Made by a program: the position numbers and the translations under genes | Part shown: positions 1 through 64,000 of the stretch, in pieces | How the letters are laid out: the number at the start of each line of letters is the position of its first letter | Position numbering within the stretch: position 1 is the first letter of the stretch | Assembly: GCF_004118375.1 (NCBI RefSeq) | Contig: NZ_SDHX01000001.1 | Span: 1,863,693-1,927,692 of the forward strand | DNA: 64,000 bases | Direction of reading: 5' to 3' | Source of the DNA: Oleiharenicola lentus | GTDB lineage: Bacteria > Verrucomicrobiota > Verrucomicrobiia > Opitutales > Opitutaceae | The notes under the pieces: model-generated | What the model was told of the DNA's origin: nothing | What the model saw: only the letters and a program-made list of their open reading frames with translations | The model's database searches: none

Positions 1-1244
1 CAGCCGGCGGCCAACTCGGCCGCGGCGTCGAAGGTCACCGGGTCGCCAAAGCGGAAATAGGGTTCGGCGCGCGGAGTGTGGCGGGAGAGCACCCGGGTGA
101 TCAGGTCGTGGTTGACGCGCCCGGTGGCGCGGATCCGGGCTGACTTTTCCGCGAGCGAGGATTCGACCTCGGCGGACAAGGTTTCGCCTGCGAGGCGGGT
201 GGCGAGTTCCGCCTGCACCACCGGCCAGCGGCTGAGCTCGGCACGCAGCAGCGGGGCGTCGAGCCGGTCATCGGCGTTGCGGAGTTCGGCGGCCGCCACC
301 CGCAAAGTGCCAAAGCGTCCGCTCAGACCGGCCGGGGAAACCTCCGCCCCGAGTTGCGCCCGCACGGACTCGGCGACAAGACCCGCGGGTCCCTCCAACC
401 GGCGGAGGGCGAGCTGAAACTGCAGGGCTTGCGGCTGGCGGTTGTCGAGGGAAAGGGAGGTGGCCGCGGCAAAAGGCCCGAGCGTGACCGGTTGGCCCCA
501 GGGCTGGCGCGCACCGGAGGCGGTGAGCAACAGGGTCGCGCGGTTGGGGCCGCCGCCTTCGCCGGTCAGCAGGACGTTGAGGGAGGGATCCGCGAAGGCC
601 TCAAGGCGTTCCTTGACCGAGGCCAGCTGACGGGCGAACTGCAGGTAGCGCGAGGTGATCAGCTGGAGGTCGGGCTGCACATGGCGCCCGCGGACCGGGG
701 TGAACTCACCTTGGACGGAGAGTGCGAGCCGGCCCAGCCGGCCGGAAAATTGTTCCACCCGCCAGAGGTGATCCTGGTGCCGCAGCGTGGCCGCGAGGTC
801 ACTGACCACGGGTTCGCCGGTGCCGCTGGGGGAGAGCATGGCGGGCAACTGCAGGGCCGCGCCTTCAATCTGGATTTCCTCGGGGAAGGTCCAGCCGGAC
901 AGAAAAGCCCACAGATCGTGACGCACGTAGAGCAAGCGGCAGGTGAGCAGGGGTTCTTCGAAACGGGCGGCCCGCACGCTGACGTTTTCCAGCTGGATTT
1001 TGCCCGTCGGGTCGAGCCGCGCCTTGCCGAAGTGCAGGATCAGGCCGGAGCGGGCCAGCTCCGATTCGATCCGGCGCAACACATAGCCGGGCACCGGCAG
1101 CTCGCGCGCCACTGCGACGTAGAGCATCATCGCCAGCAGCCCGCCGAGCATGATCCAAAGGGCCCAGCACAAAACGGTGACGAAGCAGGAGCCGCAGAAA
1201 CGCAGGCCCGACTTGAACCAGCTGTGCTTGGGCGCGAGGGACAT
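1..1244 (-). CDS. AsmA-like membrane-anchored protein, C-terminus cut by window edge
   Basis: The frame opens at the ATG at 1244 and stays open for 414 codons to the window edge, so the C-terminal part is missing. Residues about 25-47 form one hydrophobic N-terminal segment (ALWIMLGGLLAMMLYVAVA). The rest is a long repetitive beta-type stretch with phrases such as GKIQLENVSVRA and EIQIEGAALQLP, the style of AsmA/DUF748/TamB-like envelope proteins that are anchored in the inner membrane and extend into the periplasm. It lies 20 bp downstream of the DUF4340 gene on the same strand and probably ends the same transcript. The assignment to the AsmA superfamily rests on architecture only. No specific substrate can be read from the sequence. 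Confidence 0.7.
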   Translation of the reverse strand, partial: MSLAPKHSWFKSGLRFCGSCFVTVLCWALWIMLGGLLAMMLYVAVARELPVPGYVLRRIESELARSGLILHFGKARLDPTGKIQLENVSVRAARFEEPLLTCRLLYVRHDLWAFLSGWTFPEEIQIEGAALQLPAMLSPSGTGEPVVSDLAATLRHQDHLWRVEQFSGRLGRLALSVQGEFTPVRGRHVQPDLQLITSRYLQFARQLASVKERLEAFADPSLNVLLTGEGGGPNRATLLLTASGARQPWGQPVTLGPFAAATSLSLDNRQPQALQFQLALRRLEGPAGLVAESVRAQLGAEVSPAGLSGRFGTLRVAAAELRNADDRLDAPLLRAELSRWPVVQAELATRLAGETLSAEVESSLAEKSARIRATGRVNHDLITRVLSRHTPRAEPYFRFGDPVTFDAAAELAAG

Positions 1245-1264
1245 GACGCGGCGACCGCCTTAAC

Positions 1265-3235
1265 TCAGGGCTGGGTGCCGGCGGGTTTGTTTTCGGCCGG
1301 GGCGGGTGCAGGGTCGGCGGGCGGAGCGGGTGCGGGGCCCGGATCATTTTTTTCGCGGTAGGTAAGCGTGAAGAGAGCGTCGAGCAGCGGCTGGTTCACG
1401 GCAAAAGTTACGCCGCCAAATTCCGCCGTCCCGGCCAGCAGTGTGCTGCCGCCCAGTCTTTCGGTGACAAACAGGCTGGCAGGCGTGTCGGGCGCGTTGG
1501 CAAACGAGACCGTGTAATCGAGGCGGTAGCGCCAGGGATGGCTGCCCTCCGGCGTGATGGCATGATCGGACGAAAAGCTTTCCGCGGTGAACCGGGCGGC
1601 GCGCAGGGTTGCGAGTTCATCGATCACTGCCCGAAGGGCCTTGCGGGCGGACTCCGATTCAACGGCAAGCGCCGCGTCCCAGGACTTGTCCCCGGCGGCG
1701 AGTTTCTGGCTGTAGATCGAGGTGCCGGTGCCGAGATCAACGAGGCTCAGGCTGGTCAGGACGGCTCCCTCGGGCAGCTTCCGCAGGAGCCGTTGCCGGT
1801 AGTGCAGGGCGGTGACGGGCGTGTCGTTGAGGATGTCGGGGACGATCTCGTAAACGAACGGCGGGTTGTTGAGCCGGGCGAAGGCGAGGCCCGGGCGGTC
1901 GGGCGAGACGCCGATCTGCAGCAGGGCGGTCGTGGGGTCGTTGCCGGTGAGTCCGCCGCCCGTGCTCAGGCTGAGGCTGATTTCGCGCTCGGGGCGGTTG
2001 AAGCCCCAGTTCTCCTTGTCGGCATCGGAGGGGGCGTCGCTAAGGAACTTCGATGCGCTGAGACGCTTCAGCTTTTCCAGCAGATCGCCGATCACATCGG
2101 CGTCGGCCGCCGTGGTCACCGGGGCCTGGCCGTCGCTGCGGGTCACCGCCTGCCACTGGGCCTGGCCGTTGCCGGTCGCTTCCAGGCGCTGAAGGGACAG
2201 TTCCGGAAGTCCGGGGGCGGTGATGGTGAGGGCGGTCACGCTGCCGGGATCGAGGTCGAGCACATGGCGGTCGCGCAGTTCCTCCTGTGAGGAGCGCAGC
2301 ACCTTGAGCAGGGGCTCGGGCACTTGGGCGGTAAAGATCACGTTTTTGTCCTCAAAGCGCGCGTAATAGGCCCCATCGGCCGCGGCCGAACCGAGCAGCA
2401 GCGTTTCGCGGCGCGCAGTGCCCTCGAAGGTCACGCGCAAGATGGGGGCATCGAGTCCCGTGCGGTCGGCCTCGACCTGGTCGGGAAACGAGAGAGCGGT
2501 GAGACTGTTGAGCGCATTGATCGTGGTCTCGACGCCGGCCTTGTCGGCCCGGGCGATGATGGGAGTCTCGAACCCCCAGCGGCCGGACTGGTCACGACGA
2601 AGCCGGACCTTCAGGTTGGCCGGGGTGGTGGTCTGCCCCTCGGCCGGCGCACCCGTCTGAATGTTCAGCGAGCGGACCTCGAAGACCGGGATGGTGAAGA
2701 TGGTATCCGTGCGCAGGTCGCTGAGCGGGAGCCCCACGCTCTCCGCCAAGCTGCGACTGACCACATGGACGCGCTGGGTGGCGGGGGCGTAGAGGTAGAG
2801 GCGGTTGCCGGTGCGGGTGTCATCGCCGACCAACAGGCGGAATTCCTTGCCGACCGTGCCGAGGTCGAGCGTGAGCATGGGATTGTTGAGCCCGTAGTCC
2901 GCGAGGGATTGGCCGCCCTTCTCGAGCTCCGCGACCGTGAAGCTGGTTTCGTGCTCCAGGAACTGAAGCTCGTTGTGGATGCGGTTGACCGCGTTGGGAT
3001 TCGCGGGCCACTCGAAGGGCGCGGTCAGCCACCAGGAGGTGTTGTCCCGCTTTTCCAAGCGCACCGTCTCGCCGGAGCGGGTCGTGCGGGTGAAGGCCTT
3101 GAGACTGGCGATTTCCGGTGGCAGCACGCGGCGGCGGGACTCCAGCGTGGGATCCCGGACCGCCATGAAATAGTAAATGTAGCCGAAAACGACGACGTTC
3201 AGAAAAAGCAGGACAACGGTGACTTTGGAGCGCAT
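1265..3235 (-). CDS. DUF4340 domain-containing envelope protein
   Basis: A 656-residue protein starting at MRSKVTVVLLFLNVVVFGYI, with one N-terminal membrane segment (residues about 5-20) and a large predicted extracytoplasmic part. It has repeated beta-rich modules (phrases like ETVRLEKRDNTSWWLTAPFEW near residue 50), as in the DUF4340 family. A Pro/Ala-rich tail of about 25 residues closes the protein. An upstream in-frame Met exists at 3271, but the start at 3235 places the membrane segment right at the N-terminus. DUF4340 genes commonly sit beside GldG-like and ABC-2 genes, exactly as here, so a role as an accessory of that ABC module is likely. Its molecular function is unknown. Confidence 0.8.
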   Translation of the reverse strand: MRSKVTVVLLFLNVVVFGYIYYFMAVRDPTLESRRRVLPPEIASLKAFTRTTRSGETVRLEKRDNTSWWLTAPFEWPANPNAVNRIHNELQFLEHETSFTVAELEKGGQSLADYGLNNPMLTLDLGTVGKEFRLLVGDDTRTGNRLYLYAPATQRVHVVSRSLAESVGLPLSDLRTDTIFTIPVFEVRSLNIQTGAPAEGQTTTPANLKVRLRRDQSGRWGFETPIIARADKAGVETTINALNSLTALSFPDQVEADRTGLDAPILRVTFEGTARRETLLLGSAAADGAYYARFEDKNVIFTAQVPEPLLKVLRSSQEELRDRHVLDLDPGSVTALTITAPGLPELSLQRLEATGNGQAQWQAVTRSDGQAPVTTAADADVIGDLLEKLKRLSASKFLSDAPSDADKENWGFNRPEREISLSLSTGGGLTGNDPTTALLQIGVSPDRPGLAFARLNNPPFVYEIVPDILNDTPVTALHYRQRLLRKLPEGAVLTSLSLVDLGTGTSIYSQKLAAGDKSWDAALAVESESARKALRAVIDELATLRAARFTAESFSSDHAITPEGSHPWRYRLDYTVSFANAPDTPASLFVTERLGGSTLLAGTAEFGGVTFAVNQPLLDALFTLTYREKNDPGPAPAPPADPAPAPAENKPAGTQP

Positions 3236-3246
3236 GGCGGGGAGGA

Positions 3247-3288
3247 CGAGGGACCACCGACTACGGACCACTGACCGCGGACCGACGG
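3247..3288. repeat. Degenerate 7-bp tandem repeat, six units
   Basis: Six consecutive heptamers, cgaggga ccaccga / ctacgga ccactga / ccgcgga ccgacgg, share C at position 1 and G at position 6, with A at position 7 in five of six. It occupies the 113-bp gap between the GldG-like gene and the DUF4340 gene, starting 12 bp upstream of the DUF4340 ATG. Other short-period arrays of different sequence occur at 12245, 51842 and 53296. Confidence 0.65.
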
Positions 3289-3348
3289 CCAGGGCGGCGG
3301 GTTTGTTTACGGTCGGTTGTCTGTGTTCTTGTGGTCATGGGGTCGTGT

Positions 3349-4830
3349 TTAGTTCCGGCGGGTCCAGTAAACGAAGAGCCCCATCGCGGCGACGAGGCCG
3401 GGGACGCCCAGGAGGAGACCGACGCGCAGGCGCATCAGTTCGTCGGCGCTCAGGGCGAGTTGGAACCGCTCGATCGGCCGGACCGGAATATTCAGGCGGT
3501 TGTCCTGATCGATCGCCCAGCGGACGGTGGCGAGGAACAGGTTCAAATTGCCGACCGTGTTGATGCGGTCGTTGGTCACGAGATCCGCGGTGCCGAGGAC
3601 AGCGAGGCGTCCGCCGCGGACACTGAGAGGAAGGTTGGCGGGCTTGAGCCGTTCCGAGATGACCATCACGCCGAGCTCGCCCTTCAGATCCTGCTCGGGA
3701 GTGTAGGAGGGTAGCACGTTGCGCAGCCGGTAACTGGACTCACCCCAGGCTTCCTTGCTGGTCGCGATCAGCTTCTTGACGCGCAGGCCCTCGTCCACTG
3801 AGCGGGCGAGGTCGTCGCTGACGACGCGCGCCGGGCCGACGATGAGCGACAAGCCGCTGCCGTTGACGAAATTGTCGGTGATCCCGCTCTCCGGATCCGG
3901 CAGGAAGCGCCAGAGGCGCGTGTCGTTGGTCTCGGTCAGGCTGCGCGGATCGAGATCGTAGATGACATTGTCGTAAATTCGCACGCCCCAGTCCAAGGCG
4001 AGGTTTTCCAGTCCGTGGGCCACGCCGGGATCAATCATCAGCACCAGCCGGCCCGCCCGGGTGGTGAGGTAGTCGCGGAGCAGCATTTCCTCGAAAGGGC
4101 GCACGGGTTTTTGGGGCGAGGCAACGACGACCATGGCGGCGTCTTCGGGGATCTGCCGGCTGAGCGTGAGGTCGAGACTGGCGACATCGTAATTGCGCTG
4201 GCGGAGCTCCTCCCGCAGCCCGGATAGTCCGCGGCGGCGGTCCACGTCGTCCGGGCGCATCTCGTCGTGTCCGGTCAGGAAATAAATCTTCTGTTTTTCG
4301 GCCTTGGTGACGTCGAGGATGGCGGCGGTGAGGGCGGCCTCGCCGTGGAATCCCTCAATCTGCAGGTCACGCGTGGTGTAGAAATCGCCGAGGGCGAGCA
4401 CATGGCGGTGCCGGTCGGTCACCAGGACGACTTGATTGGGTTGATCCAGGCCGAGTTCCTCGGCGTCGCGCCGGCTCTGGTAAATGTCGAGGCTGCGCAC
4501 GTCGATGCGGTGCTGGGTGACCTTGCCGGCGTGATAGGTGTATTCACGGAGCAGGGCCATGATGTCGCGCCGCGCCTGTTCCAACTCCGCGTCGGCCCCA
4601 TCGGCCGGGATGGTCACGTAAATGCGCACGTCACGCTCCAGGTTGGCCAGATAGGCGCGGGTCTCCGCCGACAGCGAATAGCGGCGGCTTTCGCTCAGGT
4701 CGAACCGCCACGTATGGTTGAGGGCGATGTAGTTGAGCCCGATGAAGAGCGCGAGGAACAGCACGGCCTGGAGGATCAGGTTGACGAACCGGATCAGGCG
4801 GGCGGCGCGGAAGCTGTCGTAGCTGGCCAT
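3349..4830 (-). CDS. GldG-like ABC-associated protein (ABC_transp_aux family)
   Basis: A 493-residue protein with an N-terminal membrane segment (about residues 15-35, NLILQAVLFLALFIGLNYIA), a long soluble extracytoplasmic domain, and a C-terminal membrane segment (VGLLLGVPGLVAAMGLFVYW) ending in TRRN. The motif YSLSAETRAYLANLERDVRI after the first helix and KIYFLTGHDE in the middle are typical of the GldG / ABC-type uncharacterised transport family. In Bacteroidota, GldG works with GldA and GldF in gliding motility and type IX secretion. Outside that phylum, homologous clusters have no proven role. It is 6 bp downstream of the ABC-2 permease gene and surely co-transcribed with it. Confidence 0.85.
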   Translation of the reverse strand: MASYDSFRAARLIRFVNLILQAVLFLALFIGLNYIALNHTWRFDLSESRRYSLSAETRAYLANLERDVRIYVTIPADGADAELEQARRDIMALLREYTYHAGKVTQHRIDVRSLDIYQSRRDAEELGLDQPNQVVLVTDRHRHVLALGDFYTTRDLQIEGFHGEAALTAAILDVTKAEKQKIYFLTGHDEMRPDDVDRRRGLSGLREELRQRNYDVASLDLTLSRQIPEDAAMVVVASPQKPVRPFEEMLLRDYLTTRAGRLVLMIDPGVAHGLENLALDWGVRIYDNVIYDLDPRSLTETNDTRLWRFLPDPESGITDNFVNGSGLSLIVGPARVVSDDLARSVDEGLRVKKLIATSKEAWGESSYRLRNVLPSYTPEQDLKGELGVMVISERLKPANLPLSVRGGRLAVLGTADLVTNDRINTVGNLNLFLATVRWAIDQDNRLNIPVRPIERFQLALSADELMRLRVGLLLGVPGLVAAMGLFVYWTRRN

Positions 4831-4836
4831 GGGGGA

Positions 4837-5598
4837 TCAGCTGTTGAGGATCTTCGCCTCAACGCCGAGGATGCTGAAGATCAGGGCAAGAATGCAGCCG
4901 GTGAGATAGAAGAAGAGCTGGCGCGTATCGACGATCCCACGGGTGAAATCATCCACATGCCCCGGGATACGGAGACCCTCGAGTGCCGTGCGCACCGGGG
5001 AAAAGAATTCCTGGCGCAGGGTGCCGAGCTCGCTCACGTAGCTGAGACCGCCGATGAGCCCGAGCAGGAAGGTGAAGCAGAGGATGCCGGCCACCGCCTG
5101 ACTGCGCGTAAGCGCGCTGGCCAGGATGCCAACCGCGACAAACAGCAGCCCGCTCACCGCGATGAACAGGTAGCCGCCGATCAGGGGCCCCGAGTCGAGG
5201 TAGCGGGTGTCGCGGGCGTAGAGCTGGAGGATGTAGTGGAACCCGAGCGTGGAGCCCCACAGGGTGAGGTAGAAAAGGTAGGCGGCGGAGAATTTGCCCA
5301 GCACGACCTCGGCGGTGCTCACCGGGGTTGTGAGCAGGGTTTCCAGCGTCCCCAAGCGACGCTCCTCGGCAAACGATTTCATGGTCAGCAGCGGGACCAT
5401 GAAGAGCACGGGAATCCAGAAGACCTGGAAGAAGCGCACGGCGGGGGCGGTTTCCTGCGGCGCGCGGCTGTAGTCATCGAGGATGCCCGTGAAGACAAAA
5501 CCCATGACCAGCAGGAACAGCACCGCGGCGATGTAGGTGCCGGGGTGGTAAAGCAGCGTGCGGACCTCGTGCGCGAGGATGGTGAAGTAGTGGCGCAT
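4837..5598 (-). CDS. ABC-2 type transporter permease (GldF-like)
   Basis: A 253-residue integral membrane protein with about six hydrophobic segments. It begins MRHYFTILAHEVRTLLYHPG and carries the EERRLGTLETLLTTPVS motif that follows the first periplasmic loop in ABC-2 permeases of the GldF/NosY group. It lies between the ATPase gene and the GldG-like gene, all on the minus strand, so the three probably form one membrane complex. The substrate is unknown. The 77-bp gap to the ATPase gene contains GC-rich low-complexity DNA and no clear terminator. Confidence 0.88.
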   Translation of the reverse strand: MRHYFTILAHEVRTLLYHPGTYIAAVLFLLVMGFVFTGILDDYSRAPQETAPAVRFFQVFWIPVLFMVPLLTMKSFAEERRLGTLETLLTTPVSTAEVVLGKFSAAYLFYLTLWGSTLGFHYILQLYARDTRYLDSGPLIGGYLFIAVSGLLFVAVGILASALTRSQAVAGILCFTFLLGLIGGLSYVSELGTLRQEFFSPVRTALEGLRIPGHVDDFTRGIVDTRQLFFYLTGCILALIFSILGVEAKILNS

Positions 5599-5675
5599 CA
5601 GGAAAGGCGGGGCGCGGAGTGCGGCGCGCGGGGCGCCGGGCGCGAGGGTGACGGTTCGCGGTGCATGCGGAGGAC

Positions 5676-6704
<1,029 letters not shown>

Positions 6705-6759
6705 GCCGCGGATGCGAAGGGAGTTAGACGGGGAATCCGTGCGCCCCGCAAGCCTCGTA

Positions 6760-7761
6760 TCAGGCGGCGGGAACGGCGTCCCGGCTAAGTGTGACCTCAC
6801 CGGCGCGGAAACGCTCCGTGCGACCGGCAGTGGTGCGCACGATGAGCGAACCCTCGTCGTCGATGCCGGTGGCGGTGCCGGCCACGGACCGGTCGCCCTG
6901 GGTCACGCTGACCGGCTGGCCGCGCAGAACATCGAAGCGCTGCCAGAGTTCGGCAAACTTGTCGCGATAATCACCCTCGAAAAAGCGGTTGCAGGCGGTG
7001 AGCACGCGGCCGATGAGGGCGGCGGCGAAGCGGTTGACATCCAGCGGGGAGCCGGCGGCCTCGGACAGCGAGATGGCGGATTTCTGGAGATCCTTCGGGA
7101 GGTCGGTGGAGCGAGCGTTGAGGTTCAGGCCGAGGCCAAACACAAGGTCGTGCACCTCGTCGGCGTCGATGCGCGCCTCGGTGAGCATGCCCCCGGCCTT
7201 GCGGCCGTTGAAGTAAACGTCGTTGGGCCACTTCATGCCGGGCTCGACGGCGCAGAAGTTAGCGATGAGCTCGCAGACGTTCAGGCCCATCCAGAGCGTG
7301 AAATCCTGGAGACGGGCGGGCTCGAGCTTGGGGCGGAAGACGAAGGTGCTGTAAAGATTGCCGGCCGGCGGGCTGTGCCAGACGCGGCCACGGCGGCCGC
7401 GGCCCTGGGTCTGCTCGCGGGCCAGGATGACGAGCGGGGTGCGGCTGCCGGAGGCGAGCTGGCGGCTGGCTTCGCTGTTGGTGCTGTCCACCTGCTCGAG
7501 CGTGATGATCGTGGGCGGCTTGGCCCGGCTGGCGAGATGCGCCTGGATGAGGGCGTGGTGCAGCTGCGGGGGGGATTTAAGAAGCCGGTAGCCGCGGCTC
7601 CGGGCGGCCTCGAATTCGAAGCCCTGCTTGGTGAGCTTCTGGAGCTGCATCCAGACGGCCACGCGGGACAGACCGAGCTGTTTGGCAAGCTTGTTGCCCG
7701 AGACGTAGCCGGTGTCGCTGACCAGCAGTTCGCGCAGGATGGATACTTCGGTGGGAGCCAT
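6760..7761 (-). CDS. birA: Bifunctional biotin--[acetyl-CoA-carboxylase] ligase / biotin repressor BirA
   Basis: A 333-residue protein. Residues about 5-60 form a winged-helix DNA-binding domain (SGNKLAKQLGLSRVAVWMQL). The ligase domain has the biotinyl-adenylate loop GRGRRGRVW at 120-128, KWPND at 177-181 and KAGGML at 188-193. A C-terminal SH3-like domain (GQPVSVTQGDRSVAGTATGI) completes the classic three-domain layout. The protein activates biotin to biotinyl-AMP and transfers it to carrier proteins. The N-terminal domain suggests it also represses biotin genes, none of which are in this window. It is divergent from the 97-residue gene at 7813 and 55 bp upstream of the ABC ATPase gene. Confidence 0.95.
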   Translation of the reverse strand: MAPTEVSILRELLVSDTGYVSGNKLAKQLGLSRVAVWMQLQKLTKQGFEFEAARSRGYRLLKSPPQLHHALIQAHLASRAKPPTIITLEQVDSTNSEASRQLASGSRTPLVILAREQTQGRGRRGRVWHSPPAGNLYSTFVFRPKLEPARLQDFTLWMGLNVCELIANFCAVEPGMKWPNDVYFNGRKAGGMLTEARIDADEVHDLVFGLGLNLNARSTDLPKDLQKSAISLSEAAGSPLDVNRFAAALIGRVLTACNRFFEGDYRDKFAELWQRFDVLRGQPVSVTQGDRSVAGTATGIDDEGSLIVRTTAGRTERFRAGEVTLSRDAVPAA

Positions 7762-7769
7762 GAAAAATT

Positions 7770-7781
7770 GCGTCGCGACGC
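7770..7781. promoter_or_regulatory. 12-bp perfect palindrome in the birA divergent region
   Basis: gcgtcgcgacgc lies 8 bp upstream of the birA start codon and 31 bp before the divergent small gene. It is self-complementary over 12 bp. It does not resemble the classical BirA operator. Short GC palindromes can arise by chance in GC-rich DNA, so a regulatory role is only a possibility. Confidence 0.25.
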
Positions 7782-7812
7782 AGTGAGGAAAGTAGCAACA
7801 AAGCGATTAACC

Positions 7813-8106
7813 ATGGCCGGGCAAATGTCATTTGACGACTTTCGGGCGCAGGCGAACCCGCCGGCCAGGCTCGGCGCAGCCTTGGAGGCCTTGTGGCATG
7901 ATGCCCGCGGAGATTGGGCCACCGCCCATGCGCGGGCGCAGGAAGCGGCCGGTCGGGACGGGGCCTGGGTGCATGCCTACCTGCATCGCAAGGAAGGGGA
8001 CGAGATGAACGCCGGTTACTGGTATGCCCGGGCCGGTCGCCCCGCGGCCGGTGGCAGCCTCCAGGCGGAGTGGGAAAGCATCACCCGGGAACTGCTGGCC
8101 CGTTAG
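7813..8106 (+). CDS. Conserved small protein of unknown function (97 aa)
   Basis: A 97-residue soluble protein starting MAGQMSFDDFRAQ. The core WVHAYLHRKEGDEMNAGYWY followed by ARAGRP is a recurring motif that I recognise from small uncharacterised proteins in Verrucomicrobiota and Planctomycetota. Its His, Tyr and Trp residues are well spaced in a helical hairpin that resembles a single TPR-like unit. No catalytic motif can be named. The gene is divergent from birA, and its stop codon overlaps the convergent ctaG gene by 4 bp. An internal Met at residue 5 is an alternative start. Confidence 0.75.
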   Translation: MAGQMSFDDFRAQANPPARLGAALEALWHDARGDWATAHARAQEAAGRDGAWVHAYLHRKEGDEMNAGYWYARAGRPAAGGSLQAEWESITRELLAR

Positions 8107-8885
8107 CGGCGGTTTTCCGACTGCTGATACCAGCGGTAGAAGCTCACGGCAAAGGTCAGGCCGGAGACGCCCATGCCGATGAGTTTCATCATTGATCCGG
8201 CCAGCAATTGATCGCCGGCGGCATCCAGGCTGGTGATCCGCGGGGCGTACTCGTACGTCGGGTAAAGCACGTCCGGCGAGAAAGTGATGTAGGCGAAGAC
8301 CGGCGTCATGCCGATGACGACGGCGGGCAGGTAAAGCAGGTGCCAGCCATAGGCGAGCGGGGGAAATTCCTTCGACGGGCTGATGATCGGCCACCAATAA
8401 AACAGCGCCGCGCCGAACATGGTGAAGTGCTCCAGGATGTGGATAGGACGGTTTTGCAGGGCCAGATCGTAGAGCAGCGGCATGTGCCAGCCGGACAACA
8501 CCACCGTGTAAACCACCCCGCAGACCACCGGATTGGTGAGGAAGCGCAGGAGCGGCCGGAGACCGGGGCGGCCGGTGATGGGGCTGACGAGCCAGGCCGG
8601 AAGGCCGAGCAAAAAGAGCACCGCGGCAGGATAGATGATCAGCTGGTGCTGCAGCATGTGGGCGCTGAGCAGGAAGCGTTCGCCGAGTTGGTCCAAGGGC
8701 GATCCGACCGCGAGATAGAAGATCAGCAGCGCCGCATAGAACCGGCAGGCGTGGCCCCGCGGGTAGGGCGTGCCCGGGGCAAGTTTCTCGCGCAACGGCC
8801 CCGTCAGGATGGCGTAGAGCCAGCCCAGGAAAATGAGTCCGCCGATCAGGACGGGTTCATTGTGCCAGTGGGTCCAGTCGATCAT
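8103..8885 (-). CDS. ctaG: Cytochrome c oxidase assembly protein, caa3 CtaG family
   Basis: A 260-residue polytopic membrane protein with about seven transmembrane helices, starting MIDWTHWHNEPVLIGGLIFL. The histidines in SAHMLQHQLIIYPAAVLFLL and the segment HILEHFTMFGAALFYWWPI are typical of the CtaG_Cox family (the Bacillus-type caa3 CtaG, unrelated to Cox11). It is needed for assembly of the CuB centre in caa3 oxidases. It is the last gene of the oxidase cluster, separated from coxD by a strong terminator at 8941-8966, so read-through or its own promoter must supply its mRNA. Confidence 0.88.
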   Translation of the reverse strand: MIDWTHWHNEPVLIGGLIFLGWLYAILTGPLREKLAPGTPYPRGHACRFYAALLIFYLAVGSPLDQLGERFLLSAHMLQHQLIIYPAAVLFLLGLPAWLVSPITGRPGLRPLLRFLTNPVVCGVVYTVVLSGWHMPLLYDLALQNRPIHILEHFTMFGAALFYWWPIISPSKEFPPLAYGWHLLYLPAVVIGMTPVFAYITFSPDVLYPTYEYAPRITSLDAAGDQLLAGSMMKLIGMGVSGLTFAVSFYRWYQQSENRR

Positions 8886-8940
8886 GGGAACAGACACGAA
8901 TTGCACGATTTGCCCTGAACGCAAGGAAGTGTGCGGGCAC

Positions 8941-8966
8941 AAAAAAGCCGCGGCCGAAGCCGCGGC
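8941..8966 (-). terminator. Rho-independent terminator after the cox operon
   Basis: Read on the minus strand, a perfect 8-bp GC stem (gccgcggc, positions 8959-8966 and 8947-8954) closes a TTCG tetraloop and is followed by six T residues. It is located about 22 bp after the coxD stop codon. Confidence 0.88.
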
Positions 8967-8988
8967 GGTGAAAACGGGGGGACTAAAC

Positions 8989-9342
8989 TCAGAAGAGCAG
9001 CAGCGCCGGCGTGGCCGAGAGCGGCACGCTGGCCTCGGCCCCGAAGAGGTGGAGCAGGGCCCACATCGTGCCGCCGGCAAGGATCAGCCCGATGAAGAAG
9101 AGCACGGTGCAGAACGCCTTGTCCCAGCGCAGGTGCATGAAGTAGAAAATAACGAAGAGGAACTTCACGGCGGAAAGCACGCACAGCGAGGTGACGATCA
9201 GCCACGTGGCCAGCGGCATGTAGATCAGCACGACCTCGATGCCGGTGATCACCGACAGGATCATGGCGATCTGGATATAAACGTGAAACTTGCTCGGCTC
9301 GTGGTGGCCGGCGTCGGCGTGAGCGGTGGCGGGAGCGGACAT
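8989..9342 (-). CDS. coxD: Cytochrome c oxidase subunit IV (caa3 type)
   Basis: A 117-residue protein beginning MSAPATAHADAGHHEPSKFH, with three hydrophobic helices (IQIAMILSVITGIEVVLIYM, LATWLIVTSLCVLSAVKFLF, AFCTVLFFIGLILAGGTMWA). The motif FYFMHLRWDK after the second helix is characteristic of the prokaryotic COX4-like family. This is the small accessory subunit of the terminal oxidase. Its start is 2 bp from the coxC stop, indicating translational coupling. Earlier in-frame Met codons fall within coxC and lack family similarity. Confidence 0.85.
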   Translation of the reverse strand: MSAPATAHADAGHHEPSKFHVYIQIAMILSVITGIEVVLIYMPLATWLIVTSLCVLSAVKFLFVIFYFMHLRWDKAFCTVLFFIGLILAGGTMWALLHLFGAEASVPLSATPALLLF

Positions 9343-9343
9343 G

Positions 9344-10177
<834 letters not shown>

Positions 10178-10226
10178 GAAAGGAATAGGGTCAGGTGATC
10201 TGAGAATCGGTGATCGGAGCGGCGGA

Positions 10227-12239
10227 TCAATGGTGGCCGCCGCGCGATTCGGTCATCTTGCCATCCTTGCCCAGATGAAGGTGGTAGCCGCCGGGACCCT
10301 CGAGGGACCAGAGGTAAAGCCCGAGGACCATGATGACGCCGCCGAAGATGGCGAGGGGGAGGTGATTGGCCAGAACCTGGTTGCCAAAGAAGGTGACCGG
10401 GTGCCAAAGCTGGCCGAAGTTGTAGGCTCCGATGAGGAGGCCGATGGCGGCCACCAGCGGATACCAGGACTGGTCGGGCATGTGGATGCCGCCGTGGGCC
10501 TCCTCCGCCTTGATGTTTTCGGCGCGCTCCTTGGCGATCTCCTCCCGGTGGGTCTTCTCATACCACCAGCCGTCGCGAGCGTGGACCTTGGGGATGGCGT
10601 CGAAATTGTGCTCCGGCGGGGGGGAGGGGATGGACCACTCAAGCGTGCGGGCGTCCCAAGGATCGTTGCCGCACTTTTCGCCCTTGAAGAAGGTCCAGAC
10701 GAGCACCGCGAAGTAGGTGAAGATGCCGACGCCCAGCAGGTAGGCTCCCATGGTGGCGAAGAAGTTGCCCTCGTTCCACCCCATGTTGCCGTCGTAAGTC
10801 CAGGTGCGGCGGGGCATGCCGTTCAGGCCGAGGAAGTGCATCGGGAAGAACGTGGCATTGAAGCCCACGAAGATGATCCAGAAGGAGAGCTTGCCCCAGA
10901 ACTCCGGCACGAGGCGGCCGAAAAATTTCGGGAACCAGAAATGTATCGCGGCCAGCAAGGCAAAGGTGGCGCCGCCGATGAGCACGTAGTGGAAGTGGGC
11001 AATGACGAAGTAGCTGTCCTGCTGCTGGGCGTCGGCCGGGGCGGCGGAGTGCATGATGCCCGAGAAACCGCCGAGCATGAACATCCAGATGAAGCCGAGC
11101 GCGAACATCATGGGGGTGCGGGTCACGATGCGGCCGCCCCAGAGGGTGCCGATCCAGTTGAAGATCTTGACGCCGGTCGGCACCGCGATGGCCATGGTGG
11201 CGAGCGAGAAGGCCGCCGTGGCGATCGTGCCCATGCCGGTGGTGAACATGTGGTGGCTCCACACGCCGAAGCCGATGAAGCCGATGGCCGCGCCGGAGAA
11301 AACCACGATCGGGTAGCCGAAGAGCGGCTTGCGCGAGAAGGTCGGGAGAATCTCCGAAACGTAACCCATCGGGGGCAGAATCAGGATGTAAACTTCCGGG
11401 TGGCCGAACACCCAGAACAGGTGTTGCCAGAGGATGGGCTGGCCGCCGCCGGAAACCTCGAAGAAACTGGTGCCGAAGTTGCGGTCCATCATGACCTCGA
11501 CCAGCGCGATGGCGATGGCGGGCAGGGCGAGAATGAGGAGGAAGCTCGTCACGAGGGCCATCCACACGAACACCGGCAGGCGCATCATGGTGAGGCCGGG
11601 CGCGCGCATGTTGATGATCGTGACGATGAAGTTGAGGGAGGCCACGATCGAGGAGAGGCCGAGGATTTGCAGGCCGAGGACCCACATGTCGGTGGAGATG
11701 TCCGGCGTGAACACCTTGGAGGTGAGCGGGGCGTAGCCGAACCAGCCGATGTCCGGGGCGCCGCCGAAGCCCTTGAAGGCGTCATGCACGTGGGAGAGCC
11801 AGCCGAGGTTCAGCAGAATGGCGCCGACCACCCAGGTCCAGAGGGAGAACGTGTTGAGACGCGGGAAAGCAACGTCGCGGGCACCGATCTGGAGCGGGAT
11901 GAGCAGGTTGAAGAACGCCGCGTTGAGGGGCATCACCGCGAGGAAGATCATGGTGGTGCCGTGCATCGTGAACAGCTCGTTGTAGAGCTGGGCACTGATG
12001 AAACGGTTGTTCGGCAGCATGAGCTGCGTGCGGATCAGCAGCGCCTCTAGGCCGCCGATCAGGAAGAAGAGGATCGCGAAGCCGGCATACATGAGGCCGA
12101 TCTTCTTGTGGTCCACGGTGGTCAGCCAGCTGACCAGACCAGTCTTGGCCGTCGGGCGGGCAAACAATTGGAATGTCTGGGTGTCGGCGTGCGCGGGGGC
12201 GGAGCCGGTGTAGTCGGATTTGGCGATGGCTTGGGCCAT
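10227..12239 (-). CDS. coxA: Cytochrome c oxidase subunit I
   Basis: A 670-residue catalytic subunit, longer than the usual 520-560. Heme a ligands are His93 and His417; the heme a3 ligand is His415; CuB ligands are His280 and the pair His329-His330. GHPEVY (279-284) contains the cross-linked Tyr284 and the Glu282 that marks A1-type heme-copper oxidases. After the twelve core helices, a linker with charged residues (KERAENIKAEEAHGG) leads to two further helices (about 600-650) and a His-rich tail. Extra C-terminal helices are known in caa3-type subunits I. The enzyme reduces O2 to water and pumps protons. Confidence 0.97.
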   Translation of the reverse strand: MAQAIAKSDYTGSAPAHADTQTFQLFARPTAKTGLVSWLTTVDHKKIGLMYAGFAILFFLIGGLEALLIRTQLMLPNNRFISAQLYNELFTMHGTTMIFLAVMPLNAAFFNLLIPLQIGARDVAFPRLNTFSLWTWVVGAILLNLGWLSHVHDAFKGFGGAPDIGWFGYAPLTSKVFTPDISTDMWVLGLQILGLSSIVASLNFIVTIINMRAPGLTMMRLPVFVWMALVTSFLLILALPAIAIALVEVMMDRNFGTSFFEVSGGGQPILWQHLFWVFGHPEVYILILPPMGYVSEILPTFSRKPLFGYPIVVFSGAAIGFIGFGVWSHHMFTTGMGTIATAAFSLATMAIAVPTGVKIFNWIGTLWGGRIVTRTPMMFALGFIWMFMLGGFSGIMHSAAPADAQQQDSYFVIAHFHYVLIGGATFALLAAIHFWFPKFFGRLVPEFWGKLSFWIIFVGFNATFFPMHFLGLNGMPRRTWTYDGNMGWNEGNFFATMGAYLLGVGIFTYFAVLVWTFFKGEKCGNDPWDARTLEWSIPSPPPEHNFDAIPKVHARDGWWYEKTHREEIAKERAENIKAEEAHGGIHMPDQSWYPLVAAIGLLIGAYNFGQLWHPVTFFGNQVLANHLPLAIFGGVIMVLGLYLWSLEGPGGYHLHLGKDGKMTESRGGHH

Positions 12240-12244
12240 AGTAA

Positions 12245-12279
12245 AGGGTCCAGGGTCTGGGTTCTAGGGTCGAGGGCGC
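12245..12279. repeat. Degenerate 7-bp tandem repeat, five units
   Basis: Five heptamers, agggtcc agggtct / gggttct agggtcg / agggcgc, fill almost the whole 40-bp gap between the coxB stop and the coxA start codon. Four of five begin AGGG. Any ribosome-binding site of coxA must lie in or next to the array, yet no ordinary AGGAGG is visible on the minus strand. Confidence 0.7.
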
Positions 12280-13590
12280 TTACTTCAGGCTGTGCAGGTA
12301 GGCGACCAGGGCGTCGATCTCGGCGTCGGTGAGGGTGAACTTCGCTTGCTTGGTGTTCACGTCGATGTAGCCGCCGTGATACATTTTGTTGCCAGGTTTG
12401 AAATAGTTGGGGTCCTTGATCCACTGGTGCAGGCGCTCGGCGGAGTTGTCGAGAACCCCGGCCGCGATCGAGGTGCGGGCGCCGAGGTGGGTGAGGTCCG
12501 GCCCGGTGATGCCGATGCCTTCGTGGCCGCGGACGGTATGGCAGGTGATGCAGGTTTTCTCGGCAAAGAGCTTGCGGCCCGTGTCGATCAGCGAGGCATT
12601 CTCGCCAGCCTCGTGCTTTTGCTTGGCCTGCCAGCCGGCGAAGGGGTTGGCATCAAAATCCGGCGAGCTGCCGAGCGTGCTGCCCGGGGCGGTTTCCTTC
12701 AGGCTGGCGAATTGCACGCGGGGAGCGGCGGCCTCGGCCTGCAGCGACTGGGCCGTGACCGTGCGGGCCGGCAGCTTCTGGTTGGCGAGCCATTTCGCGT
12801 AGTCCTCCTGACCAAGCGCGATGACGCGGAACTTCATGATCGCATGGGATTCGCCGCAATACTCGGCACACTGGCCGTAGAAATAACCGGGCTTGTCGGC
12901 CTTGAACCAGAGGTGGTTGGCGCGGTTGGGCATCATGTCCACCTTGCCGGCCAGCTTGGGAATCCAAAAGCTGTGGATGACGTCGATGGTGCGGAGATTC
13001 ACCCGCACGGCAACGCCCGCGGGCACGACGAGTTCGTTGCCGGTGACCAGCGGGGCTTCACCGCCGAGCGGTTGCGGCACCATTTCGTTCGGATACTCGA
13101 ATTTGAACCACCACTGGTAACCGGTGGCATTGATTTCGATCGCGTTGCCCTTCTCGGCCTCGGGCACGTCGTAGGTATACCAGATACCCTGCAGCGTCGG
13201 GATGGCGATGATGACCAGGAGTGCGACGGAGCCGGCGATGAGGCCGATCTCCACCAGCGGATTGCCATGGCCGGCCTCGGCGGGCGGTTCGGCATGCTCG
13301 TCGGCCTCGCTCTTGGCGCGGAACTTGATCTGGGCGTAGGCCAGAACGGCGCCGGTCACCACAAAAATGAAAGTGGTCACGTAAACGGTGACCATGAAGA
13401 GATCCCACTGAGATTTGGCGACCGGACCGGCGGTGACCATGGTGGACTGCGGGCCGCTCATGTTGAAGACCTCGGCCAGCTTGCAGCCGGAGAGGGTCAG
13501 GAGGGCGAGGCCGGCGGCCACGGCGGTGGCCAGACGCGAAATGAGGCGGGTGACGGACTGTGTGCGGGTCATGTGTAACGAAGGCGGCAT
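12280..13590 (-). CDS. coxB: Cytochrome c oxidase subunit II with fused cytochrome c domain (caa3)
   Basis: A 436-residue lipoprotein. The signal peptide ends in lipobox LSGC (Cys36), and two membrane helices follow (about 62-86 and 112-135). The CuA site is complete: His206, Cys241, Glu243, Cys245, His249 and Met252. A C-terminal cytochrome c domain carries CITCH at 347-351 with a Met ligand in GNKMYHGG. This subunit takes electrons from cytochrome c and passes them through CuA to subunit I. A second possible start is the Met at 13572; neither start has a clear ribosome-binding site. It is the first gene of the oxidase operon. Confidence 0.95.
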   Translation of the reverse strand: MPPSLHMTRTQSVTRLISRLATAVAAGLALLTLSGCKLAEVFNMSGPQSTMVTAGPVAKSQWDLFMVTVYVTTFIFVVTGAVLAYAQIKFRAKSEADEHAEPPAEAGHGNPLVEIGLIAGSVALLVIIAIPTLQGIWYTYDVPEAEKGNAIEINATGYQWWFKFEYPNEMVPQPLGGEAPLVTGNELVVPAGVAVRVNLRTIDVIHSFWIPKLAGKVDMMPNRANHLWFKADKPGYFYGQCAEYCGESHAIMKFRVIALGQEDYAKWLANQKLPARTVTAQSLQAEAAAPRVQFASLKETAPGSTLGSSPDFDANPFAGWQAKQKHEAGENASLIDTGRKLFAEKTCITCHTVRGHEGIGITGPDLTHLGARTSIAAGVLDNSAERLHQWIKDPNYFKPGNKMYHGGYIDVNTKQAKFTLTDAEIDALVAYLHSLK

Positions 13591-13802
13591 CAGCGGTGTG
13601 CGCCGGGCCGAGAGTATCGGGGGAGGCTTCGGAATTTATCGGGCATTTCAACCGCAAAAAAAGAGCAATTTTTGCGTAGCCAACGACTCACGAATGATTT
13701 TGCGCGAGGATATTAATCCGACTGCACCGGGCATTAGTGCGGCGGGGATTTTTGCGTTCCGCGGTTGCGCGGGCCGCGCGAGTGTGGCAGGTTGCGCGCC
13801 CC
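13591..13802. promoter_or_regulatory. Divergent intergenic region between cox operon and azurin gene
   Basis: This 212-bp gap must hold the promoters of coxB (minus) and the azurin-like gene (plus). It contains an inverted repeat with 8-bp arms, cgcaaaaa at 13653-13660 and tttttgcg at 13669-13676. AT-rich tracts flank it in otherwise GC-rich DNA. I could not place convincing -35/-10 pairs. Confidence 0.4.
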
Positions 13803-14339
13803 ATGAAACCCTCCATCGCCCTTTCTCTGCTCGCTTGCGGGCTCGTGTTAACCGGTTGCGGCAAAAAAGAGGAGGCTGCGCCCTCCACGTCGGCTACGCC
13901 GGCCGCATCCACGCCGGCGGCTGCTCCTGCCGCGGCCGCGGCTCCGGCCGCTCCGGCCGCCGCCGTCATCGAGATCACGGCCAATGATGCCATGAAATTC
14001 AGTGTCACCCGCTTTGAGGTCAGTCCCGGCCAGCAGGTGAAGCTCACCCTGCGCAACATCGGCACCATGCCGAAGGCGGCGATGGGGCACAATCTCGTCA
14101 TCCTGAAGAAGGATGCTGACGTGAAGGCCTTCGCCGATGCCGCCGTAATGGCCGCTGCGACGGATTATTTCCCCGCCGCCAAGGCCGATCTGGCCATCGC
14201 CCACACCAAGCTGCTCGGGCCGAAGCAGAGTGAGGAAATCGACTTCACCGCGCCCGCCGAGGCTGGCGAGTATCCGTTCATTTGCTCCTTCCCTGCACAT
14301 TTTCTCGCGGGCATGAAGGGCGTGATGGTGGTCAAATAA
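13803..14339 (+). CDS. Azurin-like blue copper lipoprotein
   Basis: A 178-residue protein. The signal peptide ends in lipobox LTGC (Cys19). An Ala/Pro/Thr-rich linker (about 25-53) tethers a cupredoxin domain (55-178) to the membrane. The type 1 copper ligands are His96 (in MGHNLVIL), Cys161, His166 and the axial Met171 in CSFPAHFLAGM. The protein carries single electrons in the periplasm. Its position divergent to the caa3 operon suggests that it feeds that oxidase. The chosen start gives the signal peptide; the longer in-frame start at 13737 does not. A lipid-anchored azurin with a low-complexity linker resembles auracyanin-type proteins. Confidence 0.92.
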   Translation: MKPSIALSLLACGLVLTGCGKKEEAAPSTSATPAASTPAAAPAAAAAPAAPAAAVIEITANDAMKFSVTRFEVSPGQQVKLTLRNIGTMPKAAMGHNLVILKKDADVKAFADAAVMAAATDYFPAAKADLAIAHTKLLGPKQSEEIDFTAPAEAGEYPFICSFPAHFLAGMKGVMVVK

Positions 14340-14425
14340 TCGCCATTCCCTCTTTCCGATCCAACGAGCCGGGCCCCGCGCCCGGCTTTTTCATTTTTGT
14401 GCGAACACGCGGACGCCGGGCGGGA

Positions 14426-15229
14426 TCAGTCTTGGGAGAGTTCGCCAGCCCGGCGGGTGGCGGCAGCGACGGTTTCCTTCAAAGTTTCGCGAAACTCCCG
14501 CCGGGCCAGAACCTGCAGGCCGGCGTAAGTGGTGCCATTGGGCGAGGTGACCTTGTCGCGCAAGGCCTCGGGCGTCTCGCCGGTGCGGGCCAGCAGGCGG
14601 GCGGCACCGAGGACGGTTTCGAGCGCCATCCGCGGGGCAACGTCGGACGGGAGCCCGGCGGCGAGGGCGGCGTCGCGGAGGCCGGCGACAAATTCAAAGA
14701 GGAAGGCCGGACCGCTGCCCCCGACGGCGGTGAGCGCGTCGAAATACTGTTCGTCAAGCGGGAGGCAAACGCCGAGGGCTTCGAGAATCCGGATGACCAG
14801 GGCGCTGTCGTCAGGGCTGAGCGGATGCAGCGAACAGAAAGGCGTGATGCCGGCGCCGATGGCGGCTGGGGTGTTGGGCATCGTGCGCACCAGGTTGCGG
14901 GCGAGGGGGAAGGTGCGGGAGAGGGTAGACAGTTTTTTGCCGGCGAGCACGGAAAGCACGAGTTTGCCGCGCGTGAGTTCGGCGAGGCGCGGATCGGCGG
15001 CTGCGAGCGACTGCGGCTTGAAGGCAACGATGACGACATCGGCCGGCCCGAGCAGTTGGGCCAGGTCGGGCTGGTGGGCGATGCCGGTGGAGGCGGCAAG
15101 GCGGGCAGCGGTTTCGCCGCCCTTGCTGGTGCAGGCGATATCCTCGGGCACGCAGACCTGGTGGGCGAGCAGGCCGCGGATGATGGCGGAGGCAAGATTG
15201 CCGGCGCCGAGAAATGCCAGCTTCGCCAT
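14426..15229 (-). CDS. proC: Pyrroline-5-carboxylate reductase
   Basis: A 267-residue protein starting MAKLAFLGAGNLASAIIRGL, an N-terminal Rossmann nucleotide-binding motif. Family landmarks include RTMPNTPAAIGAG and LTAVGGSGPAFLFEF, plus the C-terminal TSPNGTTYAGLQVL. It reduces pyrroline-5-carboxylate to proline with NAD(P)H, the last step of proline synthesis. The gene is 7 bp downstream of the hybrid regulator gene and so probably shares its mRNA, although no functional link is obvious. It converges on the azurin gene across an 86-bp gap. Confidence 0.95.
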   Translation of the reverse strand: MAKLAFLGAGNLASAIIRGLLAHQVCVPEDIACTSKGGETAARLAASTGIAHQPDLAQLLGPADVVIVAFKPQSLAAADPRLAELTRGKLVLSVLAGKKLSTLSRTFPLARNLVRTMPNTPAAIGAGITPFCSLHPLSPDDSALVIRILEALGVCLPLDEQYFDALTAVGGSGPAFLFEFVAGLRDAALAAGLPSDVAPRMALETVLGAARLLARTGETPEALRDKVTSPNGTTYAGLQVLARREFRETLKETVAAATRRAGELSQD

Positions 15230-15236
15230 GGGCAGG

Positions 15237-16364
15237 TCAGGCCGGCTGGCGGTTACGACGCTCCAACGGGTGGCGGATGGTGCAGATCGCACCGCCGCCC
15301 TGACGGTCGGAGAGGGTCACTTCTCCGCCCAAGTTGCGCATCGAGTGGCGGGCAATGGTGAGACCCATGCCGACTCCGACGGTGTGCTTGGTGCTGGTGA
15401 AAGGTTCAAACGCGTGGTCACGGATCTCGGGATCGATTCCGCGGCCGCGGTCCTCAATGTGGATGAGGGCGAAGCGGCCTTCCTGCGGTTTCTCCACCAC
15501 CTCCGTGCGAATGGAGACGGAGCGCTGGTCGGGAGGTGCGCCTTCACCGTAACTTTCCCAGGCGTTCATCACGAGCTTCGCGATGACTTCCTCGAGCAGC
15601 TCGACGTTGGTCTCGATGAGGACTTCACCGGCGCCGTGCTGCACCGACACGGGCTGGTCGATCTTGTATTCGATCTGGTAGCGGCGGATGCCGCTGTCGA
15701 TCATGCGGGCCAGGCTGGCGCGGATGAGCGGCGGGCGATTGCGCACGACGAGGGTGGTGAGCTGCTTGATGATGCCGACGATGCGGTTGACGGCGTCCTC
15801 GAGGTGCTGGGAGTTTTTCTTAACCAGCTCGGGCTTGTCGTGGTAGGCCTTGATGAGATCAACGTAGCCAATGACGACGCCGAGGAGATTGTTGAGGTTG
15901 TGCGCGATGCCCTGGGTGACGGCGCCAATGGTGGCGGCACGGCGGGAATCGCCGAGGCGGCGCTGCAGGTCCACAAGCTCGCGGTTGATCTGCACGAAAC
16001 GTAGCTGCGTCTGCACGCGGGCCAGGGTCTCGTCGAGGTCGATCGGTTTGGTAATGTAATCCACGGCCCCGACACCGAGGCCCTCGATCTTGCCCTCCTT
16101 GGTGGTGCGGGCGGTGATGAAAATGATCGGTATGGACTTGGTCTCCGGCTCGGCCTGCAGACGCTGGCAGACCTCAAGACCGTCCATGTCCGGCATCATC
16201 ACATCGAGGAGGATGAGGTCGGGTTTGTCGGCGCTGATGAGGTTCAGGGCCTCCTGGCCCGAATAGGCGGCCACCACCGTCATCCCTTCGCGTTCCAGTT
16301 TACGTTTCAGCAGCTGGACGTTGATGGGTTGGTCATCAACCACGAGAATCTTGGGCGTCGCCAT
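15237..16364 (-). CDS. Response regulator fused to C-terminal histidine kinase
   Basis: A 375-residue cytoplasmic protein starting MATPKILVVDDQPINVQLLK. Residues 1-120 are a receiver domain with phospho-acceptor Asp in LILLDVMMPDMDG and the conserved Lys in YITKP. A short coiled linker leads to a dimerisation segment with the phospho-His in GIAHNLNNLLGV, and a HATPase_c domain with DRGRGIDPE (N/G1 region) and GVGMGLTIARH (G2). This receiver-first order is typical of kinases that are modulated by another kinase rather than by a membrane sensor. Its partner is not apparent. A Met seven residues upstream is an alternative start. Confidence 0.92.
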   Translation of the reverse strand: MATPKILVVDDQPINVQLLKRKLEREGMTVVAAYSGQEALNLISADKPDLILLDVMMPDMDGLEVCQRLQAEPETKSIPIIFITARTTKEGKIEGLGVGAVDYITKPIDLDETLARVQTQLRFVQINRELVDLQRRLGDSRRAATIGAVTQGIAHNLNNLLGVVIGYVDLIKAYHDKPELVKKNSQHLEDAVNRIVGIIKQLTTLVVRNRPPLIRASLARMIDSGIRRYQIEYKIDQPVSVQHGAGEVLIETNVELLEEVIAKLVMNAWESYGEGAPPDQRSVSIRTEVVEKPQEGRFALIHIEDRGRGIDPEIRDHAFEPFTSTKHTVGVGMGLTIARHSMRNLGGEVTLSDRQGGGAICTIRHPLERRNRQPA

Positions 16365-16427
16365 AGGGGAGTTCGGGACAGGCAAGCGGTTTTGGCGCTC
16401 GCTGGCAAGAGCCGTTGCGACCGACGG

Positions 16428-17309
16428 TTATGACGCGTGGGCGGTGTTCTGGCGGTGGGCCTTGACGGTGTTGGCCATGAGCATGGCCACGGTCATGGGG
16501 CCCACGCCACCCGGGACCGGCGTGATCTTGGCGCAAAGGGGTGAAACGCTCGGGAAATGGACGTCACCCGTGAGTCGGTAACCGGTTTTCTTGGTGGAGT
16601 CGGGCACACGGTTCACGCCGACGTCGATGACCACTGCGCCGGGTTTGACCATGTCGGCGGTCACGAATTCGGCCTTGCCGATGGCGGCGATCAGGATGTC
16701 GGCCTGGCGCGTGAGGGCGGGCAGGTTGGCCGTTTGCGAATGGCAGATCGTGACGGTGGCGTTGGCCCAGGCCTTGCGCTGGACGGCGAGCAGGGCCGCG
16801 GGTTTGCCGACGATGAGACTGCGGCCGAGAACGACAACGTGTTTGCCGGAGAGGGAAACATTTGCGCGACGGAGCAGTTCCATGATGCCCGCGGGTGTGC
16901 AGGCGACGAAGCCAGTTTCGTCCTCCTGCGCGAGTTTGCCGAGATTCATGGTGTGGAAACCGTCCACATCCTTGTGCGCGGCGATGCGGCGGAACACGGC
17001 GACCTCGTTGATGCCCTTGGGCAGCGGGGACTGGACGAGAATCCCGTCCACGGATGGGTCGGCGTTCAGCCGATCTATGAGCGCGAAGAGCTCGTCCTGC
17101 GTGATGGTGACCGGCGGGAAAATCAGGCGGCTCTCGATACCGATCTCGGCGGAGGTCTTTTCCTTCTTCTTGACGTAGGAGACGGACGCCGGGTCGTCGC
17201 CCACGCGCACAAGTGCGATGCAGGGTTTGCGGCCGGTGAGGGCGGCGACCTCGGTTTTGAGTTCGGCGATGATGGTGGCGGCGATTTGGTTGCCGTCGAT
17301 GAGTTCCAT
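16428..17309 (-). CDS. folD: Bifunctional methylenetetrahydrofolate dehydrogenase / cyclohydrolase
   Basis: A 293-residue protein with the folate-site Lys in [17 protein letters not shown], the QSPLPKG motif and the dinucleotide-binding segment [16 protein letters not shown]. It interconverts 5,10-methylene-, 5,10-methenyl- and 10-formyl-tetrahydrofolate for purine and formyl-Met synthesis. The C-terminal [18 protein letters not shown] is the family signature. It lies downstream of the SH3-like gene, separated from it by a terminator-like hairpin at 17323-17350. Confidence 0.96.
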
Positions 17310-17322
17310 GGTGGCGGGAATG

Positions 17323-17350
17323 AAAAGGCCGGCACGCGGAGCGGCCGGCC
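17323..17350 (-). terminator. Rho-independent terminator after the SH3-like gene
   Basis: On the minus strand a 7-bp GC stem (gccggcc/ggccggc with a 10-nt loop) is followed by TTTT. It sits about 17 bp after the stop codon of the gene at 17367-18152 and just before the folD start codon at 17309. Confidence 0.6.
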
Positions 17351-17366
17351 GGGAAGGAGGGGAGAA

Positions 17367-18152
17367 CTACTTCTTCAACAGCATCGACTCGGCGGCAATC
17401 ACGAGATCCTTGCCGTCAACGGTGTTGCGGATGGTCCCCGTGATGGAAACCTCGCGCTCAAGGTAGGATTGGATTTGATCGGTGAGCAGCAGGCGCTTCG
17501 TGTCGATGTAGGCGAAGCGGCGGCCGTTGCTGTCGGTGAGCTGGTAATCGTAGGGCGGGTTGGGATTGATGATGGCGCGGCGTGCCAGGACAAACCGGCC
17601 GGCGAAGAGGCGAGGCAGATCGGCGGTGTTACCGGTGAGCGGGACGGCCCGGCCCAAGTTGGAACTGGGGGCGGCCGGGGCGGGATTGACCGTGGGGGCC
17701 AGCGGGGTGAGCGAAGCCACCGGATCGGGTGCGAGGTTGGCCGCGGCGGCGGTGGCGACGAAGCCCTGGAGTTTCTTGGCGAATTTGACCTGCACCCAGT
17801 CGCCGCCGGCCAGGCCGACGACCTCGGTCTTGTCACCCTCCTGGGCGACCGTGAGCGCAGGAGCGTCCTTTTTCGGCGCAGCGAGGATGCCGCCACCGGT
17901 CCGGACCGAGAGATCCTTGGTGATGTCGCGGTTGTGGGCGTAGCCCTCGAAAGTGCCGGAGATCTCAACGCGGCGCCAACCGGCCGGCGCGTCGCCGGTG
18001 TAGACGATGGTGTTGCCGGCCTTGAGGCGGACGAGGACGGGTGACTTAGGGTCGGGCTGCACGAAGACGGCGGCATCGGCGGGCAGGATGTCGGCGGCGC
18101 CGAGGCGGACGGCCAACGAGAGGAGCAGGAGGCAGGCGATATTAATTTTCAT
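17367..18152 (-). CDS. Secreted SH3-like domain protein
   Basis: A 261-residue protein with a signal peptide (MKINIACLLLLSLAVRLGAA). Two tandem SH3-like modules follow. The first (about 25-80) has VFVQPDPKSPVLVRLKAG and the second (about 85-135) GGILAAPKKDAPALTVAQEG. An Ala/Pro-rich linker then leads to a C-terminal beta-type domain (about 165-261) ending in AAESMLLKK. Bacterial SH3 domains often bind cell-wall or envelope ligands, so an envelope role is likely. No enzyme motif is seen. Its start overlaps the end of the pseudouridine synthase gene by 11 bp, which implies co-transcription. Confidence 0.75.
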   Translation of the reverse strand: MKINIACLLLLSLAVRLGAADILPADAAVFVQPDPKSPVLVRLKAGNTIVYTGDAPAGWRRVEISGTFEGYAHNRDITKDLSVRTGGGILAAPKKDAPALTVAQEGDKTEVVGLAGGDWVQVKFAKKLQGFVATAAAANLAPDPVASLTPLAPTVNPAPAAPSSNLGRAVPLTGNTADLPRLFAGRFVLARRAIINPNPPYDYQLTDSNGRRFAYIDTKRLLLTDQIQSYLEREVSITGTIRNTVDGKDLVIAAESMLLKK

Positions 18153-18918
18153 CGGAGTCAGCGGCCGGGCCGTCGCGGCGGGGCGAGGGCGGCACGGCGA
18201 AGAGGGATTCGATTTCCTTGGTAGAAAGTTGTTTCACGCCGCGCAAAGGAATTCCTTTCAGGCGCAGCGCGCCGATCTGGTAGCGGCGCAGGCGGCGGAC
18301 CTCGAAGCCGAGGGCGGTGAAGAGCAGGCGGATCTCGCGTTTCTTGCCGTGGTGCATGTGCACGTCGAGCTCGGTGGAGGTCTGGTCGCGCGACGGGTTG
18401 ACGAGAAACGCGCGCTCCACCTTGTGACGTTCGCCCTCGTGCAGGATGCCGTGCAGGAGCGAGCGGATGCGTTTCACGGGGAACGGTTCCTCAAGAGAGA
18501 CGTAGTAGCGCTTCACCACGACGTTCGACGGGTGCATCAGGCGGTTGGCGAGATCGCCGTCGGAGGTCAGGATGACGAGGCCCTCGCTGTCCTTGTCGAG
18601 GCGACCGGCGCAGAACAGGCGGAGCTTGGCCCACTCCCGGGGCAGCAGGTCGAACACGGTCTGATCGGCGTGCGGATCGCTGTTGCTGCAGACCACGCCT
18701 CGGGGCTTGTGCATGACGAGGGTGATGCGCGGCTGGGCGGTGGTGCGCACGGGTTTGCCACGCACGGTGACCTTGTCGATGCCCGGCTCGACTTTTTGGC
18801 CGACGGTGGCGGGCTGGCCGTTGACGTAAACTTCGCCCCCGGCGATGAGCATCTCGGCGGCGCGACGCGAGCAAAGCCCGCTGTCGGCGATGAATTTCTG
18901 GATACGAACGGGCTCCAT
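18142..18918 (-). CDS. 23S rRNA pseudouridine synthase (RluB/RsuA family)
   Basis: A 258-residue protein starting MEPVRIQKFIADSGLCSRRA. Residues 4-60 form an S4 RNA-binding domain (AEMLIAGGEVYVNGQPATVG). The catalytic Asp is in FCAGRLDKDSEGLVILTSDG, the RsuA/RluB/E/F signature. It isomerises a uridine in rRNA, most likely in 23S (RluB type), though RsuA or RluF type cannot be excluded from motifs alone. The C-terminal tail PPSPRRDGPAADSDEN is low-complexity. Longer in-frame starts would overlap the divergent gene at 19040 and are not family-like. Confidence 0.92.
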   Translation of the reverse strand: MEPVRIQKFIADSGLCSRRAAEMLIAGGEVYVNGQPATVGQKVEPGIDKVTVRGKPVRTTAQPRITLVMHKPRGVVCSNSDPHADQTVFDLLPREWAKLRLFCAGRLDKDSEGLVILTSDGDLANRLMHPSNVVVKRYYVSLEEPFPVKRIRSLLHGILHEGERHKVERAFLVNPSRDQTSTELDVHMHHGKKREIRLLFTALGFEVRRLRRYQIGALRLKGIPLRGVKQLSTKEIESLFAVPPSPRRDGPAADSDEN

Positions 18919-19039
18919 GTCAGGGCGATGGCAGGCCCGCCGGGCCGGAGCAACAAGGAAAGCCCGTCTTGGGCGCCGGCGTATGGCAAGAATCGTGCTT
19001 GCCACGCCTCGGCGCCGGAAGGCAAATCCGGCCCCCTCC

Positions 19040-20212
19040 ATGAGTTCCACGCCCGCTCCGACCTCCGCCTTCCACAAGGACAATCCCTTCCCGGCCCGCC
19101 TGACCGAGAACCGCCTGCTCAACAAGCCGGGCTCGCACAAGGAGACGCGGCACCTCGTGGTGGACATCGCGGGCAGCGGCCTGACCTACAAGGTCGGTGA
19201 TTCGCTGGGCGTTTTTGCGACCAACCGTCCGTCGGAAGTGGAAGAGATCCTGCACCGGCTCGGCGTGAGCGGCAACGAGATGGTGTCGCCGCTCATGCTC
19301 AAGCTGGCCGCCCCGATTCCGCTGCGCGAGGCGTTGCTCGGCCGGCTCGCGTTGGCGAAGCCCACGCGCAAGTTTGTCGAGCTGCTCGCGGCCAAGGCGA
19401 CCGACGAGGGCGACAAGGCCAAGCTCGCCGTGCTGCTCGCGCCCGAGGGCAAGGACCAGCTGGCCGGCTATCTCGAGGATCGGGAATACATCGACCTGCT
19501 CACGGAGTTTCCCAGCGCACGGCTCGCGCCGCAGGAGTTGGTGGACCAGTTGCGCAAGCTTATGCCGCGCCTCTATTCGATCGCGTCGTCGGCCAAACCT
19601 TATCCCACCGAGGTTCATCTCACCGTGGCGATCGTGCGGTACGAGACGAACCACCGCTCGCGCGTCGGCGTGTGCAGCACCTTCCTCGCGGACCGCGCTG
19701 CGCTGAACACCACGCCCGTGCCCGTGTTCGTGTCGGATTCACATTTCGGCCCCCCGGAAGACCTCACGAAGGACATCATCATGGTGGGGCCGGGCACGGG
19801 CATCGCGCCGTTCCGGGCCTTCATGCAAGAGCGGGTCGCCACGGGTGCGACCGGCCGCAACTGGGTGTTCTTCGGCGACCAGCACCGCGCCACGGATTTT
19901 CTTTACGAGGAGGAATGGCTCAAATGGCAGGGCGAGGGCCGGCTGGCGCGTCTCGACCTGGCGTTCTCGCGCGACCAGATCCTCAAGGTCTATGTGCAGG
20001 ACCGCATGCGTGAAAACGGAGCCGAGCTCTGGGCGTGGCTGCAGAAGGGGGCGCATTTCTATGTATGCGGCGACGCCAAGCGCATGGCCAAGGATGTCGA
20101 TGTCGCACTGCATGAAGTGATCTCGCGCCACAGCGGCATGGATGCCGCGGCCTCGGCCGACTACGTGAAGCAGATGAAGAAGGACAAGCGCTACCAGCGC
20201 GATGTTTACTGA
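19040..20212 (+). CDS. FAD/NADPH diflavin-type reductase without FMN domain (sulfite reductase flavoprotein-like)
   Basis: A 390-residue protein corresponding to the C-terminal FNR half of CysJ/cytochrome P450 reductase. It has a connecting FAD domain with RLYSIASS at 177-184, then YETNHRSRVGVCSTFLAD, and an NADP-binding domain with GPGTGIAPFRAFMQER at about 250-265 and YVCGDAKRMAKDVD near the end. The terminal residues RYQRDVY match the YxxDVY/W C-terminus of this family, whose last aromatic stacks on FAD. No flavodoxin module precedes it. The electron acceptor is unknown; a separate flavodoxin or ferredoxin-like partner may exist elsewhere. Confidence 0.88.
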   Translation: MSSTPAPTSAFHKDNPFPARLTENRLLNKPGSHKETRHLVVDIAGSGLTYKVGDSLGVFATNRPSEVEEILHRLGVSGNEMVSPLMLKLAAPIPLREALLGRLALAKPTRKFVELLAAKATDEGDKAKLAVLLAPEGKDQLAGYLEDREYIDLLTEFPSARLAPQELVDQLRKLMPRLYSIASSAKPYPTEVHLTVAIVRYETNHRSRVGVCSTFLADRAALNTTPVPVFVSDSHFGPPEDLTKDIIMVGPGTGIAPFRAFMQERVATGATGRNWVFFGDQHRATDFLYEEEWLKWQGEGRLARLDLAFSRDQILKVYVQDRMRENGAELWAWLQKGAHFYVCGDAKRMAKDVDVALHEVISRHSGMDAAASADYVKQMKKDKRYQRDVY

Positions 20213-20247
20213 GCCGGCGCGAAACTTCGCGCTTGCGACAGGGAAGG

Positions 20248-20269
20248 GGAGCGCCTGCCATGGCGCTCC
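20248..20269 (+). promoter_or_regulatory. GC hairpin between the flavoprotein gene and fabG
   Basis: ggagcgcc at 20248-20255 and ggcgctcc at 20262-20269 form an 8-bp perfect stem with a 6-nt loop, ending 12 bp before the fabG ATG. No T-run follows, so it is either a weak terminator of the upstream gene or a structure in the fabG leader. Confidence 0.4.
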
Positions 20270-20281
20270 TCACCCCTCCTC

Positions 20282-21028
20282 ATGAGCCTCACCTATAACA
20301 ATCGTGTGGCCCTTGTCACCGGCGCCGGCCGGGGCATCGGCAAAGCCATCGCCGAGTTGCTCGCCAAGAACGGCGTCAACGTCATCTGCGTGAGCAAATC
20401 CGCCGACAGCTGCGGCGCGGTTGCCGCCGCCATCACCGCCGCGGGCGGCAAGGCCAAGGCGCTCGCCGTGGACGTGGCTGACGGCGCTGCCGTCGCCAAG
20501 GCCAGCGCCGACCTCCTCGCCGAATTTGGCCAGATCGACATTCTCATCAACAATGCCGGCATCACCAAGGACGGCCTGCTGTTCCGCATGTCGGAGGCCG
20601 ACTGGAACAGCGTCATCACCACCAATCTCACGAGCTGCTACCACTGGACGAAGCATGTCGGGCGCTCGATGACGACGAAGCGCTGGGGTCGCATCGTGAA
20701 CATCACCTCCGTGGTGGGCATCATGGGGAACGCGGGCCAGGCCAATTACTGCGCCGCCAAAGCCGGCCTGATCGGCTTCACCAAGTCCATTGCCAAGGAA
20801 TTTGCCGCACGCGGTGTCACCTCCAACGCCGTGGCCCCGGGGTTTATCAAAACCGACATGACCGCGGCGCTTCCGCCCGAGGCCGCCGAGAAAATCACCT
20901 CGGTCATTCCGCTGAAGCGGCTCGGTGAAGCGGCGGATATCGCCCACATGACGGCGTTCCTATGCGCCGAAGAGGCCGGCTATATCACCGGGCAAGTTTT
21001 TACCGTTGACGGCGGCATGGTGATGTGA
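20282..21028 (+). CDS. fabG: 3-oxoacyl-ACP reductase
   Basis: A 248-residue short-chain dehydrogenase. The cofactor motif is TGAGRGIGKAIAELL, followed by NNAGITKDGLLFRM. The catalytic Ser is in ITSVVG, with the Tyr and Lys in YCAAKAGL. The C-terminus FTVDGGMVM is typical of FabG. It reduces 3-oxoacyl-ACP to 3-hydroxyacyl-ACP with NADPH in fatty acid elongation. It begins the fabG-acpP-fabF cluster, and the 39-bp gap to acpP has no terminator. Confidence 0.96.
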   Translation: MSLTYNNRVALVTGAGRGIGKAIAELLAKNGVNVICVSKSADSCGAVAAAITAAGGKAKALAVDVADGAAVAKASADLLAEFGQIDILINNAGITKDGLLFRMSEADWNSVITTNLTSCYHWTKHVGRSMTTKRWGRIVNITSVVGIMGNAGQANYCAAKAGLIGFTKSIAKEFAARGVTSNAVAPGFIKTDMTAALPPEAAEKITSVIPLKRLGEAADIAHMTAFLCAEEAGYITGQVFTVDGGMVM

Positions 21029-21067
21029 TGCCTCTTCCCAAGTCCAATTTCATTAAATTTTACTCAC

Positions 21068-21328
21068 ATGGCTGACCAGAAAACCATAGAACAGCGCGTC
21101 AAGGAAATCATCGTTAACCAATTGAACGTTAACGAGGAGCAGATCACTCCGCAGGCTTCGTTCCTGGATGATCTTGGCGCCGATTCGCTCGACACCGTCG
21201 AGCTGATCATGGCGTTCGAAGAAGAGTTCAAGGACGAGATCAAGGGTGAGATTCCCGAGTCCGATGCCGAGAAACTCCAGACTGTCGGCGATGTAATCGG
21301 CTACATCCAGCAGAAGGCCGGCAAGTAA
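21068..21328 (+). CDS. acpP: Acyl carrier protein
   Basis: An 86-residue acidic protein with the phosphopantetheine attachment Ser in [20 protein letters not shown]. Length and sequence match AcpP closely. It carries growing acyl chains for FabG and FabF, encoded on either side. The leader between fabG and acpP is AT-rich (caatttcattaaattttac), consistent with an unstructured, well-translated start region. A terminator-like hairpin follows before fabF. Confidence 0.98.
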
Positions 21329-21349
21329 TATCCATTGGCTTTTGAACTG

Positions 21350-21400
21350 ATCGCTCTACCGTCTGGCCCCTCGCTGGCCCGGTAGGGCGATTTTATTTTT
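21350..21400 (+). terminator. Terminator or attenuator between acpP and fabF
   Basis: A 12-bp stem, atcgctctaccg at 21350-21361 pairing with cggtagggcgat at 21380-21391 with one G-U pair, is followed by ttttattttt. It lies only 17 bp before the fabF start codon. Partial termination would give more acpP than fabF mRNA, in line with the high need for ACP. Confidence 0.75.
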
Positions 21401-21416
21401 CCACCTGTATCTCTCG

Positions 21417-22670
21417 ATGGAATCCGCTGCACCCACCTCTCGTCGCGTCGTAGTTACCGGCATGGGCGTCATCACGTCGCTCGGCCACAACGTTCCTGAC
21501 TTCTGGAACAACATTCTGGCCGGCAAGTGCGGCGTGGACCGGATTTCGCTCTTTGATGCGAAGGACTTCAGCTGCCAGATCGGCGCCGAAGTGCGCGGTT
21601 TCGATCCCGCCACCATGATGGATCCCAAGGAGGTTCGGCGCAACGACCGCTACACCCATTTTGGTTTCTGCGCCGCCAAGCAGGCCGTGGCCGACGCCAA
21701 GCTCGACATGGCGAAGGAGGACCTTGATCGCGTCGGCGTGATCATCGGTTCCGGTATCGGCGGCATGTGGACGATTGAGACCCAGCATAAGGTTCTCCTC
21801 GAAAAGGGTCCGCGCAAGGTCTCGCCCTTCATGATCCCCGCGCTGATCAGCAACATGTGCTCCGGCCTGGTGGCCATCGAGCTGGGCGCACGTGGACCGA
21901 ATTTCTCGGTGGTGAGCGCCTGCGCCACCGCCACGCACGCCATCGGAGAGTCGTTCCGCATGGTGCGCAGCGGCGATGCGGATGTCATGGTGTGCGGCGG
22001 GGCCGAGGCCTCGATCACGACTCTGGCCTACGCGGGTTTCTGCTCGATGAAAGCCATGAGCACCAACAACGACAACCCGCAGAAGGCGAGCCGCCCGTTC
22101 GATCTCAACCGCGACGGTTTCATCATGGGTGAAGGCTCGGGGGTGCTCGTCATCGAGAGCCTGGAGCACGCGCAGGCGCGCGGCGCCCATATCTATTGCG
22201 AACTCGCGGGGTATGCCGCGACCTGCGACGCCTTTCACATCACGCAGCCGGATCCCGAGGGCAAGGGGCTCTCCCAGGCGATGTCCCGCGCGCTCAAGGA
22301 TGCGAAGGTGCTGCCGGAGCAGATCGACTACATCAACGCGCACGGAACCTCCACGCCTTACAACGACAAGTTCGAAACGCTCGCGATCAAGAAGGTCTTT
22401 GGTGAGGCGGCGAAGAAAGTCATGGTCAGTTCCACCAAGTCGATGACCGGTCACCTCCTCGGTGCCGCCGGCGGCATCGAAGCGGTCATCAGTGTGAAGA
22501 CCATCCAAAGCGGCGAAGTGCCGCCGACGATCAACTACGAGACGCCTGATCCGGACTGCGACCTGGATTACGTGCCCAACGTCAAGCGCACGGCCAAGGT
22601 GAATACGGTGCTGACCAACAACCTTGGGTTCGGTGGGCAGAACGCGGCGCTGGTCTTCCGCAAGGTCTGA
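21417..22670 (+). CDS. fabF: Beta-ketoacyl-ACP synthase II
   Basis: A 417-residue condensing enzyme starting [20 protein letters not shown]. The catalytic triad is visible: Cys in [14 protein letters not shown], His in [11 protein letters not shown] and His in [16 protein letters not shown]. The C-terminal [14 protein letters not shown] is typical of KAS II. It condenses malonyl-ACP with acyl-ACP, elongating the chain by two carbons. It is the third gene of the fatty acid cluster. Confidence 0.97.
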
Positions 22671-22712
22671 GCCGGCCCTGCGGCACGTTTCGGGAAATTC
22701 TCAAATTACCCG

Positions 22713-22741
22713 TTGACGCGTCCGAAAGCCGTCCTTTTATC
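22713..22741 (+). promoter_or_regulatory. Probable sigma-70-type promoter of tRNA-Phe
   Basis: TTGACG (22713-22718) is spaced 16-17 bp from a T-rich hexamer, TTTTAT or TTTATC (22735-22741), and the tRNA begins about 20 bp further. The preceding bases TTACCCG before TTGAC recur upstream of the sigma-54 regulator gene (23774-23785). Confidence 0.55.
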
Positions 22742-22759
22742 TCGCGCTCTTTCGTTTGG

Positions 22760-22835
<76 letters not shown>

Positions 22836-22841
22836 CTTTCA

Positions 22842-22876
22842 ACCGCTTCTCCTGCCCGGGGAAGCGGTCTTTTTTT
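22842..22876 (+). terminator. Terminator after tRNA-Phe
   Basis: accgcttc (22842-22849) and gaagcggt (22861-22868) form an 8-bp stem, followed by a run of seven T (22870-22876). It overlaps the last codon of the convergent gene that ends at 22875. Confidence 0.85.
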
Positions 22877-23219
22877 ACCCCTGAGGCGAGCGCGTTCCGT
22901 CCGTGATGAGCACGATGCGCTCCGCGTTGATCGCGAGCATGTCGCCCGAGGAAAAGGTCACGAGCAGCACGCCGCCCAAGGCTTTGGTCGAACGGATGCC
23001 CCTGACGGACACGATTTTGCCGTCGCCCTGAAAGTAGATGACGAGACTCTTGAGCGACATCTGCGATACCGCGGCTGCATAACCGGAGGCGAGCTCGCTG
23101 ACCGTGGTCTGCACCACGACGTTTGTGGGCGTTGGGACCGCGGTGATTGGCTCTGCATCTGCGCCCACGAGCGTGCCCGCCAAGCCGAGGCTAATTAGGA
23201 CCAATCGGATGGTTTTCAT
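22875..23219 (-). CDS. Small secreted protein of unknown function (114 aa)
   Basis: A 114-residue protein with a signal peptide (MKTIRLVLISLGLAGTLVGA). The mature part is beta-rich (VVVQTTVSELASGYAAAVSQ, KSLVIYFQGDGKIVSVRGIR, VLLVTFSSGDMLAINAERIV) with no Cys and no catalytic motif. It probably acts in the periplasm or envelope. It lies 29 bp downstream of another secreted protein gene and likely forms a two-gene operon with it. I do not recognise the family. Confidence 0.65.
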   Translation of the reverse strand: MKTIRLVLISLGLAGTLVGADAEPITAVPTPTNVVVQTTVSELASGYAAAVSQMSLKSLVIYFQGDGKIVSVRGIRSTKALGGVLLVTFSSGDMLAINAERIVLITDGTRSPQG

Positions 23220-23248
23220 CGCTGTGCAGTCAGTCAGGTTTAGCGGTC

Positions 23249-23683
23249 TCAACCTTTCGGTGTCTCGGGCGCTGGGGTATAGCGGGCGTAGGCAAAGTCG
23301 AAGGCCGCCAGCTCTTCCACGGCGGCAGGCATGGTTTCGTAGCCGACCTTGCCCGCTACCACGGGAACAATTTGTAGCGGCGTGCGCAGACGAAGGGTCT
23401 TGGAGCGGATTTCGGCTCTGAATTTCAGATCGGCCGACAGCTTGTTTTCTATCCTCAATTTTAGCAGCGGTTTCGACTCGTCCTTGACCAGGGTGAAGAT
23501 GACCTGGGCGGCGGGATCGGCTTCCCGGCTGATGGCGGCAAGGCGCAGTTTCTTGGGCTGGACGTCAAACCGGATATAAACCGTCTCCCCGGGTTTCACG
23601 ACCACATCCTTGAGCTTGTCGGCGGCGCGGCTGAGCGGGGCAAGGATGGCGAGGGCAAGCAAGGTGAGCAGAAAACGCTTCAT
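23249..23683 (-). CDS. Secreted protein of unknown function (144 aa)
   Basis: A 144-residue protein starting MKRFLLTLLALAILAPLSRA, a clear signal peptide. The mature domain looks like a beta sandwich: AADKLKDVVVKPGETVYIRF, then VIFTLVKDESKPLLKLRIEN and SADLKFRAEIRSKTLRLRTP. No recognisable active site. It is co-directional with the smaller secreted protein gene downstream. An upstream in-frame Met at 23773 would give an unlikely leader. Its promoter should lie in the 132-bp divergent region shared with the sigma-54 regulator at 23816. Confidence 0.68.
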   Translation of the reverse strand: MKRFLLTLLALAILAPLSRAADKLKDVVVKPGETVYIRFDVQPKKLRLAAISREADPAAQVIFTLVKDESKPLLKLRIENKLSADLKFRAEIRSKTLRLRTPLQIVPVVAGKVGYETMPAAVEELAAFDFAYARYTPAPETPKG

Positions 23684-23815
23684 GGTCGGGGTATAGGTAT
23701 TTTTGTGCGTGAGGGGAGTCTCCTTCCCGGCCGGCTTCAATAGTGAAGTTGGTCCTGCGTCATCTCGTCTCATTTACCCGTTGACCGATCGTAAAAGCGC
23801 GGGCTTCATCGCGAC

Positions 23816-25189
<1,374 letters not shown>

Positions 25190-25196
25190 GCGCGCG

Positions 25197-26957
25197 ATGA
25201 GTTCACCGCAACAACTCATCCACTGGATGGAGCATGGGCGCGGAGCGCGCTGGATGCTGCTGGCGGTGGTACTCGTGGGAGCCCTGTTGCTCTCGACCAT
25301 CTATTCCTGGAAGCAATTTCATGGTATCCCGACGGAATTTTCTATGCAACAGGCCGTGCTGGCCCGTCAGCTGGCGCGGGGCGAGGGATTCACCACGCTG
25401 GCCAATTATCCGCAGACCTACGCGGTCCTTGACGCCCGGGGCGTGGCTTTTGACGAGCGCAAGGCCTACCCCGAACTGCACCATGCGCCGCTTTACGCTT
25501 TGGTGTTGGCCGGTGCTTTTGCCGTCCTGCCGGAAACGTTCTGGCAGAAACAACCACTGCCACCGGACGGGTGGGGGCCGGACTACGTCGTGCTGGGAGT
25601 GAACGTCTTGTTGTTCTGGTTGGCCGTCTGGTTGGTGTGGCGCCTCGCGCGCCGGCTTTTCGACACGCGGGCGGCGTGGTTGGCGACATTGGCTACTGCG
25701 CTTTCCGTGCCGCTCTGGGAGCAGACCGTCACGGTCACGGGGCTGCCCGTGTTTCTGGTACTCATCGTCGCATTGTTCAATGTGTTGGCCGGGTTGGAGG
25801 AAAAACTGGCCGAGAATCCGGCATGGTCTTGGTCGGTCGGGTGGCGGGCGGCGGTCCTGGGAGCGCTGGGCGGTTTGTTGTTTCTGACCGAATACTCCGC
25901 GGGTCTCGTTTCCCTCGTGATTTTGGGCTATCTGCTGGTGCGATTGCCCGGATCCACCCGGTTGCCGGCTGGCGGGATTCTGGCCGCAACGTTCCTGCTG
26001 CTGGTCGTTCCCTGGCTCGTGCGCAACACGCTGGTTGCGGGCCACCCCCTGGGGTTGGCCTGGCAGAATCTCGCGCTCAAGGCCGACGATCCCACGGCCG
26101 AGCCGTCGGCGCAGCGCAACCTGGCCTCAACCGAGGCGCCCGGCCTCGACTTGAACAAACTCGGCAACAAGGGGCTCACCGGGTTGGAACTCAACCTCAC
26201 GGAACGCCTCTGGTCGGGGGGCGGACTCGTGCTCACGGCTTTTTTCGTCGCTGGACTCGCCTACCGCTTCCGCCACGGGCCGGTCAACCGCGTGCGTTGG
26301 TGCTTTGCGACCGTGCTGCTCGTGCTGCTGGCGGGACAGGCCTTTTTCAATTCCGGCGAAAGTCCGCGGTTGCCGGCGCATTATCTGGCGCCGCTGGTCA
26401 TTGTTTTCGGGGTCGGTTTTTTCCTCGTGCTCGTCGACAGTCAGGCCGGACTCAGCCAGCACTGGAAATGGGTGGCTGCGGGGCTGCTGCTCCTGCAAGG
26501 CCTGCCGCTGAGCCGGGATTGCCTGGAACCGCGGCGGATCCATTTCCATTACCCGCCTTATTTCCCGAACCTCTTCATGGAATTGCGCAGCGACATGCAG
26601 CGGCGGTTTCTGCCTGGGACCGGGGTTGCGACCGATGTCCCCGCTGGCACGGCTTGGTATGGACAGCTCAGGGTCTGGGCCAAGCCGGAACGGCTGAGGG
26701 ATTTTTCGCAGATCATCGTCGAGCAGAACATCGGCGCCATGCTGCTCACACCTGTCACGCTGGACCGGCCGTTTTTCACCGAGCTGGCCGCGCGCAAGGA
26801 CGACACGATCAGCCTCACGGACTCGGGCGGGTGGGGTGGGGTCTATGCCGGTTTGGTCACACGGCGCATGCCCGCCAGTTTCCCGCTGAACATGCCCCCG
26901 CAGAAGCTCACCGAGAACATGGTCCTGTTGGTCAATTCCCACACGGTGGTTCGCTAG
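25197..26957 (+). CDS. Polytopic membrane glycosyltransferase-like protein (ArnT/PMT-like)
   Basis: A 586-residue protein with about ten hydrophobic segments. It begins with a short cytoplasmic part, then WMLLAVVLVGALLLSTIYSW, and has a first periplasmic loop containing QQAVLARQLARGEGFTTLAN and YPELHHAPLYALVLAGAF. This is the layout of the GT39/GT83-like dolichyl- or lipid-linked sugar transferases. The C-terminal third is soluble (AWYGQLRVWAKPERLRDFSQ). It may transfer a sugar to envelope polysaccharide or protein, consistent with neighbouring export genes. The donor and acceptor are unknown. The gene is 7 bp after the sigma-54 regulator, implying one transcript. Confidence 0.72.
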   Translation: MSSPQQLIHWMEHGRGARWMLLAVVLVGALLLSTIYSWKQFHGIPTEFSMQQAVLARQLARGEGFTTLANYPQTYAVLDARGVAFDERKAYPELHHAPLYALVLAGAFAVLPETFWQKQPLPPDGWGPDYVVLGVNVLLFWLAVWLVWRLARRLFDTRAAWLATLATALSVPLWEQTVTVTGLPVFLVLIVALFNVLAGLEEKLAENPAWSWSVGWRAAVLGALGGLLFLTEYSAGLVSLVILGYLLVRLPGSTRLPAGGILAATFLLLVVPWLVRNTLVAGHPLGLAWQNLALKADDPTAEPSAQRNLASTEAPGLDLNKLGNKGLTGLELNLTERLWSGGGLVLTAFFVAGLAYRFRHGPVNRVRWCFATVLLVLLAGQAFFNSGESPRLPAHYLAPLVIVFGVGFFLVLVDSQAGLSQHWKWVAAGLLLLQGLPLSRDCLEPRRIHFHYPPYFPNLFMELRSDMQRRFLPGTGVATDVPAGTAWYGQLRVWAKPERLRDFSQIIVEQNIGAMLLTPVTLDRPFFTELAARKDDTISLTDSGGWGGVYAGLVTRRMPASFPLNMPPQKLTENMVLLVNSHTVVR

Positions 26958-26974
26958 GCAAATTGAATTGCATG

Positions 26975-26991
26975 GGCCGAAAATATCGGCC
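26975..26991 (+). terminator. Short hairpin after the glycosyltransferase gene
   Basis: ggccga and tcggcc flank a 5-nt AT loop 18 bp after the stop codon. There is no long T-run, so termination would be partial at best. Confidence 0.3.
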
Positions 26992-27026
26992 TTAAGTCTG
27001 CAACGCCTAACGCCTTGGCCCAACCT

Positions 27027-28205
27027 ATGAAAACGACTCTACGCACGTTCTTGGCCGCCGCCGCGCTCCCCTCGATCGCACTGGCAGTTTACGCTCCCAT
27101 CCCCGAACAGGAACAAGGCAAAGCCCTCAGCTACCGACTTGGTGCCTCCACCTACCACGACAGCAATATTTTTGGCGGCGCGACCAACGAGATCGACAGC
27201 ATGGTTTACAACGTCAACGCGGCGATCTCCTACAACGGTTCCGTGAGTGACCAGACCTTCGCTTCTGGTTCTTACGAAATCAGCAACGACCACGTCGCCG
27301 ACCGACCCGGGAAACAGAATCTCACCAGCCACAGCCTGAGCGGCCGCATCGCGCACTCCTTTGCCCAAGATACGAACATTGATCTGAGCGCGGCCTACAA
27401 CATCGCAAAGAATCCGCAGTCACTGCTGGCCGGCGTGCCGCTGAACACCGATCAGTCATTCAAACGCGGTCAATTCGACGGCCGCTACACGACGGCCGCC
27501 GGCGCCAAGACCGGGGTCGTGGTGAAATACCGTTACATCAATTTCTCCTACGACAACGCGGCCCTGGCCACCGACCTCGACCGTGATGAAAATCTCGCCG
27601 GCCTTGAGCTCAGCTACGCCTACTTGCCCGAGACCAAGCTGGTGGCAGAATACCGGCACCAGACCATCGGTTACGACACGGCCAATGCGCTGAAGGACAA
27701 GACCTCGAATTATTTCATGGTCGGCGGCGACTACAACCCGGGCAAGGACATCATGTTCTCGGGCCGCGCCGGTTTCGAAAAACGTGACCGCGACAACGGT
27801 TCCGACACGACCGCCCCGTATATCGAGCTGAGCTCACGTTACGCCTACGCCGAAGGCTCTTTCTTCGCCGCCGGCTACGTGCACACCATCGAGGAGCCCT
27901 CCGATGTGGATCGCTTCACTGACACGCAGGTCAATCGACTCTTCGTCAACCTCCAGCATCAGCTGAGCGGCGCCTTCACCTTTTCCGGTTCGATCACGTA
28001 TGAGCCCTCCGAGCTCCAGGGACGCCCCGGTGTCAACGTGGACGTGGAAGAAAAAACCACCCGCCTCGGTCTCGCCCTGTCCTGGCGCCCCACCAAGAAC
28101 TGGACCGTCATTGGCAGCTACGATTACGACGACGTGAACTCCGACGATGTGAACCGCGGCCAGAATCGCGACCGTCTCGGGGTTTCCGCCCGCTTCACCT
28201 TCTGA
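27027..28205 (+). CDS. Outer-membrane beta-barrel protein, exopolysaccharide-associated
   Basis: A 392-residue protein starting MKTTLRTFLAAAALPSIALA, a signal peptide. The mature part is a regular series of amphipathic beta strands ending in an aromatic residue (GVSARFTF), as required for BAM insertion. Early phrases such as SYRLGASTYHDSNIFGGATN are characteristic of the outer-membrane beta-barrel family (BBP2-like) that accompanies Wzc/exosortase polysaccharide loci. It probably serves as, or supports, the export pore for the polysaccharide. It is 22 bp upstream of the Wzc-like kinase gene. Confidence 0.82.
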   Translation: MKTTLRTFLAAAALPSIALAVYAPIPEQEQGKALSYRLGASTYHDSNIFGGATNEIDSMVYNVNAAISYNGSVSDQTFASGSYEISNDHVADRPGKQNLTSHSLSGRIAHSFAQDTNIDLSAAYNIAKNPQSLLAGVPLNTDQSFKRGQFDGRYTTAAGAKTGVVVKYRYINFSYDNAALATDLDRDENLAGLELSYAYLPETKLVAEYRHQTIGYDTANALKDKTSNYFMVGGDYNPGKDIMFSGRAGFEKRDRDNGSDTTAPYIELSSRYAYAEGSFFAAGYVHTIEEPSDVDRFTDTQVNRLFVNLQHQLSGAFTFSGSITYEPSELQGRPGVNVDVEEKTTRLGLALSWRPTKNWTVIGSYDYDDVNSDDVNRGQNRDRLGVSARFTF

Positions 28206-28227
28206 TCCGGCCTGACCACAGGCACTC

Positions 28228-30381
28228 ATGGCTTTTTCCCCGGTCAGCAAGGACAGCGCGACGCTCGGTGATTTCGTCGGCCTGCTGCGCCTGCGCAAGG
28301 GTCTCGTCTTTCTCGTGCTCGCGCTCGTGGTCCTGACCACGCTCGGTGTCACCGCCTTGCTGCCCAAGTGGTATCTCTCCACGACCAAGATCAGCGTCCA
28401 GAAACCTGAGAGCGAGGTGAAGCTCTTCCAGGCCCAGAACAACAGCTACTACGATCCGTATTTCATCCAGGATCAGTTCAAGATCATCCAGTCGGAGAAA
28501 ATCATCTACCCGGTGATCGACGCCCTGGGGCTCAACGCGATCCTGGGAAAACAGCTGAACAACGGCGCGCCGCTGCCCTCGGCCATCACCTACAAATACA
28601 TGCTCGACAAGATGGTGCGGCCCGATGCGCCTCGCGCTTCGTCCATCATCGAGATCAACGTCTTCGCTCGCGACAACCGTCTGGCCGCCGAGATCGCCAA
28701 CGCCATTGCCCGGGTTTATGCCGAGGACCGCATCGCGCTTGCCACCGCCGACCAGCGCGAGGGTCTCGCCCAGCTCCGCAAGGAACTGGTGAAGCAGGAG
28801 CAGGCCGTGACCGACCAGCGCGATCATGTGGAGAAGCTTCGCAAGGAACTCGATATCGCCGGCGTCGATCTCAGCCAGCGTTACACTGACATGGACATCG
28901 AGACGCTGCGCCAGATGCAGAACTCGCTCATCGCCCTGCGCGTGGATGCCATCGGCCGCAAGACCCGCTGGGAGAGATTCCGGGGGATTCCCACCGCTGA
29001 CCGTCGCAACCTCGTCAATTCCGAGCTGATCCAGGACACCAACATCCAAAGCCTGCTGCAGGCCTACCTCGTCGCCGAGCAGAACGTCACGCGGCTGATG
29101 GGGCGCCTCGGTTCCGCCCATCCCGACCTCATTGCCGCGGTCGAGAATGGCGCCAAGATCCAGCAGCAGCTCGACAGCCAGCTCCGCGGGTATGAAAGCT
29201 CGCTGGAGATGGCCTACAAGGAGGCCGAGGCGCGGGTGACCGAGCTCGAACGCCAGCTGGCCCAAGCCAAGGTGGACCAGATCCTCTCGGCGCGTGAGCG
29301 CATGCGACCGTTTGAGGAAGCCACCACGAAGCTGGAAGATGAGCAGCGCTTGCTCACCACGCTCAAGCTGACTTTGCGCCAGCGGGAAATCGATTTTCAG
29401 GTGCCGAAAAAAACCATCGAGATCCTCAACACGGCCGAGCCCGCCAGCTACGCCAGCAAGCCCAACTGGCCGCTTAACATTCTCTTCGCCTTTGTGTTCG
29501 GCTCCATCCTCGGAGTGGGCGCGGCGGTGCTGCTCGAGTATTTTGACACCAGCTTCCGCAACGTGGCCGATGTCGAAGGCAAACTCGGGCTGCCGGTGCT
29601 CGGAGTCATTCCGCATCTGCCGGAACCGCCGGCGTTGCATGATGCCACGGCCCCGGAGGGCGAGCCTTACCGGGTGCTCCAGACCAATCTCAACCTGGCG
29701 CTGCCAGCGCGGCAGTCTTCGGTGCTGGTCGTGTTGTCGTCGGGACCTGGTGAAGGCAAGTCCACCACGCTGCGGCAGCTTGCGCTGTGCATGGCGGCCG
29801 CGGGGGAAAAGGTTCTGCTCATCGACTCCGACGTGCGCCGGCCCACTCAGCACAAGCTCGCGACCCTGCCGCGCGAGCCCGGTCTGACCGACATTGTGCT
29901 CAACAAGGTCGGCTGGGAGGCGGCCGTGCAGCGCGACAAATCCGGCCTGATTGATTTCATTCCCGCCGGCGCGCTCGCCAACAATATCACGCTGGGCCTG
30001 CTTTACGCGAACAAGCTGCGCGAACTCGTGGCCCATTGCCGCAGCCGTTACGACAAGGTGCTGTTCGATTCACCGCCGATCATCGGCGTGAGCGACGCTT
30101 CGGTGCTGGGGAGCCTGGCCGACGGCATCGTGCTGCTCATCCAGCATCGGAGAAATCCCGAGAGCATGGTGCAGCGGGCCAAGCAGATCATCGACCAGCA
30201 GGTGAAGGTGCCGGTGATCGGCGTGGTCCTCAACCAGGTCCCCACGGGATCGGGTGAAGACTACGGTTACTACACCAACAACTACTCCTATTATTCACAC
30301 GAGAAGCCGGCGGTCGCGGGCAAGGCGGCTGAACGAGGAGCCGAGCGGCTTGATCTCGACGAGAAACCCCGTCGGCGCTGA
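28228..30381 (+). CDS. Wzc-like polysaccharide co-polymerase / bacterial tyrosine autokinase
   Basis: A 717-residue protein. An N-terminal Wzz domain follows a membrane helix (about 26-46). A long coiled coil spans about 170-390 (QLRKELVKQEQAVTDQRDHV), then a second helix (about 412-435). The cytoplasmic BY-kinase domain has Walker A GPGEGKST (Lys511), Walker A' VLLIDSDVRRP and Walker B VLFDSPPI. A tyrosine cluster (YGYYTNNYSYY) is the expected autophosphorylation site. It controls chain length and export of exopolysaccharide. It is the final gene of the plus-strand cluster, with the Pro-rich tail EKPRRR at the C-terminus. Confidence 0.93.
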   Translation: MAFSPVSKDSATLGDFVGLLRLRKGLVFLVLALVVLTTLGVTALLPKWYLSTTKISVQKPESEVKLFQAQNNSYYDPYFIQDQFKIIQSEKIIYPVIDALGLNAILGKQLNNGAPLPSAITYKYMLDKMVRPDAPRASSIIEINVFARDNRLAAEIANAIARVYAEDRIALATADQREGLAQLRKELVKQEQAVTDQRDHVEKLRKELDIAGVDLSQRYTDMDIETLRQMQNSLIALRVDAIGRKTRWERFRGIPTADRRNLVNSELIQDTNIQSLLQAYLVAEQNVTRLMGRLGSAHPDLIAAVENGAKIQQQLDSQLRGYESSLEMAYKEAEARVTELERQLAQAKVDQILSARERMRPFEEATTKLEDEQRLLTTLKLTLRQREIDFQVPKKTIEILNTAEPASYASKPNWPLNILFAFVFGSILGVGAAVLLEYFDTSFRNVADVEGKLGLPVLGVIPHLPEPPALHDATAPEGEPYRVLQTNLNLALPARQSSVLVVLSSGPGEGKSTTLRQLALCMAAAGEKVLLIDSDVRRPTQHKLATLPREPGLTDIVLNKVGWEAAVQRDKSGLIDFIPAGALANNITLGLLYANKLRELVAHCRSRYDKVLFDSPPIIGVSDASVLGSLADGIVLLIQHRRNPESMVQRAKQIIDQQVKVPVIGVVLNQVPTGSGEDYGYYTNNYSYYSHEKPAVAGKAAERGAERLDLDEKPRRR

Positions 30382-30388
30382 ACCGGCC

Positions 30389-31033
30389 TTACCGCACGTT
30401 GCCGAAGGCGCTGAAGACGATGGCCTGACCGTCGGCGCCTCGGCCATGGAGGCGGAATGCCGCGCTGGCGGCGTTGTGGGTGGAGCGCGGTGAAACGTGC
30501 AGCCGGTAATGCTTTCCTGGCCTGATGGTCTCCAGTCTGGTCGCGAATGCATCACTGGTGCTTTTCACCTCCGTGAGGATGAGGCTCACCTCCGGGGCGA
30601 CGACAATCTCCACGATTTGCTCGACGCTCTCAGCCGCGACTTTCCATTCCAGGCTGCGGGGCGTGAGCTCCGCGGCTTCCGGGACATTGAGCTGCACCGT
30701 CAAAGCGACCGGCGTGGCGGATTCATCGGTCGTGACCAGGATGGTGCGCCGGAGCTGACCGTAGCGGTCGGCGAGGGAAAACCTGGCATTGATCCGGCCG
30801 CTTGCTCCGGGCGCGATCACCTTGGCGCTGGGAGTGGCCTCCAGGCAGTCGCAGCTCGAATCCACCCCGAGGATCGTGACGGGTTTCCCGGAGGTGTTGG
30901 TGAACTCGAAATACGCCTCGGCGTTCTTCTGCAGCGGCGCAGGATTGAGCGAGAGGTGCTGGGTTTTCCATTCGAGTGCGACGGCGGGCGCGGCGACGGA
31001 CAGAAGGATGAGGACGGCGGCGAGCGACTTCAT
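30389..31033 (-). CDS. DUF1573 family secreted protein
   Basis: A 214-residue protein with a signal peptide (MKSLAAVLILLSVAAPAVAL). The Ig-like domain (about 25-120) has FTNTSGKPVTILGVDSSCDC, the DUF1573 signature with its CxC pair, followed by GRINARFSL. A second beta domain (about 125-214) continues to the C-terminus. DUF1573 proteins are widespread in Bacteroidota and Planctomycetota-Verrucomicrobiota-Chlamydiota bacteria and have no firm function. The gene converges on the Wzc-like gene, with only 7 bp between the stop codons. Confidence 0.82.
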   Translation of the reverse strand: MKSLAAVLILLSVAAPAVALEWKTQHLSLNPAPLQKNAEAYFEFTNTSGKPVTILGVDSSCDCLEATPSAKVIAPGASGRINARFSLADRYGQLRRTILVTTDESATPVALTVQLNVPEAAELTPRSLEWKVAAESVEQIVEIVVAPEVSLILTEVKSTSDAFATRLETIRPGKHYRLHVSPRSTHNAASAAFRLHGRGADGQAIVFSAFGNVR

Positions 31034-31157
31034 GGGTGAACGCCGATGCAAACGCCGTTTCGCAGCGGCTGCAATCACCAGAAATATGCCGTGTGGGGCT
31101 ATCCCGGTTGCCTATCCGTGCGATCAGTAGCCTGAAGCGGCCTCTGGCCACGGCTGC

Positions 31158-31502
31158 TTAACGCAGCTGTTTGAGCGCCTCGGCCACTTGGGCGAACTCG
31201 GCCTTGAGCGAAGGGTAGGTGGCTGCGGCTTCGGCGAAGGCAGCGGCTTTGCCCTGCTTCTCCATTTCCAATGCAACCTGAGCCAAGCTCGTTGCGCCGA
31301 AATTGCTGCAGCTACCCTTGATCGTGTGCGCGGCGCGCTGGAGCAAAGGCGCATCCTGCGCGGCGAGCGCCTTGTCCAGTTCGGCGAAGCGTTGCGGCAC
31401 ATCCTCAAGGAACACATCAATCAGTTCGCGGAGAAACGCCGGGTCTTCGGGATTGAGGTCACGAAGGGCGGCAATGGCATCGGGATCAACGGTGGCGTTC
31501 AT
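31158..31502 (-). CDS. Histidine phosphotransfer (HPt) protein
   Basis: A 114-residue single-domain HPt starting MNATVDPDAIAALRDLNPED. The phospho-His is in RAAHTIKGSCSNFGATSLAQ, inside a four-helix bundle. It passes phosphate between a hybrid kinase and a response regulator. It sits 12 bp downstream of the GspE-like gene and in the same cluster as a CheY-like regulator and a hybrid kinase, its most likely partners. An upstream Met at 31526 is possible but overlaps the ATPase gene. Confidence 0.9.
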   Translation of the reverse strand: MNATVDPDAIAALRDLNPEDPAFLRELIDVFLEDVPQRFAELDKALAAQDAPLLQRAAHTIKGSCSNFGATSLAQVALEMEKQGKAAAFAEAAATYPSLKAEFAQVAEALKQLR

Positions 31503-31513
31503 GGCGTTTGGGG

Positions 31514-33238
31514 TCAGGAGGCCCATTCGAAGGAGGTGTTTTGCTCGATCTCGTCAATCGTGGTGAGCCCGAGGAGCACTTTGCGCAGACCGTCGTAACG
31601 GAGCGGCTTGTAGCCGACGCGAGCGGCGGCACGGGTGATTTCCTGGGTGCTTTTGCCCTCCGCGATCAGCTGGCGGACTTCCTCGGATACGAGCACCAGT
31701 TCGTGGAAGGCGATCCGGCCCTTGTAGCCGGTGCCACGGCAATGGGTGCAGCCCTTGCCGCGATAGAACGGAACCTCGGCGAGACCCTCTTCCTCGAAGT
31801 AGCGGAGCAGGACGTCACGGGAGGGATAGTAAGCCTCCTTGCAGCGTTCGCAAATGCGGGCGGCGAGGCGCTGGGCCAGCACGCCGATGACGGAGGGCGC
31901 GACCATGTAGGGCTCGACCCCGATTTCCATCAGGCGGGTGATGGCCTGCGGAGCTGTGCTGGTGTGCAGCGTGGCCAGCACGAGGTGGCCGGTGAGCGCC
32001 GCCTCGGTGGCGATCTTGGCGGTTTCCAGGTCGCGAATTTCACCGATGAGAATGACGTCCGGATCCTGGCGCAGGAAGGAGCGCAGCAAGGTGGAGAATT
32101 TCAGGTCGATGTGGCCGTTGACCTGACTTTGGGTGATGCCGTCGAGCTGAATTTCGACCGGATCCTCGATCGTGGCGATGTTGATGGAGGGGTCGTTGAT
32201 GTCGTTGAGCGTGGCGTAGAGCGTGGTGGTCTTGCCGCTGCCGGTTGGTCCAGTCACGAAGAGGATGCCGCTGGGATTCTGGGCGAGGCGCTTGAGCGGG
32301 TTAAGGATGGGCTGCGAGATCAGCATGCTCTCGAGCGTCACCATCGATTTTTTCCCCGTGGCGGCGAGAACACGTATGACCACTTTCTCGCCGTGCGAGG
32401 AGGGGGTGCTGGAGAAGCGGAAGTTGGCCTTGCTGGTGCCGATGGTGAGCGAGAAGCGGCCGTCCTGCGGGAAGCGCGACTCGGCAATGTTGAGGTTGCA
32501 GAGGATTTTCAGGCGGGTGACGAGGGCCTGATGGAGTTTGCGCGTGAAAGTGATCACCTCGCGGAGCTTGCCATCCACGCGGAACCGGATGCGGGACTGG
32601 AATTCCAGCGGCTCGATATGGACGTCCGTAGCCCGTTCGCGCAGGGCGTAGTAGATCAGCTCGTCCAGCACCTTCACAAGCGATTCGGACTCCGCGATGG
32701 CATCCAGGCTGGCCGTGGTCGGATTCTTTTCCGCCTGACGGAACAGGTTGGACCGTTCCAATTCGCCCAGACTGTCCACGAGGGTCTTCTCGGTGCTGTA
32801 TTGGATGGAAATGGCGTCCTGAATCTCATTGGGCAGACAGAACACCGGGCTGACCGGCACTTGGGCGATCTGCTGGAGACGATTGACGAGGCTGGTGTCC
32901 TCGGGGGCGGTCATCGCCACGGTCAACACACCGTCGATCATGTAAAGGCCGATGGCGGTGACTTTCTTGGCAATCTCGACCGGAATTTTTTCCACAGCCT
33001 CCTCGGTGATCGTGGAAGCGAGGACGTCCACGTAGGCGATCTTGATGGAGTTGGACCAGAGACGGCAGGCCTCGTCCTTGGGCAGCAGCTTTTGCTCAAC
33101 CATCGCTTGCAGTTGCTCGAGCGTGCCGTGGCCATGCTGCTGGCCGAGCACGTCCAGCAGCATTTTTTCCGCCATGCCGAGGTAAGGCAGCTGACCGACC
33201 AGCTCGAGAAAGGCGTTATTTTTCGGCTTTGAGAGCAC
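31514..33238 (-). CDS. GspE/PilB-type assembly ATPase
   Basis: A 574-residue ATPase. The N-terminal region (1-180) is of GspE_N/MshEN type. The core has Walker A GPTGSGKTT (Lys336), an Asp box and IRDLETAKIATEAALTGHLV, and the His box LATLHTSTAP. A zinc-binding tetracysteine (CERC about residue 463 and CTHC about 25 residues later) is present, which separates GspE/PilB from retraction ATPases. It powers pilus or pseudopilus assembly at the inner membrane. Here it is embedded in a signalling cluster rather than in a pilus operon, and no other secretion genes are adjacent. Confidence 0.93.
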   Translation of the reverse strand: MLSKPKNNAFLELVGQLPYLGMAEKMLLDVLGQQHGHGTLEQLQAMVEQKLLPKDEACRLWSNSIKIAYVDVLASTITEEAVEKIPVEIAKKVTAIGLYMIDGVLTVAMTAPEDTSLVNRLQQIAQVPVSPVFCLPNEIQDAISIQYSTEKTLVDSLGELERSNLFRQAEKNPTTASLDAIAESESLVKVLDELIYYALRERATDVHIEPLEFQSRIRFRVDGKLREVITFTRKLHQALVTRLKILCNLNIAESRFPQDGRFSLTIGTSKANFRFSSTPSSHGEKVVIRVLAATGKKSMVTLESMLISQPILNPLKRLAQNPSGILFVTGPTGSGKTTTLYATLNDINDPSINIATIEDPVEIQLDGITQSQVNGHIDLKFSTLLRSFLRQDPDVILIGEIRDLETAKIATEAALTGHLVLATLHTSTAPQAITRLMEIGVEPYMVAPSVIGVLAQRLAARICERCKEAYYPSRDVLLRYFEEEGLAEVPFYRGKGCTHCRGTGYKGRIAFHELVLVSEEVRQLIAEGKSTQEITRAAARVGYKPLRYDGLRKVLLGLTTIDEIEQNTSFEWAS

Positions 33239-33404
33239 GACGGGGACGTTTTTTGGAGAACAGCTTGCCGATCTCGACCTGGTCCAGTTTTTCCATGGCG
33301 AAGGCCGGGGCCTCGCGCTCGAGTTTTACCTCGCGCAGCAATTGCGGGAGCGAATAGCGCACGCCGTTTAGCTGAAACGCATCGGTCTGGTTCGTCTCGC
33401 TCAT
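33216..33404 (-). CDS. Small protein of unknown function (62 aa)
   Basis: A 62-residue basic protein starting MSETNQTDAFQLNGVRYSLP. It contains QLLREVKLEREAPAFAMEKL and a Lys/Arg-rich tail (KLFSKKRPRRALKAEK). It overlaps the CheY-like stop by 4 bp and the start of the ATPase gene by 23 bp, so it appears translationally coupled to both. No family is recognised. Overlap on both sides and a sensible start argue that it is a real gene. It may modulate the ATPase or bind nucleic acid, but that is a guess. Confidence 0.6.
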   Translation of the reverse strand: MSETNQTDAFQLNGVRYSLPQLLREVKLEREAPAFAMEKLDQVEIGKLFSKKRPRRALKAEK

Positions 33405-33808
33405 GGGGCGGCGGCCTCCGTGTTGCCGGGGCCGAAACAATCGGCGATGATTTCCTCAAACCGGGCGCTCAGCTCCTCGCGGGGCGTGTCCTTGCGAATA
33501 TAGTCCGTGGCGCCCAGGCGCACGCATTCCTCGACGGTTTGGCGGTTGGTGAGGGAGGTGAGCATGACCACGATGGCGTCGGGATCGTGCTGCCGGATTT
33601 GCCCGAGCGCCTGCAGGCCGTCCATGTTGGGCATGTTGACATCCATCAGCACCATGTCTGGCCGATGTTCCTGGTAGAGTGCCACCGCTTGGGCGCCATC
33701 ACTGGCTTCAAGGATGCGCGGGTTGTCGTATTTGCGCAGCACAAGGCTGATAAACTTCCGAATGTGCGCCTCGTCGTCGGTCAGAAGGATGCTTTGGGGG
33801 TAGCTCAT
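33401..33808 (-). CDS. Single-domain response regulator (CheY-like)
   Basis: A 135-residue receiver domain starting MSYPQSILLTDDEAHIRKFI. The acidic pocket is DDE, the phospho-acceptor Asp is in MVLMDVNMPNMDG, the Thr is in VVMLTSLTN and the Lys is in DYIRKDTP. No output domain exists, so it acts by protein contact. It overlaps the hybrid kinase gene by 4 bp and is followed by the small protein and the GspE-like ATPase, suggesting that it regulates pilus-type machinery. Confidence 0.93.
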   Translation of the reverse strand: MSYPQSILLTDDEAHIRKFISLVLRKYDNPRILEASDGAQAVALYQEHRPDMVLMDVNMPNMDGLQALGQIRQHDPDAIVVMLTSLTNRQTVEECVRLGATDYIRKDTPREELSARFEEIIADCFGPGNTEAAAP

Positions 33809-34956
33809 GCGGCGAGAAGGGGACGGGGGAACGTGATGCGGAAAATGCTGCCGCCAGCCGGGGCGTTTTCGGCCGAGATGCTGCCGCCGTGGGACTCCAT
33901 GATCCGCTTGCAGATCGCGAGGCCCAATCCGGTGCTCTTCTCGCCGGCGGTTGGCTTCACGGAGGTTTGGCTGAAATCCTTGAACAGCTTGTGGCGCTCG
34001 CTCTCCGGGATACCGGGGCCCTGATCGCGCACCAACACCGAGCAGCCCTGCTCGTGGTGCTCGACGTTCACATGGATGACCGAGTTGGGCGGCGAGAACT
34101 TAATCGCGTTGCTGAGCAGGTTGTCGATGACCTGCTTGATCTTGTCGCCATCGATGTGGAGCTCGGTCTCGGCGTCGATGCCTTCCAGCTCGATGCGGGA
34201 ACCCTTTTTGGCGGCGTTGATGTTGTTCAGGTAAACGGATTTGTTGAGCAGTTCGGCAATGGGGCGGATCTCGGGATGGATCTTCAGCTCGCCGGACTCG
34301 ATCACGGAGATGTCGAGCAGCTCGTTAACCATGGTGAGCATGGACTGGCTGGTTTCCTGAATGGTCTTAACCAAGTCCAGCTGCTCCGCGCTGATCTCAC
34401 CGACGGTGCCGTCGGCGAGGAAGTCGGCCAACCCGCGGATGGAGGCGAGGGGATTGCGGAGGTCGTGAGCCACGATGCCGAGCAGCTTGTTTTTGGAAGC
34501 GTTGGCCGCACTGAGCTGGGCCACCAACTGGCGCTGCTGCTCGTTGAGCAGTCGGTTTTGCAGGTGCGTGCGCAGGCGCGCGAGTGCCTCGCGGGCCTTG
34601 AACGGCTTGGGTAGGTAATCCACGCCGCCGGCGGCCAGGCCCTCGACGACGTCGTCGGATTCGGACTTGGCGGTAATGAAAATCACCGGCGCGAGCAGCT
34701 CGCCGTGTTTGGTTTTGAGGGTGCGGCAGGTTTCAAAGCCATTGATCCCGGGCATCATCACATCGAGGAGGACGAGATCAGGTTTGAACTCGTCGTAAGC
34801 GACCAATGCCTCCTCGCCGGAGTGCACGGAGCGAAGTTCGTAACCCTCTGTCTTGAGGATACCTGTCAAAATACGCACATTCAGCCGGTCGTCATCTACG
34901 ATGAGGACTCGGCGACCAGCCAGCTCAGGCTTGGGCGTCTCTGGGGATGGGTTCAT
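33805..34956 (-). CDS. Response regulator fused to C-terminal histidine kinase
   Basis: A 383-residue protein starting MNPSPETPKPELAGRRVLIV. A receiver domain (15-135) has the Asp in LVLLDVMMPGING and the Lys in YLPKPFK. A coiled linker leads to HisKA with the phospho-His in GIVAHDLRNPLASIRG, and HATPase_c with DQGPGIPESE and STGLGLAICKRI. It is the first gene of a five-gene minus-strand operon with CheY-like, 62-aa, GspE-like and HPt genes. Its receiver-kinase order matches the protein at 15237. It diverges from metK. Confidence 0.93.
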   Translation of the reverse strand: MNPSPETPKPELAGRRVLIVDDDRLNVRILTGILKTEGYELRSVHSGEEALVAYDEFKPDLVLLDVMMPGINGFETCRTLKTKHGELLAPVIFITAKSESDDVVEGLAAGGVDYLPKPFKAREALARLRTHLQNRLLNEQQRQLVAQLSAANASKNKLLGIVAHDLRNPLASIRGLADFLADGTVGEISAEQLDLVKTIQETSQSMLTMVNELLDISVIESGELKIHPEIRPIAELLNKSVYLNNINAAKKGSRIELEGIDAETELHIDGDKIKQVIDNLLSNAIKFSPPNSVIHVNVEHHEQGCSVLVRDQGPGIPESERHKLFKDFSQTSVKPTAGEKSTGLGLAICKRIMESHGGSISAENAPAGGSIFRITFPRPLLAA

Positions 34957-35000
34957 TGTCGTAATGCGCAGCCAGTTATACGGCACGCACCAGATTCTTC

Positions 35001-35077
35001 CTTAGGGTTATTTGGCGCCGCCCTAAGATATATCATGAAATCCTGATGCGATGATATTTTACTTGCTCGCCGGCGAG
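35001..35077. promoter_or_regulatory. Palindrome-rich leader of metK
   Basis: Three inverted repeats lie in a row in the 140-bp region between the kinase gene and metK: cttaggg (35001-35007) with ccctaag (35021-35027); atatcat (35029-35035) with atgatat (35051-35057); and the perfect palindrome ctcgccggcgag (35066-35077). The AT-rich middle repeat looks like an operator of a helix-turn-helix repressor and overlaps the likely promoter. I could not match a known SAM or SAH riboswitch here. Confidence 0.5.
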
Positions 35078-35096
35078 TTGTGCCGTTCTTTGCGTC

Positions 35097-36272
35097 ATGG
35101 CTAATTCCTTTGTTTTCTCCTCCGAGTCCGTGGGCGAAGGCCACCCGGACAAAGTTGCCGACCTCATTTCCGACAGCGTGCTCGACGCCTGCCTCGCGCA
35201 GGACAAGCACAGCCGCGTCGCCTGCGAGACTTTGGTGAAGTCCAATGTCGCCGTCGTGGCCGGCGAGATCACGACCAAGGCGAAGGTCGATTTCGAATCC
35301 ATCATCCGCAGTGCCGTGCGTGAGATTGGCTACGTGAACGACGACGACGTCTTCCACGCCGACAAGATTTTCATCAACAACTACCTCACCGGCCAGTCGC
35401 CCGACATCGCCCAGGGTGTGGACGCCAAGAAGGCCAAGGGAAAGAAGACCGCCGAGCAGGGCGCCGGCGACCAAGGCATCATGTTCGGTTACGCGTGCAA
35501 TGAGACGCCCGAACTCATGCCGACCCCCATCATGTTCGCGCATCGCCTCGGCCGGAAGCTCACCGAGATCCGCAAGAGCGGCAAGGTGAAGTGGCTCCGC
35601 CCCGACGCGAAGTCCCAGGTCTCGATCCGTTATGAAAACGACACACCCGTCGAGGTGGTGAATGTCGTCATCTCGACCCAGCACGCGGCCGACGTCGAGC
35701 ACGCCGAGATCGAGTCTTATCTCATCGAGAACGTCATCAAGAAGGTGATTCCGGCCCGCATGCTGAACAAGAACACGGAATACCTCATCAACCCGACTGG
35801 TCGCTTCGTCATTGGTGGCCCGCAGGGCGACACCGGTCTGACCGGCCGCAAGATCATCGTGGACACCTACGGTGGCTGGGGCCGCCACGGCGGCGGCGCC
35901 TTCTCGGGCAAGGATCCGTCGAAGGTGGACCGCTCCGCCGCCTACATGGGCCGTTGGGTCGCCAAGAACATTGTCGCCGCCGGCCTCGCCACGCACGCTG
36001 AGATCCAGTTCGCCTACGCCATCGGCCACCCGCAGCCGGTATCCGTGCGCGTTGAGACCTTTGGCACTGCCAAGCTTGGCATCTCTGACGAGCAGATCAC
36101 GGCCGCTGTCCAGCAGGTCTTCAGCTTCAAGCCCGCCGACATCGTGGCGCAGCTCAACCTCCTCCGTCCGATCTACCGCCAGACGACCAACTACGGTCAC
36201 TTTGGCAAGGCCGGTCTCCCGTGGGAAACCACCAACAAGGCCGCCGCTCTTCGCGCCGCCATCAAGCACTAA
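35097..36272 (+). CDS. metK: S-adenosylmethionine synthetase
   Basis: A 391-residue enzyme starting [20 protein letters not shown]. The ATP-binding motif [18 protein letters not shown] and the P-loop-like [19 protein letters not shown] are both intact. It makes S-adenosylmethionine from methionine and ATP. The C-terminal region ([13 protein letters not shown]) matches the family. It forms an operon with ahcY, 18 bp downstream, which recycles the product of SAM-dependent methylation. Its leader holds three inverted repeats. Confidence 0.98.
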
Positions 36273-36290
36273 TCCTCAACGCTCATCACC

Positions 36291-37721
36291 ATGGCCACCG
36301 CCACCACCAGCGCTACAGTCGCGAAGGAATACAAAGTTAAGGACATCGGGCTCGCCGACTGGGGCCGCAAGGAAATCGCCGTCGCCGAGCACGAGATGCC
36401 CGGTCTGGTCTCTGTCCGCAAAAAATTCGGCCCGGGCAAGCCCCTCAAAAACGTGCGCATCACCGGCTCGCTGCACATGACGATCCAGACCGCCGTCCTC
36501 ATCGAGACCCTTAAAGAGCTCGGCGCCGACGTCCGTTGGGCCTCGTGCAACATCTTCTCGACCCAGGATCATGCCGCTGCGGCCATCGCCGCTGCCGGCA
36601 CTCCGGTCTTCGCCTGGAAGGGCGAGACGCTCGAGGAATACTGGGACCTCACCCTGCAGGCCGTGACCTTCCCCGGCGGCAAGGGCCCGCAACTCGTCGT
36701 GGACGACGGCGGCGACGTGACGCTCCTTATCCACAAGGGCTGCGAACTCGAAGAGGGCAGCGACTGGGTCAACACCTCTTCCGGCTCCCACGAGGAGCAG
36801 GTCATCAAGAACCTGCTTAAAAAGGTCCACAAGGAGGACCCGCTCAAGTGGACCACGATGGTAAAGGAGTGGCGCGGCGTTTCGGAGGAGACCACCACCG
36901 GCGTGCACCGCCTCTATCAGATGATGGAGAAGGGCAAGCTCCGCGTCCCCGCCATCAACGTCAACGACTCGGTCACGAAGTCGAAGTTCGACAATCTCTA
37001 CGGCTGCCGCGAGTCCCTCGCCGACGGCCTCAAGCGCGCCACCGACGTCATGATCGCCGGCAAGGTCGCCTGCGTGTGCGGCTATGGCGACGTGGGCAAG
37101 GGCTCCGCGTTTTCGCTCAAGGGCTTCGGTGCCCGCGTCATCGTCACCGAGATCGACCCCATCAACGCCCTGCAGGCCGCAATGGAGGGCTTCGAGGTCA
37201 ACACGATCGAGTCCACCCTCGGCACGGCCGACATCTACGTCACCACGACCGGCAACAAGGACATCATCACGCTTGAGCACATGCGCGCGATGAAGGACCA
37301 GGCCATCGTCTGCAACATCGGCCACTTCGACAATGAGATCCAGGTGGACCGCCTGAACGCCTCGGATGCCAAGCGCACCAACATCAAGCCGCAATACGAC
37401 ATGTATACCTTCCCCAAGGGGAACAGCATCTACATGCTCGCCGAGGGCCGCCTCGTGAACCTCGGTTGCGCCACCGGCCACCCGTCGTTCGTGATGTCCA
37501 ACTCCTTCACCAACCAGACGCTCGCGCAGCTGGACCTGTGGAAGAACAAGGACACTTACAAGGTCGGCGTTTATCGCCTGCCCAAGCACCTCGACGAGGA
37601 GGTCGCCCGCCTGCACCTCGAGAAGATCGGCGCCAAGCTGACCGTCCTCTCGAAGGCTCAGGCCGAATACCTCGGCGTCCCCGTCGAGGGCCCCTACAAG
37701 CCCGAGCACTACCGCTATTAA
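36291..37721 (+). CDS. ahcY: Adenosylhomocysteinase
   Basis: A 476-residue NAD-dependent enzyme. The substrate domain has [20 protein letters not shown]. The NAD-binding motif is [20 protein letters not shown], and the C-terminus KPEHYRY is characteristic. It hydrolyses S-adenosylhomocysteine to adenosine and homocysteine, relieving product inhibition of methyltransferases. It is the second gene of the metK-ahcY operon and is followed by a strong terminator. Confidence 0.98.
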
Positions 37722-37730
37722 CTTCATCTC

Positions 37731-37762
37731 AAACGCCGCGAAGCAATTCGCGGCGTTTTTTT
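37731..37762 (+). terminator. Rho-independent terminator after ahcY
   Basis: An 11-bp stem (aacgccgcgaa with ttcgcggcgtt) closes a tetraloop gcaa and runs into seven T. It lies 10 bp after the ahcY stop. Confidence 0.92.
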
Positions 37763-37765
37763 GTT

Positions 37766-37817
37766 TGGAGGGCCCAGCTCAAGCTGGGCCGCGGCACATC
37801 ACGAGATGTGCCCTCCA
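37766..37817. repeat. Three-way-junction palindromic element (REP-like)
   Basis: The outer arms tggaggg (37766-37772) and ccctcca (37811-37817) enclose two hairpins: ggcccagct/agctgggcc (37771-37790) and ggcacatc/gatgtgcc (37793-37812). The element sits between the ahcY terminator and the cupin start codon. Its compact cruciform architecture resembles dispersed intergenic repeats such as REP elements. Confidence 0.65.
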
Positions 37818-37844
37818 GCTTTCGAACCGTCTGCAACATTTCCC

Positions 37845-38207
37845 ATGGCCACCCTCATTCCCAAACCCACCGTCATCGAAGCTGCCGGCAACAAGCCCAA
37901 GCTCATTGAGGAATATTTCGGTCGCGTGAACAGCGGCACCACCAGCACCAGCATCGCCCGCATGAAAAGCCCTGGCGGTTGGGTCGAGCCCGGCCAGACT
38001 CCGGAGTTCGATGAATACACCGTCGTGATACGCGGCGAGCTTCAGGTGAGGACCAAGTCCGCTACGCTGACCGTCAAGGCCGGTCAGGCCGTGCACACCT
38101 CGAAGGGTGAATGGGTTCAATACAGCACGCCCCATCCCGACGGTGCGGAATATATCGCCGTGTGCCTTCCCGCTTTCTCTCCGACGACAGTGCATCGGGA
38201 TGCATGA
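37845..38207 (+). CDS. Cupin domain protein
   Basis: A 120-residue single cupin starting MATLIPKPTVIEAAGNKPKL. The barrel motifs are weak: EPGQTPEFDEYTVVIRGELQ stands in place of a His-rich motif 1, and HTSKGEWVQYSTP of motif 2. Motif 1 retains Glu residues but lacks the usual HxH pair, so metal binding may differ or be absent. The start at 37845 excludes the palindromic element from the coding region. Ligand and role are unknown. It converges on the ABC ATPase gene across a 59-bp gap. Confidence 0.8.
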   Translation: MATLIPKPTVIEAAGNKPKLIEEYFGRVNSGTTSTSIARMKSPGGWVEPGQTPEFDEYTVVIRGELQVRTKSATLTVKAGQAVHTSKGEWVQYSTPHPDGAEYIAVCLPAFSPTTVHRDA

Positions 38208-38209
38208 GG

Positions 38210-38234
38210 GACGGCCGGACTTTGACCGGCCGTC
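38210..38234. terminator. Hairpin between convergent genes
   Basis: gacggccgg (38210-38218) and ccggccgtc (38226-38234) form a perfect 9-bp stem with a 7-nt loop, 3 bp after the cupin stop codon. No T-run follows in either direction, so the structure may protect mRNA ends or stop transcription with help from Rho. Confidence 0.45.
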
Positions 38235-38266
38235 TGGCCGGCCTCACTGAAGTAACGTCCGTGCGC

Positions 38267-39085
38267 CTAGACCACGTCGTAATTACGGCGAGTCTTTACC
38301 ACTTTCAACCTCGCGCCAAACAGCCGCGACAGCCGGCCTGAAGTCAGCATCTGCGCCTTCGAGCCGTCACCGACAATACGGCCGTCCTGCATCAGGATCA
38401 CGCGCTCGATCTCGGGGATGACGTCGGCGATGTGATGCGTCACGAGCAGCAGGGTGCGGCCGGCGCGGGCGAGCTTGCGCAGAAGGTCCCGGAATTCGCG
38501 CACCGCGCCCGGATCGAGGCTGTTGGTCGGTTCGTCGAGCACCAGCGCTTCGGGATCATGCACAAGGGCGCGGCCGATCATGGCGCGACGCTGCTCGCCG
38601 GAGGACATTTCTGAGACGGGCCGGTGGGCGAGATGGCTGATCTCGAGAAAGCGCAGGATCCCGCGGGCGTGGCGCTCATGCGCCGGCTTCACGCGGTGGT
38701 GCGGCCAGAGGCCGAGGCTGTTGAAATAGCCGGACAGCACGAGTTCGCGGGCGGTCACCTGGCGCAGCGTGACCTCGTGGGAAAGGTTGTGAAGCTGGTC
38801 GAGGGCCACGATGCCGAAGTGGCCGCGCAGGTCGTTGATGTCCCAGTCGGCCCGGCCCAGCAGTTCGAAACGCAGACCCGGCCGGTCCACCGGGTAGATC
38901 TCGCGGGTGATCGCCTTGATCAGGGTGGACTTGCCCGATCCGTTGGGGCCGAGCAACGCCACATGTTCCCCGCGTCGAATCTGGAGGGAAAAATCACGCA
39001 GCACGAAACGATCACCGCGGGGAACCGTGAGGCTCCTGAAATCAAGAATCAGAGGTGCGGAACGACGCCCAGATGCCGCTGCCAT
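38267..39085 (-). CDS. ABC transporter ATP-binding protein (YlmA/ModF-like)
   Basis: A 272-residue ATPase starting MAAASGRRSAPLILDFRSLT. Walker A is GPNGSGKST, the signature MSSGEQRRAMIGRAL and Walker B ALVLDEPTNSLDP, with the switch His in VTHHIADVIPEI. The layout resembles stand-alone ATPases annotated as YlmA or molybdenum-type. No permease gene is nearby, so it may serve a distant transporter or act in a non-transport role. It is 11 bp downstream of the small gene at 39097. Confidence 0.9.
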   Translation of the reverse strand: MAAASGRRSAPLILDFRSLTVPRGDRFVLRDFSLQIRRGEHVALLGPNGSGKSTLIKAITREIYPVDRPGLRFELLGRADWDINDLRGHFGIVALDQLHNLSHEVTLRQVTARELVLSGYFNSLGLWPHHRVKPAHERHARGILRFLEISHLAHRPVSEMSSGEQRRAMIGRALVHDPEALVLDEPTNSLDPGAVREFRDLLRKLARAGRTLLLVTHHIADVIPEIERVILMQDGRIVGDGSKAQMLTSGRLSRLFGARLKVVKTRRNYDVV

Positions 39086-39096
39086 GGCCAAGATGA

Positions 39097-39339
39097 TTAC
39101 TGCGGGCGCTTGGACTTCAGGTCGTTGAACTCCTTCGTGCTCATCAGCCGGCGCGGGAGGCGACGCTCCGCTTCGCTGAGGAGGCGATCCCACTGGTCGT
39201 CGGTGCCCTCAATGTCCTCCCAGGAGGTGTGGTGGCCGTGCTTGCGGCTGAACACGACGTTGCCGCCGTGAAAGCGGACGTTGATCTGCCATTTTTTTCC
39301 TTCGTCGTCTTTTTCCCACCAACCGAATTCCATGCCCAT
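39097..39339 (-). CDS. Small protein of unknown function (80 aa)
   Basis: An 80-residue protein starting MGMEFGWWEKDDEGKKWQIN. It has an aromatic, charged N-terminal half (VRFHGGNVVFSRKHGHHTSW) and a helical C-terminal half (TDDQWDRLLSEAERRLPRRL). The repeated His and Trp residues suggest a compact fold, possibly nucleic-acid or metal-binding. I have no family name for it. It is placed between DUF420 and the ABC ATPase gene and is probably co-transcribed with one or both. A second Met at residue 3 could be the true start. Confidence 0.65.
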   Translation of the reverse strand: MGMEFGWWEKDDEGKKWQINVRFHGGNVVFSRKHGHHTSWEDIEGTDDQWDRLLSEAERRLPRRLMSTKEFNDLKSKRPQ

Positions 39340-39398
39340 GGCCTAAAGAGGAGGGTGGGAACCCCGGGAGACAAGATTCAAGTGCTGGCGCCAGACGC

Positions 39399-39839
39399 TC
39401 AGGCCGGAGAGGCGGGCCACCACTGATAAAGGAAGAAATAAACCAACACACCCGTCACCGAAACGTAGAGCCAGATGGGAAAGGTGACTTTGGCCCAGCG
39501 TTTATGGCGTTCGAAATCGCCCTTGAGCGCCATGGCGAAGGTCTTGGGCACAAGCCAGGCGATTGCGATGGCGAGCACGATATGGGTGAAGAGCATCGTG
39601 TAGTAGATGGCGCGGATGGCCGGGCTTTCGCCGCCAAATGGCGTGTGCACTCCCTTGACGAGAATCTTGTGGGCAACGTAGCCAACCAGGAAAACCGCCG
39701 ACACCGCGCCGGCCGAGAGCATCGCCGCGCGGTGCGCTTCGCGCTTACCCTGCTTGATCAGAACGAAGCCGGCCAGGATCAACACAGTGGCAGTTGCGTT
39801 TAGCGCCGCGTTGAGGGTGGGGATGTCTTGGACGGTCAT
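39399..39839 (-). CDS. DUF420 membrane protein (CtaM-like)
   Basis: A 146-residue protein with four hydrophobic helices. It has MTVQDIPTLNAALNATATVL at the start, the conserved KREAHRAAMLSAGAVSAVFL in the second helix, and HIVLAIAIAWLVPKTFAMAL with a C-terminal RHKRWAKVTFPIWLYVSVTG. This is the DUF420 family, whose members assist assembly of heme A-containing oxidases. It starts 4 bp after the ctaB stop codon, consistent with that role. The caa3 structural genes are at 8-13 kb. Confidence 0.88.
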   Translation of the reverse strand: MTVQDIPTLNAALNATATVLILAGFVLIKQGKREAHRAAMLSAGAVSAVFLVGYVAHKILVKGVHTPFGGESPAIRAIYYTMLFTHIVLAIAIAWLVPKTFAMALKGDFERHKRWAKVTFPIWLYVSVTGVLVYFFLYQWWPASPA

Positions 39840-39842
39840 GAA

Positions 39843-40799
39843 TCAGGGCTGGTTAAAGACGGGCAGGTAGTGTCCCGACAATTTGAAGACCATGCGATCG
39901 GCGACGAGCAAAGCGAGCAGCAGGGGCAGGTAAGTGATCGAGATGCGGAAAAGCCGACGTGCCTCGGTATCACGCCGGGTTGGATCCAGAAAAACAAACG
40001 CCGAGCGCAAAAACCACAGGTCCAGCAACGCGGTGGCGGCGAAGTAATACCACGAGCAGTAGCCCAACAGGGTAGGCAGCAGGCTGGCGGCCGTCAGCAG
40101 CACGGTCCAGAAGAAGGTCCAGCGGGCGAGACCGTTGCCACTGGGGTCCACGACAGAACGCATCGGCATCCCGGCAGCGGCGTAATCGCGGCGGTAGGTC
40201 CACGCGAGGGCGAAGAAGTGCGGCATTTGCCAGGCGAACATGATGGCGAACAGGGACCAGCCAAGCCCGGGGTTGGAGCGACCGGCGGCGGCCCAACCGA
40301 TGAGCGGCGGAAGCGCGCCGCTGATGGCGCCGAGCTCGGTGTTCCAGCGCGACCAGCGCTTGGCCGGCGTGTAAATGGCAAGGTAGGCCACGATCGTGCC
40401 CAGCGCGATCAGGGCGGAGGTGCCATTGACGAGCTTGAAGAGCAGCATCAGTCCCGCGATGCACAGGAGCCAGCCGACCACGAAGGCGGAGCCGGGCTGA
40501 ATGACTCCGGTTGGAATCGGCCGGCCGGCGGTGCGTTGCATCTTGGCGTCGGTATCGCCCTCCATCCACATGTTCAGCGCCGCGACACCACCGGCGCACA
40601 GGGCCGTCCCGATCACGACCAGGAGTGTCCGTTGTAGGTCCCAGTAGGAATACGGCACCGCCGCCAGATAGCCGACCATCGCCGTGATCACCGACATGAA
40701 GCTCAACCGTGGCTTGGTCAGCTCAAGATAGTGTCGCCAGGTTGCGCGCGGCAGGGTGGTGTTAGCGGCTTCCGGAATCTGGTCTATGGTGCGGGTCAT
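39843..40799 (-). CDS. ctaB: Protoheme IX farnesyltransferase
   Basis: A 318-residue UbiA-family prenyltransferase with about nine helices. The two substrate-binding Asp-rich regions are visible as NMWMEGDTDAKMQRTAGRP and a second loop, WTYRRDYAAAGMPMRSVVDP. It converts heme B to heme O. Start MTRTIDQIPEAANTTLPRAT; the ctaB start overlaps the ctaA stop by 4 bp, showing tight translational coupling. With ctaA it supplies the heme A of the caa3 oxidase. Confidence 0.95.
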   Translation of the reverse strand: MTRTIDQIPEAANTTLPRATWRHYLELTKPRLSFMSVITAMVGYLAAVPYSYWDLQRTLLVVIGTALCAGGVAALNMWMEGDTDAKMQRTAGRPIPTGVIQPGSAFVVGWLLCIAGLMLLFKLVNGTSALIALGTIVAYLAIYTPAKRWSRWNTELGAISGALPPLIGWAAAGRSNPGLGWSLFAIMFAWQMPHFFALAWTYRRDYAAAGMPMRSVVDPSGNGLARWTFFWTVLLTAASLLPTLLGYCSWYYFAATALLDLWFLRSAFVFLDPTRRDTEARRLFRISITYLPLLLALLVADRMVFKLSGHYLPVFNQP

Positions 40800-41758
40800 C
40801 GGACTGGGCGCTCAATCATGCTGCGCTGCGTGATGAACACCACGGCAAAAGTCGTGGCCAGGGTCAGGGCGCCGAAAACCACGTGACCCGTGGTCATGGT
40901 CACGCTCCGGCCGGTCCAGATGATCTTGGCACCGAGAAAAATTTGCACGGCCACGAGTGCGAGAAGCACGAAGCTGGCGGCGCGCACCAGCACATGCAGA
41001 CCTTTGTCCCGCCAGAGGTAGTGGCCGTAAACCGCAATCGCCACCCCGATGAACACCGCCATCAGCCGGTGCGCCATCTGGAGCACAACGCGATAATCCC
41101 AGTAGGCCGGCAGCAGGTGGCCGTCCGGGGTTGAGAGTGGGAATGTTGGGATCACCATGCCGGCGTAGTTGTGCCGCATGGTCACGGCCACGGCGAGTTG
41201 GAGGAACAGCAGAAACAGGCAGAGTCCGCCCAGCAGGCGGACGCGACGCGAAGCCTGACCGATGGTGTCGGTCACCCACGGGCGCGAAAGTCCCGCCACG
41301 ATGGCGAAGAGCACGCACACATAAACCTGCGCGAGCATGCCGTGGGGCAGACGAAGCATCTGGCCTAGGGTCATGTCAAAGCCGGGCACCCCGATGGAAT
41401 CGAGCAGCACCCGCTTGCCGCCGATCAGTCCCTGGAAAATCACAATGCCCAAGGCCCACCAGCCGAGCTGGCGCAGCCAGCGCCGTTCCTCCCGGAGGTG
41501 CAGCCAGACCGCAAGGCCGATGGTCACCAGCCCCATCACGACCCCCGAAAGCCGATGCGAGTGCTCGGCAAATTTATCGATTTCGGTGAGCCAGCCCGGC
41601 GGATTGACCGACCCGTTGGAGAGGGGCCAGTCGGGAAACGCCATGCCCGCGCCGATGGTGGTGGTAAGGGCTCCCAGCGCGACGAGCACGAAAACCCATG
41701 CGCTGCCGATAGCGGCGAACCAGGCAAGGGCGGGCTTGTAGGCGTAAGTGCGGGACAT
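40796..41758 (-). CDS. ctaA: Heme A synthase
   Basis: A 320-residue membrane protein with eight helices starting MSRTYAYKPALAWFAAIGSA. The heme-binding His residues are in FAEHSHRLSGVVMGLVTIGL (first half), RLPHGMLAQVYVCVLFAIV, and VVLQMAHRLMAVFIGVAI (second half). It oxidises heme O to heme A. The first extracytoplasmic loop (DWPLSNGSVNPPGWLT) has no Cys pair, unlike the Bacillus enzyme. It is the first gene of the ctaA-ctaB-DUF420 operon and diverges from the SCO-like gene. Confidence 0.94.
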   Translation of the reverse strand: MSRTYAYKPALAWFAAIGSAWVFVLVALGALTTTIGAGMAFPDWPLSNGSVNPPGWLTEIDKFAEHSHRLSGVVMGLVTIGLAVWLHLREERRWLRQLGWWALGIVIFQGLIGGKRVLLDSIGVPGFDMTLGQMLRLPHGMLAQVYVCVLFAIVAGLSRPWVTDTIGQASRRVRLLGGLCLFLLFLQLAVAVTMRHNYAGMVIPTFPLSTPDGHLLPAYWDYRVVLQMAHRLMAVFIGVAIAVYGHYLWRDKGLHVLVRAASFVLLALVAVQIFLGAKIIWTGRSVTMTTGHVVFGALTLATTFAVVFITQRSMIERPVR

Positions 41759-41856
41759 CAGGAGGGGTGATGACGTGGAATCCGGCAGGTCATAGCCCGG
41801 GCCGGAAGGGCGCAAACCTTTTGACAATTCTCCGGCTTGGCAAATGGGTTGGGGGT

Positions 41857-42774
41857 ATGCTGCCAAGGTATTCGTGCGCCGCCGTTGTCATGTTTTGCCT
41901 GCTAATGGTCGCGGCTGGGTGCGGAAAGCGACCGGACTCCGCGTCAGGATCAGCCAACACCAACGCCACGCCCGTCGCCCCCGCCGAGATCCGGCATCCG
42001 CTCAAGGGAGAGATTCTGCAGGCTGATGGCGAACGGCAGGTGCTCATCGTGACCCACGACGAGATCAAAGGCTACATGCCGGCCATGACCATGGAGTTCA
42101 AGGTGACCAAGGCCGATGTGGCCAACGCCAAGCCGGGCCAGCGCATCCGGGCCGAACTGGTCGAGCGCAACGGCGACTACTTTCTCGAGAAAATCTGGCC
42201 CGATGACACCGTGACGGTCTCGACGCTCGACGCGGCGGCCAAGGCGCTCGCGCAGGATACGGCCATTCGCGGCAAGGAGGCCTATCGGGAGATTGGTGAG
42301 AATTTGCCGGGGTTCACGCTCCTTGACCAGGAGGGCCGCACGGTTGCGGCCAACCGCTTTCGCGGCAAACGCGTGGTCCTGAACTTCATCTTCACACGCT
42401 GTCCCATCGCCACAATGTGTCCGGCGGCCACGCTCAAGATGGCCCAGCTCCAACAGGCCGCGCGCGAGGCCGGCGCCAAGGACTTCGAGCTCGTGTCGGT
42501 TTCGCTCGATCCGGAATACGACACGCCCGGGGTGCTGCGGGACTACGCCGAGGCCCGCGGTCTTGATCTGGCCAATTGGTCATTTCTCACCGGCCCCGAC
42601 ACGGCTGTGCGCCATCTGCTCACGCAACTCGGCGTGATCCGTGAATTCGAGGGTGCCACTATCAAGCACACGTTGGCCACCGTGCTGATCGATGAAACCG
42701 GCCGCATCATCTATCGCGCGGACGGGAGTTCCTGGCAGATTGACGATTTCGTCAAACGACTGAAAAGGACATGA
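41857..42774 (+). CDS. SCO-family copper chaperone with N-terminal CusF-like domain
   Basis: A 305-residue lipoprotein with lipobox MVAAGC (Cys22). Residues about 45-115 form a CusF/PF11604-like copper-binding domain (GYMPAMTMEFKV at 72-83, Met-rich). Residues 145-305 form a SCO1/SenC thioredoxin-fold domain with RCPIATMC at 181-188 and the later His in IKHTLATVLID. The two Cys residues are separated by five residues instead of the canonical three (CX3C). It delivers copper to the CuA site of the oxidase. The start at 41857 is preferred because a leader beginning at 41767 would overlap the divergent ctaA region. It overlaps the next gene by 4 bp. Confidence 0.88.
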   Translation: MLPRYSCAAVVMFCLLMVAAGCGKRPDSASGSANTNATPVAPAEIRHPLKGEILQADGERQVLIVTHDEIKGYMPAMTMEFKVTKADVANAKPGQRIRAELVERNGDYFLEKIWPDDTVTVSTLDAAAKALAQDTAIRGKEAYREIGENLPGFTLLDQEGRTVAANRFRGKRVVLNFIFTRCPIATMCPAATLKMAQLQQAAREAGAKDFELVSVSLDPEYDTPGVLRDYAEARGLDLANWSFLTGPDTAVRHLLTQLGVIREFEGATIKHTLATVLIDETGRIIYRADGSSWQIDDFVKRLKRT

Positions 42775-43667
42775 GCAGCAAGCGGCGACAGATCATCCTC
42801 ATCACCGCCGTGGCGGTTGCGCTCTACTTGGGCGTGCGGCTGCTGCCGGTGGGTTCGAATGTTAACCACATGGACTTCCGGTTGGAAGGGAAGGGCGCCA
42901 TCGAGTTCTGCGATCCGGCCAATCCGCAGTTCATCCCGGTCGTGTCGGCGCGTTCGCCTGTGGTCATGACGCTCAAGAGTGAGCGCCCGCCGGTGCGGCA
43001 TGAACCGGTGGAGTTTACGCTCACGCTGCGCACCGCCAGCGGCAAGCCCATCGGCCCGGCCGATCTTATCGTCGCGCACACGCGCAAGCTCCACCTGCTC
43101 GTTGTGGACCCGACGCTCTCCGACTACCAGCACCTGCATCCGGAGCCCGGCCGCAAGCCGGGTGAATGGAAGTTCAGTCTCACGCCGTCCCGGGCTGGCG
43201 AGTATCGCGTGTTTGCCGACTTCACACCGGCTGCGACCCAGCGCGGGCTCTACGCTGCGGCAGATTTCACGGTGCCCGGTACGGTGGCCACGGTCATCAA
43301 CGCGGGCAACACGACCTGGCAGGATCTTGGTTTCCTCTTTGAACTGGAGCTGCCGGCTGTGCTCAACGCTGGCAAACCCGCCGATTTAAAGTTCCGCATC
43401 GAGAGTCAGGGCGCGAAGAAGGTGCCTGTGCCGCTCCGCCCCGTCATGGGAGCCTATGCGCACCTGGTGGCGTTTGACGAATCTCGCTCCGGTTTTGCCC
43501 ATCTGCATCCGGCCGAGGCAGACTTGGCTCAGCCACCCGATTTGCTCCGCCCTGAACTAAATTTTAAGGTCACAATTCCGCAGCCCGGGCGATATGTGAT
43601 CTGGGCGCAGGTGGATTTAGATGGTCGGGAGGTTTTCGCACCCTTCTGGGTCGATGTCCTGCCCTGA
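42771..43667 (+). CDS. YtkA-like periplasmic protein, possible copper handling
   Basis: A 298-residue protein with an N-terminal membrane anchor or signal peptide (MSSKRRQIILITAVAVALYL). Two beta-sandwich domains follow. The first contains HTRKLHLLVVDPTLSDYQHL, ending HPEPGRKPGEW. The second has GAYAHLVAFDESRSGFAHLH. The paired His clusters in both repeats look like metal ligands and match the YtkA-like/FixH-type family. It is translationally coupled to the SCO-like gene (4-bp overlap), so a role in copper insertion into the caa3 oxidase is a reasonable inference. Confidence 0.75.
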   Translation: MSSKRRQIILITAVAVALYLGVRLLPVGSNVNHMDFRLEGKGAIEFCDPANPQFIPVVSARSPVVMTLKSERPPVRHEPVEFTLTLRTASGKPIGPADLIVAHTRKLHLLVVDPTLSDYQHLHPEPGRKPGEWKFSLTPSRAGEYRVFADFTPAATQRGLYAAADFTVPGTVATVINAGNTTWQDLGFLFELELPAVLNAGKPADLKFRIESQGAKKVPVPLRPVMGAYAHLVAFDESRSGFAHLHPAEADLAQPPDLLRPELNFKVTIPQPGRYVIWAQVDLDGREVFAPFWVDVLP

Positions 43668-43904
43668 GATCAGATCCGCCGCCAAGATGGGTGCAGGGTA
43701 GTTACTTTGGCGCTTAGGGTTGTAAATCTATTGGGTAAAACGTCAGACTTCCTTACGGATACTTACTTGCGATAAGCATTAGAGTTGTAGCATCCTTAAA
43801 AATATGTATCCTAAGTATCATATAATAAGCTATTAAAGATAGTAGCATAAGACCGTTCATGAAATGGCAGAAATTCTGCAATAAGGGTAGATACCTATAT
43901 TTAC
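43668..43904. other. AT-rich intergenic leader upstream of the VPDSG-CTERM gene
   Basis: About 237 bp of strikingly AT-rich sequence in a GC-rich chromosome. It contains an inverted repeat gatactta (43758-43765) with taagtatc (43812-43819), several copies of tat/ata steps, and a sigma-54-like promoter near its end. No open gene is visible. It probably serves as a promoter-rich leader, or is recently acquired DNA. Confidence 0.5.
43865..43880 (+). promoter_or_regulatory. Possible sigma-54 promoter (-24/-12)
   Basis: TGGCAGAAATTCTGCA fits the -24 GG and -12 GC spacing of sigma-54 promoters (GG at 43866-43867, GC at 43878-43879), with one mismatch in the TTGC part. The same bases form a palindrome, gcagaa-a-ttctgc, so an operator is an alternative. 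The expected start of transcription would leave only about 14 nt before the ATG, which weakens the case. Confidence 0.35.
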
Positions 43905-44717
43905 ATGAAGAATAGTCTTACCCACGCTTTCCTGATTCTCGCCACTGCAGCGGTTGCTTTTGCCAATCCCTACGGCACCAACATCACGATCTCCGACAAG
44001 AATTACTCCGGCTCGGGTTGGTATTCCAACCGTGAGGATCAGGAGACGGAGACCAACCCCAACACGATCACGAGCCAGGCTTGGGATCTTGAAGGTATGT
44101 TCCTACACGGCCAGACCCTCACCCTCGTGGGTGGCTACGATTTCAAGAACGGCGTGCTCGCGAACAACAAGGTCTATCGCTCTGGTGACATATTCGTCGA
44201 TATCAACGGTGATGCCAAGTATGGCCAGTCTGCGAACGGTTCTTCAGGCAAAAACGGCACCGTCGCCAATTCCTTTGGCTGGGATTATGTGCTGGATCTC
44301 AATTTCACGACGATGACCTACAACGTCATCGCCCTTACCGCGCAGAGTTTGGTGAACCGTGGCACGGACGTGGCTTCCTCCAATCCTTGGACCTACCAAA
44401 GTGGTGGCACTGCGGTGAACGGCTACCAAGGCTTGGCGATGAGTTATACGCCGAACCTGACGAATGCCTTCACCGGATTCTTGGGTGACAGCTCCAATAC
44501 CACCAGCTGGTCGACGGGCACCAACGACAAGCATTATGCCCTGTCCGTTGACCTGGCCTATTTCGCCGGACAGGACGCCATGTTCCACTACACGATGGAA
44601 TGCGGTAACGACAACCTGATGGGTCAGGCGCATGTCCCGGACTCCGGTTCGACCAGCCTCATGATTGGGGTCGGCCTTCTCGCCCTCGTGGGCGCTCGCC
44701 GCAAGCTGATCCGCTGA
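43905..44717 (+). CDS. VPDSG-CTERM sorted secreted protein
   Basis: A 270-residue protein with a signal peptide (MKNSLTHAFLILATAAVAFA). The middle is an Asn/Gly/Ser-rich beta-type domain (NITISDKNYSGSGWYSNRED). The C-terminus is a textbook sorting tail: HVPDSGSTSLMIGVGLLALV followed by GARRKLIR, that is, a VPDSG motif, a hydrophobic helix and an Arg/Lys tail. Such tails are processed by exosortase in Verrucomicrobiota (the exosortase C type), usually to place the protein in the envelope or extracellular matrix. No exosortase gene is in the window. Its AT-rich leader and codon usage differ from the flanking genes. Confidence 0.85.
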   Translation: MKNSLTHAFLILATAAVAFANPYGTNITISDKNYSGSGWYSNREDQETETNPNTITSQAWDLEGMFLHGQTLTLVGGYDFKNGVLANNKVYRSGDIFVDINGDAKYGQSANGSSGKNGTVANSFGWDYVLDLNFTTMTYNVIALTAQSLVNRGTDVASSNPWTYQSGGTAVNGYQGLAMSYTPNLTNAFTGFLGDSSNTTSWSTGTNDKHYALSVDLAYFAGQDAMFHYTMECGNDNLMGQAHVPDSGSTSLMIGVGLLALVGARRKLIR

Positions 44718-44741
44718 AATACAGGATCCGCTGAATTTGCA

Positions 44742-44773
44742 GACAGGAGTCCCCGGTGACTCCTGTCTTTTTT
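44742..44773 (+). terminator. Rho-independent terminator after the VPDSG-CTERM gene
   Basis: gacaggagtc (44742-44751) pairs with gactcctgtc (44758-44767) around a 6-nt loop, followed by six T. It lies 24 bp after the stop codon. Confidence 0.92.
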
Positions 44774-44803
44774 GTTAACTCGGTTTGCTTGAATTCGGCC
44801 CCG

Positions 44804-45496
44804 TTACACCGGTTCCCCGGAGAGCGCCAGCACCTGCCCACCGTCGGTGCTGAGGTAGCGACCGAGTTCGGTGCCGGGAAAGCTGCCGTAGACCCCCGGG
44901 TGGCAGCGTAGCAACCCCTCACGGGCCAGACGCACGATGCTCCGGCCGTTGGACTCGGCGTCGTTGCAAAACCAGTGTGGCCGCGACTTGTTCGGCCACA
45001 CGACGCTTCCGCGCAGCAGGTCGCCAATAATGGCTTCGCCTGAAGCTAGCACCACGGAGATCGAGCCGGGGGTGTGGCCCGGAGTGGCCAAAACCTTGCC
45101 CTTCACGCCATAGGTTTCCAGCGAGATACCCTCGCGGAAAATAAGGTCGGGCTCAAAGGCTTCGAATTGCTCGTCCACAAAAGGTCGCAGCACCCGGCCG
45201 AGCGTGTCCTGCGCCGCCAGAATTCCATTGCGACCCTGCCGCACAAGCGGGCAGTCGCCGATATGCAGGGCAACCTGGGCTCCACTCCGCCGCCGCAGTT
45301 CCGCCGCGCAGCCGGCATGGTTGCTGTGTCCGTGGGTGAGCAGGATAAGGGCTAGGTCTTCGGGTTTGAGACTGACCGCCTTCAAGGCGGCGAGGATGCG
45401 CTTCAGGTCACCCGGAGCGCCTGTGTCCACCAGCACCGGTCGCTCTCCGAGCAGCAGGTAACAGTTGGAAATCGCGCCTTTGATGCGGATCAGCAT
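44804..45496 (-). CDS. MBL-fold hydrolase with altered metal motif
   Basis: A 230-residue protein starting MLIRIKGAISNCYLLLGERP. The metallo-beta-lactamase fold is clear: VLVDTGAPGD, THGHSNHAG (54-62), ATPGHTPGSISVVL (His141), and IIGDL (Asp159). The second-metal Asp of the usual HxHxDH motif is replaced by Asn59 (H55-G-H57-S-N59-H60). This may reduce the affinity of the second metal site. The substrate is unknown. It is 38 bp downstream of the AMP nucleosidase gene, and both are on the minus strand. Confidence 0.88.
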   Translation of the reverse strand: MLIRIKGAISNCYLLLGERPVLVDTGAPGDLKRILAALKAVSLKPEDLALILLTHGHSNHAGCAAELRRRSGAQVALHIGDCPLVRQGRNGILAAQDTLGRVLRPFVDEQFEAFEPDLIFREGISLETYGVKGKVLATPGHTPGSISVVLASGEAIIGDLLRGSVVWPNKSRPHWFCNDAESNGRSIVRLAREGLLRCHPGVYGSFPGTELGRYLSTDGGQVLALSGEPV

Positions 45497-45534
45497 GGCT
45501 GGAATCGGCTGGATCGAATGCGATCCGAGACCAA

Positions 45535-46305
45535 TCAAAACTTCAGGTGCTTTACCGTGACGCCCTTGTTGATGAGCTGCTTCAGGGAATCGAGGCCGAT
45601 GCGCAGGTGGGCGATGACGTGCTCGTCGTCCACCTTCTTGTCGCTGGCAGTTGTCTTCACGCCCTCGGGCGTCATCGGTTCGTCGGACACCAGCAGGAGC
45701 GCGCCGGTCGGCGTTTCGTTGGCAAAACCTGTCACGAAGATCGTGGCTGTTTCCATGTCCACGGCCATGGCACGGATCTTCTTCAGGTAGGCCTTGAAGG
45801 TCTTGTCGTGTTCCCAGACCCGGCGGTTGGTGGTGTAGATCGTGCCGGTCCAGTAGTCGCGTTTGTGGTCGCGGATGGTGGTGGAGATGGCTTTTTGGAG
45901 CGCAAAGGCCGGCAACGCGGGCACCTCGGGCGGGAAGTAGTCGTTGCTCGTGCCGTCGCCGCGGATGGCCGCGATGGGCAGGATCAGGTCACCGATCTTG
46001 GCGCGGTGCTTCACGCCGCCGCACTTGCCGAGGAAGAGCACGGCCTTGGGGTTGATCGCGCTGAGCAGGTCCATGACCGTGGCAGCGGTGGCGCTGCCCA
46101 TGCCGAAATTGATGATCGTGATGTTGCCGGCGGTGGCGCTAAGCATCGGCTTGTGCCGGCCGTGGACCGGCACGCGGTGCCAGTTGGCGAAGAGCTCGAC
46201 GTACCGGTCGAAGTTGGTGAGCAGGATGTAGCGGCCGAACTGCTTGAGCGGCACACCCGTGTAGCGCGGCAGCCAGTTCGCGACGATTTGTTGCTTGGTC
46301 TCCAT
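45535..46305 (-). CDS. amn: AMP nucleosidase
   Basis: A 256-residue nucleoside phosphorylase-fold enzyme starting METKQQIVANWLPRYTGVPL. Family landmarks are TIINFGMGSATAATVMDLLS, VLFLGKCGGVKHRAKIGDLI and AMAVDMETATIFVTGFANE with the catalytic-site Glu. It splits AMP to adenine and ribose 5-phosphate. This is the short form common in Bacteroidota and related phyla, lacking the long N-terminal domain of the Escherichia coli enzyme. It neighbours the MBL hydrolase gene on the same strand. Confidence 0.9.
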   Translation of the reverse strand: METKQQIVANWLPRYTGVPLKQFGRYILLTNFDRYVELFANWHRVPVHGRHKPMLSATAGNITIINFGMGSATAATVMDLLSAINPKAVLFLGKCGGVKHRAKIGDLILPIAAIRGDGTSNDYFPPEVPALPAFALQKAISTTIRDHKRDYWTGTIYTTNRRVWEHDKTFKAYLKKIRAMAVDMETATIFVTGFANETPTGALLLVSDEPMTPEGVKTTASDKKVDDEHVIAHLRIGLDSLKQLINKGVTVKHLKF

Positions 46306-46323
46306 GCGAGTCGTTTTGCCCGC

Positions 46324-46362
46324 AAAAAATTAGCCCCACCACCGAGGTTGGCGAGGCTAATT
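46324..46362 (-). terminator. Rho-independent terminator between TonB receptor and AMP nucleosidase genes
   Basis: On the minus strand aattagcc/ggctaatt (46328-46335 with 46355-46362) forms an 8-bp stem with a run of T (46324-46329 as A on the plus strand). It closes the TonB receptor transcript, just before the amn start codon. Confidence 0.72.
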
Positions 46363-46389
46363 CAAACTGGAGGGGCTGTCTGGTTGGAA

Positions 46390-46452
46390 CCTGCGATTTG
46401 CGCAGGGGCCCGGAGGGCCGGCCTCCGCAACGTCCGCAGGTCCGCGCGGACC
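46390..46452. repeat. Three consecutive GC hairpins downstream of the TonB receptor gene
   Basis: cctgcg/cgcagg (46390-46406), cggagg/cctccg (46411-46427) and the perfect palindrome ggtccgcgcggacc (46439-46452) lie in a row in a 166-bp gap. They could slow exonucleases at the receptor mRNA end or belong to a repeat element. No coding potential is apparent. Confidence 0.5.
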
Positions 46453-46471
46453 GCGGGCTCCACCTTGATGC

Positions 46472-48478
46472 CTACCACCCCACGCTCAGCTCCACGCCCC
46501 AGCTGAGCGGGGCGCCGGGCGTGGCGTGGCCGACGCCAGGCGTGATGGCACTGTAATATTCTTCATCGCCGAGGTTCCGGCCAAAAATACGCACCTCGCC
46601 TCGGGCGAACGCATAACCGGCTTCGGCCTCGATGAGCGTGTAGCTCCGCTGCGCGAACATGGCCGACTCCTGTTCGTCGTAGTAGGTTGTGCCGGTCCAA
46701 GATACGCCCGCGCCCGCGAAAAAGCCGGTTCCCGGCCGGTAATCCACCCGCAACGCGCCGTTGCCGGTAGGGGCATAGGGGGCCTGGTTGCCAGAGTAGC
46801 TGGTGCCGGTGAACGGGTCGGTGAAGTCGCGCAGCTCGGCGCGGCTGACCGAAGCGGCCAACTGCACGGTCCAGTCGGCACCGGGTTTCCAAACGGACTC
46901 CAGCTCGAAGCCAAGCACGCGCGTCTCGTCGGCGTTCACCACGAGGTATTCGTCGGTGAAAGAATTGGGCACGGCGAATGAGCGTTCGATCTGGTAGCCC
47001 GTGACGCGCGAGGCGTAGGCGCGAGCCGTGTAGCTGACGTTGTTCTCCTTGTCCGTCGTGCGGTAGGCGGCCTCGGCGGTCCAGGCGCGCTGCGGGCCGA
47101 AGGCGGCAAGATCGGCGCGTCCGGTAAAGGCCGAAAAGCCGCCGGCCTTGAAGCCGCGCCCGAGCGAGAGCGTCAGGTCGGTGGTCTCGTCCAGCTTGCG
47201 GGTGGCGGCGAGGCTGGGCAGTAGAGCGGACCAGTCTTCTCCGCGTCGGATGATCGTGGAGCCGGGGATGGTTTCGATGCGCTCGAAGTCTTTCTCCGCG
47301 CGTTCGGCCCGCAGGCCGGGCTGGAGGGTCCAGCCTTCCGCCACGGTAAAATCGCCGCGACCGAAAACGGCAAGCGTATCGGCGTCGGTGGTGAAGGAGG
47401 ACCGCTCAATCGGGAAACCGCTGAAGATGCGGTCGGTGGACCCGCGGGTGCGTGCGGTGGACCAGAAGGTGCCGGCCGACCAGTTCGCGGCCACGAAGCG
47501 CAGTTCCTCGGCAAAAGTGCGCTGCGTCTGGGTCATGACCGAGTCGAAATCGAATCCGCCAAAAACCACGAGCCGGTTGGAGTAGGGGGACAGCTCCCAG
47601 TTGCTATAACTCGTGGTCGAGCTGAGCGTGCCGGTTGCGAGGTCGCGGCTGAAGCCGAGGGCGGCCGCGGCGAAGTCAGTGTCAGCCCGGCCTTCCTGGC
47701 CGCGTTGCACCGCGAAGAACGGACCGCCGAGGGGCACGAGGGCTTGGGCGCCGTCGCGGGTGCGTGAGCCGAGCAGGTGGAGCGAGACCTCGGTGCCCGC
47801 AACCGGACGATGCGTGAACTTCACGCGGGCGGACAGTGATTCGCGGTCGTCCACGGTCTGGTTGAGCGTGGTGTTGCGGATGTAGCCGTCGCGCTGGCTG
47901 TAGCCGAAGCCGGCGGTCACGTCCGTGTCGGCCGTGGGTGCGCTCAGCAGCGTGGCGCTGGCGGCGAACAGCCCATGGTCACCGGCGGTGACGCTCGCTC
48001 GCGACTGGGTCCCGCTCTGCGGGCGGGCGGAGGTGAACTGGATCACGCCCGCATCGGCTGCGCGGCCGAAGAGCGTGTTGGCCTGCGGACCGCGGTGGAC
48101 GGCGACGGAGGTGAAGTCAAAGAGTCCGGTCGGGAAAGTGGCGGCGGTGGCCAGCGGAATGTCGTCGAGATAGACCGGGGCCGACGAGTCGCCGAAGAAC
48201 GGCGTGTTGCCCAGGCCGCGCAGGGTCGTGATCGTGCCGAAGCCGCGGGCCCCGGCGTCGCTGACCGTGAAGCCGGCCGTGCGGCGCGCGAGGTCCACCA
48301 GCCCGGCGTCGCCGTCCAGTCCGGACGGCACGTCGGTGAGTGTAACCAAAACATCCTTGGTCACGGGGCGAGCGACCTGCATGTCGGGCAGTTTTTGCAC
48401 CTCCTCGGCGAGGAGACCGGCGGACAAGGCGGCGATGAGTGGAACTAGGGGGAGGACTCGGAAGGACTGGCTCTTCAT
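46472..48478 (-). CDS. TonB-dependent outer-membrane receptor
   Basis: A 668-residue protein starting MKSQSFRVLPLVPLIAALSA, a signal peptide. The plug domain (about 40-150) has TTLRGLGNTPFFGDSSAPVY, ending VYLDDIPLATA, and VHRGPQANTLFGRAADAGVI. The 22-strand barrel follows and ends in an aromatic Trp (ELSVGW). TonB receptors import large or scarce ligands (siderophores, cobalamin, sugars) with energy from TonB. The ligand is not apparent; no iron or cobalamin motifs were seen in the leader. The leader carries a 29-bp palindrome shared with the divergent vanZ-like gene. Confidence 0.93.
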   Translation of the reverse strand: MKSQSFRVLPLVPLIAALSAGLLAEEVQKLPDMQVARPVTKDVLVTLTDVPSGLDGDAGLVDLARRTAGFTVSDAGARGFGTITTLRGLGNTPFFGDSSAPVYLDDIPLATAATFPTGLFDFTSVAVHRGPQANTLFGRAADAGVIQFTSARPQSGTQSRASVTAGDHGLFAASATLLSAPTADTDVTAGFGYSQRDGYIRNTTLNQTVDDRESLSARVKFTHRPVAGTEVSLHLLGSRTRDGAQALVPLGGPFFAVQRGQEGRADTDFAAAALGFSRDLATGTLSSTTSYSNWELSPYSNRLVVFGGFDFDSVMTQTQRTFAEELRFVAANWSAGTFWSTARTRGSTDRIFSGFPIERSSFTTDADTLAVFGRGDFTVAEGWTLQPGLRAERAEKDFERIETIPGSTIIRRGEDWSALLPSLAATRKLDETTDLTLSLGRGFKAGGFSAFTGRADLAAFGPQRAWTAEAAYRTTDKENNVSYTARAYASRVTGYQIERSFAVPNSFTDEYLVVNADETRVLGFELESVWKPGADWTVQLAASVSRAELRDFTDPFTGTSYSGNQAPYAPTGNGALRVDYRPGTGFFAGAGVSWTGTTYYDEQESAMFAQRSYTLIEAEAGYAFARGEVRIFGRNLGDEEYYSAITPGVGHATPGAPLSWGVELSVGW

Positions 48479-48728
48479 GTCAGAACCGCCGAATGGGAGT
48501 CTTCGCCGGCAAAAGCGCAAGCCTCAGCTTCTCGCCCATGGCTGACAGCCAAATAGCGGCAATCTTGCTCATTCCCCTTAACCACCTCGTAAAGAATCCC
48601 GGATGTATTCCGGCGAATGTTCGTATTACGAACATTCGCCAGGGGGTGCTGGACTGGGGAGATTATGTCTTTAGGTAGCGCACTTTTTTCGCGACGGAGC
48701 TGGGGAATTGGCTCAAGTTCTGCCGCCT
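48479..48728. other. Divergent intergenic region between TonB receptor and VanZ genes
   Basis: This 250-bp gap holds the promoters of two divergent genes and the 29-bp palindrome at 48612-48640. Remaining sequence has no open frame worth calling and no riboswitch that I can recognise. Confidence 0.5.
48612..48640. promoter_or_regulatory. 29-bp near-perfect palindrome, candidate operator
   Basis: Fourteen-base arms, ggcgaatgttcgta (48612-48625) and tacgaacattcgcc (48627-48640), are separated by one base. It lies 133 bp upstream of the TonB receptor start and 88 bp upstream of the VanZ start. There is no T-run, so it is not a normal terminator. Its size and symmetry suit a dimeric or tetrameric repressor controlling both genes. 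Confidence 0.6.
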
Positions 48729-49175
48729 ATGCCCATGCCCGCTGTCCGTCGCGAGACCGTCTGGCCCGTCGTTTTGGCGGCGACGATCACGATTTGCTCG
48801 GGCTATCCGGCGGCGGTGCCGGAGGCAGGCTGGTTTCAGCCCGACAAGGTCGGCCATTTTGCGGCCTACGGGGCACTGGCCACGGCGATCATCCGGCATC
48901 CTTCGCTGGTCCGTTGGCCGCTGCTGGGGTTGTGGTGGGCCTTGCCGCTGGCTTCGCTCTACGGTTTGGGCGACGAGTTCCGGCAAACCCTGAACTTTTA
49001 CCGCAGCTTTGACCTCGCCGACTGGGCTGCGGATACGGCAGGGGCCGCAGTGGCCGTGGTGCTTTACCTGCGTTGGGCGTGGTATCGCCGCCTCATGGAG
49101 ACGCCCGTTTGGAAAAAACGGGTCTCACCCAAGAGCAATCCGTCCGAGGCGAAATTGGCCGGGCAGATATCTTGA
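48729..49175 (+). CDS. VanZ family membrane protein
   Basis: A 148-residue protein with about four helices. FQPDKVGHFAAYGALATAII with its conserved Asp, Lys and His, and YGLGDEFRQTLNFYRSFDLA with Asp-Glu-Phe-Arg-Gln, are the VanZ signature. The last 26 residues are polar and atypical (KKRVSPKSNPSEAKLAGQIS), and the DNA encoding them contains an inverted repeat at 49098-49126. Members are linked to glycopeptide tolerance or envelope stress but biochemistry is unknown. Start uncertain: Met at 48708, 48729 or 48735. Confidence 0.8.
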   Translation: MPMPAVRRETVWPVVLAATITICSGYPAAVPEAGWFQPDKVGHFAAYGALATAIIRHPSLVRWPLLGLWWALPLASLYGLGDEFRQTLNFYRSFDLADWAADTAGAAVAVVLYLRWAWYRRLMETPVWKKRVSPKSNPSEAKLAGQIS

Positions 49176-49232
49176 AGGAGTCCGAGTTTCACGGAACCGA
49201 CCAACCGGTGGGCAGCACGAGATCGGCCGCCA

Positions 49233-49727
49233 TCACTTGCTTTCCGGGAAAGCGGGCGGCGTGACGTTGGGTCCCAGCGCGCCGTAGTTGGTGGCTTCGA
49301 GGCGCAGGCGCGGTTCGCGTTCGTGATCGCGGACAGTGAACTCCTGCCGGACGACATGGGGAGCAGGATGACCGGGGGCGAGGCGCAGGCTGTAGCGGGA
49401 CTTTCTGTAGAGCCGGAGGGCGAGTGCATCCACCTCGGGGGAGCCGCTGGACTCAAAGAGAGCCGCATTGCGGATCGTGCCGTCGGCATTGACGAGCACA
49501 TCTACGACGGCACGGCCGTTCAGGCCCTTCATTCGGTGCCGACGGTTATCCAGCCGAAAGTAGTGCCCCGTGGTTTCGTAGCTGGGAAACTCACCCCAAA
49601 TGGAGACACGGTTGGCAACGCGAACCGGCTCCTCGGAAGCGGAGGACAGCGGTTGCGGCGGTTTGAAGCTGGAACAGCCGCTCTGCATAACAAAGATCGC
49701 GAGCAGGACTATGGTGAGATTCTTCAT
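49233..49727 (-). CDS. Lipoprotein with TonB C-terminal-like domain (copy 1)
   Basis: A 164-residue lipoprotein starting MKNLTIVLLAIFVMQSGCSS, with lipobox MQSGC. The domain GRAVVDVLVNADGTIRNAAL followed by FESSGSPEVDALALRLYRKS matches the TonB_C/energy-transducer fold (PF03544-like). A paralogue lies 160 bp upstream (49887-50393). The lipoprotein has no N-terminal TonB anchor or Pro-rich spacer, so it is not a working TonB. It may bind envelope ligands or interact with TonB receptors such as the one at 46472. Confidence 0.82.
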   Translation of the reverse strand: MKNLTIVLLAIFVMQSGCSSFKPPQPLSSASEEPVRVANRVSIWGEFPSYETTGHYFRLDNRRHRMKGLNGRAVVDVLVNADGTIRNAALFESSGSPEVDALALRLYRKSRYSLRLAPGHPAPHVVRQEFTVRDHEREPRLRLEATNYGALGPNVTPPAFPESK

Positions 49728-49775
49728 GGGGTGTGTGCGGTGCCGGACTGGCATGTTAATGGTTGAACCGGAGAA

Positions 49776-49797
49776 GTCAGGCTCATGCCCGCCTGAC
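49776..49797 (-). terminator. Hairpin between the two paralogous lipoprotein genes
   Basis: gtcaggc (49776-49782) and gcctgac (49791-49797) form a 7-bp stem with an 8-nt loop. On the minus strand it is followed by TTCTCC rather than a clean T-run, so it would be a weak terminator for the gene at 49887-50393. Confidence 0.35.
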
Positions 49798-49886
49798 GGT
49801 TTGCTGCTGTTACACGGCGGGAAGCCGGAATCCTTAGAAACAAATTAAACCGCAGCCGGAGGGGCACTGGGCGTCATTGCCTCAGC

Positions 49887-50393
49887 CTATTTGTCGGTCC
49901 AGTGCTTCGCGCCCTCGCCCATCGGCCTCGGGGTGGTGTCCTTGTTCGCGTCGCTTAGGAACCGGCTGCCCTCGGTGTGGACAACCCTGCGGGTCACGAA
50001 TTCCTTCCGGACCACGTAGGGCGCCGGATCACCGGGTGAGAGGCGCAGGCTGTAGCGGGAGTTTTTGTAGAGCCGGATTGCCATCTGGTCGTAATCGTCG
50101 TCGCCGCTGCTTTCAAAGATCACAGCATCCTGGACCGTGCCGTCGGCATTTACGATCACGTCAACCACCGCCCTCCCCTTGAGTCCGACCTCATATTCCC
50201 TGCGTTGAGTGTAGAGTTTGAAATACTGTCCGCGGGGATCGTAGCTGGGAAACTCGCCGAATGCTGTGACCTTGTTTTCGGTCCGAACGGCCGGAGGCAC
50301 GGTCCGTTGGGCCACCGGGGGCGGGGAACGGAAGCTGGAGCAGGCGCCGAGCAGAAGACTCAACGCGAGGAGGGGCAGGGCATGCTGTTTCAT
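49887..50393 (-). CDS. Lipoprotein with TonB C-terminal-like domain (copy 2)
   Basis: A 168-residue lipoprotein with lipobox LLGAC starting MKQHALPLLALSLLLGACSS. It shares with copy 1 the segments FGEFPSYDPRGQYFKLYTQR, GRAVVDVIVNADGTVQDAV and RLYKNSRYSLRLSPGDPAPY, so the two genes arose by tandem duplication. A C-terminal extension (SRFLSDANKDTTPRPMGEGA) is unique to this copy. Function is unknown; see copy 1. An 80-bp gap separates its start codon from the kinase stop codon upstream. Confidence 0.82.
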   Translation of the reverse strand: MKQHALPLLALSLLLGACSSFRSPPPVAQRTVPPAVRTENKVTAFGEFPSYDPRGQYFKLYTQRREYEVGLKGRAVVDVIVNADGTVQDAVIFESSGDDDYDQMAIRLYKNSRYSLRLSPGDPAPYVVRKEFVTRRVVHTEGSRFLSDANKDTTPRPMGEGAKHWTDK

Positions 50394-50473
50394 GGGGTGA
50401 TGTTTAAATGGCGCTGGCCCGGCACCATTGGATTCATCCTTAGACAGGCATGTTGGATATGGTTCCGAAGGCG

Positions 50474-51826
50474 CTACAAGGGGAGTCTCAAGCGCGCCAC
50501 GCAGCCGTGCGTGTCGGTGCGGTTTTCGAGGGCGAGGGAGCCACCGTGGTTCTCCGCGATCTGGCGGCAGAGCACGAGGCCGATGCCGGAGCCGCTGGGC
50601 TTGGTGGTGAAGAAGGGGACGAAGAGATTCTGCAGGTTGGCGATGCCCGGGCCGTCGTCGGTCACGGTGATTTCCATGGCCCCGGGCGTCTTCTGCCAGC
50701 CGACGCGCACGCAGCAGGTGGGCGGAGCGGAGTGGGCCGGCTCGGGCGCGGCCTCGACGGCGTTCTTCACGAGATTGATGATCACTTGCTCCAGCTGCGC
50801 GGTATCCACGTTGACCGTGAGCTCGGGACCGGGATCGAGTTGCACGTTGGTCCGGGTTTCCAATGCGACCACACGCCGCAGGAGCGGACCGATCTCGCAG
50901 GGCTGCTTGTTGGGGGCGGGCAGCTTGGCGAGCCGGGCATAGGACTGCATGAATTGGTTCAATCCCTCGGCGCGCGCCTCGATGATCTCAAGTCCGCCGC
51001 GCAGGTCGTCCTCCCAGTCGTCGGCCTTCTGCGGGCGGCGGAGCATCGTGTTGAGCGAGCCGGCGATCGACTTGATGGGGGCGAGCGAGTTGTTGAGCTC
51101 GTGGCCGATGACACGCACGAGGCGCTGCCAGGCCCGCAATTCCTCCTCGCGCAGCGGCTGGCTGAGGTCGGCAATGACCACGAGGCTGTGCGGCAGACCG
51201 CCTTCGCGAAACAGGGTGCGCCGCATGCCCCAGCGCCCCTTGCCGCCCGGGAAGGTGCGGCTGAGCACGCGCGTGCCCTCGCCGGCCAGGCAGTCGGCCA
51301 TGTCAAGATCCTGCGCCGGGCGGCCGAGGATGCGCTCGGCGGGCTGGGCCAGCAATTCCTGGCCGGCGCGGTTGACGAGGCGCAGCGTCTCATTGGCATC
51401 GAAGGCGAAGATGGCGACGTCGATCTCCTCCATGACGGTGCGCAGGAGGGCGGTGGCTTCGAGGGCGCCGAGGCGTTGCTCCTGCAACGTCCCGCTGAGG
51501 AGGTTGATTTCGGCGAGCACGTCGCCGAGCGGTTCGTCGCGGTTGGCGCCGCGGGCCCGGGTGGAGAAGTCACCCTCGCGGAGCGCCGTGAGGAGATTGG
51601 CCATAGTCTGAAGCGGTCGCACGACGCGCTCGCGGACGGCGAGCGCATAACCGAGCCAAAAGCCGAAGATGAGCAGACCGAGCGTCCACTTGATCTTGCT
51701 GTCGGCCGCGGGGACGAACCACAGCAGCAGCACCATGGCCACGATCACGGCCGGCAGCCCGCCGAGCAGCGTGTAGAGGAACACGCGGTTCTCGTGGCTG
51801 ATCTTGCGTTTGCGGGGGTGGGCCAT
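50474..51826 (-). CDS. Membrane histidine kinase (NtrB/NtrY-like)
   Basis: A 450-residue protein with two N-terminal helices (about 15-35 and 47-65), a HAMP-like region, and a PAS domain (about 125-220, AIFAFDANETLRLVNRAGQE). The HisKA H-box is GHELNNSLAPIKS with His242, and the ATPase domain has TDDGPGIANLQN and GSGIGLVLCRQI. It lies directly upstream of a sigma-54 response regulator on the same strand, separated by a 93-bp gap full of 9-bp repeats. The pair is a typical NtrB/NtrC-like module. The signal is unknown. Confidence 0.92.
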   Translation of the reverse strand: MAHPRKRKISHENRVFLYTLLGGLPAVIVAMVLLLWFVPAADSKIKWTLGLLIFGFWLGYALAVRERVVRPLQTMANLLTALREGDFSTRARGANRDEPLGDVLAEINLLSGTLQEQRLGALEATALLRTVMEEIDVAIFAFDANETLRLVNRAGQELLAQPAERILGRPAQDLDMADCLAGEGTRVLSRTFPGGKGRWGMRRTLFREGGLPHSLVVIADLSQPLREEELRAWQRLVRVIGHELNNSLAPIKSIAGSLNTMLRRPQKADDWEDDLRGGLEIIEARAEGLNQFMQSYARLAKLPAPNKQPCEIGPLLRRVVALETRTNVQLDPGPELTVNVDTAQLEQVIINLVKNAVEAAPEPAHSAPPTCCVRVGWQKTPGAMEITVTDDGPGIANLQNLFVPFFTTKPSGSGIGLVLCRQIAENHGGSLALENRTDTHGCVARLRLPL

Positions 51827-51841
51827 CGGGCAATTAGAATA

Positions 51842-51908
51842 GCCGCAAAGAGGCGCAAAAGGCGCAAAAGAAAACTATACGTCCTATAGGGCCCATAGGG
51901 CTTATAGG
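51842..51908. repeat. Degenerate 9-bp tandem repeats between kinase and regulator genes
   Basis: Two 9-bp arrays adjoin. The first has gccgcaaag aggcgcaaa / aggcgcaaa (51842-51868). The second has aactatacg tcctatagg / gcccatagg gcttatagg (51873-51908), whose last three units share the end atagg. They fill most of the 93-bp gap and border both reading frames. Confidence 0.65.
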
Positions 51909-51919
51909 ATGAGGCTCGC

Positions 51920-53287
<1,368 letters not shown>

Positions 53288-53295
53288 TGAAGGAA

Positions 53296-53323
53296 GTGAC
53301 AAGTTACAAGGGACAAGTGTCAA
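53296..53323. repeat. Degenerate 7-bp tandem repeat, four units
   Basis: Heptamers gtgacaa gttacaa / gggacaa gtgtcaa, each starting with G and ending CAA. It ends 8 bp before the start codon of the sigma-54 regulator at 53287 (minus strand). Three further bases of similar composition follow on each side. Confidence 0.7.
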
Positions 53324-53330
53324 GACGCCC

Positions 53331-53347
53331 GCCTGAAAGACTCAGGC
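53331..53347 (-). terminator. Short hairpin at the end of the small membrane protein gene
   Basis: gcctga (53331-53336) and tcaggc (53342-53347) pair around a 5-nt loop. The hairpin overlaps the stop codon of the gene at 53342-53602. There is no strong T-run. Confidence 0.3.
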
Positions 53348-53602
53348 GGCCTTCTCTACGACGGCGGCAACGCGACGAGACACTGGGGCGGCGGGCAGGG
53401 CCGGGCGGAGCACCGGTGCGAGCGGAGCGCGCAGCGACTTTGTCGGTCGGGCGTAGTCGAAGAGCGCGAAGCCCAGGAGGCCGGCAACGGTCAGGCTGGC
53501 GAGCCCGAGTTCGGAAGGAAGGTGACCGCTGACGGTCAGGAGAGCCACACCGGTGGAGCCGGCGGCGACGAGGGCGGAAGTGAGATGGTGAATTGTCTTC
53601 AT
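53342..53602 (-). CDS. Small protein with a membrane helix, unknown function (86 aa)
   Basis: An 86-residue protein starting MKTIHHLTSALVAAGSTGVA. A hydrophobic stretch (GVALLTVSGHLPSELGLASL, then TVAGLLGFALFDYA) forms one or two membrane helices, and the C-terminal half is a Pro/Ala/Arg-rich tail (RAPLAPVLRPALPAAPVSRR). It probably sits in the inner membrane. The composition of the tail is common in small envelope proteins of this group. I cannot assign a role. It lies upstream of the regulator gene across the 7-bp repeat array. Confidence 0.6.
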   Translation of the reverse strand: MKTIHHLTSALVAAGSTGVALLTVSGHLPSELGLASLTVAGLLGFALFDYARPTKSLRAPLAPVLRPALPAAPVSRRVAAVVEKAA

Positions 53603-53885
53603 GGTTCTTGATCTGTATGCCCTCGCTAATTGCACCGCGCGTGCCAACCGCGAACACGCGCGGCTAACCGCTCGCCAGGACAACGGGATGCAAATCAGGG
53701 AGGAAATAAGGCTTTTGGCTGTGACGGTTCGAAATCACCGACGCCGGGAGGGGCAAATCCCGCGAATGGGACACGGCGGCTCCGCCGCCGTTGGGAGTGA
53801 ATCGGTGAGCGTAGTTAGTTTGGTAGCCGACACGGAATGGCTGCCGCCCAATAAGCACCTGCCCAAACCCCGCGCCGTCGCGGGC
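53603..53885. other. Intergenic region between MacB-type permease and small membrane protein
   Basis: Two hairpins are visible: acggcggc/gccgccgt (53773-53791) and cccgcg/cgcggg (53869-53884). The second sits next to the permease stop codon and may act as its weak terminator on the minus strand. No open gene and no recognisable RNA was found in this 283-bp stretch. The promoter of the gene at 53342-53602 should be here. Confidence 0.4.
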
Positions 53886-55094
53886 CTACTCGTAGCGCAG
53901 GGCGTCGATCGGGTCGAGCTGCGCGGCTTTCCACGCGGGGAAAAAACCGAAGGTGATGCCGATGACCGCGCTCACGCCGAAGGCGATCAAGATCCATTCC
54001 GTGGAAAGCAGCACGGGCCAGTTGTTACGGTTGGATATGATTTCGGAGGCACCGATGCCCAAGAGCACGCCCAATGCCCCGCCCATGAGGCTGAGGATGA
54101 TGGCCTCAATGAGAAACTGCAGGAGCACATCGCGGCCGTGCGCGCCGACGGCGAGACGGATGCCGATCTCGCGCGTTCGCTCGGTTACCGACACCAGCAT
54201 GATGTTCATGATGCCGATGCCACCCACGATCAGCGAGATGACCGCGATTATCGTCAGGAGAAAGGTCATGGTCTTGGCGTTGGCCGTGGCGGCCTCAGCC
54301 AGTTCCTGCTGGCTGCGCACCGTGAAATCGGGTTCGCGGCCCTGGCGACGCTGCTGCAGCAGGTCCGTCACATCATTCTGCACCTGTGCAATCACATCCG
54401 GGCTCTGCGCCTGGATGAGGATGGAGTTGAGATTGGGCCGGCGGGAGAAGCGACGAAGGTGGGTGGTGTAAGGGATGATCACGACGTCATCCTGATCCTG
54501 GCCAAAAAAATTGAATCCCTTGGAGGCGAGCACCCCCACGACCTTGACCGGGATGTTGCGGATCTTGATATCGCGACCGATGGCGTCGCCGTCGGGGAAA
54601 AGCTGTTTCACGACCGAGGTGCCGATCACACAGACCTTGGTGGCGCCGTGGACGTCGGCTTCCGTGAACATCTCGCCCTCGGCGATGCTCCAAGTGCGAA
54701 TGCCGAGATAAGTGACATCTTCGCCGAGCACCTGGGTGTTCCAGTTGAGGCCGTTGGCCATGACCTGGGAGCGGTCGCGCATCTCGGGACTGACGGCGGC
54801 GATGCCGTTTACCTCGCGCTGGATGGCAATGGCGTCCTCGACCGTGAGTGAACTCGCGGTGCCCCAGCCGCCGCGCACGCCACCGGAGGTGAAGTTGCCC
54901 GGGAAAACCGTGACGATGTTCTGGCCGAGGCTGGCGATGGAGGCTTCGACCTGGGACTTGGCCCCGTTGCCGATGCTGACCACGGCGATGACCGCGGCGA
55001 TGCCGATGATGATGCCGAGCGCGGTGAGCACGGAGCGCAGGGCGCTGCGCCGCAGGGCGCGGAGGGCGATCTTGATGGTGTTCCAGAATCTCAT
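53886..55094 (-). CDS. MacB-type ABC transporter permease
   Basis: A 402-residue protein with one N-terminal helix (about 17-40), a large periplasmic MacB_PCD domain (about 45-270), and three C-terminal helices (FtsX domain). Landmarks are ALRSVLTALGIIIGIAAVIA at the start, GGIGIMNIMLVSVTERTREI in the FtsX domain, and the C-terminal PAWKAAQLDPIDALRYE. These are family signatures of MacB mechanotransmission exporters. Start MRFWNTIKIALRALRRSALR. It abuts the ATPase gene with 1 bp between stop and start. In this case the ATPase and permease are separate polypeptides, unlike E. coli MacB, which is a fusion. Confidence 0.94.
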   Translation of the reverse strand: MRFWNTIKIALRALRRSALRSVLTALGIIIGIAAVIAVVSIGNGAKSQVEASIASLGQNIVTVFPGNFTSGGVRGGWGTASSLTVEDAIAIQREVNGIAAVSPEMRDRSQVMANGLNWNTQVLGEDVTYLGIRTWSIAEGEMFTEADVHGATKVCVIGTSVVKQLFPDGDAIGRDIKIRNIPVKVVGVLASKGFNFFGQDQDDVVIIPYTTHLRRFSRRPNLNSILIQAQSPDVIAQVQNDVTDLLQQRRQGREPDFTVRSQQELAEAATANAKTMTFLLTIIAVISLIVGGIGIMNIMLVSVTERTREIGIRLAVGAHGRDVLLQFLIEAIILSLMGGALGVLLGIGASEIISNRNNWPVLLSTEWILIAFGVSAVIGITFGFFPAWKAAQLDPIDALRYE

Positions 55095-55095
55095 G

Positions 55096-55857
55096 TCAGG
55101 CGGTGAGCTTGGCCTCGGCCTCGGCGGCCTGGAGCTTGGCCATTTCGTGGGTGGCGATGAGGCGGTTCCCGACCTGCACATCGCTCACGAGGCGGCCGTC
55201 GCGCATGATGAGGTTGCGCTTGCAGTAGTGGGCGATGTCGAGCTCGTGCGTGACCATCACGATGGTGATGCCCTGCTCGTTGAGTTTCTGGAACACGCCC
55301 ATGATCTCGACGGAGGTCTTGGAGTCGAGGTTGCCCGTGGGTTCGTCGGCGAGGAGCACCTGCGGCTCGTTGATGAGGGCACGGGCGATGGCCACGCGCT
55401 GTTGCTGACCGCCGGAGAGCTGGTTGGGGAAATGGTCGGCACGCTTGGCGAGGCCTACCAGGTCCAGGCTTTTCAGCGCGCGTTGGTGGATTTCACGGGA
55501 GGAGAGGTGGTGCTGGCCGTAGAGCATCGGCAGCTCGACGTTTTCGCGGGCGGTGGTGCGGGCGAGCAGGTTGAACCCTTGGAACACGAAACCGAGTTTC
55601 TGGTTGCGCAGGTCGGCGAGCTGGTTGCGGTTGAGGCCGGAAACATCGGTGCCATCGAGCAGGTAGCGGCCCTTGGTCGGCCGGTCGAGACAGCCGAGCA
55701 CGTTCATGAGCGTGGACTTGCCGGAGCCGCTGGCGCCCATGACGGCAACGAACTCCCCGCGCTGGATGGTGAGCGTGACCCCGCGCACCGCATGCACGGG
55801 GATCTCGCCGGAGTCGTAGATCTTGTGGATCTCGTCGAGCTGGACGACAGGTGTCAT
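55096..55857 (-). CDS. MacB-type ABC transporter ATP-binding protein
   Basis: A 253-residue ATPase starting MTPVVQLDEIHKIYDSGEIP. Walker A is GASGSGKST, the signature QLSGGQQQRVAIARAL and Walker B VLLADEPTGNLD, with switch His in VTHELDIA. The order (adaptor, ATPase, permease) and 4-bp spacing to the adaptor gene make it the energy unit of a MacAB-like tripartite efflux system. An outer-membrane TolC partner is not in the window. The C-terminus is a short coiled Ala/Glu-rich tail. Confidence 0.95.
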   Translation of the reverse strand: MTPVVQLDEIHKIYDSGEIPVHAVRGVTLTIQRGEFVAVMGASGSGKSTLMNVLGCLDRPTKGRYLLDGTDVSGLNRNQLADLRNQKLGFVFQGFNLLARTTARENVELPMLYGQHHLSSREIHQRALKSLDLVGLAKRADHFPNQLSGGQQQRVAIARALINEPQVLLADEPTGNLDSKTSVEIMGVFQKLNEQGITIVMVTHELDIAHYCKRNLIMRDGRLVSDVQVGNRLIATHEMAKLQAAEAEAKLTA

Positions 55858-55861
55858 GGCC

Positions 55862-57343
55862 TTAGAACCGGCGCTGGCCGCCGCCGAAGGGATTGTTGGA
55901 GGGAGCGGGCGCGGCGCCGCCGCCGGGGCCGGTGACCTGCAGACCGGTGATGATGGTGTCGCCTTCCTTGAGGCCCTCGATGATCTCGGAAGCAACCCCA
56001 TCGGTGATGCCGACCTTGATGGTCACGGCCTCGGGTTTGGCGGATTTGTCGCCGCCGGGCAGGCGGTAAATGGTGCGGGTGCTGACGACAACCTCGCCCG
56101 GAGCGGCCTCCGGCTGGATGAGGCCGCGCTCGGTGGCGAGTTTGCGGAACTGGTCGCGCTGCTCCTGGCTGGCCTCGCGGAAATTGGTGATGCCGACCTC
56201 GGTCATGAGCGCACGCATCTTTTCGCGCTGCTCGGGTGTGGCATCAGGTCCGAACATGCCACCACCCCGGCGGCCACCGCCTCCACCACCGGAGCCGCCT
56301 TCACCGCCGCCAGCTGGGCGCGGGCCCTGGGCGGTTGCGGCGGGCGGGCCGGACGGTGCGCCGGAAGCCGGAGCGCTGGCGGCCGTCGGTGTGGCAGGGG
56401 CGGTGGATCCATTTGCCTCGGGCAGGCGCACGCGCAGGGCGGCGTTGGGCAGCCGGAGCGTGTCTTCGCGGCTGGCGACGATGATGGATACATTGGCCGT
56501 CATGCCGGGGCGGAGCCGGAGGTCGCGGTTGTCCACGTCAATAATGGTGTCGTAGGTCACGACATTGGAAACGGTCTTGGCGGCGTTGCGCACCTGGGAG
56601 ACGCGGCCGTTGAAGGACCGGTTGGGAAAAGCGTCCACCGTGAAGGTCACGGCTTGTCCCTCGCGCACCGAGCCGATGTCGGCCTCGGCGACGGCGGCGG
56701 TGATCTGCATCTTGGCGAGGTCGTTGGCGATGGTGAAGAGCACCGGGGCGTTGAGGCTGGCGGCGACGGTCTTGCCCTCCTCGGTCTGCTTGGCGATGAC
56801 GATGCCGTCGATGGGGGAGCGGATGGTGCAGCGGGCGAGGTCCACGTTGGCGTTTTCGACGGCGGCCTCGCGGGTCAGCAGCTGGGCGTTGGACTGGGCG
56901 AGCTGGGCCTCGGCCTGGTCCAGCTCCTGTTGGGTGACCAGCTTCTTCTCGAAGAGTTCGCGGGTGCGCTCGGTGTTGAGCTGTTGCAGACGGTTGCTGG
57001 CCTGAGTGGAGGCCAGGTCGGCCTTGGCCTGGCGAAGGCGCTGCTGGTAGGTGGCGGGGTCGATTTCGACTAGGATCTGGTCCTTTTTGACCTGGGTGTT
57101 GAAATCCGCGTGCAGCTTAATGACGAGGCCGGAGATTTGGCTGCCGACGTCCACCTCGAGCAGAGGAGCGAGTTGACCGGTGGCGGTGACGGCCTGGCGG
57201 ATGCTGCCTTTGGCGATGACGGCGGTGTTGTATACGGGTGGCTTGGCGGCGGCCTCGGTGCGCTTTTGGTAGAAATAGTAACCCACGGCGGAGGCTGCGA
57301 GCAGGGTGCCGAGGGTGAGGAGGAGAACGCGGGATGAGGCCAT
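55862..57343 (-). CDS. MacA/HlyD-type periplasmic adaptor with Gly-rich insert
   Basis: A 493-residue protein with an N-terminal anchor (VLLLTLGTLLAASAVGYYFY) and a biotinyl-lipoyl-like domain split by a helical hairpin of RLRQAKADLASTQASNRLQQ type. The normal beta-barrel with RPGMTANVSIIVASREDTL follows. A Gly-rich low-complexity stretch (GEGGSGGGGGGRRGGGMFGP, about 345-365) is inserted, followed by a helical segment PEQREKMRALMTEVGITNFR. The C-terminal beta domain then resumes at AAPGEVVVSTRTIYRLPGGD. The insert lies where canonical MacA has a short loop and is unusual. It is the first gene of the exporter operon. Confidence 0.9.
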   Translation of the reverse strand: MASSRVLLLTLGTLLAASAVGYYFYQKRTEAAAKPPVYNTAVIAKGSIRQAVTATGQLAPLLEVDVGSQISGLVIKLHADFNTQVKKDQILVEIDPATYQQRLRQAKADLASTQASNRLQQLNTERTRELFEKKLVTQQELDQAEAQLAQSNAQLLTREAAVENANVDLARCTIRSPIDGIVIAKQTEEGKTVAASLNAPVLFTIANDLAKMQITAAVAEADIGSVREGQAVTFTVDAFPNRSFNGRVSQVRNAAKTVSNVVTYDTIIDVDNRDLRLRPGMTANVSIIVASREDTLRLPNAALRVRLPEANGSTAPATPTAASAPASGAPSGPPAATAQGPRPAGGGEGGSGGGGGGRRGGGMFGPDATPEQREKMRALMTEVGITNFREASQEQRDQFRKLATERGLIQPEAAPGEVVVSTRTIYRLPGGDKSAKPEAVTIKVGITDGVASEIIEGLKEGDTIITGLQVTGPGGGAAPAPSNNPFGGGQRRF

Positions 57344-57475
57344 GGATGAGGACGGAAATATAGGGAGCCCGGGGAAACGCGCAATCTATTCGGCCGGCGG
57401 ATTTTCGGGAAAAGACTGTGGAACCGAGGCTTGCCGGTCACCAGACGCCAGCCACACTGCCGTGGTTACCAACCC

Positions 57476-58894
57476 ATGCTTGCCAATCGTCATCGCGGCC
57501 TAGTCCGGATTCATGGCCTCGTCCTGCTGTTGGGTTTGGGGGTGTTTTTCTGGCTCTATGCGGAGTTCATCATGCGCTATGTGCCGGCGGTGAAGCTCAG
57601 CCGGGAGGTGAACCTGCTGCAGTATTTCCTGTGCCTGGTGATCGGATTGCTGGTGGGCGGCAGCCGGTTGCGCGCGGTGGGCACGCGCCTCACCAGGCTT
57701 TCCATCACCGAGGCGGCCGGATTGGCGAGCCAGCAGGTCGGATTGGTGGCGCTGGCGGTGTTTTCCATGATGTTCGCCACCCAGGACCGGAGCATCAGCC
57801 GGTTATTCCTCGGCTCTTTTCTGGTTTGGAGCTGGCTGGGAATTTTCTGGCTGCACCGAAGGCTGCCGGTTCGCCTCGCTCGTTTTCTCTACGGCCATGG
57901 TGAGCAAATCCCCACGCTTTTCGTCGGGCGCGCCCGCACTTTGGCGATGCTCGATGAGTGGCTGAAGCAGCGCCTGCACCTCGGGGTGCATCCGGTCGGG
58001 TTTCTGGCTTTGGACGCCCTTGCGCCCGCTGCACCGGCGACGATCCCCGTGACCGGGACGGTCGCTGATCTGCCGCGGGTGCTGGCGGAGAAAACCATCG
58101 GTCAGGTGATCCTGTTGGAGGTGCCGGCCGAACCGACGGTGGCCCGACTCATCGTGGACCAGTGTCAGGCCCAGGGGTGCCGGTTGCTCGTGCACCACCA
58201 GGTCGAGGAAGTGCTGGGGCATCCCGTGGTTTCGGCCGACGAGGGCGGGCATCATTTTTTCACCCTGCACGACGAGCCGCTGGAGGAACCGTTGAACCGG
58301 GCCGTGAAACGCGCGTTCGACATCGTCGTGGCCCTGCCCGTGGTCGTGCTGGTGTTGCCGCCGCTGATGCTGGTGGTGTGGCTCGTGCAGCGCTTCCAGT
58401 CGCCGGGACCATTGTTCCATGTGCGGGCCCGCTCGGGTGAAGGGCGGGCGGAGTTTCCCATGCTGAAATTCCGTTCGATGCATCTGGCCCCGCCCGACGC
58501 CACCGCCGAGAGCCGGCAGGCCTCAGTGGACGACGACCGGGTCTATCCCTTGGCGCGCTTCCTCCGGCGGCATAGCCTGGATGAGTTTCCCCAGTTCTGG
58601 AATGTGCTGACCGGCGAGATGAGCATCGTGGGGCCGCGGCCGGTCATGCCGGTGCTCGACGCAGAGTTCGAGCGGCAGGTTCGTTCCTACCGGTCGAAAC
58701 ACTGGGTGCGGCCCGGCATCACCGGGTTGGCCCAAAGCGAAGGCTTCCGTGGTGAAATCAGGACACCCGAACAGTTGCAGGAGCGAATCCGGCTCGATCT
58801 CTACTACATCGCCCACTGGTCCATCTGGCTGGACGTGCAGATCACGCTGAAGACTTTCTGGCAGGTGTTTTTCCCGCCAAAGTCCGCCTATTGA
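57476..58894 (+). CDS. Undecaprenyl-phosphate sugar phosphotransferase (exopolysaccharide priming)
   Basis: A 472-residue protein starting MLANRHRGLVRIHGLVLLLG. Four N-terminal helices and a cytosolic loop lead to the Bac_transf catalytic domain (about 285-472): KRAFDIVVALPVVVLVLPPL, MLKFRSMH, LRRHSLDEFPQFWNVLTGEM and VGPRP, then KHWVRPGITGLAQ. It transfers a sugar-1-phosphate from a UDP-sugar to the lipid carrier, the first step of exopolysaccharide synthesis. It diverges from the MacA gene and lies next to the ExeA/GspB-like pair, as in exosortase loci. Start chosen at the Met preceding the first helix. Confidence 0.92.
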   Translation: MLANRHRGLVRIHGLVLLLGLGVFFWLYAEFIMRYVPAVKLSREVNLLQYFLCLVIGLLVGGSRLRAVGTRLTRLSITEAAGLASQQVGLVALAVFSMMFATQDRSISRLFLGSFLVWSWLGIFWLHRRLPVRLARFLYGHGEQIPTLFVGRARTLAMLDEWLKQRLHLGVHPVGFLALDALAPAAPATIPVTGTVADLPRVLAEKTIGQVILLEVPAEPTVARLIVDQCQAQGCRLLVHHQVEEVLGHPVVSADEGGHHFFTLHDEPLEEPLNRAVKRAFDIVVALPVVVLVLPPLMLVVWLVQRFQSPGPLFHVRARSGEGRAEFPMLKFRSMHLAPPDATAESRQASVDDDRVYPLARFLRRHSLDEFPQFWNVLTGEMSIVGPRPVMPVLDAEFERQVRSYRSKHWVRPGITGLAQSEGFRGEIRTPEQLQERIRLDLYYIAHWSIWLDVQITLKTFWQVFFPPKSAY

Positions 58895-58915
58895 GGCCGG
58901 GGCGTGGCGCGCTCT

Positions 58916-59713
58916 TCAGTTAAACAGCCGCGTGTAACGGGCGCCGCGATCGTCTTCGAAGGTGAGAGAGGCCGCGGTGATGCCAACGAGCCGAATGCCC
59001 ATCTCGGCATCGATGAGGCTGCCGAGGCGATAAACGCGGTCGTTCATGAGCACCTTGCTGTCGCGCGGATCGGATGAAACGCGGATGCCGGTGACGCGCA
59101 GCGCTTCGATGTGGTTGATGGCGCGGGGCTCAAACTTGGGCGGCGCGGCCGGAGTGGTGGATTGGCTCTGAACCGGCTGAGGTGCGGGGGCGGAAGGCGG
59201 CGTGATCGCGGCCACGACCGGGGCCGGGGCGGGCAGGGTTACGGTCGGAGTGACAGGCTGCGCAGGCTCAGGCTGGGTGGGGGCCGGTGTCGCCACATTG
59301 GGCACCGTGAACGAGCTGACAGAGGACGTGGCCGATGCAGGCTGGGGCGCGGTTGCCACCACCACGGGCTCCCGGGGTGGCAGGGCGGGTTGCGGGGTGG
59401 GCTGTGGGGCGGTCGGCGCGGGTGCCGGTGGCGGGGTGGCCACGGGGGGGCTGACCGCAGTGGTCTGCGCGGCGGGTGCGCTCTCGCGGCTCAGGCTGCG
59501 GTAGAGGAAGAAGCCGCCGACTCCGAGGACGGCGAGCCCCACGAAGCCGAGGCCGAGCATGGGGAGCAGAAATTCACCCACGCCTGAGGATTTGCTGCGG
59601 TGGGCGATCTTGTCCGGACGCTCACCCCCGAGGGTGGGCATCGCACTCAATGAGGGAGTCTCACCGGTGCGCTGTTTTTGCGCTTTCTTGAGCGCTTCGT
59701 TGATCAGGCTCAT
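58916..59713 (-). CDS. GspB-like protein (partner of ExeA-type ATPase)
   Basis: A 265-residue protein whose first residues MSLINEALKKAQKQRTGETP are the common start of GspB-type general secretion partners. A membrane helix (about 48-72) is followed by a very Pro/Ala/Gln-rich region (about 75-190), and a folded C-terminal domain (about 195-265, INHIEALRVTGIRVSSDPRD). GspA/GspB pairs help place secretin or exopolysaccharide machinery in the envelope. It is translationally adjacent (2 bp) to the ExeA-like gene. Confidence 0.82.
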   Translation of the reverse strand: MSLINEALKKAQKQRTGETPSLSAMPTLGGERPDKIAHRSKSSGVGEFLLPMLGLGFVGLAVLGVGGFFLYRSLSRESAPAAQTTAVSPPVATPPPAPAPTAPQPTPQPALPPREPVVVATAPQPASATSSVSSFTVPNVATPAPTQPEPAQPVTPTVTLPAPAPVVAAITPPSAPAPQPVQSQSTTPAAPPKFEPRAINHIEALRVTGIRVSSDPRDSKVLMNDRVYRLGSLIDAEMGIRLVGITAASLTFEDDRGARYTRLFN

Positions 59714-59715
59714 GG

Positions 59716-60531
59716 TCAGGCGGTGAGACGGTTCATGTCGCGCACGGCGCGACGGGCGTCCCAGTAGTTGACCTCGTCGGAGTCGCGGATGAACGCCGAG
59801 AGGAGGGCTTTGTCACAGAGGTTGTTGATGATGCGGGGAATTCCCCGGCTGGTGCGGTGGATGTGGCGGAGGGCCCACTTGGTGAAATACGGCCGGCCGG
59901 CGCTGCCGGAGACGGACAGGCGGTGATGGATGTAGTGGTTCATCTCGTCGCGGGTGAAGGGCCGGAGCTCGTAGTGGACGAGGATGCGCTGGCGGAGCTG
60001 GCGCAACTCCTCGGCGGCGAGACGTTCCTTCAGCTCCGTCTGGCCCATGAGGACGATCTGCAGGAGTTTCTGCTTGTCGGTCTCGAGATTGGAGAGGAGG
60101 CGGACCTGCTCAAAGACCTCGAAGGAGAGGTTCTGCGCCTCGTCGATGATAAGCACGATCTCGCGACCCTTGGCGATGCGGTCGAGCAGGATCTGGTTCA
60201 TCTGCGAGATGAGGTCGTGCTTGCTCTTGGCGACGTTGTGTTCGCCCAGCTCGGTGAGGATGGCCCGCAGCATCTGGGTTTCGTTCACCCGCGGGTTGAG
60301 GATCAGGGCGGTGTCGTAGTGCGCGGGATCCAGCTCGCCCATGAATTTCCGGCAGAGCGTGGTCTTGCCACAACCGACCTCGCCGATGAGCACGATGAAG
60401 CCTTTTTTCTCGGTTACGCCATATTTCAGGTGCTGGAGCGCCTCCAGGTGCGTGGGACTGAGGTAGAGAAACTTCGGGTCCGGAGTGATGTGGAACGGCA
60501 TCTCCGTAAATCCGTAGAAGCTTTGATACAT
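59716..60531 (-). CDS. ExeA/GspA-like AAA+ ATPase
   Basis: A 271-residue AAA ATPase starting MYQSFYGFTEMPFHITPDPK. Walker A is GEVGCGKTT, Walker B VLIIDEAQNLS, and the sensor region is LMGQTELKERLAAEELRQLR. The TPDPKFLYLSPTHLEALQHL segment is diagnostic of the ExeA family. Such ATPases with GspB-like partners are found in PEP-CTERM/exosortase gene clusters as well as in type II secretion. The promoter should lie in the 115-bp divergent region that contains the palindrome at 60572-60593. Confidence 0.9.
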   Translation of the reverse strand: MYQSFYGFTEMPFHITPDPKFLYLSPTHLEALQHLKYGVTEKKGFIVLIGEVGCGKTTLCRKFMGELDPAHYDTALILNPRVNETQMLRAILTELGEHNVAKSKHDLISQMNQILLDRIAKGREIVLIIDEAQNLSFEVFEQVRLLSNLETDKQKLLQIVLMGQTELKERLAAEELRQLRQRILVHYELRPFTRDEMNHYIHHRLSVSGSAGRPYFTKWALRHIHRTSRGIPRIINNLCDKALLSAFIRDSDEVNYWDARRAVRDMNRLTA

Positions 60532-60571
60532 CGTCCGGCAAGTATTTGAGCCGCACGGGAAAAAGCACGCA

Positions 60572-60593
60572 CAAAGCGCGTCAACGCGCTTTG
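60572..60593. promoter_or_regulatory. 22-bp palindrome in the ExeA/FtsB divergent region
   Basis: caaagcgcgt (60572-60581) and acgcgctttg (60584-60593) form a perfect 10-bp inverted repeat around two bases. It lies 41 bp upstream of the ExeA-like start and 54 bp upstream of the FtsB-like start. It could be an operator or a stem that stops read-through. The two-base loop is too tight for an RNA hairpin without opening one or two pairs. Confidence 0.45.
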
Positions 60594-60646
60594 AAAAGCA
60601 TTGCCTGAACTCCGCCGCGCACCTTTATCTGGTCGCCTCATTCCGG

Positions 60647-60937
60647 GTGAATCTCAGCAAAATTATCAACGGAGTCTTCGGCGTGCTTTTCGCGGGCATC
60701 ACCCTGTGGGCGGTGACCGCCTTTGTGGGCATGCAGCGCGAGCTGAAGACCCGGCAGGCCGACCTCGCGACGAAGCAGCGCCTGCTGGCCGAGGCCGAGG
60801 CCAAGCTGGCCGCCCAGACGCGCTACCTCGATCGGCTGCGCAACGACCCGGCGCTGGTGGAGCTCCTCATCCGCCAGAAGCTGGGCTACGCCAAGGGCGA
60901 GGAATTTGTCTTCCGCTTTGAAGAAGTGAAACCATGA
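60647..60937 (+). CDS. Septum-formation initiator FtsB/DivIC-like protein
   Basis: A 96-residue protein with GTG start. A single helix (IINGVFGVLFAGITLWAVTA, about 6-26) is followed by a coiled coil (RELKTRQADLATKQRLLAEA) and the short segment LRNDPALVELLIRQKLGYAK typical of FtsB/DivIC after the coiled coil. These proteins bridge FtsL and FtsQ in the divisome. The ATGA overlap with the next gene indicates translational coupling to the nucleotide-sugar enzyme. The GTG is chosen because it places the membrane helix at the N-terminus. Confidence 0.8.
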   Translation: MNLSKIINGVFGVLFAGITLWAVTAFVGMQRELKTRQADLATKQRLLAEAEAKLAAQTRYLDRLRNDPALVELLIRQKLGYAKGEEFVFRFEEVKP

Positions 60938-63900
60938 GCCACGAACAACTGATCAACAACTACCGTGCCGCCGGCCAGGGGCAGGTCTTTGCCTTCTGGG
61001 ATTCGCTCGATGCGCACGAACGCGCCGAACTCGCCGCCCAAGCGGCCGAGGTGGACCTCACCGAGATTGAGCGCCTGAACCGCACGCTCGTGTTCAAGAC
61101 CGGCGGCGGCGGCGCCAACCTTGCCGGCCTGGCCCCGGCGCCGGTCACGCGCCTGCCGGGCAACGGCGGCGATGCCGCGCAGTGGGCCCGGGCCCGCGCG
61201 CTCGGCGAGCAGGCGCTGCGCGCCGGCCGCGTGGCGGCCTTCACGGTCGCGGGCGGGCAGGGGACGCGCCTCGGTTACGACGGCCCCAAGGGCACCTTCG
61301 CCGTCACGCCGCTGAAGCAGAAGTCGCTCTTCCAGGTCTTCGCCGAGAAAATCAAGGCCGCCGGTCTCCGCTACGGGAAGCCGCTGCACTGGTTCATCAT
61401 GACCAGTCACGCCAACCACGCGCAGACCGAGGGTTTCTTCGCCGAGAACAAGTTCTTCGGCCTGGACAAAAACCGCGTGCATTTCTTCCGCCAGGGCCGC
61501 ATGCCGGCCGTCGCTTACGACGGCAAGATCCTGCTCGAGACCCGCGGCGCGCTCGCGCTCAGTCCCGACGGCCACGGTGGTTCGCTGCGCGCGCTCCATC
61601 GCAGCGGCGCGCTCGACCTGATGAAAGCCGAGGGCGTGGACACGCTCAGTTACTTCCAGGTGGACAACCCACTCGTGCGTTGCATCGACGCGGAGTTCAT
61701 CGGCTTCCACCTCGCCGCCGGCTCCGAGATGTCGAGCAAGATGGTGATCAAGGCCTACCCCGAGGAAAAGGTCGGCCACTTCTGCCTGCAGGACGGCAAG
61801 ATCGTCGTCGTCGAATACAGCGACATGCCGATGAGCATGCAGAAGGAGACCAACGCCGACGGTGCGCTGCGCTACGGGGCCGGCAGCATCGCGATCCACG
61901 TCATCGACCGCGAGTTCGCGCGCCGGATGGCCGCGGGCGGGGAGGACGTCGCGCTGCCGTTCCACCGCGCCGACAAGAAGATCGCCACGATCGACGCTGC
62001 CGGCAAAGCCGTGAAGCCCGAGAAGGCCAATGGCGTGAAGTTCGAAATGTTCGTCTTCGACGCGCTGCCCTTTGCGAGGAACTCCATCGTCATCGAGACG
62101 GCGCGCGCCGACGATTTCAGCCCGGTGAAAAATGCCGAGGGCGTGGACTCGCCCAAGACCTGCCGCGAGGACCAGATGCGCCAATGGGCCCGCTGGCTCC
62201 AAGCCGCCGGTGCCGTGGTCGAGACCGATGCCACCGGCCTGCCCAAGGCCACCCTGGAGATCTCGCCGCTTTTTGGTTACGATCCGGAAACCTTCGCCCA
62301 ACGCTGGAACGCCCTCGCCCCCAAGCCCGCCATCGCGTCAGGTCTCTTCCTTCCCATGACCACCACCGACCAGATCGCCGCCGCCGTGAAGAACGGCCAG
62401 TTGCTCAGCACCGCCGCCGATAATCTCAAGGCTTGGCTCGACGCCGGCCTGCCCGCTTGGGCGGAGCAAAGCCTCCACGAACTCATCGCGCGCGGGGAGT
62501 GGAGCGAGCTGAACGACCGTTTTTACCGCTACCTCGAGTTCGGCACCGGCGGCATGCGCGGCCGCACCATCGGCGTGAAGACCGCCGCGGCCGAGACCGG
62601 CGCGCTCTCGGGTCAGGGCTCGCCCGAACACGCCAACGTCGGCAGCAATCTGCTCAACGACTTCACGCTCCTGCGCGCCGTTATCGGTCTGCACCGCTAC
62701 GTCGCGAACTATCTCGCGGGACAGGGCAGCGCGGCCAAGCCCCGCCTCGTGATCGCCCACGACGTGCGGCATTTCTCGCGTCACTTCTGCGAGCTGGCGG
62801 CCTCGACCTGGACCCAACTCGGCGGTGAGGCACTGATCTTCAACGGCCCGCGCTCGACTCCACAGCTGAGCTTTTCAGTCCGTCACTTCAAGGCCCACAC
62901 CGGCGTGGTCATCACGGCGAGCCACAATCCGCCGCACGACAACGGCTTCAAGGCCTACTTCGTGGATGGCGCGCAGGTCACGCCACCGCACGACAAGGGC
63001 ATCGTAAGCGAGGTGGACAAGGTCTCGCTCGCCGAGACCAAGCAGTTCCTCGATAAGAACCTCGCCGGCGTCACCACCCTCGGCAGCGAGGCCGACGACG
63101 CCTATCTCGCCGTCGCGGCGCAGGCGGTGATCGACGCGGACCTGCTCCGCAAGTCGGACCTCAAGGTCGTTTATACGAACATCCACGGTGTCGGTGGCGT
63201 TTCGACCGTACCGGCGCTCATTCATGCCGGCGTGCATGTGACCGAGGTGAAGGAGCAATCGGCCTTCGACGCCCGGTTCCCGACCGTCAAGTCGCCCAAC
63301 CCCGAGAACGCCGAGGCGCTCGCGCTGGGCGTGGCGCTGGCCGACAAGGAGGGCATTGACGTGGTGATGGCCACCGATCCCGACAGCGATCGCGTGGGCG
63401 TGGCCGTGCGCAACAAAGCCGGCAAGATGGAGCTGCTGACCGGCAACCAGGTCGGCGCGCTGCTCGCCGACTACCGCATCGGCAAATACAAGGAGCTCGG
63501 CTGGATTCCAAAGGAGGGCACGCAGGCCGCCTGCCTCGTGAAGACCTTCGTCACGACCCCGCTGCAGGACGCCATCGGCAAGGGCCACGGCGTGAAGGTC
63601 ATCAACACGCTCACCGGCTTCAAGTGGATCGCGGCCAAGATGCGCGGCTACGAGGAGAAGCTGGCCAAAGCCATGGGGCCCGGCTTCAGCTACGACGGCA
63701 CGCCGTTCCGCGAGCGCGCCGCGCTGCTGCAGAAGCACAGCACGTTCTATCTGTTCGGCACCGAGGAAAGCTACGGCTACCTGCCCAACGACTCGCTGCG
63801 CGACAAGGACGGCAACTCCGCCTGCCTGATGTTCGCCGAGGTCTGCGCGTGGGTTAAGTCGCGCGGCCTGACTGTGCCGGAATATCTCGACGAGATCTAC

Positions 63901-64000
63901 CTGCGCTACGGCTTCTTCCTCGAGGGCGTGATCAACATCTACTACGAGGGCGCGAGCGGCGCCGCGAAGATCAAGCGCATCCTCGATACATATCGCGCGA
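60934..64000 (+). CDS. Fused UDP-sugar pyrophosphorylase and phosphoglucomutase, C-terminus cut by window edge
   Basis: One frame runs from the ATG at 60934 to the window edge with 1022 codons and no stop. Residues 1-470 are a UDPGP-family pyrophosphorylase (AGGQGTRLGYDGPKG near 106-120, substrate motif QVDNPL 242-247). Residues 475 onward are a phosphohexomutase: phosphoserine loop TASHNP (Ser663), metal loop DPDSDR (815-820), sugar loop GTEES (942-946). The second part begins MTTTDQIAAAVKNGQLLSTA, as a stand-alone mutase would, but the codons before it (from 62320 to 62355) are uninterrupted. The fusion would turn glucose 6-phosphate into glucose 1-phosphate and then UDP-glucose. UDP-GlcNAc specificity remains possible. 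Confidence 0.88.
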   Translation, partial: MSHEQLINNYRAAGQGQVFAFWDSLDAHERAELAAQAAEVDLTEIERLNRTLVFKTGGGGANLAGLAPAPVTRLPGNGGDAAQWARARALGEQALRAGRVAAFTVAGGQGTRLGYDGPKGTFAVTPLKQKSLFQVFAEKIKAAGLRYGKPLHWFIMTSHANHAQTEGFFAENKFFGLDKNRVHFFRQGRMPAVAYDGKILLETRGALALSPDGHGGSLRALHRSGALDLMKAEGVDTLSYFQVDNPLVRCIDAEFIGFHLAAGSEMSSKMVIKAYPEEKVGHFCLQDGKIVVVEYSDMPMSMQKETNADGALRYGAGSIAIHVIDREFARRMAAGGEDVALPFHRADKKIATIDAAGKAVKPEKANGVKFEMFVFDALPFARNSIVIETARADDFSPVKNAEGVDSPKTCREDQMRQWARWLQAAGAVVETDATGLPKATLEISPLFGYDPETFAQRWNALAPKPAIASGLFLPMTTTDQIAAAVKNGQLLSTAADNLKAWLDAGLPAWAEQSLHELIARGEWSELNDRFYRYLEFGTGGMRGRTIGVKTAAAETGALSGQGSPEHANVGSNLLNDFTLLRAVIGLHRYVANYLAGQGSAAKPRLVIAHDVRHFSRHFCELAASTWTQLGGEALIFNGPRSTPQLSFSVRHFKAHTGVVITASHNPPHDNGFKAYFVDGAQVTPPHDKGIVSEVDKVSLAETKQFLDKNLAGVTTLGSEADDAYLAVAAQAVIDADLLRKSDLKVVYTNIHGVGGVSTVPALIHAGVHVTEVKEQSAFDARFPTVKSPNPENAEALALGVALADKEGIDVVMATDPDSDRVGVAVRNKAGKMELLTGNQVGALLADYRIGKYKELGWIPKEGTQAACLVKTFVTTPLQDAIGKGHGVKVINTLTGFKWIAAKMRGYEEKLAKAMGPGFSYDGTPFRERAALLQKHSTFYLFGTEESYGYLPNDSLRDKDGNSACLMFAEVCAWVKSRGLTVPEYLDEIYLRYGFFLEGVINIYYEGASGAAKIKRILDTYRA

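What the first reader, a model, noticed from the sequence alone, without database searches (positions are those of the whole stretch)
60934..64000. Pyrophosphorylase-phosphoglucomutase fusion encoded by one uninterrupted frame
I read codons from 60934 to 64000 and found no stop. A UDPGP-type pyrophosphorylase (residues 1-470) is joined to a phosphohexomutase (from about 475). Both catalytic cores are complete in motif terms. The junction ASGLFLPMTTTDQ looks like the tail of one enzyme followed by the former start codon of the next, as if a stop codon was lost. Two sequential steps of UDP-sugar supply would then be channelled in one protein, which may feed the exopolysaccharide genes nearby. 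Translation could also begin again at the internal Met at 62356.
Basis: partly seen in the sequence, partly recalled or inferred. Interest (0 to 1): 0.72.

Follow-up and report, generated by a model that had tools for sequence, protein, structure and literature searches.

The report
Recent fusion of two sugar enzymes
In one Verrucomicrobia genome two neighbouring genes for making activated sugar have recently merged into one long gene, while almost all of the relatives examined keep them separate; a similar merger is already published for diatoms and water moulds.

Summary
The frame is real: it starts at 60934, is open to the window's end and stops 305 bases beyond, giving 1,123 residues, 121 kDa. 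Residues 1-474 are a UDPGP-family pyrophosphorylase closest to UDP-N-acetylhexosamine pyrophosphorylases; 475-1123 are a phosphoglucomutase-type mutase. In relatives these are tandem genes: of 116 distinct junctions read, 114 keep a stop; only the window and one metagenome contig are fused. The closest relative found (94%/97% identical halves) has the stop and, most likely, a third gene between them. So the fusion is young and came by deletion of tail, stop and gap, not by point loss. Both halves show low dN/dS against it (0.083, 0.049). The predicted structure shows no disordered linker. No GalU or GlmU passes its cut-off in this genome, so this protein is the best candidate for UDP-glucose supply, perhaps UDP-GlcNAc too. 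The mutase's pyrimidine-rich leader survives, so a free mutase may also be made. A UGP/PGM fusion is published for a diatom and Phytophthora. Known in kind; modest interest. Expression, activity and substrates are untested.

The parts
60934..62355 (+). N-terminal half, residues 1-474: UDPGP-family (UAP/AGX-like) uridylyltransferase
   Evidence: PF01704 residues 98-402, 124.9 bits; best solved relatives UDP-N-acetylhexosamine pyrophosphorylases, E about 1e-78
61252..61275 (+). GGQGTRLG, residues 107-114, nucleotide-binding loop (name recalled)
   Evidence: position; aligned with AGX1
61564..61581 (+). PDGHGG, residues 211-216; AGX1 reads PDGNGG here
62335..62355 (+). Junction; the relatives have a stop and gap here. 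Its last 13 bases (62343-62355) are all pyrimidine, like the leaders of separate mutase genes
62356..64000 (+). C-terminal half, residues 475 onwards (continues 305 bases past the window including the stop): phosphoglucomutase-type mutase; first codon is the former start codon
   Evidence: PF02878, PF02879, PF02880 over cut-off; whole ORF in L002
62914..62952 (+). TASHNPPHDNGFK, residues 661-673, phospho-serine loop (name recalled)
63376..63393 (+). DPDSDR, residues 815-820, metal loop (name recalled)
63757..63777 (+). GTEESYG, residues 942-948, sugar-binding loop of the glucose type (recalled)
60641..60937 (+). DivIC-like gene just upstream (start position approximate); its stop overlaps the fusion's ATG
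   Evidence: PF04977 29.7 bits against cut-off 28.9; frame; similar hit upstream in 57 of 64 loci

Best explanation
A recent natural gene fusion in one Opitutaceae-type species. An old tandem pair, pyrophosphorylase then phosphoglucomutase, was joined when a deletion removed the first gene's last residues, its stop and the gap and left the two frames in phase. The product is most likely one 121-kDa protein whose C-terminal half converts glucose-6-phosphate to glucose-1-phosphate and whose N-terminal half joins that to UTP to give UDP-glucose. Shown: the open frame, the two families with the recalled catalytic motifs intact, separate genes in relatives, the difference at the junction from the closest relative, low dN/dS. 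Inferred: that the fused protein is made, works at both sites and uses glucose phosphates. Channelling is unproven; equal production of two enzymes would be enough to explain why the fusion is tolerated.
For: Frame and domains. 114 of 116 distinct junctions have a stop. Closest relative JAUPWC01 keeps GLYLE-stop; its two contigs share a 50-base end that places a GxxExxY gene between the halves. dN/dS 0.083 and 0.049 against it; changes placed on the window branch 30.5 silent to 8.5 replacing and 37 to 5. All seven motifs checked are intact. AlphaFold2: mean pLDDT 92.4, nothing under 50, 84-88 at the junction. A second fusion, L093, lies elsewhere in the tree beside an unfused relative, so fusion is possible more than once. 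The only other mutase-family protein found in the genome is GlmM, and no GalU passes its cut-off.
Against: Seen in one genome of its species; the nearest 19 readable congeners are unfused. dN/dS cannot separate time before from time after the fusion. pTM is 0.72, so the halves' relative placement is open. The first half is closest to UDP-GlcNAc-type enzymes and has no NCBIfam match at E up to 0.001 (window part). The mutase is far below the phosphoglucomutase equivalog cut-offs. Two own-genome nucleotidyltransferases (L007, L010) are unresolved and could make UDP-sugars.
Confidence: 0.6

Rival explanations
1. The locus makes two products, the fusion and a free mutase from internal initiation at Met475, because the mutase's old leader survived the deletion. 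This is compatible with the fusion being real.
For: Separate mutase genes rarely have a Shine-Dalgarno-like word (3 of 113 with an ATG found). Their 13-base leaders are pyrimidine-rich (mean 0.70, n = 95, against 0.48 in 1,368 coding samples), and the window keeps an all-pyrimidine 13-mer, seen in 1 of 95 leaders and 0 of 1,368 samples.
Against: That such leaders drive initiation is assumed, not shown; elongating ribosomes from upstream may mask the site; pyrosequence richness may only reflect non-coding composition.
Confidence: 0.3
2. The two halves are not consecutive steps: the N-terminal half makes UDP-GlcNAc (or both UDP-sugars), and the fusion only couples their amounts.
For: Closest solved relatives are UDP-GlcNAc/GalNAc enzymes. 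No GlmU over cut-off in this genome or in 87 of 87 Verrucomicrobiota sampled, while 9 of 14 controls pass, so some other enzyme must make UDP-GlcNAc.
Against: GNGG and AGN of AGX1 read GHGG and AGS here; the asparagines are sugar contacts as I recall. Its constant partner is a mutase with the glucose-type loop GTEES (recalled), and no GalU passes its cut-off in 35 of 35 genomes of the order.
Confidence: 0.25
3. Sequencing or assembly error at the junction; the species has two genes like its relatives.
For: 19 of 20 other congeners show the stop and the twentieth could not be read; reads and a second genome of the species are not held.
Against: A stretch including tail, stop and gap is missing and the frame is kept, unlike a single-base error. 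The assembly has 2 contigs, 100% estimated completeness, 1.51% contamination. Both halves are intact. A second fusion exists (L093), though on a short metagenome contig.
Confidence: 0.07

Closest known systems
UGP/PGM fusion protein of stramenopiles (Phaeodactylum 50444 / UGP1; Thalassiosira; Phytophthora)
   Same: Pyrophosphorylase and phosphoglucomutase domains in one chain, two subsequent reactions; Phaeodactylum UGP1 gives a 115.4-kDa tagged band and is cytosolic (passages of PMC2173943, PMC10356853, PMC8541152).
   Different: Eukaryotic and described as a lasting feature of several genomes; here bacterial, young, in 2 of 116 pairs. Sequence relation of the halves was not tested: no stramenopile sequences are held.
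Eukaryotic UDP-N-acetylhexosamine pyrophosphorylase (UAP1, AGX1)
   Same: N-terminal half aligns over residues 11-438 at E about 1e-78.
   Different: GHGG for GNGG and AGS for AGN; fused to a mutase; substrate untested.
Separate tandem pyrophosphorylase and mutase genes of the same order
   Same: Same two proteins in the same order and strand in the 114 unfused junctions.
   Different: A stop, and mostly a short gap, between them.

Membership tests
UGP/PGM bifunctional fusion | UDPGP-family domain and PGM domains in one uninterrupted chain | tested here: met
UGP/PGM bifunctional fusion | Both activities, glucose-6-phosphate to UDP-glucose | not testable with these tools
   motifs intact; no assay
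UGP/PGM bifunctional fusion | Common descent with the stramenopile fusion | not tested
   no stramenopile sequence held; unfused close relatives argue for independent origin
UDPGP family (PF01704) | Score above curated cut-off | tested here: met
   124.9 bits against 22
UAP/AGX UDP-HexNAc pyrophosphorylase | Sequence closest to this subfamily among solved structures | tested here: met
   1e-78 against 3.9e-12 for the best UDP-glucose pyrophosphorylase
UAP/AGX UDP-HexNAc pyrophosphorylase | GlcNAc-contacting residues (recalled: Asn223, Asn327 of AGX1) | tested here: inconclusive
   aligned residues are H and S; effect on substrate unknown
Phosphohexomutase superfamily | PGM_PMM domains I-III above curated cut-offs | tested here: met
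   97.4, 77.9 and 51.8 bits
Phosphohexomutase superfamily | C-terminal domain IV | tested here: inconclusive
   no Pfam domain IV match at E up to 0.001, but RGSGTEPK is present at residue 1071
NCBIfam phosphoglucomutase equivalogs (TIGR01132, NF005737) | Score above curated cut-off | tested here: not met
   36.6 and 23.2 bits against 778.05 and 378 (window part of the protein): not that subfamily; 'phosphoglucomutase-type' rests on motif and context

The most novel reading that the evidence does not exclude
In a phylum where none of 87 genomes tested has a GlmU over the curated cut-off, the UAP-type enzyme is the missing entry to UDP-GlcNAc as well as to UDP-glucose. In this species that dual-specific enzyme has been welded to the phosphoglucomutase, so one young fusion protein sets the supply of both cell-wall and polysaccharide precursors, caught soon after the deletion that made it.
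Probability: 0.15. Interest if true: 0.6.

Novelty: new member of a known kind. Interest (0 to 1): 0.33.

Why it matters
It is a clear case of a bacterial gene pair turning into one bifunctional enzyme, with unfused relatives as natural controls, so the gain or cost of fusion can be measured. It parallels the fusion known in diatoms and Phytophthora. It also points at a wider gap: how Verrucomicrobiota make UDP-GlcNAc without a recognisable GlmU; the UAP-type enzyme is a testable answer.

Tried and rejected
Rejected: many fusions in the family. The column open_frame_aa exceeded 1,100 for other genomes (for example G154, G349, G126, G091, G049). I fetched 20 stretches, such cases and near relatives; 19 show a stop between the halves and one, G146 (L162), gave no first-half match there and stays unresolved. 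The column evidently reads through stops.

Rejected: point loss of the stop. The deletion's exact ends are ambiguous: the window's GGTCTCTTC matches the relative on both sides of a TCTC repeat, so a short slip plus other changes and one larger deletion both fit. Whether the third gene was present before the split is also open.

Rejected: common origin of the two fusions. L093 pairs with unfused L086 and the window with unfused JAUPWC01, both at 100 (SH-aLRT, quick method). L093 is a 3,054-base contig covering residues 88 to about 1100 only.

Gave no answer: GlmU and GalU tests name no replacement enzyme. Against a clean absence: one Verrucomicrobiota genome scores 197.9 bits with a GlmU-like N-terminal domain, and three genomes of the order score 278-286 bits for GalU against 326.8. 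Paper searches listed no bacterial fusion of this kind; the library is partial and I read only passages of eight papers: PMC2173943, PMC10356853, PMC6329318, PMC5814848, PMC8541152, PMC8934634, PMC7725333 and listings of the rest; that is seven papers with passages read, no whole text. PMC7725333 says GlmU is absent in Chlamydia; PMC5814848 calls UDP-GlcNAc generation problematic in some species, Akkermansia among them.

Limits of counts: the 116 junctions are the distinct ones among 200 loci with both halves on one strand and the junction held, of 226 loci then held; loci with one half were left out, and loci were taken by similarity or suspicion, not at random. L001 stands for the window. 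Printed rows are capped lists. In the repeat test, 12 of 31 GxxExxY loci were dropped because my motif missed the gene; an earlier looser run gave 6 of 16 at score 16 or more against 0 of 61.

Full report
What is there. The frame opened at 60934 has no stop up to the window's end. In the genome stretch L002 it ends 305 bases beyond, giving 1,123 residues and 121.4 kDa. Pfam finds UDPGP (98-402) and PGM_PMM domains I, II and III (586-989), each above its cut-off, and no domain IV. Solved relatives put the first half with UDP-N-acetylhexosamine pyrophosphorylases (8qh2, AGX1 1jv1; E about 1e-78); UDP-glucose pyrophosphorylases come far behind (best 3.9e-12). The second half is a diverged member of the phosphohexomutase superfamily, far below the NCBIfam phosphoglucomutase cut-offs. 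It holds TASHNPPHDNGFK, DPDSDR, GTEESYG and, beyond the window, RGSGTEPK, which I recall as the phospho-serine, metal, glucose-type sugar and phosphate loops.

How relatives look. Searches of 177 genomes of the order, 200 of the family, 387 of the phylum and 21 of the genus (overlapping) found matches in 175, 200, 386 and 21. In the rows printed (three of the four lists are cut) only the window's genome gave one match over both halves without a stop. I then read the DNA at 200 loci with both halves on one strand, 116 distinct. Two are fused, the window and L093. The other 114 have a stop; 78 of them have 60 bases or fewer to the mutase start (two overlap), and 51 of those 78 are in the same frame. 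In the genus, 19 of the 20 other genomes show the stop; in G337 the first half was not found. Among the 114, 47 end in GLYL plus one of E, S, A, D or T.

How it arose. The closest relative found, MAG JAUPWC01 (contigs L117 and L109, which match G694's contigs in length), is 94% and 97% identical over the two halves. Its first gene ends ASGLYLE-TAG, and the mutase gene starts at an ATG. The two contigs share a 50-base end, so a GxxExxY gene most likely lies between them. The window instead reads ASGLFLP-MTTTDQ, with tail, stop and gap gone. That is a deletion, though its ends are not fixed by the data and the third gene may have entered the relative after the split. L093 shows a second case: it is fused through 20 residues where the window has 6, while its close relative L086 keeps two in-frame stops. 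In a tree of 110 rows each fused row sits with its unfused relative at 100 (quick method).

Is it a working gene? Against JAUPWC01, dN/dS is 0.083 for the first half and 0.049 for the second; changes that outgroups place on the window's branch are 30.5 silent to 8.5 replacing, and 37 to 5. The seven motifs checked are intact in both. Neither half has decayed; time before and after the fusion cannot be told apart. AlphaFold2 on a 50-row alignment gives mean pLDDT 92.4, nothing below 50, 84-88 at the junction; residues 471-473 form a strand and the mutase's first helix begins at 477. The pTM of 0.72 leaves the placement of the halves open.

What it does. The genome search found one UDPGP-family protein and two mutase-family proteins, the other being GlmM over its cut-off. 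Of six PF00483 nucleotidyltransferases, RmlA, GlgC and glucose-1-phosphate cytidylyltransferase pass their cut-offs, one resembles mannose-1-phosphate guanylyltransferase below its cut-off (284.7 against 372.95 bits), and two (L007, L010) are unresolved; none passes as GalU. GalU passes in 0 of 35 genomes of the order, although three score 278-286 bits against 326.8, and only 5 of 14 controls pass. So the fusion is the best candidate route from glucose-6-phosphate to UDP-glucose. GlmU does not pass here (best 45 bits against 367) or in any of 87 Verrucomicrobiota (best 198 bits), while 9 of 14 controls pass. A role in UDP-GlcNAc supply is therefore possible. Against it, GNGG and AGN of AGX1 read GHGG and AGS here; I recall the asparagines as sugar contacts.

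Translation. Separate mutase genes rarely have a Shine-Dalgarno-like word (3 of 113; 2 further rows without an ATG). Their 13-base leaders are pyrimidine-rich (mean 0.70, n = 95; coding samples 0.48, n = 1,368). The window keeps an all-pyrimidine 13-mer before Met475, so a free mutase may be made beside the fusion.

Neighbourhood. The fusion's ATG overlaps the stop of a DivIC-like gene. A DivIC hit lies upstream in 57 of 64 loci with at least 1 kb there (two of the 57 over 500 bases away); the AAA protein matches in 33 of 47 and the sugar transferase in 16 of 47 loci with at least 4.9 kb (similarity hits, orthology not tested). The setting looks like housekeeping; a link to exopolysaccharide is neither shown nor excluded.

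Known or new. A UGP/PGM fusion was reported for Phaeodactylum and for two Phytophthora genomes (PMC2173943, passages) and for Thalassiosira (PMC8541152, passages). Phaeodactylum UGP1 has both domain types, is cytosolic and gave a 115.4-kDa tagged band (PMC10356853, passages). Paper searches listed no bacterial case; the library is partial. I file this as a new member of a known kind, most likely of independent origin.

Noticed in passing
L212:1438-1886 (own genome C1, about 17 kb before the window); L117 end with L109 start; L176; L235-L264: GxxExxY genes (PF13366, TIGR04256) are often flanked by inverted repeats built of units like ACACAGAGG; the own-genome copy has perfect 30-base arms. Arms score 14 or more in 10 of 19 loci scored (12 of 31 dropped) against 0 of 77 shifted control windows. 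The gene is over cut-off in 52 of 61 genomes of the family, and sits between the two genes of this report in G208 and most likely in JAUPWC01. It looks like a small mobile cassette; a search for GxxExxY listed two papers, neither on this (one passage read).
   Followed up: partly
genome-wide: No GlmU over the curated cut-off in this genome or in any of 87 Verrucomicrobiota sampled, while 9 of 14 control genomes pass; best sample score 198 bits.
   Followed up: partly
L145, L148, L166, between the two genes: The gap holds inverted-repeat stretches of the same ACACGGAA style with no evident gene, by eye; possibly remnants of the cassette.
   Followed up: no
L093 (JAKPQE010000015.1): A contig in a bin titled Pseudomonadota carries a fused pair whose nearest relative in the tree is a Verrucomicrobia MAG (L086); probably a binning error.
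   Followed up: no
L002:10047-11009, minus strand, just downstream of the fusion: The next gene looks NagA-like by eye (recalled), yet Pfam gave no match at E up to 0.001, and nothing similar lies downstream in 0 of 59 relatives' loci with 3 kb there.
   Followed up: no
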